This document shows positions 1 to 33,049 of a DNA stretch of 33,049 nt, one piece after another. Origin of the DNA: Breznakibacter sp. (GTDB lineage Bacteria; Bacteroidota; Bacteroidia; Bacteroidales; Marinilabiliaceae); assembly GCA_018055415.1 (NCBI GenBank), contig JAGPHP010000010.1:1-33049 (forward strand), written 5' to 3'. The notes under the pieces are model-generated. The model ran no database searches. It had not been told where the DNA came from and worked only from the letters and a program-made list of their open reading frames with translations. A program made the translations under genes and the position numbers. The first letter of the stretch is position 1; every line of letters starts with the position of its first letter.

Positions 1-23
1 TGCTAAAAAAATGAACTATATAA

Positions 24-1049
<1,026 letters not shown>

Positions 1050-1070
1050 TTACATCCATTATAATTATGA

Positions 1071-1103
1071 AAGCCTCCAAAGTTATTTGGGGGCTTTTTT
1101 TTT
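1071..1103 (+). terminator. Intrinsic terminator after gap
   Basis: An 11-bp stem, AAGCCTCCAAA pairing with TTTGGGGGCTT (one G-T pair), closes a GTTA loop and runs directly into nine T residues. It ends the gap transcript and separates it from rpsU. Confidence 0.92.
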
Positions 1104-1196
1104 GCTAAAATTCTGCTTCTTATTTTGCATGTCTGAAGCCCCAACATTATACCCAGCATAAATTATCTTTTTTTTTAATTTTATACACCTAATCTC

Positions 1197-1227
1197 TTGA
1201 TACTCTCATTTTTCTTCTGTTTCTTTG
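1197..1227 (+). promoter_or_regulatory. Possible promoter for rpsU
   Basis: A TTG at 1197-1199 lies 20 bases upstream of TTTCTTTG (1220-1227). This resembles the Bacteroidota -33 TTG and -7 TAnnTTTG elements but lacks the leading TA. It would give a leader of about 55 bases before rpsU. No better match is visible between the gap terminator and rpsU, and the call is tentative. Confidence 0.35.
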
Positions 1228-1286
1228 CACTCCGAAATTGGTTAGGAATTGCCTAACTCTTTGTATAATAGTTTAACTTATTTATT

Positions 1287-1478
1287 ATGATTATCATTCC
1301 AATTAAAGAAGGAGAAAACATCGAGAAAGCGTTAAAGAAATTTAAACGTAAATTCGAAAAGACTGGTGTTATGAAAGAGCTTCGCAGCCGTCAAGCTTTC
1401 ACTAAGCCATCTGTGATCAAAAGAGATCAAATTAAAAAAGCTGTTTACATCCAACAAATGCACAAAGAGGAGGAATAG
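1287..1478 (+). CDS. rpsU: 30S ribosomal protein S21
   Basis: S21 is a small basic protein of the 30S subunit platform, near the 3' end of 16S rRNA. The 63-residue product has the family pattern: a short acidic N-terminus followed by EKALKKFKRKFEKTGV and a basic, mostly helical tail with RSRQAF and KPS. Length and start fit Bacteroidota S21 proteins. It lies upstream of the Xer recombinase gene, an arrangement common in this phylum. Bacteroidota ribosomes often sequester the anti-Shine-Dalgarno sequence with the help of S21. That agrees with the scarcity of Shine-Dalgarno motifs in this window, although hpf and rplJ have clear ones. Confidence 0.95.
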   Translation: MIIIPIKEGENIEKALKKFKRKFEKTGVMKELRSRQAFTKPSVIKRDQIKKAVYIQQMHKEEE

Positions 1479-1545
1479 TCTTCTTGCAACATGTATTTAA
1501 TCTCATAATATTTTGTATCTTTAATATAAGTAACAATTGATTGAG

Positions 1546-2445
1546 ATGACCACATGGATGTTACATCTAAAGTCTTTTTTTAATTACATAGAATTTGAAA
1601 AAAGATGCTCTAAGCACACATTAACTGCTTATAAAACAGATTTATATCAGTTTCATGATTTTGTAGTCGAATTTTATGGTGATCTCCCTGTTGAGAAAAT
1701 TTCCCATAGAGAGGTGCGCAAATGGATCAACCATTTAGATGACCAAAAGATCATCGCGCGTTCGATTAATAGAAAGCTTGCTAGCATCAATGCATTTTTC
1801 AAATATCTGAATAGAGAGGAGGTTATATATTTTAATCCTTTAGAAAAAATCATATCTCTTAAAACACCATCAAAACTCCCTACTTTTGTTAGAGAGGAGT
1901 CGATGGAACTTCTTCTTGAAGAGGTGCCGTTTGGGAATGATTTTGAAGGCAGTAGAGATCGATTACTAATAGAGTTACTTTACGGTACAGGAATGCGCCT
2001 GTCTGAGATCATGAATCTTCGTATTCGCGATGTTGATATCTCAAGAGGTGTTGTTAAGGTGCTTGGTAAAAGAAATAAGGAGAGACTCATTCCTATTCAT
2101 AAACGATTAATAGAGATGTTAAAGGCTTATGATGAGATCCGAACCATTCAGGTCATCGGAAAAGATCATCCATACCTCTTTACAACTGTAAAAGGTGAGC
2201 CTATATACGAAAAGTTGATTTATCGAGTCGTAAATAGGTATTTGTCTATTGTAACAACATTAAGTAAAAAGAGTCCACACGTGCTTAGGCATACTTTTGC
2301 TACAGTTTTGTTAAATAAAGGTGCTGAGCTTAATGCTATAAAGGAGTTGTTGGGACACTCAAATCTCTCGGCAACAGAGATATATACACATAATAACTTC
2401 GAGGCTATAAATTTAATTTACAACCAAGCCCATCCAAGGGCATAA
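1546..2445 (+). CDS. xerC: Site-specific tyrosine recombinase XerC/XerD type
   Basis: This cytoplasmic recombinase probably resolves chromosome dimers at dif with a partner Xer protein. It has an N-terminal SAM-like core-binding domain (about residues 5-85) and a C-terminal catalytic domain. Counting from the ATG at 1546, the catalytic set is complete: Arg151 in GTGMRLSE, Lys175 in LGKRNKER, His245 and Arg248 in HVLRHTF, His271 in LLGHSNLS and the nucleophile Tyr280 in EIYTH. An upstream in-frame TTG at 1537 and an ATG at 1558 are alternative starts; family members usually begin close to the equivalent of 1558. Its place between rpsU and hpf is conserved in Bacteroidota and argues for a housekeeping role, not a mobile-element integrase. 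The choice between XerC and XerD is less certain. Confidence 0.9.
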   Translation: MTTWMLHLKSFFNYIEFEKRCSKHTLTAYKTDLYQFHDFVVEFYGDLPVEKISHREVRKWINHLDDQKIIARSINRKLASINAFFKYLNREEVIYFNPLEKIISLKTPSKLPTFVREESMELLLEEVPFGNDFEGSRDRLLIELLYGTGMRLSEIMNLRIRDVDISRGVVKVLGKRNKERLIPIHKRLIEMLKAYDEIRTIQVIGKDHPYLFTTVKGEPIYEKLIYRVVNRYLSIVTTLSKKSPHVLRHTFATVLLNKGAELNAIKELLGHSNLSATEIYTHNNFEAINLIYNQAHPRA

Positions 2446-2464
2446 TTATATGGGAGGAATTCTT

Positions 2465-2764
2465 ATGAATACTACAATTCAATCAGTACACTTCACTGCT
2501 TCTGAGCAATTGGAGCTCTTCGTTAATCAAAAGACTGGCAAATTAGTTCAATTTTTTGATGGCATCATTAGCGCCGAGGTGATTTTAAAGCTCGAAAAAT
2601 CCGAAACTACAGATAATAAAGTGTCGGAAATTTCTATTAAAATACCTGGAGAAACTCTTTTTGCAAAAAAACAAGCAAAAACGTTTGAAGAGGCTACCGA
2701 TTTAGCATGCGACGCTCTTCGCAAACAACTTGTAAAAGTAAAAGAGAAGGGTAGCAGTAAATAG
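2465..2764 (+). CDS. hpf: Ribosome hibernation-promoting factor, HPF/RaiA (YfiA) family
   Basis: The protein binds the 30S A and P sites in stationary phase and keeps ribosomes inactive. This is the short form, about 99 residues, without the C-terminal dimerisation domain of long HPF. The fold pattern is visible as IQSVHFTASEQLELFVNQKTGKL followed by a second half with LFAKKQAKTFEEATDLACDALRKQLVK. The ATG at 2465 is preferred over the in-frame ATG at 2450 because GGAGGA (2454-2459) sits at Shine-Dalgarno distance and the conserved N-terminus begins MNTTIQSVHF. The xer stop lies about 20 bases upstream, so the two genes are probably cotranscribed. Confidence 0.93.
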   Translation: MNTTIQSVHFTASEQLELFVNQKTGKLVQFFDGIISAEVILKLEKSETTDNKVSEISIKIPGETLFAKKQAKTFEEATDLACDALRKQLVKVKEKGSSK

Positions 2765-2785
2765 TTAAAAAAAACGCTAAAATCT

Positions 2786-2815
2786 TTGTTATAAAGAAAA
2801 TAGTTAGTACATTTG
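2786..2815 (+). promoter_or_regulatory. Promoter of the tuf-secE-nusG-ribosomal protein operon
   Basis: TTG (2786-2788) is separated by 19 bases from TACATTTG (2808-2815). This matches the Bacteroidota primary sigma promoter form (TTG, then TAnnTTTG) at the expected spacing. Transcription would begin near 2820, giving a leader of about 130 bases ahead of tuf. Confidence 0.8.
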
Positions 2816-2840
2816 CACACCGATTTTTGGAGAAGATGTG

Positions 2841-2857
2841 GCTATTAGTTTAATAGC
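2841..2857 (+). other. Hairpin in the tuf leader
   Basis: GCTATTA (2841-2847) and TAATAGC (2851-2857) form a perfect 7-bp stem with a 3-base loop, about 20 bases after the predicted transcription start, followed by a T-rich stretch. It could influence tuf mRNA stability or elongation. No known riboswitch class is recognised. Confidence 0.5.
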
Positions 2858-2951
2858 TGGTTTTTATTGGCATGTTTGCCCTCTTATAATCGATTGTAAT
2901 TAAGAAAAGAGAAATAAATTATTAATATCTAATTGTCAAAATTTTTCAATT

Positions 2952-4142
2952 ATGGCTAAGGAAACATTCAAAAGGGATAAGCCGCACGTTAACATTGGTA
3001 CTATTGGTCACGTTGACCACGGTAAAACTACCTTAACAGCTGCTATCACAACTGTTTTAGCAAAAAACGGCTGGTGCGAGGTAAAATCATTTGAGTCAAT
3101 TGATAGCGCTCCAGAAGAAAAAGAGAGAGGTATCACTATCAACACAGCTCACGTAGAGTACGCTACAGCTAATCGTCACTATGCTCACGTTGACTGTCCA
3201 GGTCACGCGGATTACGTGAAAAACATGGTTACTGGTGCTGCTCAAATGGACGGTGCAATCCTTGTTTGTGCTGCTACTGATGGCCCTATGCCTCAAACTC
3301 GCGAGCACATTCTTTTAGCTCGTCAGGTAAACGTTCCAAGAATCGTTGTATTCCTAAACAAAGCTGATATTATCGGTGATGATGAGGAGATGATGGAACT
3401 TGTTGAAATGGAAATCCGTGATCTATTAAGTTTCTATCAATTTGATGGTGACAATACTCCTATCATTCGTGGTTCTGCTCTAGGTGCACTTAACGGTGAG
3501 CCAGAATGGGAAGCGAAAGTAGTCGAACTTATGAACGCTGTTGATGAGTGGGTTCCACTTCCTCCACGTGACGTTGAAAAACCATTCTTGATGCCTGTTG
3601 AAGACGTATTCTCGATCACTGGTCGTGGTACTGTTGCAACTGGTCGTATCGAAACTGGTATCATCAAAACTGGTGAGTCAATGGAATTAGTTGGTCTTAG
3701 CGATGAGAAGAAAACAACTGTTTGTACAGGTGTTGAGATGTTCCGCAAGATTCTTGACGAAGGTCAAGCTGGTGACAACGTTGGTCTATTGATGCGTGGT
3801 ATTGCAAAAGAAGATATCAAAAGAGGTATGGTTCTTTGTAAGCCAGGTTCTATCAAACCTCACACTAAATTCCAAGCTGAAATTTATGTGTTGAAGAAAG
3901 ATGAAGGTGGTCGTCACACTCCATTCCACAACAAATATCGTCCTCAATTCTATTTGAGAACTCTTGATATTACAGGTGAAATCACTCTTCCTGCTGGAAC
4001 TGAGATGGTTATGCCAGGTGATAACATTACTATCACAGTAGAATTAATCTATCCAGTGGCTCTTAACGAGAACCTACGTTTTGCTATCCGTGAAGGTGGT
4101 AGAACTGTTGGTGCTGGTCAGATTACAAAAATTCTTGAGTAG
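2952..4142 (+). CDS. tuf: Elongation factor Tu
   Basis: EF-Tu is the GTPase that delivers aminoacyl-tRNA to the ribosome. At 396 residues it is full length. The G1 motif GHVDHGKT is at residues 19-26, followed by RGITI (switch I end), DCPGHADY (G3) and NKAD (G4), then domain II ([13 protein letters not shown]) and domain III ending [14 protein letters not shown]. His in DCPGHADY corresponds to the catalytic histidine. The clear promoter about 135 bases upstream probably drives tuf, tRNA-Trp, secE and nusG. In many bacteria several tRNA genes precede tuf; here none do, and only tRNA-Trp follows. Confidence 0.98.
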
Positions 4143-4161
4143 TATTAAGCACTATAATTAA

Positions 4162-4188
4162 ATAGAGGGGAGCTTGTCTTCCCTCTAT
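4162..4188 (+). terminator. Hairpin after tuf, weak terminator or processing site
   Basis: ATAGAGGGGA (4162-4171) pairs with TTCCCTCTAT (4179-4188) across a 7-base loop. Only ACTTTAC follows, so there is no proper T-run. It lies five bases before the tRNA-Trp gene, so partial termination or RNase processing of the tuf-tRNA transcript is as likely as full termination. Confidence 0.5.
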
Positions 4189-4193
4189 ACTTT

Positions 4194-4265
4194 ACGGAAG
4201 TAGTTCAGCGGTAGAGCACTGGTCTCCAAAACCAGCTGTCGGGAGTTCGAATCTCTCCTTCCGTG
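4194..4265 (+). tRNA. trnW: tRNA-Trp (anticodon CCA)
   Basis: The acceptor stem ACGGAAG/CTTCCGT, the D arm with GTTCAGCGGTAGAGC, the anticodon stem CTGGT/ACCAG with loop CTCCAAA, and the T arm GGGAG/CTCTC around TTCGAAT all fold. The anticodon CCA is at 4226-4228. The discriminator base is G4265, as expected for tRNA-Trp. The CCA tail is not fully encoded. Its position between tuf and secE is conserved in Bacteroidota. Confidence 0.97.
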
Positions 4266-4302
4266 CATCACCGAAAGGTTTAATCGGTTTTAATTTAGAG
4301 AT

Positions 4303-4509
4303 ATGATAGCGAAAATTCAAAATTACTTTAGAGAAGTTTATACTGAATTGGTTTTAAAAACCAGTTGGCCAACAAGGGCTGAATTGCAAAGCAGTGCTAT
4401 GATTGTGATGGTTGCTTCGCTAATTATTGCGGTGATCATCTTTGGTATGGATATTTCGTTTGATTATATTCTAAAAAACATCTACAGTTTTCTTTTACCA
4501 TCTAACTAG
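4303..4509 (+). CDS. secE: Preprotein translocase subunit SecE
   Basis: SecE is the small essential clamp subunit of the SecYEG channel in the inner membrane. The 68-residue product has the short-form layout. An amphipathic N-terminal helix (IAKIQNYFREVYTELVLKTSWP, with the conserved TSWPT) is followed by one membrane segment at roughly residues 30-52. The gene lies 37 bases after tRNA-Trp and 18 bases before nusG, in the conserved secE-nusG-rplK order. Confidence 0.95.
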   Translation: MIAKIQNYFREVYTELVLKTSWPTRAELQSSAMIVMVASLIIAVIIFGMDISFDYILKNIYSFLLPSN

Positions 4510-4527
4510 TTCGAAGTAGGATAAATT

Positions 4528-5091
4528 ATGGAAATTACGAGTCCTAGTACCTGGTATATTCTCAAAACTATTGGGGGTAAAGAAAAGAAGGTAAAAGAGT
4601 ATATTGAGAGTGAAATACAGATTCTAGATCTTACAAGTAAACTTGGTCAACTTTTGATCCCAGTTGAGAAAATTGTGACTCAAAAGGGTGGAAAACGTCA
4701 AGAAAAAGAGAAAATCCTTTATAATGGATATCTTTTTGTTGAAATTTTAAGCACCGAGAAGAAAGAGGTTACTGAATTATTTCATACGCTTAAAAATACA
4801 CCTAACGCTATTGGCTTTATTACATCGCCAAGTGGTAAACCAGAGCCTGTAAATGCACTAGAAATGCGTCGCATCTTAGGTATGGTTGATGAATTATCTC
4901 AACGTGTTGCTATTAGTGGCGAAGCGTTTGTAGTAGGTGATAATGTTAAAGTAACAGATGGTCCGTTTAATGATATGACTGCTGTTGTTGAGGAGGTTAA
5001 TAACGATAAGCATAAGCTTAAAGTATCCGTTAAGATTTTCGGAAGAAAGACTCCTTTAGAATTGAGTTTCACACAAGTAGTTAAAATGTAA
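4528..5091 (+). CDS. nusG: Transcription termination/antitermination factor NusG
   Basis: NusG binds the RNA polymerase clamp and links transcription to Rho or to the ribosome. The 187-residue product has the N-terminal NGN domain opening with TWYILKTIGGKEKKVKEYI and containing NGYLFVE, and a C-terminal KOW domain (about residues 130-187) with VGDNVKVTDGPFNDMTAVVEEV. Both domains are complete. It sits between secE and rplK; the 96-base gap to rplK holds no obvious promoter or terminator. Confidence 0.96.
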   Translation: MEITSPSTWYILKTIGGKEKKVKEYIESEIQILDLTSKLGQLLIPVEKIVTQKGGKRQEKEKILYNGYLFVEILSTEKKEVTELFHTLKNTPNAIGFITSPSGKPEPVNALEMRRILGMVDELSQRVAISGEAFVVGDNVKVTDGPFNDMTAVVEEVNNDKHKLKVSVKIFGRKTPLELSFTQVVKM

Positions 5092-5187
5092 TTAGTTATT
5101 GTTGTTGTCGCTTCCAGATACAATCTTAACGCAAAAAAACGATTACATTACTATTTTTATTTATTCATAATTATTAAGAATTGCTAA

Positions 5188-5631
5188 ATGGCTAAAGAAG
5201 TAGAAACCTTTATCAAATTACAGATTAAAGGTGGTGCTGCAAATCCTTCGCCTCCAGTAGGGCCTGCTTTAGGTTCTAAAGGTGTAAACATCATGGAGTT
5301 TTGTAAGCAGTTCAATGCAAGAACTCAGGATAAAGCTGGTAAAGTTCTTCCAATTGTGATTACCGTTTATAAAGACAAATCTTTTGAATTTGTTGTAAAA
5401 ACTCCTCCAGCTGCAATACAGTTGATGGAAGTTTGCAAACTCAAAGGTGGTTCAGCAGAGCCAAACCGTAAGAAGGTTGGTAATGTAACTTGGAAACAAG
5501 TTCAAGCTATTGCTGAAGAGAAAATCGTTGATATGAACTGTTTCTCAGTTGAATCTGCTATGACGATGATTGCTGGTACTGCCAGAAGTATGGGTATTAC
5601 TGTTGAAGGTGAATTTCCTGGTAAAAATTAA
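5188..5631 (+). CDS. rplK: 50S ribosomal protein L11
   Basis: L11 forms the stalk base with the GTPase-associated region of 23S rRNA. The 147-residue length is typical. The proline-rich N-terminal segment [18 protein letters not shown] is present, with the C-terminal RNA-binding domain ending [12 protein letters not shown]. It heads the rplK-rplA pair. In other bacteria L1 represses this pair by binding its own mRNA; I could not identify an L1 site in the leader. Confidence 0.98.
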
Positions 5632-5649
5632 CGAAACCATTTTGGAACA

Positions 5650-6345
5650 ATGACAAAGCTTACAAAAAATATGAAGTCGGCGTTGGCTAAAGTTGATTCA
5701 AGCAAATTATATTCGCTTGATGAGGCTGCCAAATTGGTAAAAGAAATTACTACCACTAAATTTGACGCTTCGGTTGATATCGACGTACGACTTGGAGTTG
5801 ATCCTAGAAAAGCTAACCAAATGGTTAGAGGTGTTGTTACCCTACCTAACGGTACAGGTAAAGAGACACGAGTTCTAGTATTATGTACTCCGGATAAAAA
5901 TGAAGAAGCTAAAGCTGCTGGTGCTGATCACGTAGGTTTGGATGATTATATCGAGAAAATTAAAGGCGGTTGGACCGATATCGATGTAATTATTACAATG
6001 CCAAGTGTTATGGCTAAGGTGGGTGCTTTAGGACGTGTGTTAGGACCTCGTGGTTTGATGCCAAACCCTAAAAGTGGAACAGTAACGATGGATATCGCTG
6101 GTGCTGTTCGCGAAGTGAAGGCTGGTAAGATCGATTTTAAAGTGGATCGTTACGGTATCGTTCACTCAACTGTAGGTAAGGTTTCTTTCGAGCCTGACAT
6201 GATCGTTGGTAACGTAAAGGAGTTTGTTGGAATTATCCAAAAACTTAAACCTTCTGCTGCAAAAGGTACTTATATTAAGAGTATTTATCTTTCTAGCACT
6301 ATGAGTCCTGGTATAAAAATTGAACCTAAGTCTATTGAAGGTTAA
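5650..6345 (+). CDS. rplA: 50S ribosomal protein L1
   Basis: L1 binds the mobile stalk of 23S rRNA at the E site and is often a translational repressor of its own operon. The product is 231 residues, the standard length. Diagnostic stretches are [22 protein letters not shown] near the N-terminus and the signature [19 protein letters not shown] in the middle. The gene starts 18 bases after the rplK stop and is followed 26 bases later by rplJ. Confidence 0.98.
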
Positions 6346-6371
6346 TGTTTAATCATTTATAAAAGGAGATC

Positions 6372-6887
6372 ATGAAAAAAGAAGATAAGAGTTTACTTAT
6401 AAATGAATTAGCAGCAACAATCCAAGAGTATAGCCACTTTTATGTGGCAGATGCACAAGGTTTAAATGCAGCTGATACAAGTAACCTACGTAGACGTTGT
6501 TATAAGAGCGATATTAAATTAGTTGTTGTAAAAAACACCTTATTTCAAAAAGCTCTTGAACAAGTTGGAGATAATTTTAGCGAATTATTTGGTACATTAA
6601 CAGGTTCATCAGCCGTATTCTTTTGTAACACAGGTAACGCACCTGCTCGCCTAATTAAAGAGGTTAGCAAAGGTGGTAAGAAGCCAGTGTTGAAAAGTGC
6701 TTATGTTCAAGAGTCTATCTTTATTGGTGCAAACCAACTAGAGGCACTTTGCAACATTAAGTCTAAAGAAGAGGTTATTGGCGATGTTATCGCTCTATTA
6801 CAATCGCCTGCTAAGAATGTAATTTCTGCTCTTCAATCGGGCGGTAATACAATTCATGGCGTATTGGAAACATTAAGTAAGAAGTAA
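6372..6887 (+). CDS. rplJ: 50S ribosomal protein L10
   Basis: L10 anchors the L7/L12 dimers to the ribosomal stalk base. The 171-residue product has the N-terminal RNA-binding domain with LRRRCYKSDIKLVVVKNTL and a C-terminal helix that would bind L12. A classic Shine-Dalgarno, AAAGGAG, stands just before the ATG, which is rare in this window. The gap to rplA is only 26 bases, so the long structured L10 leader known from other phyla is absent. Confidence 0.96.
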   Translation: MKKEDKSLLINELAATIQEYSHFYVADAQGLNAADTSNLRRRCYKSDIKLVVVKNTLFQKALEQVGDNFSELFGTLTGSSAVFFCNTGNAPARLIKEVSKGGKKPVLKSAYVQESIFIGANQLEALCNIKSKEEVIGDVIALLQSPAKNVISALQSGGNTIHGVLETLSKK

Positions 6888-6930
6888 AAATTTAGTTAAG
6901 TAAGAATTTAATATTTAATACATTTAGGAA

Positions 6931-7308
6931 ATGGCAGATTTGAAAAAGCTTGCAGAAGAGTTAGTAAACCTTACTGTAAAAGAAGTTAACGAACTTGCTG
7001 GTATTTTAAAGGCTGATTATGGTATCGAACCTGCTGCTGCAGCTGTAGCTGTTGCTGGTCCTGTAGGTGGTGGCGAAGCTGCTGCTTCTGCTGAGCAAAC
7101 TGAATTCGATGTTATTTTAAAATCAGCTGGAGGTGCTAAATTGGCTATCGTTAAGCTTGTTAAAGAATTGACAGGAATTGGATTAAAAGAGGCAAAAGAG
7201 CTTGTTGACAAAGCTCCTTGTGCTTTAAAAGAAAAAATAACTAAAGAAGAAGCTAACGCTCTAAAATCTCAATTAGAAGAAGCTGGAGCTGAAGTTGAAC
7301 TTAAGTAA
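6931..7308 (+). CDS. rplL: 50S ribosomal protein L7/L12
   Basis: L7/L12 forms the flexible stalk that recruits and activates translational GTPases. The 125-residue product has the N-terminal dimerisation helix (about residues 1-30), an alanine/glycine-rich hinge ([20 protein letters not shown], about residues 35-54), and the C-terminal globular domain with [27 protein letters not shown]. It follows rplJ by 43 bases. A terminator-like hairpin after it separates it from rpoB. Confidence 0.97.
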
Positions 7309-7331
7309 TCTTAAAGACCTATTTAGGTATT

Positions 7332-7369
7332 GGTTTAGGAACCCACTCGTTGGGGTCCTAAACCTTTTT
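7332..7369 (+). terminator. Attenuator-like hairpin between rplL and rpoB
   Basis: GGTTTAGGA (7332-7340) pairs perfectly with TCCTAAACC (7356-7364), with an inner CCCA/TGGG extension, and five T residues follow. The structure has the full form of an intrinsic terminator. Because rpoB starts only 40 bases later without a clear promoter, partial termination that lowers rpoBC expression relative to ribosomal proteins is likely, as in the E. coli rplL-rpoB gap. Confidence 0.85.
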
Positions 7370-7408
7370 ATGCTTTTACATTGTTAAGTTCAATTAATTC
7401 GCCAATAA

Positions 7409-10400
7409 ATGAGTCAAAATATTAGTGAAAGGATTAGTTTCGCTTCCATTAAGAAACCGTTAGAATACCCGGATTTTCTGGAAGTGCAGTTGAAATCATT
7501 CCGTGAATTCTTCCAATTGGGTGCTACTCAAGAGGACAGAAAAGACGAAGGGTTATTTCAGGTTTTTAAAGAGAATTTCCCAATTACGGATACCCGTAAT
7601 AATTTTAATCTTGAGTTTATCGACTTTAGTGTCGATCCACCTAGATATAGTATTCAAGAGTGCATCGAGCGCGGTGTTACATTTAGTGTACCTTTAAAAG
7701 CTAAATTAAAGCTTTATTGTACCGATGCCGAGCATGAGGACTTTGATACGGTGGTGCAAGATGTATTTTTAGGTACAGTTCCGTATATGACTGATAAAGG
7801 TAGCTTTATCATCAATGGCGCTGAGCGTGTTATTGTTTCTCAATTACATCGCTCTCCTGGGGTGTTTTTTGGCCAAAATATACATACCAACGGTACTAAA
7901 CTCTATTCTGCAAGAATTATCCCTTTCAAAGGTTCTTGGATAGAATTTGCTACCGACATCAGTAATGTGATGTGGGCTTACATAGATAGAAAAAAGAAGC
8001 TTCCTGTTACAACTCTTCTTCGTGCTATTGGCTACGAAAGCGACAAGCAGATTTTGGAAATTTTTGATCTTGCAGATGAGATTAAAGTTTCTAAAGCAAC
8101 TTTGAAAAAGGTTGTTGGTCGTCGTTTAGCTGCTAGGGTTCTAAAGACTTGGAACGAAGATTATGGCGACGAGGATACAGGTGAGATTGTTATGCTTGAG
8201 CGTAACGAGATCATTGTTGAACGCGAGACCGTATTGGAAGATCATCATATAGATAGCATCATTGATGCTGGCGTTAAAACGATTTTATTACATAAAGAGG
8301 GTCCTAGTCAATCGGACTACTCTATTATTTACAATACTCTACAAAAGGATAAATGTAACTCTCAAAAAGAGGCATTTGCAGAGATCTACTTGGTGTTGAG
8401 AAATGCTCAATCGCCTGATGAGACTACTGCTCGTGATGTTTTTGAAAAGTTATTTTTCTCTGATAAACGTTATGATTTAGGTGAGGTTGGTCGTTATCGA
8501 ATTAACCGCAAGTTAAAACTTGAGGTTGGTGATGATAAGCGAGTACTTACTAATGAAGACATTATTGAGATCATCAAATATCTTATTCAGTTGATTAACT
8601 CGAAGGAGGATGTTGATGATATTGACCACTTAAGTAACCGTCGCGTTCGTACTGTAGGAGAACAACTTGCTACTCAATTTGGTTTGGGTTTAGCTCGTAT
8701 GGCTCGTACAATTAAAGAACGTATGAATGTGCGTGATAATGAGGTGTTTACTCCTGTTGATCTTGTTAACAGTAAGACTTTGTCTTCTGTTATTAACAGC
8801 TTCTTTGGAACAAATGCGTTATCGCAGTTTATGGATCAAACGAATCCATTGGCCGAAATAACTCACAAACGAAGAATGTCAGCCCTAGGTCCTGGTGGTC
8901 TTTCTCGTGAGCGTGCTGGTTTCGAGGTTCGTGACGTTCACTACACGCATTACGGTCGCCTTTGTCCTATTGAAACGCCTGAAGGTCCAAACATTGGTTT
9001 GATCTCTTCGCTTTGCGTTTTTGCAAAAATTAATCGTCTTGGTTTCATCGAAACACCTTATCGTACTGTAAATAGTGCGGTAGTTGATCTTTCAAATGAA
9101 GGCATTAAATATTACTCTGCCGAAGAGGAGGAGTCTAAAATTATTGCTCAGGCTAACGCTGAGGTAGCTGCTGATGGCGCTTTTGTGAATGCAAAAGTAA
9201 AAGCTCGTCATGATGGTGACTTCCCATTGGCCGACAAAGAGAGTGTTGAGTTGATGGACGTTGCTCCGAATCAGATTGCTTCGGTTGCGGCATCTCTAAT
9301 TCCTTTCTTAGAGCATGATGATGCGAACCGTGCATTGATGGGATCTAACATGATGCGTCAAGCGGTACCACTTCTTCGTCCACAAGCTCCAATTGTTGGA
9401 ACAGGCTTAGAGGGCAAGTTAATAAAGGATTCACGTACACATATCGTTGCCGAAGGTGATGGTGTGGTTGAATATGTGGATGCAGACGAAATCGTTATTA
9501 GATATGATATTAGTGAAGATGATCTTTTTGTGAGCTTTGAAGGTGACACAAAACGTTATCGCTTAAGCAAATATCAAAAGTCGAACCAGAGTACAAGTAT
9601 CGACGTTAAGCCGCTTGTTAAAAAAGGACAACGCGTTAAAGAGGGCGATATTTTGACAGACGGTTATTCAACTGAAAAGGGTGAATTAGCATTAGGTCGT
9701 AACTTGAAAGTGGCGTTCATGCCTTGGAAAGGTTACAACTTTGAGGATGCGATTGTGATCTCAGAACGCGTTGTACGTGAGGATGTATTTACCTCTGTGC
9801 ATGTTGACGAGTACTCTTTAGAAGTTCGTGAAACAAAACGTGGATTAGAGGAGTTAACAAGTGATATTCCAAACGTAAGTGAGGAAGCAACACGCGATTT
9901 GGATGAAAATGGTTTGATTCGAATTGGTGCACATGTTAAGCCTGGAGATATCTTGATTGGTAAAATCACACCAAAAGGTGAGAGTGATCCAACCCCTGAA
10001 GAGAAGTTACTACGTGCTATCTTCGGTGAAAAAGCAGGTGATGTGAAGGATGCATCGTTAAAAGCATCTCCATCGCTTTCAGGTATTGTGATCGACAAGA
10101 AGTTGTTCTCTAAGATTGTGCGTGAGAAGAAGTCTCGCTCTCAAGATAAGCCGTTGATCGAGAAGATCGAGAGCGATTTTATTCGTTCGGCTGAGGAGCT
10201 TAAGGGTCGTTTGGTTGACAAATTATTCTCTCTTATTAATGGAAAAACATCGCAAGGTGTTAAAGATTATTTGGGCGTTGACATTGTAGCAAAGGGTACT
10301 AAGTTTACCTATAAGATTCTTCAAGATGTTGATTATATTCAAGTTAATCCATTAAAATGGACGACTGATAAGGATAAGAATGATCTAATTAAAATGGTTA

Positions 10401-11218
10401 TTCACAACTATCTTTATAAGTATCGTGAACTTGAAGCGAAAGAGAAACGTGAGAAGTTTAATATTACCATTGGTGATGAGTTAGCAAATGGAGTTGTTCA
10501 GTTAGCTAAAGTTTACATCGCTAAAAAGAGAAAGATTACTGTTGGTGATAAGATGGCGGGTCGTCACGGAAATAAGGGTATTGTTTCTAAGATCGTTCGT
10601 CCAGAAGATATGCCGTTCCTTGAGGATGGTACGCCAGTAGATATCGTATTGAACCCACTGGGTGTACCTTCGAGGATGAACTTAGGTCAGATTTATGAGA
10701 CCGTTCTTGCTTGGGCTGGTAAAGAGCTTGGTGTTAAGTTTGCTACTCCAATTTTTGATGGTGCAAGTTTAGATGAGATGAACGAATGGACAGACAAGGC
10801 TGGAATTCCTCGTTATGGTAAGACCTATCTTTATGATGGTGGTACTGGAGAGCGTTTCCACCAGCCAGCAACTGTGGGTATTATCTACATGCTTAAGCTT
10901 GGTCACATGGTTGAAGATAAGATGCATGCTCGTTCAATCGGTCCTTACTCTTTAATTACACAACAACCACTTGGGGGTAAAGCTCAGTTTGGTGGTCAGC
11001 GTTTTGGAGAGATGGAGGTTTGGGCACTTGAAGCATTTGGTGCTGCAAACATTCTACAAGAGATTTTGACTGTTAAGTCTGATGATGTTGTAGGACGTGC
11101 AAAAGCTTATGAAGCAATAGTTAAGGGTGATCCACTTCCAGAACCTGGAATTCCTGAATCACTTAATGTATTGTTACATGAATTACGCGGGTTAGGTCTA
11201 AGTATGAGACTCGACTAA
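7409..11218 (+). CDS. rpoB: DNA-directed RNA polymerase subunit beta
   Basis: This is the beta subunit of the core RNA polymerase. The 1269-residue length is usual for Bacteroidota. The rifampicin-pocket region is intact and looks wild type: [20 protein letters not shown] followed by [18 protein letters not shown], the [15 protein letters not shown] segment and [17 protein letters not shown] near the active centre are also present, and the protein ends with the conserved clamp segment [11 protein letters not shown]. It starts 40 bases after the rplL-rpoB hairpin and is followed by another hairpin before rpoC. Confidence 0.99.
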
Positions 11219-11229
11219 TATAGTATCAG

Positions 11230-11262
11230 GAGGATGCCTATCAAAAGTAGGTATCCTCTTTT
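11230..11262 (+). terminator. Terminator-like hairpin between rpoB and rpoC
   Basis: GAGGATGCCTA (11230-11240) pairs with TAGGTATCCTC (11248-11258) over 11 base pairs with one G-T, closing a 7-base loop, and TTTT follows. The T-run is short, so read-through should be high. It sits 37 bases before the rpoC start and may tune RpoB:RpoC stoichiometry or be an RNA processing site. Confidence 0.7.
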
Positions 11263-11298
11263 GAAGTTTTTGGTAATAATTATTTTAGAAATCTTAAT

Positions 11299-14200
11299 AT
11301 GGCATTCAGAAGAGATCAAAAAGTAAAGAGCAATTTTACGAAAATCTCTATTGGTCTTGCATCTCCAGAAGAGATACTTGAGCGTTCAAGTGGAGAGGTG
11401 CTCAAACCCGAAACAATTAACTATCGTACTTATAAGCCAGAGCGAGATGGACTCTTTTGTGAGCGAATTTTCGGTCCAGTGAAAGATTATGAGTGTCATT
11501 GTGGGAAATATAAGCGTATTAGATATCGCGGAATAGTATGTGATCGTTGCGGTGTTGAGGTTACAGAGAAAAAGGTTCGTCGCGAGAGAATGGGACACAT
11601 CTCTCTGACTGTACCTATTGCTCATATCTGGTATTTTAAGTCGTTGCCAAATAAAATTGGTTATCTACTAGGTTTACCAGCAAAGAAGTTGGACGCAATT
11701 ATCTATTATGAAAAATATGCGGTTCTTAATGCAGGACCTCTTGCTGGTGAGCTAGGTCTTGGTAAGGATGGTAAGAAGGAAGATGAGATCATTATGCTTT
11801 CGGAAGATGAGTATATTGACTGCTTGGAGAAATTGCCACGCGAAAACCAATTGTTGGATGATAGCGATCCAAATAAGTTTGTTGCAAAAATGGGTGCTGA
11901 TGCGTTATTTACGCTTCTAGCAAACATTAACTTAAATGACTTATCTAATAAATTAAGATATACAGCATCTATTGAAGGTTCGCAACAGCGTAAGAATGAG
12001 GCATTAAAGCGTCTTCAGGTTGTTGAAAGCTTCAAAGGTTCGCAAGATGTTAATAATCCGGAGTGGATGGTAATGAAAGTTATCCCAGTTATTCCTCCAG
12101 AATTACGTCCTCTTGTACCTTTAGATGGTGGTCGTTTTGCGACATCTGATTTAAATGATCTTTATCGTCGTGTTATTATCCGTAACAACCGATTAAAGCG
12201 TCTAATTGAGATCAAAGCGCCAGAGGTTATCTTACGTAACGAGAAGCGTATGCTTCAAGAGTCGGTTGACTCGTTATTTGATAACAGCCGTAAATCAAAT
12301 GCGGTTAAAACAGAAGCGAATCGTCCTCTTAAATCGTTGAGTGATAGCTTGAAAGGTAAGCAAGGACGTTTCCGTCAGAACTTACTAGGTAAACGTGTAG
12401 ATTATTCGGCTCGTTCGGTAATTGTCGTTGGTCCAGAGTTACAGATGCATGAGTGTGGTTTGCCAAAAGATATGGCGGCCGAACTATACAAGCCATTTGT
12501 TATTCGTAAGTTGATTGAGCGTGGTATCGTTAAAACTGTTAAATCAGCAAAAAAGATAGTTGATCGTAAGGATCCAGTTGTTTGGGATATCTTGGAAAAT
12601 GTGTTAAAGGGGCATCCAGTGCTTCTAAACCGTGCTCCAACTCTTCACAGACTTGGTATTCAGGCGTTTCAACCAAAATTAATCGAGGGTAAAGCGATTC
12701 AGTTACATCCGCTTTCGTGTGCCGCATTTAACGCGGATTTCGATGGTGACCAGATGGCGGTTCACTTACCTCTTGGTAATGCGGCAATTTTGGAAGCTCA
12801 AATATTAATGTTGGCTTCTCAAAACATCTTAAACCCAGCTAATGGTGCGCCTATTACGGTACCATCTCAAGACATGGTGCTTGGTCTGTACTATATGACT
12901 AAGCCACGTAAAGGTGCTATTGGAGAAGGATTTAAATTCTACTCTCCTGAAGAGGTTAAGATTGCATACAATGAGAAACGTGTTGAATTACACGCTATTG
13001 TTCAGGTTAAAACAACCGATATTGATGCTAAAGGTGAGATAATTACTCGCATGGTTGAATCAAGTGTTGGTCGTATCTTATTTAATGAATTTGTGCCAAA
13101 CGAGGTTGGATTCATTGATGAGTTATTAACGAAAAAGGCATTAAGAGACATCATTGGTCGCATTCAAAAGCGTTGTGGTACTCCACGTACTGCTGCGTTC
13201 CTTGATGATATTAAGAATCTTGGATATAAGATGGCGTTTGAAGGTGGTCTATCGTTCAACCTTTCTGATGTAATCATCCCAGCTGAAAAAGAGACCATTG
13301 TTAACCAAGGTTACAAAGATGTTGAGGCTGTTTGGGATAACTATAACAACGGTTTCATAACCAATAATGAGCGTTACAACCAGATTATTGATGTTTGGAC
13401 GCATGTTAACTCACGCTTAACAAACACTGTGATGCAGCAGTTAAGTTCAGATAAGCAAGGTTTCAACTCTGTTTATATGATGCTTGATTCTGGAGCGAGG
13501 GGTTCTAAGGAGCAGATTCGTCAGCTTTCGGGTATGAGGGGTTTGATGGCAAAACCGCAAAAGTCTGGTGCAGAGGGAAGTCAGATTATCGAAAACCCTA
13601 TCTTATCAAACTTTAAGGAGGGTCTGTCGGTACTTGAGTACTTTATCTCTACTCACGGTGCTCGTAAAGGTTTGGCGGATACGGCTTTGAAAACAGCGGA
13701 TGCGGGTTACTTAACTCGTCGTTTGGTTGACGTTTCGCAAGATGTTATTATTGCAGAAGACGACTGTGGTACACTACGTGGTTTAGTTGCTACAGAGATG
13801 AAAAATAATGAAGAGATTGTATCAACTTTATACGAGCGTATTTTGGGTCGTGTATCGGTATTTGATATTTTCCACCCACATACAGGAGAGTTAATTGTTG
13901 CTGCTGGCGAAGAGATTACTGAGCGCGAAGCACAAACAATTGCCGATTCTCCAATTGAGATGGTTGAGATCCGTTCTGTATTAACTTGCGAATCACTTAA
14001 GGGTGTTTGTGCGAAATGTTATGGACGTAACTTGGCAACTGGTAGAATGGTTCAAATGGGTGAGGCTGTTGGTGTTATCGCAGCGCAGTCGATCGGTGAG
14101 CCAGGTACTCAGCTTACACTTCGTACGTTCCACGTGGGGGGTACAGCGGGTAACACTACTGCTAAGAATAACTTGACTGCTAAGTATGACGGTATTATTG

Positions 14201-15582
14201 AGATGGAAGATCTTCGTACTGTTCCTTCTACAACAGAAGATGGTAAAGAGGTTGATATCGTAATAGGACGTCAGGGTGAAGTTCGACTTTTAGATACAAA
14301 CACTAAAATGTCGATTTCAAATCAGGCAATTCCTCACGGTTCTCGTCTATATGTTAAGAATGGTGACACCGTAGCAAAAGGAACACTTATTTGCGAATGG
14401 GATCCATATAACGCCTTGATTATTACCGAGAAAACTGGTAAGATTGTATTTGACCATTTGATCGAAGGATCGACTTTCAAGAAGGAGACCGATGAGCAAA
14501 CAGGTTATGATGAGTTAGTTATCATTGAATCTCGCGACAGGACTAAGAGTCCAGGCGTTCAGATTGTAGATGAGTCTGGCGAAGTCATCAGAGGTTATAA
14601 CTTACCAGTGGGTGCGCATATTGTTGTGGAGAATGGTCAGCTTGTGAAAGCGGGTCAGATTTTAGCAAAAATTCCGCGTGCAGTTGGTAAAGCGGGCGAT
14701 ATCACGGGTGGTCTTCCTAGGGTAACTGAGTTATTTGAAGCTCGTAACCCTTCAAGTCCTGCTGATGTTTCTGAAATCGATGGTGAAGTTTCGTTTGGTA
14801 AAGTGAAGCGCGGTAATCGTGAGATTATTGTTACTTCTCGTAACGGTGAAAAGAAAATCTATCTTGTTCAATTATCTAAGCAGATATTGGTACAAGAGGG
14901 TGACTGGGTTAAAGCTGGTGATTCATTGTCAGACGGTGCTAAAACTCCAACCGATACTTTACGTATTAAAGGTCCAACCGCTGTACAAGAGTATATCGTG
15001 AACGAAGTACAGGATGTATATCGTATTCAGGGTGTGAAGATCAATGATAAGCACTTCGAGGTTATTGTACGTCAGATGATGCGTAAAGTTGAGATCGTTG
15101 ATCCAGGTGATACAAGATTCTTAGAGCGTCAAATTGTTGATAAACTTGAGTTTATGAACGAAAATGACGAAATCTATTCTAAGAAGTTTATCTTAGATGC
15201 AGGTGATTCTGCGGAGTTACAACCTGGTCAAATTATCACTTCTCGTAAGCTTCGTGACATTAACTCTTCGTTGAAGAGAAAAGGAATGAAGATTGCCGAA
15301 GCTCGTGATGCAAGTCCAGCTACAGGTACTCAGGTTCTTCAAGGTATTACTCGTGCGGCATTACAAACACAAAGTTTCATCTCTGCGGCATCGTTCCAAG
15401 AGACAACTAAAGTGTTAAATGAGGCTGCTATTAGCGGAAAAGTTGATAGATTAGAGGGCTTGAAAGAGAATGTTATTTGTGGTCACTTGATCCCAGCAGG
15501 TACAGGTCAACGCAAGTTTAATAAGATTATGGTCGGTACTCCTGATTTTGCAGAAGCAAAAGCTGTTGAAGTAGAAGAGTAA
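11299..15582 (+). CDS. rpoC: DNA-directed RNA polymerase subunit beta'
   Basis: The beta' subunit carries the catalytic Mg2+ ions of RNA polymerase. At 1427 residues it is full length. The N-terminal zinc site is Cys66, Cys68, Cys81 and Cys84 (CHC...CDRC). The catalytic motif NADFDGDQ is at residues 478-485, with Asp480, Asp482 and Asp484 holding Mg2+. A second zinc site uses [15 protein letters not shown], and the trigger-loop region follows with [18 protein letters not shown]. It is followed by a strong terminator that closes the operon. Confidence 0.99.
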
Positions 15583-15606
15583 TCTTTTTAGAAAATATAA
15601 TGATAG

Positions 15607-15642
15607 ATAGAGGTTGCAGCAATGCGACCTCTATTTCTTTTT
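15607..15642 (+). terminator. Intrinsic terminator after rpoC
   Basis: ATAGAGGTTGC (15607-15617) pairs with GCGACCTCTAT (15624-15634) around a 6-base loop, and TTCTTTTT follows. It ends the tuf-to-rpoC transcription block. Confidence 0.9.
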
Positions 15643-15720
15643 AAGGATAGCCTCAGAAGAAAATGATGCATAATAAGCAAAAGTGAGCCAATTTTTATGA
15701 CGTTTTTTTAAATCTAAGTG

Positions 15721-15728
15721 TATCTTTG
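15721..15728 (+). promoter_or_regulatory. Promoter -7 element for the DUF3467 gene
   Basis: TATCTTTG is a perfect match to the Bacteroidota -7 consensus TAnnTTTG, placed 20 bases before the ATG at 15749. No exact TTG is seen at -33; the area is T-rich. It restarts transcription after the rpoC terminator. Confidence 0.55.
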
Positions 15729-15748
15729 AAGAATAAAACTGTAAGAAT

Positions 15749-16069
15749 ATGTCAGAAAATAAGAATCAGATTAATATTGAGTTAAGTGAAGAGGTGGCAG
15801 AAGGCGTTTATGCCAATTTGGCTATTATAACTCATTCGCCATCAGAGTTTGTTGTCGATTTTATACGCATGATGCCTGGAATGCCTAAAGCTCCTGTGAA
15901 ATCGCGTATCATCCTAACTCCCGAGCATGCGAAACGTTTAATGTTAGCTTTGCGTGATAATATTAATAAGTTTGAATCTATTCATGGTCCTATTAAAACG
16001 GTTGACGAAGTGCCTTCGGGTGGCGGTATGATGCCATTATCTTTTGGTCCAACATCGGGAATGGCTTAA
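15749..16069 (+). CDS. DUF3467 family protein
   Basis: The 106-residue product belongs to the conserved, uncharacterised DUF3467 family. Recognisable family stretches are INIELSEEVAEGVYANLAII, SPSEFVVDFIRMMPGMPKAPVKSRIILTPEHAKRLMLAL, and a helix with LRDNINKFE. The tail is glycine- and methionine-rich and lacks predicted structure. There is no signal peptide or membrane segment, so it should be cytoplasmic. Genes of this family often lie next to rpoC in Bacteroidota; no function is established. It is followed 19 bases later by the NamZ-like gene, so cotranscription is possible. Confidence 0.88.
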   Translation: MSENKNQINIELSEEVAEGVYANLAIITHSPSEFVVDFIRMMPGMPKAPVKSRIILTPEHAKRLMLALRDNINKFESIHGPIKTVDEVPSGGGMMPLSFGPTSGMA

Positions 16070-16088
16070 TTGAGCGAACTCTTTCCCG

Positions 16089-17288
16089 ATGATAAATCGA
16101 TTTCTTACATACGCGGTATTTTTATTGGTACTCTCTTCGGGGTGTAGTAGTCAAATTGCTGCGCAAACTGAAGTGCTAAAAACGGGTGCTTCTCGAACTG
16201 AGTTATATGTTCCTCAAATTAAAGATAAGCGTGTAGCGCTCGTCGTTAATAACACATCATTGTTGGACGGTAGGCATCTTTTGGATACATTACTTGCTCG
16301 TGAAATTAATGTCGTTAAGGTGTTTGCTCCTGAACATGGATTCAGAGGGGATGCCGATGCTGGCGAGACGATTCAATCGGCTGTTGATAAAAAGAGTGGT
16401 GTAGCGATTTTATCTCTTTATGGAAAATCTAAAAAACCTAGTAAAGAGTCGTTAGCTGATGTTGACATAGTTGTATTTGATATTCAGGATGTTGGTGTGA
16501 GGTTTTATACTTATATCTCTACCCTAAAATATGTGATGGAGGCGTGTGCCGAGACTAATAAGCCATTAATCGTTTTGGATCGACCAAATCCAAATGGAGA
16601 TTATATTGATGGGCCTGTTCTCGATACGCTATACACTTCGTTTGTGGGAATTGTACCAATACCTGTTGTTTATGGAACTACCATTGGGGAATTGGCAATG
16701 ATGATTAATGGTGAAAGTTGGTTAAAGGGTGGAGGTAGATGTAATTTAACAGTTGTTCCATTGGAGAACTATGTTAGATCGGTCATTTATCCATTAAGTG
16801 TTAAACCATCTCCAAATCTTACCTCTTTAAGATCAATAAGACTCTATCCATCCCTCTGTTTTTTCGAGGCTACAGCCATTAGTGTTGGGCGTGGAACCAA
16901 TTACCCGTTTGAAGTCATTGGTTTTCCTAATCCGCAATATGGGACTTTTACATTTACCCCAAAATCTATTGTAGGAATGGCCAAACAACCTTTGCAAGAG
17001 AACAAACTCTGTTATGGATTGGATTTGCGTGTGGGAGTTGAGCAAGATAGGTTCACGCTCAAGTATTTATTGGATTTTTATAGATTGACTCCTGATAAAA
17101 GTACATTTTTTACAACAGAGAAGTTCTTTAATCTTTTGGCAGGTAATGCTATCTTATTAAAACAGATCAAGGAGGGACACTCTGAGGAGCAAATTAAAGC
17201 CAGTTGGCAGAGTGATTTAGATAAATATAGGTTAATCAGAGGGAAATATCTACTGTATCCCGATTTTGAAATAATTGATAATAAATGA
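16089..17288 (+). CDS. namZ: NamZ-like exo-beta-N-acetylmuramidase (DUF1343, GH171), probable lipoprotein
   Basis: Members of this family remove N-acetylmuramic acid from the non-reducing ends of peptidoglycan fragments. The 399-residue product begins with a hydrophobic signal ending SSGC (Cys19), a Bacteroidota-type lipobox, so it is probably an exported lipoprotein. The family core is clear: ALVVNNTSLLDG (about residues 50-61), APEHGFRGDADAGE (about 80-93, containing the acidic residue thought to act in catalysis), VFDIQDVGVRFYTY (about 129-142), LDRPNPNG (about 163-170), and SVGRGTNYPFEVIG. Its stop codon overlaps the start of the GH3 gene by four bases (ATGA), indicating translational coupling. 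The namZ-nagZ pairing matches the muropeptide-recycling cluster known in Bacillus subtilis. Confidence 0.88.
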   Translation: MINRFLTYAVFLLVLSSGCSSQIAAQTEVLKTGASRTELYVPQIKDKRVALVVNNTSLLDGRHLLDTLLAREINVVKVFAPEHGFRGDADAGETIQSAVDKKSGVAILSLYGKSKKPSKESLADVDIVVFDIQDVGVRFYTYISTLKYVMEACAETNKPLIVLDRPNPNGDYIDGPVLDTLYTSFVGIVPIPVVYGTTIGELAMMINGESWLKGGGRCNLTVVPLENYVRSVIYPLSVKPSPNLTSLRSIRLYPSLCFFEATAISVGRGTNYPFEVIGFPNPQYGTFTFTPKSIVGMAKQPLQENKLCYGLDLRVGVEQDRFTLKYLLDFYRLTPDKSTFFTTEKFFNLLAGNAILLKQIKEGHSEEQIKASWQSDLDKYRLIRGKYLLYPDFEIIDNK

Positions 17289-19294
17289 GATATCTTACAT
17301 CAGTATATAGAGTTGTTATAGTTTTAATTGCAATTAATTTAATTTCTGCCGCAACTCTAAATGGGCAGCCCACTCGAAAAATCGAAGAACTTAATCAACT
17401 AATTTACTCGCCTGTGGTTGACTCATTACTCTCTTCCCTGAATAGAGATGAGCAAGTTGCACAGCTTTTTTGGATACCTGCATTTGCCATGGGATCAAAG
17501 GGTGATAGAGAGACAATCGCAACTTTAGTGGAGCAGTATCAGCCGGGAGGTGTTCTCTATTTTCGAACCGATCCCGAAATATTGGTCGATTTTACCAACG
17601 AATTGCAACAAAAGAGTAAAATACCATTAATCATCTCGTTAGATGGAGAGTGGGGTCTTGGAATGCGACTAAATCATACTCTCTCGTTTCCTTACCAAAT
17701 GACATTAGGTGCCATTCAAAATGATACATTGATCTATAGGATGGGTGTTGAAGTGGCGCGTCAATTTAAGCGAATGGGGATGCATGTAAATTTTGCTCCA
17801 GTGGTAGATGTAAATGTGAATCCTGCAAATCCAGTTATAAATTATCGTTCCTTTGGTGAAAATCCCTATTTAGTTGCGCAAAAATCTATTGCCTACATGA
17901 ATGGCATGCAAGACGGTGGAATTATGGCTGTAGCCAAACATTTTCCGGGTCATGGCGATACAAACCAAGATAGTCACAAAACACTGCCATTAATTCCTCA
18001 TGATCGTGCTCGTTTGGACTCCATTGAACTCTATCCATTTAAGCAAATGGTGAATAATGGGGTTTTAGGTGTTATGTCGGGACATCTTGAGGTGCCAGCA
18101 CTGGAGGCGGCAAAAGGGTGTCCAGCCTCTTTGTCTAAATCCATCTTAACTGATTTGTTGCGTAACGAGATGAATTTTAGAGGTTTGGTGATTTCTGATG
18201 CAATGAATATGAATGGCGTTAAGCGTGTTGGGCAGCCGGGTAAAGTGGATGCATTAGCGCTTATGGCAGGAAATGATATTATAGAGTTTACCGAGAGTTT
18301 GCCTGATGCCATTAAAGAGATTAAACTTGCTGTAGATAGCGGATTAATTAGTTGGGATGTTATTGAGCTGAAAATCCGTAGAGCATTGGCTCTCAAGATA
18401 TTATTAGGTGTTGATGGTAAATCTGTTTTGACAAATAATCTATCCGAAGATCTTTCAACTCCTGCAGCCGACCATCTGAATCGTGAATTGTATAGAAACA
18501 GTCTAACCGTAGTTTCTGATAGTATAGATAACCGATTACCGTTACGCGGCGTGAGTGGTCGTAAAACTTTTGTGTTGACCATAGGTGATGATAATGGATT
18601 TTCGGAGATATTGAAAAGAGATTCGTTAATTCAATGTGCATCATTGAGTTATGTGGCTACGCCAAAGGAGATTTCTAATATCACAAAGAGATTGAAAGAT
18701 GTTGATCAATTGGTTATTGCGCTCACTGATGTCAAGAAGATAAGTAATGCTAAAAAGGCTCGCAAATCTCAGAAAGTTATCCATTTTATCAATGAATTGT
18801 GTTCGAAAAAGGATCCGTTGTTGGTCTTCTTTGGAAGTCCGTATGCCATAGATGCGCTTAAAAACTACTCTAAACTTACGACTATTGTTATTGCTTATCA
18901 AGATAATAGTACGGTTCAGGAAGAGTGTGCTAAAATATTGTTAGGCGAGTATGGATTTAGTGGAAAATTGCCTGTTTCAATAGATAAAGTACGAGTAGCA
19001 GGATGTGGTCTGAAGTCGAGTTACCCAACTCAAGATGTTCAAAAATGCTCAATGCCAATTGCTCCAATTGTTCTCTCTGGCGAACGTCTTACCATTGACG
19101 TTTTGAATATAAAGGGATCATCTCTTCTTGTAAAGAGTGAAGCAGTTGCAACGGAACAGCCTTCTACGGTTGAGAGTCCATCCAAAACGAGTGATGAGAG
19201 CTCTAACAGTTTTTTTCGTAGAGTAATAAAGAGGGTTAGAGAGGGAAGGGGCGACTCGATACCAGAGGTCGTGCGTGAATCACAGGAGCAATAA
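17285..19294 (+). CDS. nagZ: Glycoside hydrolase family 3, NagZ-like beta-N-acetylglucosaminidase
   Basis: The likely role is hydrolysis of beta-1,4-linked N-acetylglucosamine from peptidoglycan fragments, complementary to the upstream muramidase. An N-terminal hydrophobic stretch (residues 8-24) is a signal peptide or anchor. The NagZ loop KHFPGHGDTNQDSHK (218-232) carries the Asp229-His231 dyad typical of NagZ enzymes, and the nucleophile is Asp305 in VISDAMNMNG. A second, GH3 C-terminal-like domain follows (about residues 390-580). The last 90 residues are a serine-, glutamate- and arginine-rich tail with no recognisable domain. Many Bacteroidota homologues are fused to a beta-lactamase-like domain and reach about 1000 residues; that domain is missing here. 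The start overlaps the namZ stop. Confidence 0.88.
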   Translation: MRYLTSVYRVVIVLIAINLISAATLNGQPTRKIEELNQLIYSPVVDSLLSSLNRDEQVAQLFWIPAFAMGSKGDRETIATLVEQYQPGGVLYFRTDPEILVDFTNELQQKSKIPLIISLDGEWGLGMRLNHTLSFPYQMTLGAIQNDTLIYRMGVEVARQFKRMGMHVNFAPVVDVNVNPANPVINYRSFGENPYLVAQKSIAYMNGMQDGGIMAVAKHFPGHGDTNQDSHKTLPLIPHDRARLDSIELYPFKQMVNNGVLGVMSGHLEVPALEAAKGCPASLSKSILTDLLRNEMNFRGLVISDAMNMNGVKRVGQPGKVDALALMAGNDIIEFTESLPDAIKEIKLAVDSGLISWDVIELKIRRALALKILLGVDGKSVLTNNLSEDLSTPAADHLNRELYRNSLTVVSDSIDNRLPLRGVSGRKTFVLTIGDDNGFSEILKRDSLIQCASLSYVATPKEISNITKRLKDVDQLVIALTDVKKISNAKKARKSQKVIHFINELCSKKDPLLVFFGSPYAIDALKNYSKLTTIVIAYQDNSTVQEECAKILLGEYGFSGKLPVSIDKVRVAGCGLKSSYPTQDVQKCSMPIAPIVLSGERLTIDVLNIKGSSLLVKSEAVATEQPSTVESPSKTSDESSNSFFRRVIKRVREGRGDSIPEVVRESQEQ

Positions 19295-19401
19295 AGTTTT
19301 AACATCTATAAGTGTGTTGAATCGTGCAAGCTGTTTTTAATTGGAAAAAGGTTGTATATGCATCTTTTTTAATAAATTAGGTTCGCAAAAACTCCTATTT
19401 T

Positions 19402-20139
19402 ATGGGTCAGTTAATATCTACATTAAAAGAACGGTGTAACTTGAGTTATACATGCATTCGTGTGTGTCCAGCTAAGGCTATAAAAATTGAGGAAAATCAT
19501 TCGCACATTATCTCTTCAAGATGTATTGGTTGTGGGAGATGTGTAACAATGTGTGCGCAAGATGCGATTGTCTTTAGGAGTGAAAGAGATAAGTTACATC
19601 AAATCTTGGAAAGTCATCAAGGAACTGTTATAGCCATTTGTGATCCAACCATTGCTGCTGAGTTTAGTGATATTACCGATTCGCGCAAGTTTGTGGCAAT
19701 GGTTAAAGCTTTGGGATTTGATCGTGTAGTTGACCTCTCATTTGGCGTCGATGTTGTGGGAATAAAGTATCGGAAGTTGCTTGATAACTTTCAGGGAAAG
19801 TATTACATCTCATCAAACTGCCCACCTGTTGTAAGTCATGTCGAAAAATATCATCCTGATATAGTTGAGAATCTGGTACCTATTGTTCCACCATATATTG
19901 CAATGGCTAAAGTGTCGCGTCAACACTACGGATTTGACGCTAAATGTGTATTGATAACACCCTGCGTTGCCTCAAAAGATGATGTTCATCTCTTTTCAAA
20001 GAGTGATGGACAAATTGATGCCACAATATCGTTTGTTGGTTGCGAGAGATATTTAAAGAGAAAAATATTAGCGAAACAAACGTGGAGTTTAGTGAATTTG
20101 ATCCTCCTGTTGGGAAAAAGGGTGGATTGTATCCTGTAA
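19402..20139 (+). pseudogene. PAS-hydrogenase sensor (HydS-like), N-terminal part, frameshifted
   Basis: This is the 5' part of a ferredoxin/[FeFe]-hydrogenase-like sensor gene broken by a frameshift near 20038; the rest continues at 20040-21260. Residues 1-60 are a two-cluster ferredoxin domain. The second cluster motif is intact (CIGCGRCVTMC), but the first reads CNLSYTCIRVCP, where family members have CxxCxxCxxxCP, so Ser15 (AGT) replaces a cluster cysteine (TGT). The hydrogenase-like domain keeps H-cluster ligands Cys140 (SSNCP) and Cys188 (TPCVASKDD). Asn139 replaces the proton-relay cysteine of catalytic enzymes, and Ser stands at the position three after Cys188 where they have Lys. After codon 212 the frame runs through unrelated sequence to a stop at 20139. 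A sequencing error cannot be excluded. Confidence 0.8.
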
Positions 20140-21260
20140 GTCGTGGGTTTGTACAAGCTGCTGGATTAAATCAGGATCTACTTCATGGACAATTAATTAT
20201 TACAGAAGGTCATACGAATACAATAGAAGCAATATCGCAATTTGAGACTAATAATAGATTATCGCACCATTTAGATGTTTTTTACTGTAAAGGGTGTGTT
20301 TTAGGGCCTGGGACCTCTCCCGGTGGAAAAAAGTTTATTCGAAGAGCGCATGTCATTGATTGGATAAATAAGCGGTTAGAGAGTTTTGATGAGCAAACTT
20401 GGAGTTTAAATATCAAAAAAGCTCTAGAAATAGATTATACACGAAATTTCAAGCCGCATGATAGACGCTTAAAAATACCAACGGAGAAAGAGGTAACACA
20501 GGTACTGTCTGAAATAGGAAAGCCAAATAAGGAGGATCAGATGGGGTGTGGATCGTGTGGATATGCTAACTGTAGAGAGTTTGCTGTGGCATATACCCAA
20601 GGGCTCACAAATTTTGAGATGTGCTACACCTATTCAAATAAGAAACTTCATTCGACCATTAAAGAGCTCCATCAGTCAAATATCGAATTATTAGAGACTA
20701 AAGAGGCACTCCGAGAGAGTGAGGAGCGAGCAAGGCGTGAGGAGCAACTTGCGGTTGAAGCGTCTGAAATGACAACAGCCATGTTGCATAAAATTCGTGC
20801 TGGGGTTGTTATTGTAAATGAAAATTTACAGATAATAGAGGCAAACTTGGCTTTTATTAACATGATAGGCGAGGAGGCACGTGAAATTAATGAGATTATT
20901 CCTGGCCTAAAGGGAGCCGAATTAAAACAGTTAGTTCCATTTCATCGTCCTTTTACAACAGTACTACAAACAGGTGAAGATTTATTAGGAAGAGATACTA
21001 CTTTTGGAGATGTTATCTTGAATGTTTCTGTATTTACCATTAAAAAGCACAATGTTGTTGGGGGTATTATTCGCGATTTAACGGCTCCGGAGGTTCGCAA
21101 GGCCGAAATTATTGAACGTAGTAAGACTGTAATTCAAGATAATCTAGAGACCGTTCAGCAAATTGCCTATCTTTTGGGCGAAAGTGCTGCAAAAACAGAG
21201 AAGATACTTAACTCTATCATTCAAACGCAACGATTAGGTGATCATGATGACGAAAGCTAA
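20040..21260 (+). pseudogene. PAS-hydrogenase sensor (HydS-like), C-terminal part, frameshifted
   Basis: This is the continuation, one frame back, of the hydrogenase-like gene starting at 19402. It opens with LREIF and KKGGLYPVSRGF, the expected next segment of the H-cluster domain, then has YCKGCVLGPGT with both remaining H-cluster cysteines (codons at 20286 and 20295). Next is a PF04060-type FeS domain (GCGSCGYANCREF, then a fourth Cys in NFEMC), a coiled coil (about residues 205-245 of this part), a PAS domain (about 245-345), and a helical end. The layout is that of group C (HydS-type) putative H2-sensing hydrogenases. The apparent TTG start at 20040 is probably not real; if anything is made from here alone, the ATG at 20541 could yield FeS-PAS only. 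The end overlaps the downstream phosphatase gene by about 17 bases. Confidence 0.8.
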
Positions 21261-22440
21261 TTTATCGTTTTATTTAGATATTGATTGTCATCAGGTTAAC
21301 CACGATGAGGAGTTGGTGTGTGGTGATGTGTTTTTAATGAAGCGAGTTAAAGAGGAGGGTCGTACAATCTTGATTCTCTCGGATGGTATGGGAAGTGGCG
21401 TTAAAGCGAATGTTTTAGCAACACTAACTGCCTCAATGGCATACAACTTTACGGTTGGCAATTACGATGTTCAGAAGACAGCCGAGATTATCATGAATAC
21501 TCTTCCTGTCTGTTCGGAACGTGGAGTGAGCTACTCAACATTCACAATCATTGATATTGACGACAATGGAGTTATTAAAATTGTGGAGTATGACAATCCC
21601 CATGTTTTAACCCTTCGTGGAGGTAAGATTCTTGATTTAAGATGGGAGAAATTTGCTCTGGAAGGAGAGAAAAACAGAGGAAAGATTTTGCGTACATGTA
21701 CTTTTCAAGCGGAGGTAGAGGATCGGATGCTGTTTTGGTCTGATGGAATCATGCAATCGGGTATTGGAACGGCCAATCAACCTTATGGTTGGGGGCAGCA
21801 GGGGGTTATTGACTTTGTGCTAAGGAGTGTAGGTGCAATTCCTGATATCTCTTCAACTCTTTTGGCGAAGAAAATAGTTAATATGGCCGTCATCAACGAT
21901 GGAGGAAAGCCTAAGGATGATAGTTCGTGTGGTGTGGTTTATTTTAGAGTGCCTCGATCGCTGCTTTTTATTAGCGGTCCACCTTTTACTGAAGATATGG
22001 ACGAGGAGTTTGCCGAAAGAGTTCGTAGATTTAAAGGGAAGCGTATTATTGCTGGAGGCACCACCTCCGAAATTATTGCGCGTGAACTTAATTACAAATT
22101 TAAAAAGGAGATGCTTGTATTGGATGTTAATCAGCCTCCTATTAGTCAGTTAGAGAGTATCGATCTTGTAACAGAGGGCATAATAACACTTGGATATGTT
22201 AGTCAGATTTTGGAGAGCTATAAAAGTGAAACCAAACTTGGTCGTAGTGGTGCCGAGCAAATCGTAAAGCTCTTTTTGGAGAGTGATGAAATTCTGTTTT
22301 TAGTTGGAACCTGTGTGAATCAGGCACATCAGGATCCTAATATGCCCATTGAGTTGGAGATAAGACGCAGTGTGATTAAACGAATTGCTAATTTGCTAGA
22401 GAGTAAATTTTTAAAAGAGGTGTCGCTCGAATTTATTTAG
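21244..22440 (+). CDS. SpoIIE-type PP2C serine/threonine phosphatase
   Basis: The protein is a soluble phosphatase of the SpoIIE/RsbU class, probably the output partner of the upstream PAS-hydrogenase sensor. Metal-binding motifs are visible: VCGDVFLM near residue 25, LSDGMGSGVKAN near residue 48, MLFWSDGI in the middle, and KDDSSCGVVYF. A second domain of about 160 residues (FISGPPFTEDMDEEFAER onward) accompanies this family and is of unknown function. The start is ATG 21244 or 21247; an upstream GTG at 21238 is less likely. The gene overlaps the end of the sensor gene, implying coupling. The coding frame is intact although the sensor is broken. Its stop abuts the stop of the convergent lipoprotein gene with no bases between. 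Confidence 0.85.
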   Translation: MMTKANLSFYLDIDCHQVNHDEELVCGDVFLMKRVKEEGRTILILSDGMGSGVKANVLATLTASMAYNFTVGNYDVQKTAEIIMNTLPVCSERGVSYSTFTIIDIDDNGVIKIVEYDNPHVLTLRGGKILDLRWEKFALEGEKNRGKILRTCTFQAEVEDRMLFWSDGIMQSGIGTANQPYGWGQQGVIDFVLRSVGAIPDISSTLLAKKIVNMAVINDGGKPKDDSSCGVVYFRVPRSLLFISGPPFTEDMDEEFAERVRRFKGKRIIAGGTTSEIIARELNYKFKKEMLVLDVNQPPISQLESIDLVTEGIITLGYVSQILESYKSETKLGRSGAEQIVKLFLESDEILFLVGTCVNQAHQDPNMPIELEIRRSVIKRIANLLESKFLKEVSLEFI

Positions 22441-23148
22441 CTATTGAGTAAGACTCCTCATTAAATCTTGCATCTCTTCTTGAGTAATTTTTTGGTAACC
22501 TTTTAACGGTTTAAAGAAAGAGTCTTCAATTTTTTCTTCACAAATATCAGAAGCCGTAAATGTATATCTTATTTTATTTACTGTAATGTCGAATTTAAGC
22601 ATTACTCCTGGTATTTCGTTAAATGGACCATTAGAGTTAGGATTTTTAATGTTAATGAGATTCGTGTAATAGATCTCAATGGGTGCTATTGCATCATCAT
22701 TGTCACTCAATAATGCTTTTTTGCATTTAATCCCACAAATTTCTTTTTCGAGTCCGTCAATAAGTGTTGTCTTTTTATTTTGAAGTTCGCTAAAAAGGAA
22801 ATTTCCATCTCTTGCAGGTGATGTTAAGCTGACTTTTTTATCTAGTACCCTCAAATAGGTTGTAATCGAGTCTTTTTTGTATGGTTTTACCACATCGAGT
22901 GAAAAGAAATTGAGAGGTCCTTTAATCTTCGTGTAGGTGCTATTCTCTTTGAATAGTATCACCATTTGAGATGGTATTACAGACGAGAACGATTGAGGAT
23001 TGACTTGAGGTGGAAAAGAGATGTCAAAAATGATTTTCCCTTCGCTAATTTTGTGTTGAATAATTGCCTCTTTTTTACATCCGCTAAATGAGAAAGCCAC
23101 TAGTAGCAGTGCTCCAAGCAAAAATGTAGTTATAGATCTGTTCATCAA
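22441..23148 (-). CDS. GLPGLI-like lipoprotein of unknown function
   Basis: The 235-residue product starts with a signal peptide ending FSFSGCKK, a clear lipoprotein signal (Cys at residue 24). The mature part opens with a beta-strand pattern (GKIIFDISFPP) and contains PIEIYYTN, then GPFNEIPGVMLKFDI. These resemble the EIWYT and GP-F-GLPGLILE landmarks of the Bacteroidota GLPGLI family, with IPGVML in place of LPGLIL. The C-terminus includes a charged segment with EEKIEDSFFKPLKGY. No enzyme motif is seen. It is convergent with the phosphatase gene and divergent from the rhomboid gene. The family link is an inference from short motifs. Confidence 0.65.
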   Translation of the reverse strand: MMNRSITTFLLGALLLVAFSFSGCKKEAIIQHKISEGKIIFDISFPPQVNPQSFSSVIPSQMVILFKENSTYTKIKGPLNFFSLDVVKPYKKDSITTYLRVLDKKVSLTSPARDGNFLFSELQNKKTTLIDGLEKEICGIKCKKALLSDNDDAIAPIEIYYTNLINIKNPNSNGPFNEIPGVMLKFDITVNKIRYTFTASDICEEKIEDSFFKPLKGYQKITQEEMQDLMRSLTQ

Positions 23149-23161
23149 CCGTTTTTTTTTG

Positions 23162-23193
23162 CAAAGTACGAAAACTTCATTATTTATTTACAA
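23162..23193 (-). promoter_or_regulatory. Possible promoter of the lipoprotein gene
   Basis: On the minus strand TTG (23191-23193) is followed after 21 bases by GTACTTTG (23162-23169), close to TAnnTTTG. It lies 13 bases before the ATG. The element is imperfect at its first positions. Confidence 0.4.
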
Positions 23194-23275
23194 ATTAAAA
23201 CACTTTTTTTGTTAATATCTTAGGTTCTGATCATTTACTTTGTTAATATTAAGAACTTTTAAAAAGCAATAGGGA

Positions 23276-24001
23276 ATGAAAAAGTTACTTGGAGATCATC
23301 TAAAGATAGAAGAGCGAAAGTTCTTCCATAGTTTAGTGTTTCCACTATTTATAGTGTTCATTCTTATGGTTGTAAAGCTGGTTGAGACGCTTGAAGGTAT
23401 TTCTCTGGTGCGCTTTGGGGTAAAGCCACTACTCGTTGAACGGATATGGACAATAATAACAGCTCCATTTATCCATGGTAATCTCGATCATTTATTGGGT
23501 AATTGTACGTCATTTTTGGTGCTTGGCAGCTCACTTTTTTACTTCTATAGTAAGGCTGCTTATCGAATTTTCTTTACAATCTGGATTTTGGCGGGAGTGG
23601 GACTATGGATTATAGGACGTAACTCTTATCATATTGGATTTAGCGGAATTATTTATGGATTAATTCTATTTTTAATTTTGGGGAGTATAATTAGAGGGAA
23701 TAAGGCTTTGGGTGCAGTGTCGTTCTTGGTGGTACTTTTTTATGGTAGTTTTATTTGGGGTATTTTGCCATTAGATGCTAATTTGCCTTATTCGTGGGAG
23801 GCGCACTTAGCTGGATCTTTAGCTGGCGTGATCGCCTCTATCTTTTTTCGAAATGTTAGTCCAAGTGGTTTGATTGTTGAGCCGAGGTATAGCTTTGAAG
23901 ATGAGGAGGATAGTGAGGTTGCTGAATCGGATAGATATTGGGAGGTCTCATTTGAAAAGTCTGAAGATGAAAGAGGTGAGCGGAGTGAGAGTATAAATTG
24001 A
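23276..24001 (+). CDS. Rhomboid family intramembrane serine protease
   Basis: Rhomboids cleave membrane proteins within or near the bilayer. The 241-residue product has about six hydrophobic segments between residues 18 and 202. The catalytic serine is Ser123 in the motif GFSGIIYGL and the catalytic histidine is His187 in WEAHLAGSLAG. The conserved HGNLDHLLGN loop (67-76) is also present. The C-terminal 35 residues are acidic and cytoplasmic. The start follows directly from the hydrophobic layout; no Shine-Dalgarno is evident. The substrate is unknown. Confidence 0.9.
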   Translation: MKKLLGDHLKIEERKFFHSLVFPLFIVFILMVVKLVETLEGISLVRFGVKPLLVERIWTIITAPFIHGNLDHLLGNCTSFLVLGSSLFYFYSKAAYRIFFTIWILAGVGLWIIGRNSYHIGFSGIIYGLILFLILGSIIRGNKALGAVSFLVVLFYGSFIWGILPLDANLPYSWEAHLAGSLAGVIASIFFRNVSPSGLIVEPRYSFEDEEDSEVAESDRYWEVSFEKSEDERGERSESIN

Positions 24002-24031
24002 TAAAATGTGTTATCTGCGCTACAAAATAAG

Positions 24032-24039
24032 TACCTTTG
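24032..24039 (+). promoter_or_regulatory. Promoter -7 element for the M48 protease gene
   Basis: TACCTTTG matches TAnnTTTG exactly and lies 50 bases before the ATG at 24089. The -33 region lacks an exact TTG. It may serve the M48-surE-lpxB-gldFG series. Confidence 0.45.
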
Positions 24040-24088
24040 AATCTTTAATTTTTTTATTTTGCGTAGTTAAATGGTAAAAATATAAGTT

Positions 24089-24904
24089 ATGAAATTGCAA
24101 ATTACGGTTTTTAAAATTGTAGCTCTAGTTGGGGTTGTTTTTCTTGTGCAAGCGTGTAGTACTGTGCCAATTACTGGAAGAAAACAGCTTAGCTTGGTTC
24201 CCGAATCGGATCTTGTAGCTATGGGAGTATCAAGTTACGGAGAGTTTTTAAAGGAGGCTAAGTTATCTACGAATGCCACACAAACCGCTTTGGTAAAAAA
24301 AGTGGGTAAGAATATTTCAGCTGCCGTTGATGCATTTTTGCGTGATAATGGAATGGGTGATAGAGTATCAAATTTTCAGTGGGAGTTTAACTTAGTTGAA
24401 AATGCCGAGATGAACGCCTGGTGCATGCCCGGAGGTAAGGTGGTGTTTTACACTGGAATCATGCCTGTTTGTAAGGATGAAGCTGGGATTGCGGTAGTAA
24501 TGGGACACGAGGTGGCTCATGCAGTTGCCCGACATGGAGCTGAACGTATGAGTCAAGAAATGGGAATTCAGTTAGGCGGTGCAACTCTTCAAGCAGCACT
24601 AGCTACTAAATCGCAAGAGACGCAATCCATTTTCATGTCTGCTTATGGTGTTTCAACACAACTTGGGGTGTTATTACCTTATTCGCGATCGCATGAAACC
24701 GAGGCCGATAAGTTAGGACTTGTATTTTTAGCGATGGCGGGTTATGATCCATCACAAGCAGTTGAATTTTGGAAGCGTATGTCGAGTATGAGTAGTGGTC
24801 AAAAACCTCCACAAATATTGAGCACTCACCCAGCAGATGCGACTAGAGTTGCCGATTTGCAAGCGTTTTTGCCCGAGGCCATGAAATATTATAAAAAGAG
24901 ATAA
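24089..24904 (+). CDS. M48 family zinc metalloprotease, lipoprotein (LoiP/YcaL-like)
   Basis: The product is a periplasmic metalloprotease, probably anchored in the outer membrane and acting in envelope protein quality control. The signal peptide ends FLVQAC, with Cys23 lipidated. The zinc motif is HEVAH (His140, Glu141, His144), and the third ligand is Glu203 in SHETEADKLG, followed by AMAGYDPSQA, all typical of the M48C group. The length of 271 residues is usual. It lacks the membrane helices of HtpX. The last base of its stop codon overlaps the first base of the surE start, so the two are translationally linked. Confidence 0.92.
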   Translation: MKLQITVFKIVALVGVVFLVQACSTVPITGRKQLSLVPESDLVAMGVSSYGEFLKEAKLSTNATQTALVKKVGKNISAAVDAFLRDNGMGDRVSNFQWEFNLVENAEMNAWCMPGGKVVFYTGIMPVCKDEAGIAVVMGHEVAHAVARHGAERMSQEMGIQLGGATLQAALATKSQETQSIFMSAYGVSTQLGVLLPYSRSHETEADKLGLVFLAMAGYDPSQAVEFWKRMSSMSSGQKPPQILSTHPADATRVADLQAFLPEAMKYYKKR

Positions 24905-25686
24905 TGAGTATCGAGATAAAAGAGAGACCCCTTATTTTGGTTACCAACGACGATGGTGTAACCTCTAAAGGGATTGCAGCGCTAATTAAAGCCATGGTTA
25001 CTTTTGGTGATGTAGTAGTCGTAGCTCCTAATCAGAGTCATTCGGGTATGTCACATGCATTAACTGTTAAGCATCCGCTTTATCTGCATACCGTAAAAGA
25101 GGAGGCGGGGTTATCTGTTTACAAAAGTAATGGAACGCCTGCCGATTGCATTAAGATTGGTCTTCATAAAATTCTGGAGCGCAAACCCGATTATGTTGTC
25201 TCGGGCATTAATCATGGTACGAATAGCAGTATAAGTTTGCACTATTCGGGTACTGTTGGAGGTGCTCGCGAGGGGGCAATAAATGGTATTCCAAGCATTG
25301 GATTTTCTCTTTTAGATTACGATTCAGAGGCAGATTTTGAAGTATCGCTAGAGTATTTAAAAGATATCTTTAGATGGTTTATGGGGGTTGAACATCGCGA
25401 AGGACTATTTTTTAATGTAAACATCCCTGTTGTTGAGATCAAAGGAGTTAAACTATGCCGTCAGGCACGTGGAAAGTGGAATGAGGATTTCATGGATAGA
25501 CGAGACCCGAACGGCAGACGCTATTTTTGGCTCATGGGAGAATTTGAAAATTTGGAGCCCGAGAGTACAGATACCGATGAATGGGCATTGAGTAATGGCT
25601 ATATATCCGTAGTGCCATGCAGTTTGGATAGCACCGATAGACGCTTTTTGAGCGATCCTAAGAGTTTAATTAATTTTCCCCAATAA
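24904..25686 (+). CDS. surE: 5'/3'-nucleotidase SurE
   Basis: SurE is a metal-dependent nucleoside monophosphate phosphatase linked to stationary-phase survival. The 260-residue product carries the metal-binding LVTNDDGVTSKG (residues 11-22), APNQSHSGMSHALT, NGTPADCIKIGL, SGINHGTNSS and YSGTVGGAREG motifs in order. The ATG overlaps the stop of the upstream M48 gene by one base. It is followed by a small membrane protein gene and lpxB, as is frequent in Bacteroidota. Confidence 0.95.
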   Translation: MSIEIKERPLILVTNDDGVTSKGIAALIKAMVTFGDVVVVAPNQSHSGMSHALTVKHPLYLHTVKEEAGLSVYKSNGTPADCIKIGLHKILERKPDYVVSGINHGTNSSISLHYSGTVGGAREGAINGIPSIGFSLLDYDSEADFEVSLEYLKDIFRWFMGVEHREGLFFNVNIPVVEIKGVKLCRQARGKWNEDFMDRRDPNGRRYFWLMGEFENLEPESTDTDEWALSNGYISVVPCSLDSTDRRFLSDPKSLINFPQ

Positions 25687-25692
25687 AGTGTT

Positions 25693-25989
25693 ATGAGCAG
25701 TAGATTGAACAATTTTTTTGTTGGACTCTCCGTTGGAGTTTTATTTCCTATTCTAGCATCCTTTTTATATTATATTTTTATGTATAAGGGAGGAAGCTCA
25801 TACTTAACTGTATTAATGCAACTGAATCAACTACATCTTTTTGGAATATTGCTCTCTGTTAGCGTGTTGCCAAATTTGCTAATAGCATACCTTGCCACAA
25901 GCTTTGAATATATTCAAACAGCAAGAGGAATTTTATATGCCACCGGATTTTACGTGGTAATAGCTACTATTTATCGATTTTTATTCTAG
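25693..25989 (+). CDS. Small integral membrane protein of unknown function
   Basis: I do not recognise a named family for this 98-residue product. Three hydrophobic segments can be seen, at about residues 8-30, 43-66 and 78-97, separated by short charged or polar loops. It is tightly packed, six bases after surE and six before lpxB, so it is almost certainly cotranslated with them. The position suggests a link to envelope biogenesis, but that is inference only. The coding potential is supported by the clean frame fit between two known genes. Confidence 0.75.
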   Translation: MSSRLNNFFVGLSVGVLFPILASFLYYIFMYKGGSSYLTVLMQLNQLHLFGILLSVSVLPNLLIAYLATSFEYIQTARGILYATGFYVVIATIYRFLF

Positions 25990-25995
25990 ATATCT

Positions 25996-27135
25996 GTGAA
26001 GTACTACATTATTGCGGGTGAGCCCTCGGGCGATTTGCACGCCTCAAACTTGATGCGAGAGATTCAACTTCTCGATCCACAAGCCGACTTCCGTTTTTGG
26101 GGTGGCGATTTGATGCAGGCTGTGGGTGGAACCATGGTGAAACACTATCGTGAACTGGCCTTTATGGGCGTTTTTGCGGTGGTTACCAACATCGGAACAA
26201 TCTTTAAAAATATTAAATTTTGTAAGGTCGATATTAAGGCTTTTGCCCCCGATGTGGTGATTTTTGTCGATTACCCGGGTTTTAATGTGCGCATTTCGGA
26301 GTTTACTAAAAAGGAGGGAATCACCTCATTTTACTATATCGCGCCTAAGGTGTGGGCTTGGAATACGGGTCGCGTGTATAACTTGAAACGTAATTTGGAT
26401 AAGATCTTTTCGATACTTCCGTTTGAGGTTACTTTTTTCAAGAAGTATGGCGTTGAAGTGGAGTATTCGGGCAATCCTGTGCTTGATGCTGTTGAAGCTC
26501 GCTTAAATAAAGAGGAGAGTTTTGATGGTTTTATCGTTCGAAATAACCTTGAAAACAAGCCTATTGTGGCGATGTTAGCAGGATCGAGACGCGAAGAACT
26601 AATGCGTATGTTGCCCGATATGTTGCTGATGGCGCCTAAATTTCCCGAGTATCAGTTTATAATAGCGGGAGCACCATCGTTTATAATGGACGACTATGAG
26701 CCTTATCTGAAAAACAGTGATGTAAAGGTGCTCTTTGGCGAAACCTATCAACTTTTGCAGCACTCAAAGGCGGCAATGGTAACCTCGGGTACAGCAACGC
26801 TTGAAACGGCTTTAATGAATACGCCTCAGGTGGTTTGTTACCGCATGTGGGGGGGCAAAACCACCGATTGGTTACTGCATAAGTTTATTCTAAAAGTTGA
26901 GTTTGTCTCTTTGGTAAACCTAATTTTAGATAGAGATGCGGTGCGAGAGTTGTTTCAAACCAAATTCACACTCGTAACACTTGAAAATGAACTTAACTTG
27001 CTATTAAATAGCGAAGAGAGACGACGCGAGGTGTTTGCCGATTATGCCGAACTCAGACAATTGATGGGTGAAGCAGGAACGAGCAAAATTACGGCTAACA
27101 AGATGGTTAATTATTTAAATACAAGTAAGAAATAG
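25996..27135 (+). CDS. lpxB: Lipid-A-disaccharide synthase LpxB
   Basis: LpxB joins UDP-2,3-diacylglucosamine and lipid X to form the lipid A disaccharide at the inner face of the cytoplasmic membrane. At 379 residues it is full length. The N-terminus YYIIAGEPSGDLHASNLM is the family signature, with VDYPGFNVRI, YYIAPKVWAW, AMLAGSRREEL and VTSGTATLETAL further along, a GT19 pattern. The start is a GTG, since no ATG lies upstream of the conserved segment. Codon use differs slightly from the ribosomal genes, with more GC-rich stretches. Confidence 0.96.
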   Translation: MKYYIIAGEPSGDLHASNLMREIQLLDPQADFRFWGGDLMQAVGGTMVKHYRELAFMGVFAVVTNIGTIFKNIKFCKVDIKAFAPDVVIFVDYPGFNVRISEFTKKEGITSFYYIAPKVWAWNTGRVYNLKRNLDKIFSILPFEVTFFKKYGVEVEYSGNPVLDAVEARLNKEESFDGFIVRNNLENKPIVAMLAGSRREELMRMLPDMLLMAPKFPEYQFIIAGAPSFIMDDYEPYLKNSDVKVLFGETYQLLQHSKAAMVTSGTATLETALMNTPQVVCYRMWGGKTTDWLLHKFILKVEFVSLVNLILDRDAVRELFQTKFTLVTLENELNLLLNSEERRREVFADYAELRQLMGEAGTSKITANKMVNYLNTSKK

Positions 27136-27136
27136 A

Positions 27137-27865
27137 ATGATTGCACTTTATAAAAAAGAGATTTCTCTATTTTTTAGCTCTTTAACGGGTTATTTGGTGG
27201 TAGGTTTTTTTGTGGTTACTTCGGGACTCTTTTTATGGGTTTTGCCAGGTCAGTTTAATCTTTTGCAGGGTGGATACTCTACTTTAGAGCCATTTTTTGC
27301 TTTGGCACCTTGGATCTATCTTTTTTTAGTCCCCGCTATTACTATGCGTTTTATTGCCGAAGAGCGACGAAATGGTACTTTGGAGATATTATTGACGCAG
27401 CCAATTTCGGAATTAGAGCTTATTGTGGCGAAATTCTTATCGGGGGTAACTTTGGTGGCTCTTAGCTTGTTGCCCGTAATATTCTACTATTACTCAGTCT
27501 ATCAGTTAGGTAATCCTATCGGAAATATTGATGTTGGTGCCACTTGGGGGTCGTTTATAGGACTTTTGTTGCTAACCGTTGTTTATGTTGCAATTGGGCT
27601 TTTTTCCTCGTCGTTAACAGATAATCAGGTTGTTGCGTTTGTGGTTTCTATTGCACTTTCGTTTCTGTTTTACAATGGTATTGCTCAAATCGGTGATATG
27701 CCATTATTTGATTCTGGTCAGCAAATATTCGAGTTTATGAGTATCGATTCGCACTATTCGGCACTGAGTAGAGGGGTGGTTGATGTGAGAGATGTTATAT
27801 ACTTCATTTCCCTAACCTCGTTGTTCTTGTATTTCTCAAAGTTGAATTTAAAAATTGGTCGCTAA
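27137..27865 (+). CDS. gldF: ABC transporter permease, GldF-like
   Basis: GldF is the membrane component of the Gld ABC transporter associated with gliding in some Bacteroidota and also kept in non-gliding relatives. The 242-residue product has about six membrane segments and the ABC-2 permease motif MRFIAEERRNGTLEILLTQPIS at residues 74-95. It begins one base after the lpxB stop and is followed 18 bases later by gldG. The ATPase gene gldA is not in the window; it is usually elsewhere in the genome. Confidence 0.88.
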   Translation: MIALYKKEISLFFSSLTGYLVVGFFVVTSGLFLWVLPGQFNLLQGGYSTLEPFFALAPWIYLFLVPAITMRFIAEERRNGTLEILLTQPISELELIVAKFLSGVTLVALSLLPVIFYYYSVYQLGNPIGNIDVGATWGSFIGLLLLTVVYVAIGLFSSSLTDNQVVAFVVSIALSFLFYNGIAQIGDMPLFDSGQQIFEFMSIDSHYSALSRGVVDVRDVIYFISLTSLFLYFSKLNLKIGR

Positions 27866-27883
27866 CTACAATCACAATATCTA

Positions 27884-29569
27884 ATGAAAATTAATTTTAT
27901 AAATGCAAAATTGAGTTCCATAGCCATTGCAATTATTGCTTTTGTAGGGATAAATTTGGTTGCCTCTTTTTTATATTTACGATACGATTTAACCTCTGAG
28001 AAGCGTTATACACTTTCGCGAAATACCAAAGAACTTTTACGCTCACTTGATAAATCGGTACGAATAGAGATCTATTTGGATGGGGAGCTCAATTCTGGAT
28101 TTCGATTATTGGCTAAGTCCACGCGAGAAATGGCCGATGAGATGGAGGTTTTGAGTGGCATTCATCTGCGTTATGAATTTATTGATGTGGCGAGTGTGAA
28201 GGATGAAGATAAGAAGCCGTTGCTGAAGATGTTATCCGAGCGCAAAATGGATCCGATTCCTGTTTTTGAAACACTTGAAGATGGCTCGAAAAAGCAGACA
28301 CAAGTATATCCTTATATGGTGATGAAAATGGGCGATAAGGAGTTGGTGGTGAATTTATTGGAGAATCTTCCAGGTTTGTCTGGAAGCGAAAATTTGAATA
28401 AATCGATTGAGGTTTTAGAGTTTAAGTTTACCGACGCTATTCGTCGTTTAAAGAGTGATGTAAAACCCAAAGTGGCTTTTTTAGAGGGACACGGCGAGTT
28501 AGATGAATATGATGTGATGGATGTTACCCATCAATTATCACAATATTATCAAGTTGAGCGTGGCTCTATACAGCAAGATGCTTCTGTTTTAAGCGATTAT
28601 AAGTGTGTAATTGTTGCTGCCCCAACCGCTCCTTTTTCTGAAAAAGATAAGTTCATACTTAATCAATATGTGATGAATGGGGGTTCGGTATTATGGTTGG
28701 TTGATGGTTTGGCGTTATCGCTCGATAGTTTGCAAGAGAGATCTACTAGTATTGGATTACCACTAGATTTAAATCTCGACGATATGCTGTTTAAATATGG
28801 GTTTCGGATAAATCGAGTGACCGTGCAAGATATTCAGTGTGCTATGATACCTGTAAATGTGGCAAAAATAGGTGAAGCGCCAAAGTTTGTACCAGCTCCG
28901 TGGATGTTTAATCCGCTGTTACTTCCCGCTCAAAATAGTCCTATCACTAAGAGTATTAATGTAGTTAAAGGGGAGTTTGTGAGCACCATTGATAGCGTAG
29001 GGGAGGACAATGGGTTGAAGCGCAAGGTTTTATTAGCCTCTTCGAGATTCTCTAAAATCTCGAAGCCTCCTGTTATGGTTTCGCTTTTTTCGGTAAACGA
29101 GAAGCCTAAGAAAGAGGAGTTTACCCATTCATTTTTGCCAGTAGCCATGGTTGCAGAGGGTGAGTTTCCATCTCTTTTTGAGTTCAGAGCCTCTCCGGTA
29201 GGAGTTTCTAATGTGCAAAAGGCCGTTTCGGTAGGTAAGAGTACGAAGATGATTTTGGTAGCCGACGGCGACTTGATCCGTAACGAGGTGCGCTTTAAAG
29301 AGTCAAATCCGCAAATCATTCCTTTGGGCTATGATGAGGTGAACCATCAAACCTATGGTAATAAGGACTTTATTGTAAATAGCGTTAACTATTTGGCCGA
29401 TGATGGCGGTTGGATGGCGCTTCGAAATCGAAGTAATGTGTTGCGATTACTTGATAAGGCCAAGGTGGCGGAGGATGCACTTTTTTACAAATTATTAAAT
29501 GTGGTAACTCCCCTTGTTTTACTCATATTGTTAGGAATTGGGTACAATTTTTACCGTAAGCGAGGTTAA
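27884..29569 (+). CDS. gldG: Gliding-associated ABC component GldG
   Basis: GldG is the second membrane-bound component that accompanies GldF. The 561-residue product has one N-terminal membrane helix (about residues 10-33), a large periplasmic region, and one C-terminal helix (about 538-557). The periplasmic part begins RYDLTSEKRYTLSRNTKELL, followed by FLEGHGELDEYDV and later a glutamine amidotransferase-like fold region with YVMNGGSVLWLVDG, typical of the family (PF09822). The following gene is dnaN, the usual neighbour in this phylum. Its substrate is unknown. Confidence 0.9.
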   Translation: MKINFINAKLSSIAIAIIAFVGINLVASFLYLRYDLTSEKRYTLSRNTKELLRSLDKSVRIEIYLDGELNSGFRLLAKSTREMADEMEVLSGIHLRYEFIDVASVKDEDKKPLLKMLSERKMDPIPVFETLEDGSKKQTQVYPYMVMKMGDKELVVNLLENLPGLSGSENLNKSIEVLEFKFTDAIRRLKSDVKPKVAFLEGHGELDEYDVMDVTHQLSQYYQVERGSIQQDASVLSDYKCVIVAAPTAPFSEKDKFILNQYVMNGGSVLWLVDGLALSLDSLQERSTSIGLPLDLNLDDMLFKYGFRINRVTVQDIQCAMIPVNVAKIGEAPKFVPAPWMFNPLLLPAQNSPITKSINVVKGEFVSTIDSVGEDNGLKRKVLLASSRFSKISKPPVMVSLFSVNEKPKKEEFTHSFLPVAMVAEGEFPSLFEFRASPVGVSNVQKAVSVGKSTKMILVADGDLIRNEVRFKESNPQIIPLGYDEVNHQTYGNKDFIVNSVNYLADDGGWMALRNRSNVLRLLDKAKVAEDALFYKLLNVVTPLVLLILLGIGYNFYRKRG

Positions 29570-29666
29570 AAATTAATTTTGGAACGATACAATGAATCGC
29601 TTTTTTGGTATCTTCGTTGTTCGCAAAAATAAAAATAAAGTAATACTATTATAAAACAGAAATAAC

Positions 29667-30788
29667 ATGAAATTTATTGTTTCAAGTACCGAGTTGTCAT
29701 CTCATTTGCAGTCGGTTAGTAAGGTTGTAGCAAGCAAGCCTTCGCTACCAATTCTCGATCACTTTTTGTTTGTGTTGGAGAAGAATAAATTAACCATTAC
29801 TGCTTCTGATTTAGAATCTACAATCGTTACCTCCTTACCAGTTGAGTGCAGTGAAAAGGGTACGATCGCGTTACCTGCAAAAATTTTACTTGAATCAATA
29901 AAGCGATTTGCCGAGCAGCCGCTTACTTTTAATGTTGATAAAGCAACCTTTGGTTTAGAGGTGGTTTACGATAAAGGTAAATTCAACTTAGTAGGATTAA
30001 ATGGCGATGATTTTCCAAAAGCAACGGAGTTGAGTGCCGATGCTGCTAAGAAATTTGAGATAAGCTCAGATGCCCTATTGATGGGTATTAACAAGACTCT
30101 TTTTGCTACGGCCGACGATGAGTTGCGCCCAGTAATGAATGGTATTTTTATTGATTTAACGGAAGATGTTACCACTTTTGTGGCATCAGACACTCATAAA
30201 TTGGTTCGTTACCGTCGTTTGGATGTTAAAACTGGTTTAGTTGGTGGATTTATCTTACCGAAGAAACCAGCCAGTTTCTTAAAAAATATCTTAAAAGGTG
30301 GAGTTAACGTGATGGTTGAGTTTGATGATAAAAATGCACATTTCACAACTCCAGAACATAAATTAGTTTGTAGATTAATTGAGGGAAAATATCCTGCTTA
30401 TGGATCGGTGATTCCTCAAAATAGTCCTAATAAAATTGTAGTTGAACGTGGCGAGTTGGTTGATGCAATTAGTCGTGTGGCACTTTTCTCAAATGCGGGT
30501 TCAAACCTAATTACGTTTGACATTGCAGGAACAGAGTTAACTGTTTCGGCGCAAGATTTAGACTTCTCTTTAGGTGCGGTTGAGCGTATGGGATGCCAAA
30601 ACGAGGGTGAAGATTTGAAGATTGGTTTTAAATCTAACTTATTGAGCGATATCTTAAGCAATATCTCGGCTCACGAGGTGGTTGTTTTATTGACCGATGC
30701 TTCACGAGCTGGTTTATTCTTACCATTCCAAACAACCGAGATCGAAGACGAATTGATGTTGTTAATGCCGATGATGATTAACGCATAA
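29667..30788 (+). CDS. dnaN: DNA polymerase III subunit beta (sliding clamp)
   Basis: The clamp dimer encircles DNA and tethers polymerase III and repair proteins. The 373-residue product has the three repeated clamp domains, beginning MKFIVSSTELSSHLQSVSKVV and including RPVMNGIFID in domain 2, and it ends with a short hydrophobic tail (LMLLMPMMI) in place of the common LPMRL. The 97-base gap upstream includes TATCTTCG at 29609-29616, close to a -7 element, so it may have its own promoter. A strong terminator follows. The neighbourhood has no dnaA or origin. Confidence 0.97.
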   Translation: MKFIVSSTELSSHLQSVSKVVASKPSLPILDHFLFVLEKNKLTITASDLESTIVTSLPVECSEKGTIALPAKILLESIKRFAEQPLTFNVDKATFGLEVVYDKGKFNLVGLNGDDFPKATELSADAAKKFEISSDALLMGINKTLFATADDELRPVMNGIFIDLTEDVTTFVASDTHKLVRYRRLDVKTGLVGGFILPKKPASFLKNILKGGVNVMVEFDDKNAHFTTPEHKLVCRLIEGKYPAYGSVIPQNSPNKIVVERGELVDAISRVALFSNAGSNLITFDIAGTELTVSAQDLDFSLGAVERMGCQNEGEDLKIGFKSNLLSDILSNISAHEVVVLLTDASRAGLFLPFQTTEIEDELMLLMPMMINA

Positions 30789-30814
30789 TAAATTCTTATT
30801 ATAGATTAAAAGAG

Positions 30815-30840
30815 GGAGAACGATGAGTTCTCCTTTTTTT
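30815..30840 (+). terminator. Intrinsic terminator after dnaN
   Basis: GGAGAAC (30815-30821) and GTTCTCC (30827-30833) form a perfect stem over a GATGA loop, followed by seven T residues and a further T-run. It marks the end of the core gene block. Confidence 0.93.
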
Positions 30841-31067
30841 GTTTTTAGGGGGTAGGGTTGCTATGTCACGATACGAGCAGAAATGGCTAAAATCAATATC
30901 AAACCCCCATATTTGAATGCAAAAGAGGTAACATTTTTCAATGCTACCTTTTGTAAATCATATTTGTGATTACAAAAATCACTCTAAAAGGAATACTCTT
31001 TCTTCAATAACTCGATAGATTTTTGCCACTAATGCCAGGTTGTAGTTAAACCTTCAGGCATTAATTA
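30841..31067. other. Gene-free spacer with three inverted repeats
   Basis: No coding region is seen. Three hairpin-forming repeats are present. An imperfect one spans 30920-30953 (CAAAAG...CTTTTG outer arms, CATT/AATG inner). GTGATT and AATCAC pair across five bases near 30967-30983. The third is 31030-31063 (TAATGCC...GGCATTA outer arms, AGGTT/AACCT inner). The last one lies just downstream of the fic stop and may end the fic transcript, but no T-run follows on either strand. Confidence 0.45.
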
Positions 31068-32174
31068 TTATGCTTTAAGTTCATAATTCGTACTTCTACC
31101 TGCGACTGCTTCTTCTTTCTGCAATATATCTTTGTTTATCAAATCGTTTATATCTCTTATTGCAGTATCTTTTGAGCATTTGACAATTTTTGCCCATTTT
31201 GAAGAAGTTAGTTTTCCATCAAATCCATCCAATAGTTTATTAATCAATCTAATTTGTCTCTCATTTAATATAGCTTTTGAATGTTTTTTCCAAAAATCAG
31301 CTTTAATCAGTACTCTTGAAAGGATTATATCTGTCGATTTTAAAGCGTTTATTAGGCATTGCAAAAACCATATAATCCAATCAGTAATATCAAGATTTCC
31401 TTTTTGCGTTTTTTCGAGTATATCATAATATTGTTTCCGTTCTTGCCGGATTTGTGCAGACATGCTATAAAATCGTTGATTGCTTTTGTCAGCTCTCGCT
31501 AATAACATATCTGTTATAGCTCTGGTTATTCTTCCATTACCATCTTCAAATGGATGAATTGTTACAAACCAAAGATGAGATATTGCAGCTTTTATTACTA
31601 AGTCTATATCATCAGCATTATTGAACCAATCAAGAAATTTATTCATCTCTTGATCAACCAATCTAGAGTCAGGAGCCTGAAAGTGTACTTTTTCTCTACC
31701 CATAGCTCCTGATACAACTTGCATTGGTCCTGTTGTGTCATTTCGCCAATTTGCAACTGAAATCTTATACATTCCACTTCTGCCAGTAGGAAATAAGGCT
31801 GCATGCCAATCAAATAGTCTATCTTTAGTTAAAGGGTTAAAACAATTTTGAGTTGCATCTAACATCATTTCAACAACACCATCAATATTCCTGTCAGATT
31901 CTACCGAACCTGCGATTTCCATCCCCAATCTTCTTGCTATGGATGAACGTACTTGATCAGGATTCAAAATTTCTCCTTCAATTTCTGAAGATTTTATAAC
32001 ATCTAAAGTTAATGTATCCAATAATGCTTCATTCCTAAGATCAAAACCCAACGACTCCATTTTACCAATTAGTCGTCCTTGCAGGTTTCTGGCTTCACTT
32101 AGCAAATTAACAATATCTCCAATTCTCCAATTGAAGAGTGGCCAATTATCTTGTTGATATATAAAATTCTTCAT
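31068..32174 (-). CDS. Fic/DOC family protein with DUF4172 N-terminus and C-terminal winged helix
   Basis: Fic proteins transfer AMP (AMPylation) or related groups from nucleotides to target proteins. Counting from the ATG at 32174, the product has 368 residues. The N-terminal region (FIYQQDNWPLFNW) is DUF4172-like. The inhibitory helix motif SSEIEG (Ser62 to Gly67) fits the (S/T)xxxE(G/N) consensus, so self-inhibition by Glu66 is expected. The Fic core HPFEDGNGRITR (His207) is complete and should be active. A C-terminal winged-helix-like domain (about residues 290-365, with CSKDTAIRDINDL) may bind DNA. In-frame starts at 32183 (ATG) and 32192 (TTG) are less likely because the family begins near the conserved YQQ. 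Repeats cover the promoter and start region. Confidence 0.9.
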   Translation of the reverse strand: MKNFIYQQDNWPLFNWRIGDIVNLLSEARNLQGRLIGKMESLGFDLRNEALLDTLTLDVIKSSEIEGEILNPDQVRSSIARRLGMEIAGSVESDRNIDGVVEMMLDATQNCFNPLTKDRLFDWHAALFPTGRSGMYKISVANWRNDTTGPMQVVSGAMGREKVHFQAPDSRLVDQEMNKFLDWFNNADDIDLVIKAAISHLWFVTIHPFEDGNGRITRAITDMLLARADKSNQRFYSMSAQIRQERKQYYDILEKTQKGNLDITDWIIWFLQCLINALKSTDIILSRVLIKADFWKKHSKAILNERQIRLINKLLDGFDGKLTSSKWAKIVKCSKDTAIRDINDLINKDILQKEEAVAGRSTNYELKA

Positions 32175-32236
32175 TCGTTGCATATTGTGCAACGAAAATA
32201 GGTTTTATTCGTTGCATTATCAAATTATTCGTTGCA
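32173..32236. repeat. Cluster of four ATTCGTTGCA/TGCAACGAAT repeats upstream of fic
   Basis: ATTCGTTGCA occurs at 32173-32182, 32207-32216 and 32227-32236, and TGCAACGAA in the opposite direction at 32188-32196. The first and the inverted copy form a 9-bp palindrome with a 5-base spacer. A degenerate pair (ATTCGAAGCA at 32261-32270 and TGCTTCAAT at 32242-32250) follows. On the minus strand one copy lies between the predicted -33 and -7 elements of fic, one just after -7, and the palindrome touches the start codon. The arrangement fits an operator. Confidence 0.75.
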
Positions 32237-32249
32237 ATTTTTGCTTCAA
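32221..32249 (-). promoter_or_regulatory. Predicted fic promoter
   Basis: On the minus strand TTG (32247-32249) is followed after 19 bases by TAATTTG (32221-32227), one base short of TAnnTTTG. Repeat units overlap or flank both elements. A transcript would start about 40 bases before the fic ATG. Confidence 0.45.
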
Positions 32250-32280
32250 TTATCAAGACTATTCGAAGCAATTTAGTTGA

Positions 32281-32480
32281 ATTTGCTTGCAGGTAACCAG
32301 TGGCTTTGCACAAGTTTATTACGTTCATATACCCTTAAGCGGTTGTATTGCTACTGGATCAATCAATACGTTATTACTATTGAAGCACATTGTTATCCTT
32401 TTGTTGGCGCTGGTCTGCGACCAGTGACTTCGTTGTAACACGGTTCACAGAACCGCGTTAGCCTTTGGGTTATTTCGTTT
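32281..32480. repeat. Palindrome-rich spacer between fic and the TonB-domain gene
   Basis: CTGGTC (32410-32415) and GACCAG (32419-32424) form a perfect hairpin. TAACACGGTTC (32436-32446) and GAACCGCGTTA (32450-32460) form a second with one mismatch. The sequence ACCAGTGGCTTTG (32296-32308) recurs as ACCAGTGACTTCG (32420-32432). No gene is visible. The stacked inverted repeats ending in GTTAGCC resemble recombination-site or cassette-boundary DNA, but they could also be a terminator or a dispersed repeat. Confidence 0.5.
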
Positions 32481-32876
32481 TCATTGTAATGAGATATTCC
32501 ATGGAATAATAATTTTTACATTAACAGGTTTCCCGTTAAGTTTTCCTGCTTTCCATTTCGGCATTAATTTCATTACTCTTAACATTTCATTATCAATGTC
32601 TTCCTGTAGATTCCGAATGACCTTCAAATCAGTGATTTGACCTGTTGTGTCCACAATGAATTCCACAATTACTTTACAACAAGCATCTATTTTAGCAGGA
32701 TATTTAAAGTTTGTCACAAAAAATTCAAGCATTTCACTTTGTCCTCCAGGATATTCTGGCATTGAGTCAACTAAGACGTAGAATTCCTTTTTCGAGATTG
32801 AATCAATCTGTGATTTGTATTTTATTGGATCTGTTTGGTAATTTACACTAAACAACGGAGCAAAAGGGATAAGCAA
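32481..32876 (-). CDS. TonB C-terminal domain protein, start codon apparently lost
   Basis: The C-terminal 90 residues match the TonB C-terminal domain: DSMPEYPGGQSEML, then VIVEFIVDTTGQITDLKVIRN, then MKLMPKWKAGKLNGKPVNVKIIIPW. Such domains bind outer-membrane TonB boxes or serve as stand-alone periplasmic modules in Bacteroidota. The nominal TTG start at 32876 would cut into a hydrophobic signal segment. The open frame continues upstream to a stop at 32913-32915 and encodes KKEKQILLILALLL, a good signal-peptide start lacking only the initiator. The poly-A tract there suggests a small indel removed the ATG. A CTG, ATT or TTG start cannot be excluded. Confidence 0.75.
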   Translation of the reverse strand: MLIPFAPLFSVNYQTDPIKYKSQIDSISKKEFYVLVDSMPEYPGGQSEMLEFFVTNFKYPAKIDACCKVIVEFIVDTTGQITDLKVIRNLQEDIDNEMLRVMKLMPKWKAGKLNGKPVNVKIIIPWNISLQ

Positions 32877-32962
32877 AAGTGCAAGAATCAGTAAGATTTG
32901 CTTTTCTTTTTTTTAAAATCTAGTTTTAATTATCCAAAGATTCATTTTTCTCGTTTTTCTAT

Positions 32963-33049
32963 TCATCGTAATTGTTGAAATCTTAATAAGCTCAACCCAG
33001 CAGATTCAACATAAATTTCATCAAAGTCAGTGGAGTCTGTTACCCCAAT
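32963..33049 (-). CDS. Possible C-terminal end of an unknown gene running off the window
   Basis: On the minus strand an open frame enters from the window edge and ends at the TGA at 32963-32965 after 28 codons (IGVTDSTDFDEIYVESAGLS and more). It is too short to identify, and chance openness cannot be ruled out. Confidence 0.2.
   Translation of the reverse strand: MGVTDSTDFDEIYVESAGLSLLRFQQLR

Follow-up and report, generated by a model that had tools for sequence, protein, structure and literature searches.

A frame-broken hydS-spoIIE pair in Breznakibacter belongs to a Bacteroidota clade of hydrogenase-like sensors with an altered H-cluster pocket

The window analyzed here is a stretch of 33,049 nucleotides from Breznakibacter sp. 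and represents the entire contig C289 of a 2.65 Mb genome (a MAG of 295 contigs, 88% complete), which its named relatives place in the Marinilabiliaceae (Bacteroidales). Its forward strand carries a gene pair encoding a [FeFe]-hydrogenase-like sensor (HydS) and a SpoIIE-class phosphatase. The sensor, previously read from the sequence alone as a single gene with no mention of a break, is divided between two open reading frames in different frames. In ORF1 (19402..20139, 245 codons), a ferredoxin-like Fe-S domain is followed by the N-terminal half of the H-domain, and the final ~33 codons of this ORF are in a frame that differs from that of relatives. ORF2 (20040..21260) encodes the remainder of the H-domain, an FeS domain, a PAS-like domain and a C-terminal tail. 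The phosphatase gene (21244..22440) is intact, starts at an ATG at 21244 or 21247, and overlaps the stop codon of hydS.

Most of the domain calls in the sequence-only reading were confirmed. Several Fer4 family matches were found in ORF1, where the N-terminal two-cluster ferredoxin domain (19426..19569) has Ser at the second ligand position of cluster 1 (CNLSYTC). The H-domain matched Fe_hyd_lg_C (PF02906) with an E-value of 6e-24, compared with 7.5e-33 for an intact relative. An AlphaFold2 (AF2) model of a relative's HydS, which was poor over residues 231-328 (the second half of the H-domain) and was used for fold class only, gave [FeFe]-hydrogenases as its PDB matches. The four ligand cysteines reported earlier are all present, but they are split between the ORFs and the last pair is spaced CxxC rather than CxxxC. 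Cys140 (C300 in CpI numbering) and Cys188 (C355) lie in ORF1, and C296 and C299 of the joined protein form the L3 pair C-K-G-C (20286..20297) in ORF2. Also as described, Asn139 occupies the position of the CpI relay cysteine C299 next to Cys140 (19816..19821), and Cys188 is followed by V-A-S (19963..19974), which places Ser191 at the position of CpI K358.

Downstream of the H-domain, the predicted PF04060-type FeS domain is represented by an exact Cx2Cx4Cx16C motif (20547..20624), whose four cysteines are invariant across 78 relatives. The claim of a PAS domain was borne out only in part. A PAS-like region (20802..21086) is indicated by the domain search and by the strand and helix pattern in the low-confidence model of a relative, but the PAS_9 match is weak (E 4e-4, 21.1 bits versus the Pfam cut-off of 27). 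The HydS of R. albus likewise shows no PAS family match by score. ORF2 ends with a conserved tail, NLETVQQIAYLLGESAAKTEKIL (21141..21209), a candidate phosphatase-coupling helix. Its pattern, N-L-E-T-V-Q-Q-I-A-x-L-L-G-E-S-A-x-K-T-E, belongs to the best-conserved segments of the clade described below. A related tail ends the H570, Firmicute and other phosphatase-linked (group C3) sensors and is missing in kinase-fused sensors.

The SpoIIE/PP2C-class Ser/Thr phosphatase contains a PP2C catalytic domain (21355..21930; PF07228, E 1.7e-8), in which the motifs DGMGSG, DG and DD(S/T)S are conserved. These include the metal-binding Asp motifs (DG, DG, DD), and the phosphatase motifs are intact. It is distinct from the sporulation protein SpoIIE proper (TIGR02865), against which it scored 25.5 bits versus a cut-off of 490.8. 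A C-terminal domain with a GGTT motif (21940..22437) follows, and its model is confident (pLDDT 85.6) and Rossmann-like, with no significant match when compared with the PDB (best E 0.01). This domain had been regarded as extra to the phosphatase. However, it is present in the R. albus partner and in every other group C partner aligned.

The frame break in hydS lies at 20037..20041 (near 20,038), and protein searches with 83 ORFs from relatives placed the frame switch at 20037-20040. Every comparison made showed the break. A Glu at this site is kept in 78/78 relatives, encoded by GAG or GAA in those whose codons were printed. The window reads GG at this invariant codon, indicating that one base is missing. 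The break separates C140 and C188 from C296 and C299. The hydS frame is intact in nearly all relatives, with one clear exception in a draft genome, that of Geofilum rubicundum (L150), in which HydS and HydA are both split, probably through sequencing error. Neither half of hydS is less conserved than its counterpart in relatives, so the break is either recent or an error, and old decay of the gene was rejected. Comparison of 95.5 kb of the genome with the proteins of relatives revealed one other break, in the NuoE-like gene hydC, which encodes the (2Fe-2S) subunit of HydABC. This gene (L066, contig C106) is one base short at about 290-300, just upstream of hydB and hydA, at a site where relatives have GAKETM. 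Both breaks lie within a Glu codon.

We give about even odds to an assembly or sequencing error, in which case hydS is intact in the living cell. The fragmented and incomplete state of the MAG and the equal conservation of the two hydS halves fit this explanation, as does the fact that the other clearly split HydS comes from a draft genome with a further split gene. However, the rest of the compared 95.5 kb contains no further break, suggesting a low background rate of indels, and the break site is not a homopolymer. The chance that the break is a real and recent loss in this lineage, linked to the disruption of hydC, falls somewhat short of even. The only two breaks in the protein-aligned DNA fall in hydS and hydC, and the window branch is among the longest of the subfamily (0.5 for HydS, 0.63 for SpoIIE). 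There is also a laboratory precedent in Thermoanaerobacterium thermosaccharolyticum, where a strain deleted for hfsB, which encodes the HydS relative, went on to lose one base of hydC spontaneously (PMC11837493, Table 2). This parallel is notable but post hoc, and the hydC contig was chosen because it carries a hydrogenase gene. Moreover, the conserved halves and the intact spoIIE would require a very recent loss, and the comparison covered a single assembled genome of the lineage. Programmed -1 frameshifting at TTTAAAG (20052..20058), a heptamer in the correct slippery phase that would give a product of normal length, was rejected as very improbable and the heptamer as probably coincidental, because relatives use one frame, the heptamer corresponds to Phe-Lys-Glu codons that are not conserved as a signal, the downstream RNA structure is no greater than in shuffled sequences (z 0.16), and the product would alter the conserved ELREIF segment.

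The pairing of the two genes is conserved. SpoIIE is the next gene after HydS in 74 of the 77 relatives with enough flanking sequence, typically overlapping or abutting it, and the same adjacency occurs in R. albus 7 and Monoglobus; the expected adjacency therefore holds, and non-adjacent homologues were not seen as a rule. As had been anticipated, the genome also encodes HydE, HydF, HydG and a canonical HydA, which together with the adjacency upholds the assignment to sensor-phosphatase pairs of the group C type. Among Marinilabiliaceae, HydG was found in 43 of the 45 genomes with a HydS of this clade and in 4 of the 26 genomes without it (Fisher p 3e-12), and the two HydS-bearing genomes without HydG are only 81-86% complete. 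Absence of maturation genes had been put forward as evidence against an H2 sensor. Within the family the maturase accompanies HydS, but eight Bacteroidota genomes outside it that carry this HydS (L131, L133, L142, L144, L145, L147, L148, L149) gave no HydE, HydF or HydG at strong E-values and yet carry a HydA with canonical motifs. Missing maturases thus do not refute an H-cluster, and for the same reason we rejected maturase loss as proof that the H-cluster is unneeded. In these eight genomes the maturases may have diverged, the bins may be incomplete or maturation may follow a different route.

In most Marinilabiliaceae, NuoF-HydA, a small (2Fe-2S) protein, HydS, SpoIIE, a DRTGG protein and an RsbW-like ATPase lead a larger cluster, which continues with a 459-aa PF02906 protein, DRTGG, PHP, a second ATPase, NuoE and NuoF. 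In the window genome the block from DRTGG to the ATPase lies on contig C129 and hydCBA on C106, both apart from hydS, and the rpoC-DUF3467-GH3-hydS context is common to one relative, ANBcel2 (L062). The C129 block (L067:8129-11928), which is conserved and adjoins hydrogenase genes, encodes DRTGG, an RsbW-like ATPase, a 459-aa Fe_hyd_lg_C and FeS protein, DRTGG, PHP and a second ATPase. Its ATPases are possible candidates for kinases opposing the phosphatase. Within the window, a Fic/DOC protein with DUF4172 is encoded on the reverse strand close to the contig end (31068-32192).

The window protein falls within a Bacteroidota clade of ~620-aa sensors, represented by 79 sequences. Residues were compared, in CpI numbering, in an alignment to HydA, kinase-fused sensors and C3 sensors. 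The K358 position is Ala or Ser in 79/79 clade members, whereas every group C sensor compared from outside the clade (47/47), R. albus HydS among them, has Lys. In CpI, this lysine contacts a cyanide ligand. The A230 position is Asp in 74/79 members and the S323 position is Pro in 53/79. The C299 relay position is Lys, Asn, His or Val and never Cys in the 79 sequences, and the M353 position is Thr, Ser, Gly or Asn. All four H-cluster ligand cysteines are retained in 77/79 members and the L3 pair is CxxC in 77 of the 79, whereas one ferredoxin ligand Cys is replaced by Ser in 59/79. Two members, L131 and L133, retain the phosphatase although only one of their four H-cluster ligands is left. The CxxC spacing by itself is not diagnostic, because kinase-fused sensors also have it and retain K358, A230 and S323.

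In sensory enzymes, the hydrogen-bonding residues that stabilize the [2Fe] subcluster are conserved, and C299, M353 and M497 vary (PMC10055695). In the Bacteroidota clade, residues around [2Fe] that are stated there to be conserved vary too. Asn139 and Ser191 had together been interpreted as marks of a low-turnover sensor. Loss of the relay cysteine is indeed ordinary for sensors; the Lys-to-Ser change is not a general sensor signature, since the lysine is kept in every other group C sensor compared and lost throughout this clade. Judged from these residues, the change casts doubt on the H2-binding cluster, and the clade may not sense hydrogen itself.

Trees supported the clade as a unit: its 17 members sampled in a careful tree of 40 rows grouped at 100/100, and all 79 fell together in a larger tree. 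In the free tree the clade branched beside the kinase-fused forms (88/71), but grouping with C3 was not rejected (AU p 0.216), so this position is not significant as proof of a partner swap. In Marinifilaceae (L103-L117), tandem pairs were found, in which a canonical HydS570-SpoIIE pair accompanies a 620-type HydS-SpoIIE pair. The phosphatases of both pair types fall into one, weakly supported, Bacteroidota group.

Phosphatase-linked [FeFe]-hydrogenases are classified as group C3 in HydDB (PMC5037454), and HydS and the phosphatase of R. albus were proposed to mediate H2-dependent regulation of adhE and hydA (PMC6776011). In R. albus 7 the locus reads adhE, phosphotransferase, two (2Fe-2S) ferredoxins, HydS, SpoIIE and hydrogenase. 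The window pair shares with these systems the ferredoxin, Fe_hyd_lg_C and FeS motif domains, the tail, and an adjacent SpoIIE with the same C-terminal domain. It differs in the [2Fe]-holding residues: the clade lacks K358, has Asp for A230 and Lys, Asn, His or Val at the relay, replaces SPM/SPL (S323) with PPY-like sequences, uses CxxC instead of CxxxC in L3, and in most members has the Cys-to-Ser change in the ferredoxin. In the window genome hydS also departs from a single intact frame. The kinase-fused sensors of group C1 (L152-L176) are a possible sister group with the same L3 spacing, but they retain K358, A230 and SPM and carry HisKA-HATPase in place of the tail and phosphatase; a domain search of ORF1 and ORF2 found no kinase domain (HisKA/HATPase). 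TmHydS and group D sensory enzymes also have replaced relay Cys and Met residues and a C-terminal FeS motif, and TmHydS has a PAS domain. However, the [2Fe]-stabilizing residues changed in the clade are reported as conserved there, and group D (M2e) has no PAS, whereas in the window protein the FeS domain precedes ~200 residues that include a PAS-like match and the tail. In Thermoanaerobacterium, hfsABCD encodes the sensor HfsB and the serine phosphatase HfsC (PMC5707799, PMC11837493). Here too a PAS-hydrogenase adjoins a serine phosphatase, and genetic evidence indicates regulation of electron flow by HfsB, but this is a Firmicute operon with HfsA and HfsD, whereas the window hydS-spoIIE pair lies apart from the hydABC contigs. 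The locus is therefore a known kind of pair with a distinct and unexpected sensor variant, present as a broken copy in the window genome. The phosphatase pairing was already known; what is new is the Bacteroidota clade with a rebuilt H-cluster pocket, on which an open-literature search found no paper.

We consider it probable (about 0.6) that the pair is a phosphatase-linked cassette of the group C3 kind, belonging to this clade and working by the following route, with the sensor broken here. In intact relatives, the ferredoxin clusters and the modified H-domain, probably holding a cubane site and less certainly a full H-cluster, would sense either H2 or the redox state of the Fe-S/ferredoxin pool, the latter being the likelier input in this clade. 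The signal would pass from the Cx2Cx4Cx16C domain through a long coil and PAS to the conserved tail, which would engage the co-translated SpoIIE phosphatase, and SpoIIE would dephosphorylate a target and so adjust hydrogenase or fermentation genes. In the window genome, the one-base deletion would leave the intact phosphatase uncoupled. From its distribution, we infer that the HydS tail contacts the phosphatase. The signal route to the phosphatase is not established in the cited literature, and a tail common to phosphatase-linked sensors only offers a concrete site at which to probe it.

That the protein is instead an ordinary group C3 H2 sensor, which binds a full H-cluster even though its pocket has changed and whose phosphatase responds to H2 in the way suggested for R. 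albus HydS, seems possible but doubtful. The near-universal ligand cysteines, the consistent presence of HydG alongside this HydS in those Marinilabiliaceae genomes that are more complete and the clustering of HydS with hydABC agree with it, and TmHydS keeps its H-cluster though C299, M353 and M497 vary (PMC10055695). Against it stand the uniform loss of K358, the changes of A230 to Asp and of S323 to Pro or other residues where sensory enzymes are stated to conserve the [2Fe]-stabilizing hydrogen bonds, and the two members that hold the pair without three ligands. We also suggest, tentatively and from sequence comparison, that this clade as a whole, comprising at least 79 Bacteroidota sequences, may be a former H2 sensor without [2Fe]. 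Its cubane and ferredoxin clusters would then switch the phosphatase according to redox state, and its members would stand at different steps of this change, the furthest being the two without three ligands. The H-domain is the sole basis on which group C sensors are annotated as sensing H2. A widespread clade that has the fold and the phosphatase but not the cofactor-holding lysine would make many such annotations unsafe, and would supply a series of natural variants in which to test what residues are required by the H-cluster.

The Marinifilaceae tandem pairs provide a natural comparison of canonical and altered H-cluster pockets inside one genome. A further pocket variant was seen in a HydA paralogue encoded upstream of HydS (L072:2479 and 30 other loci), which reads TSCSPGW instead of TSCCPGW in 31/31 cases, with Ser at an apparent H-cluster ligand position; the HydA of the window genome has TSCCPGW.
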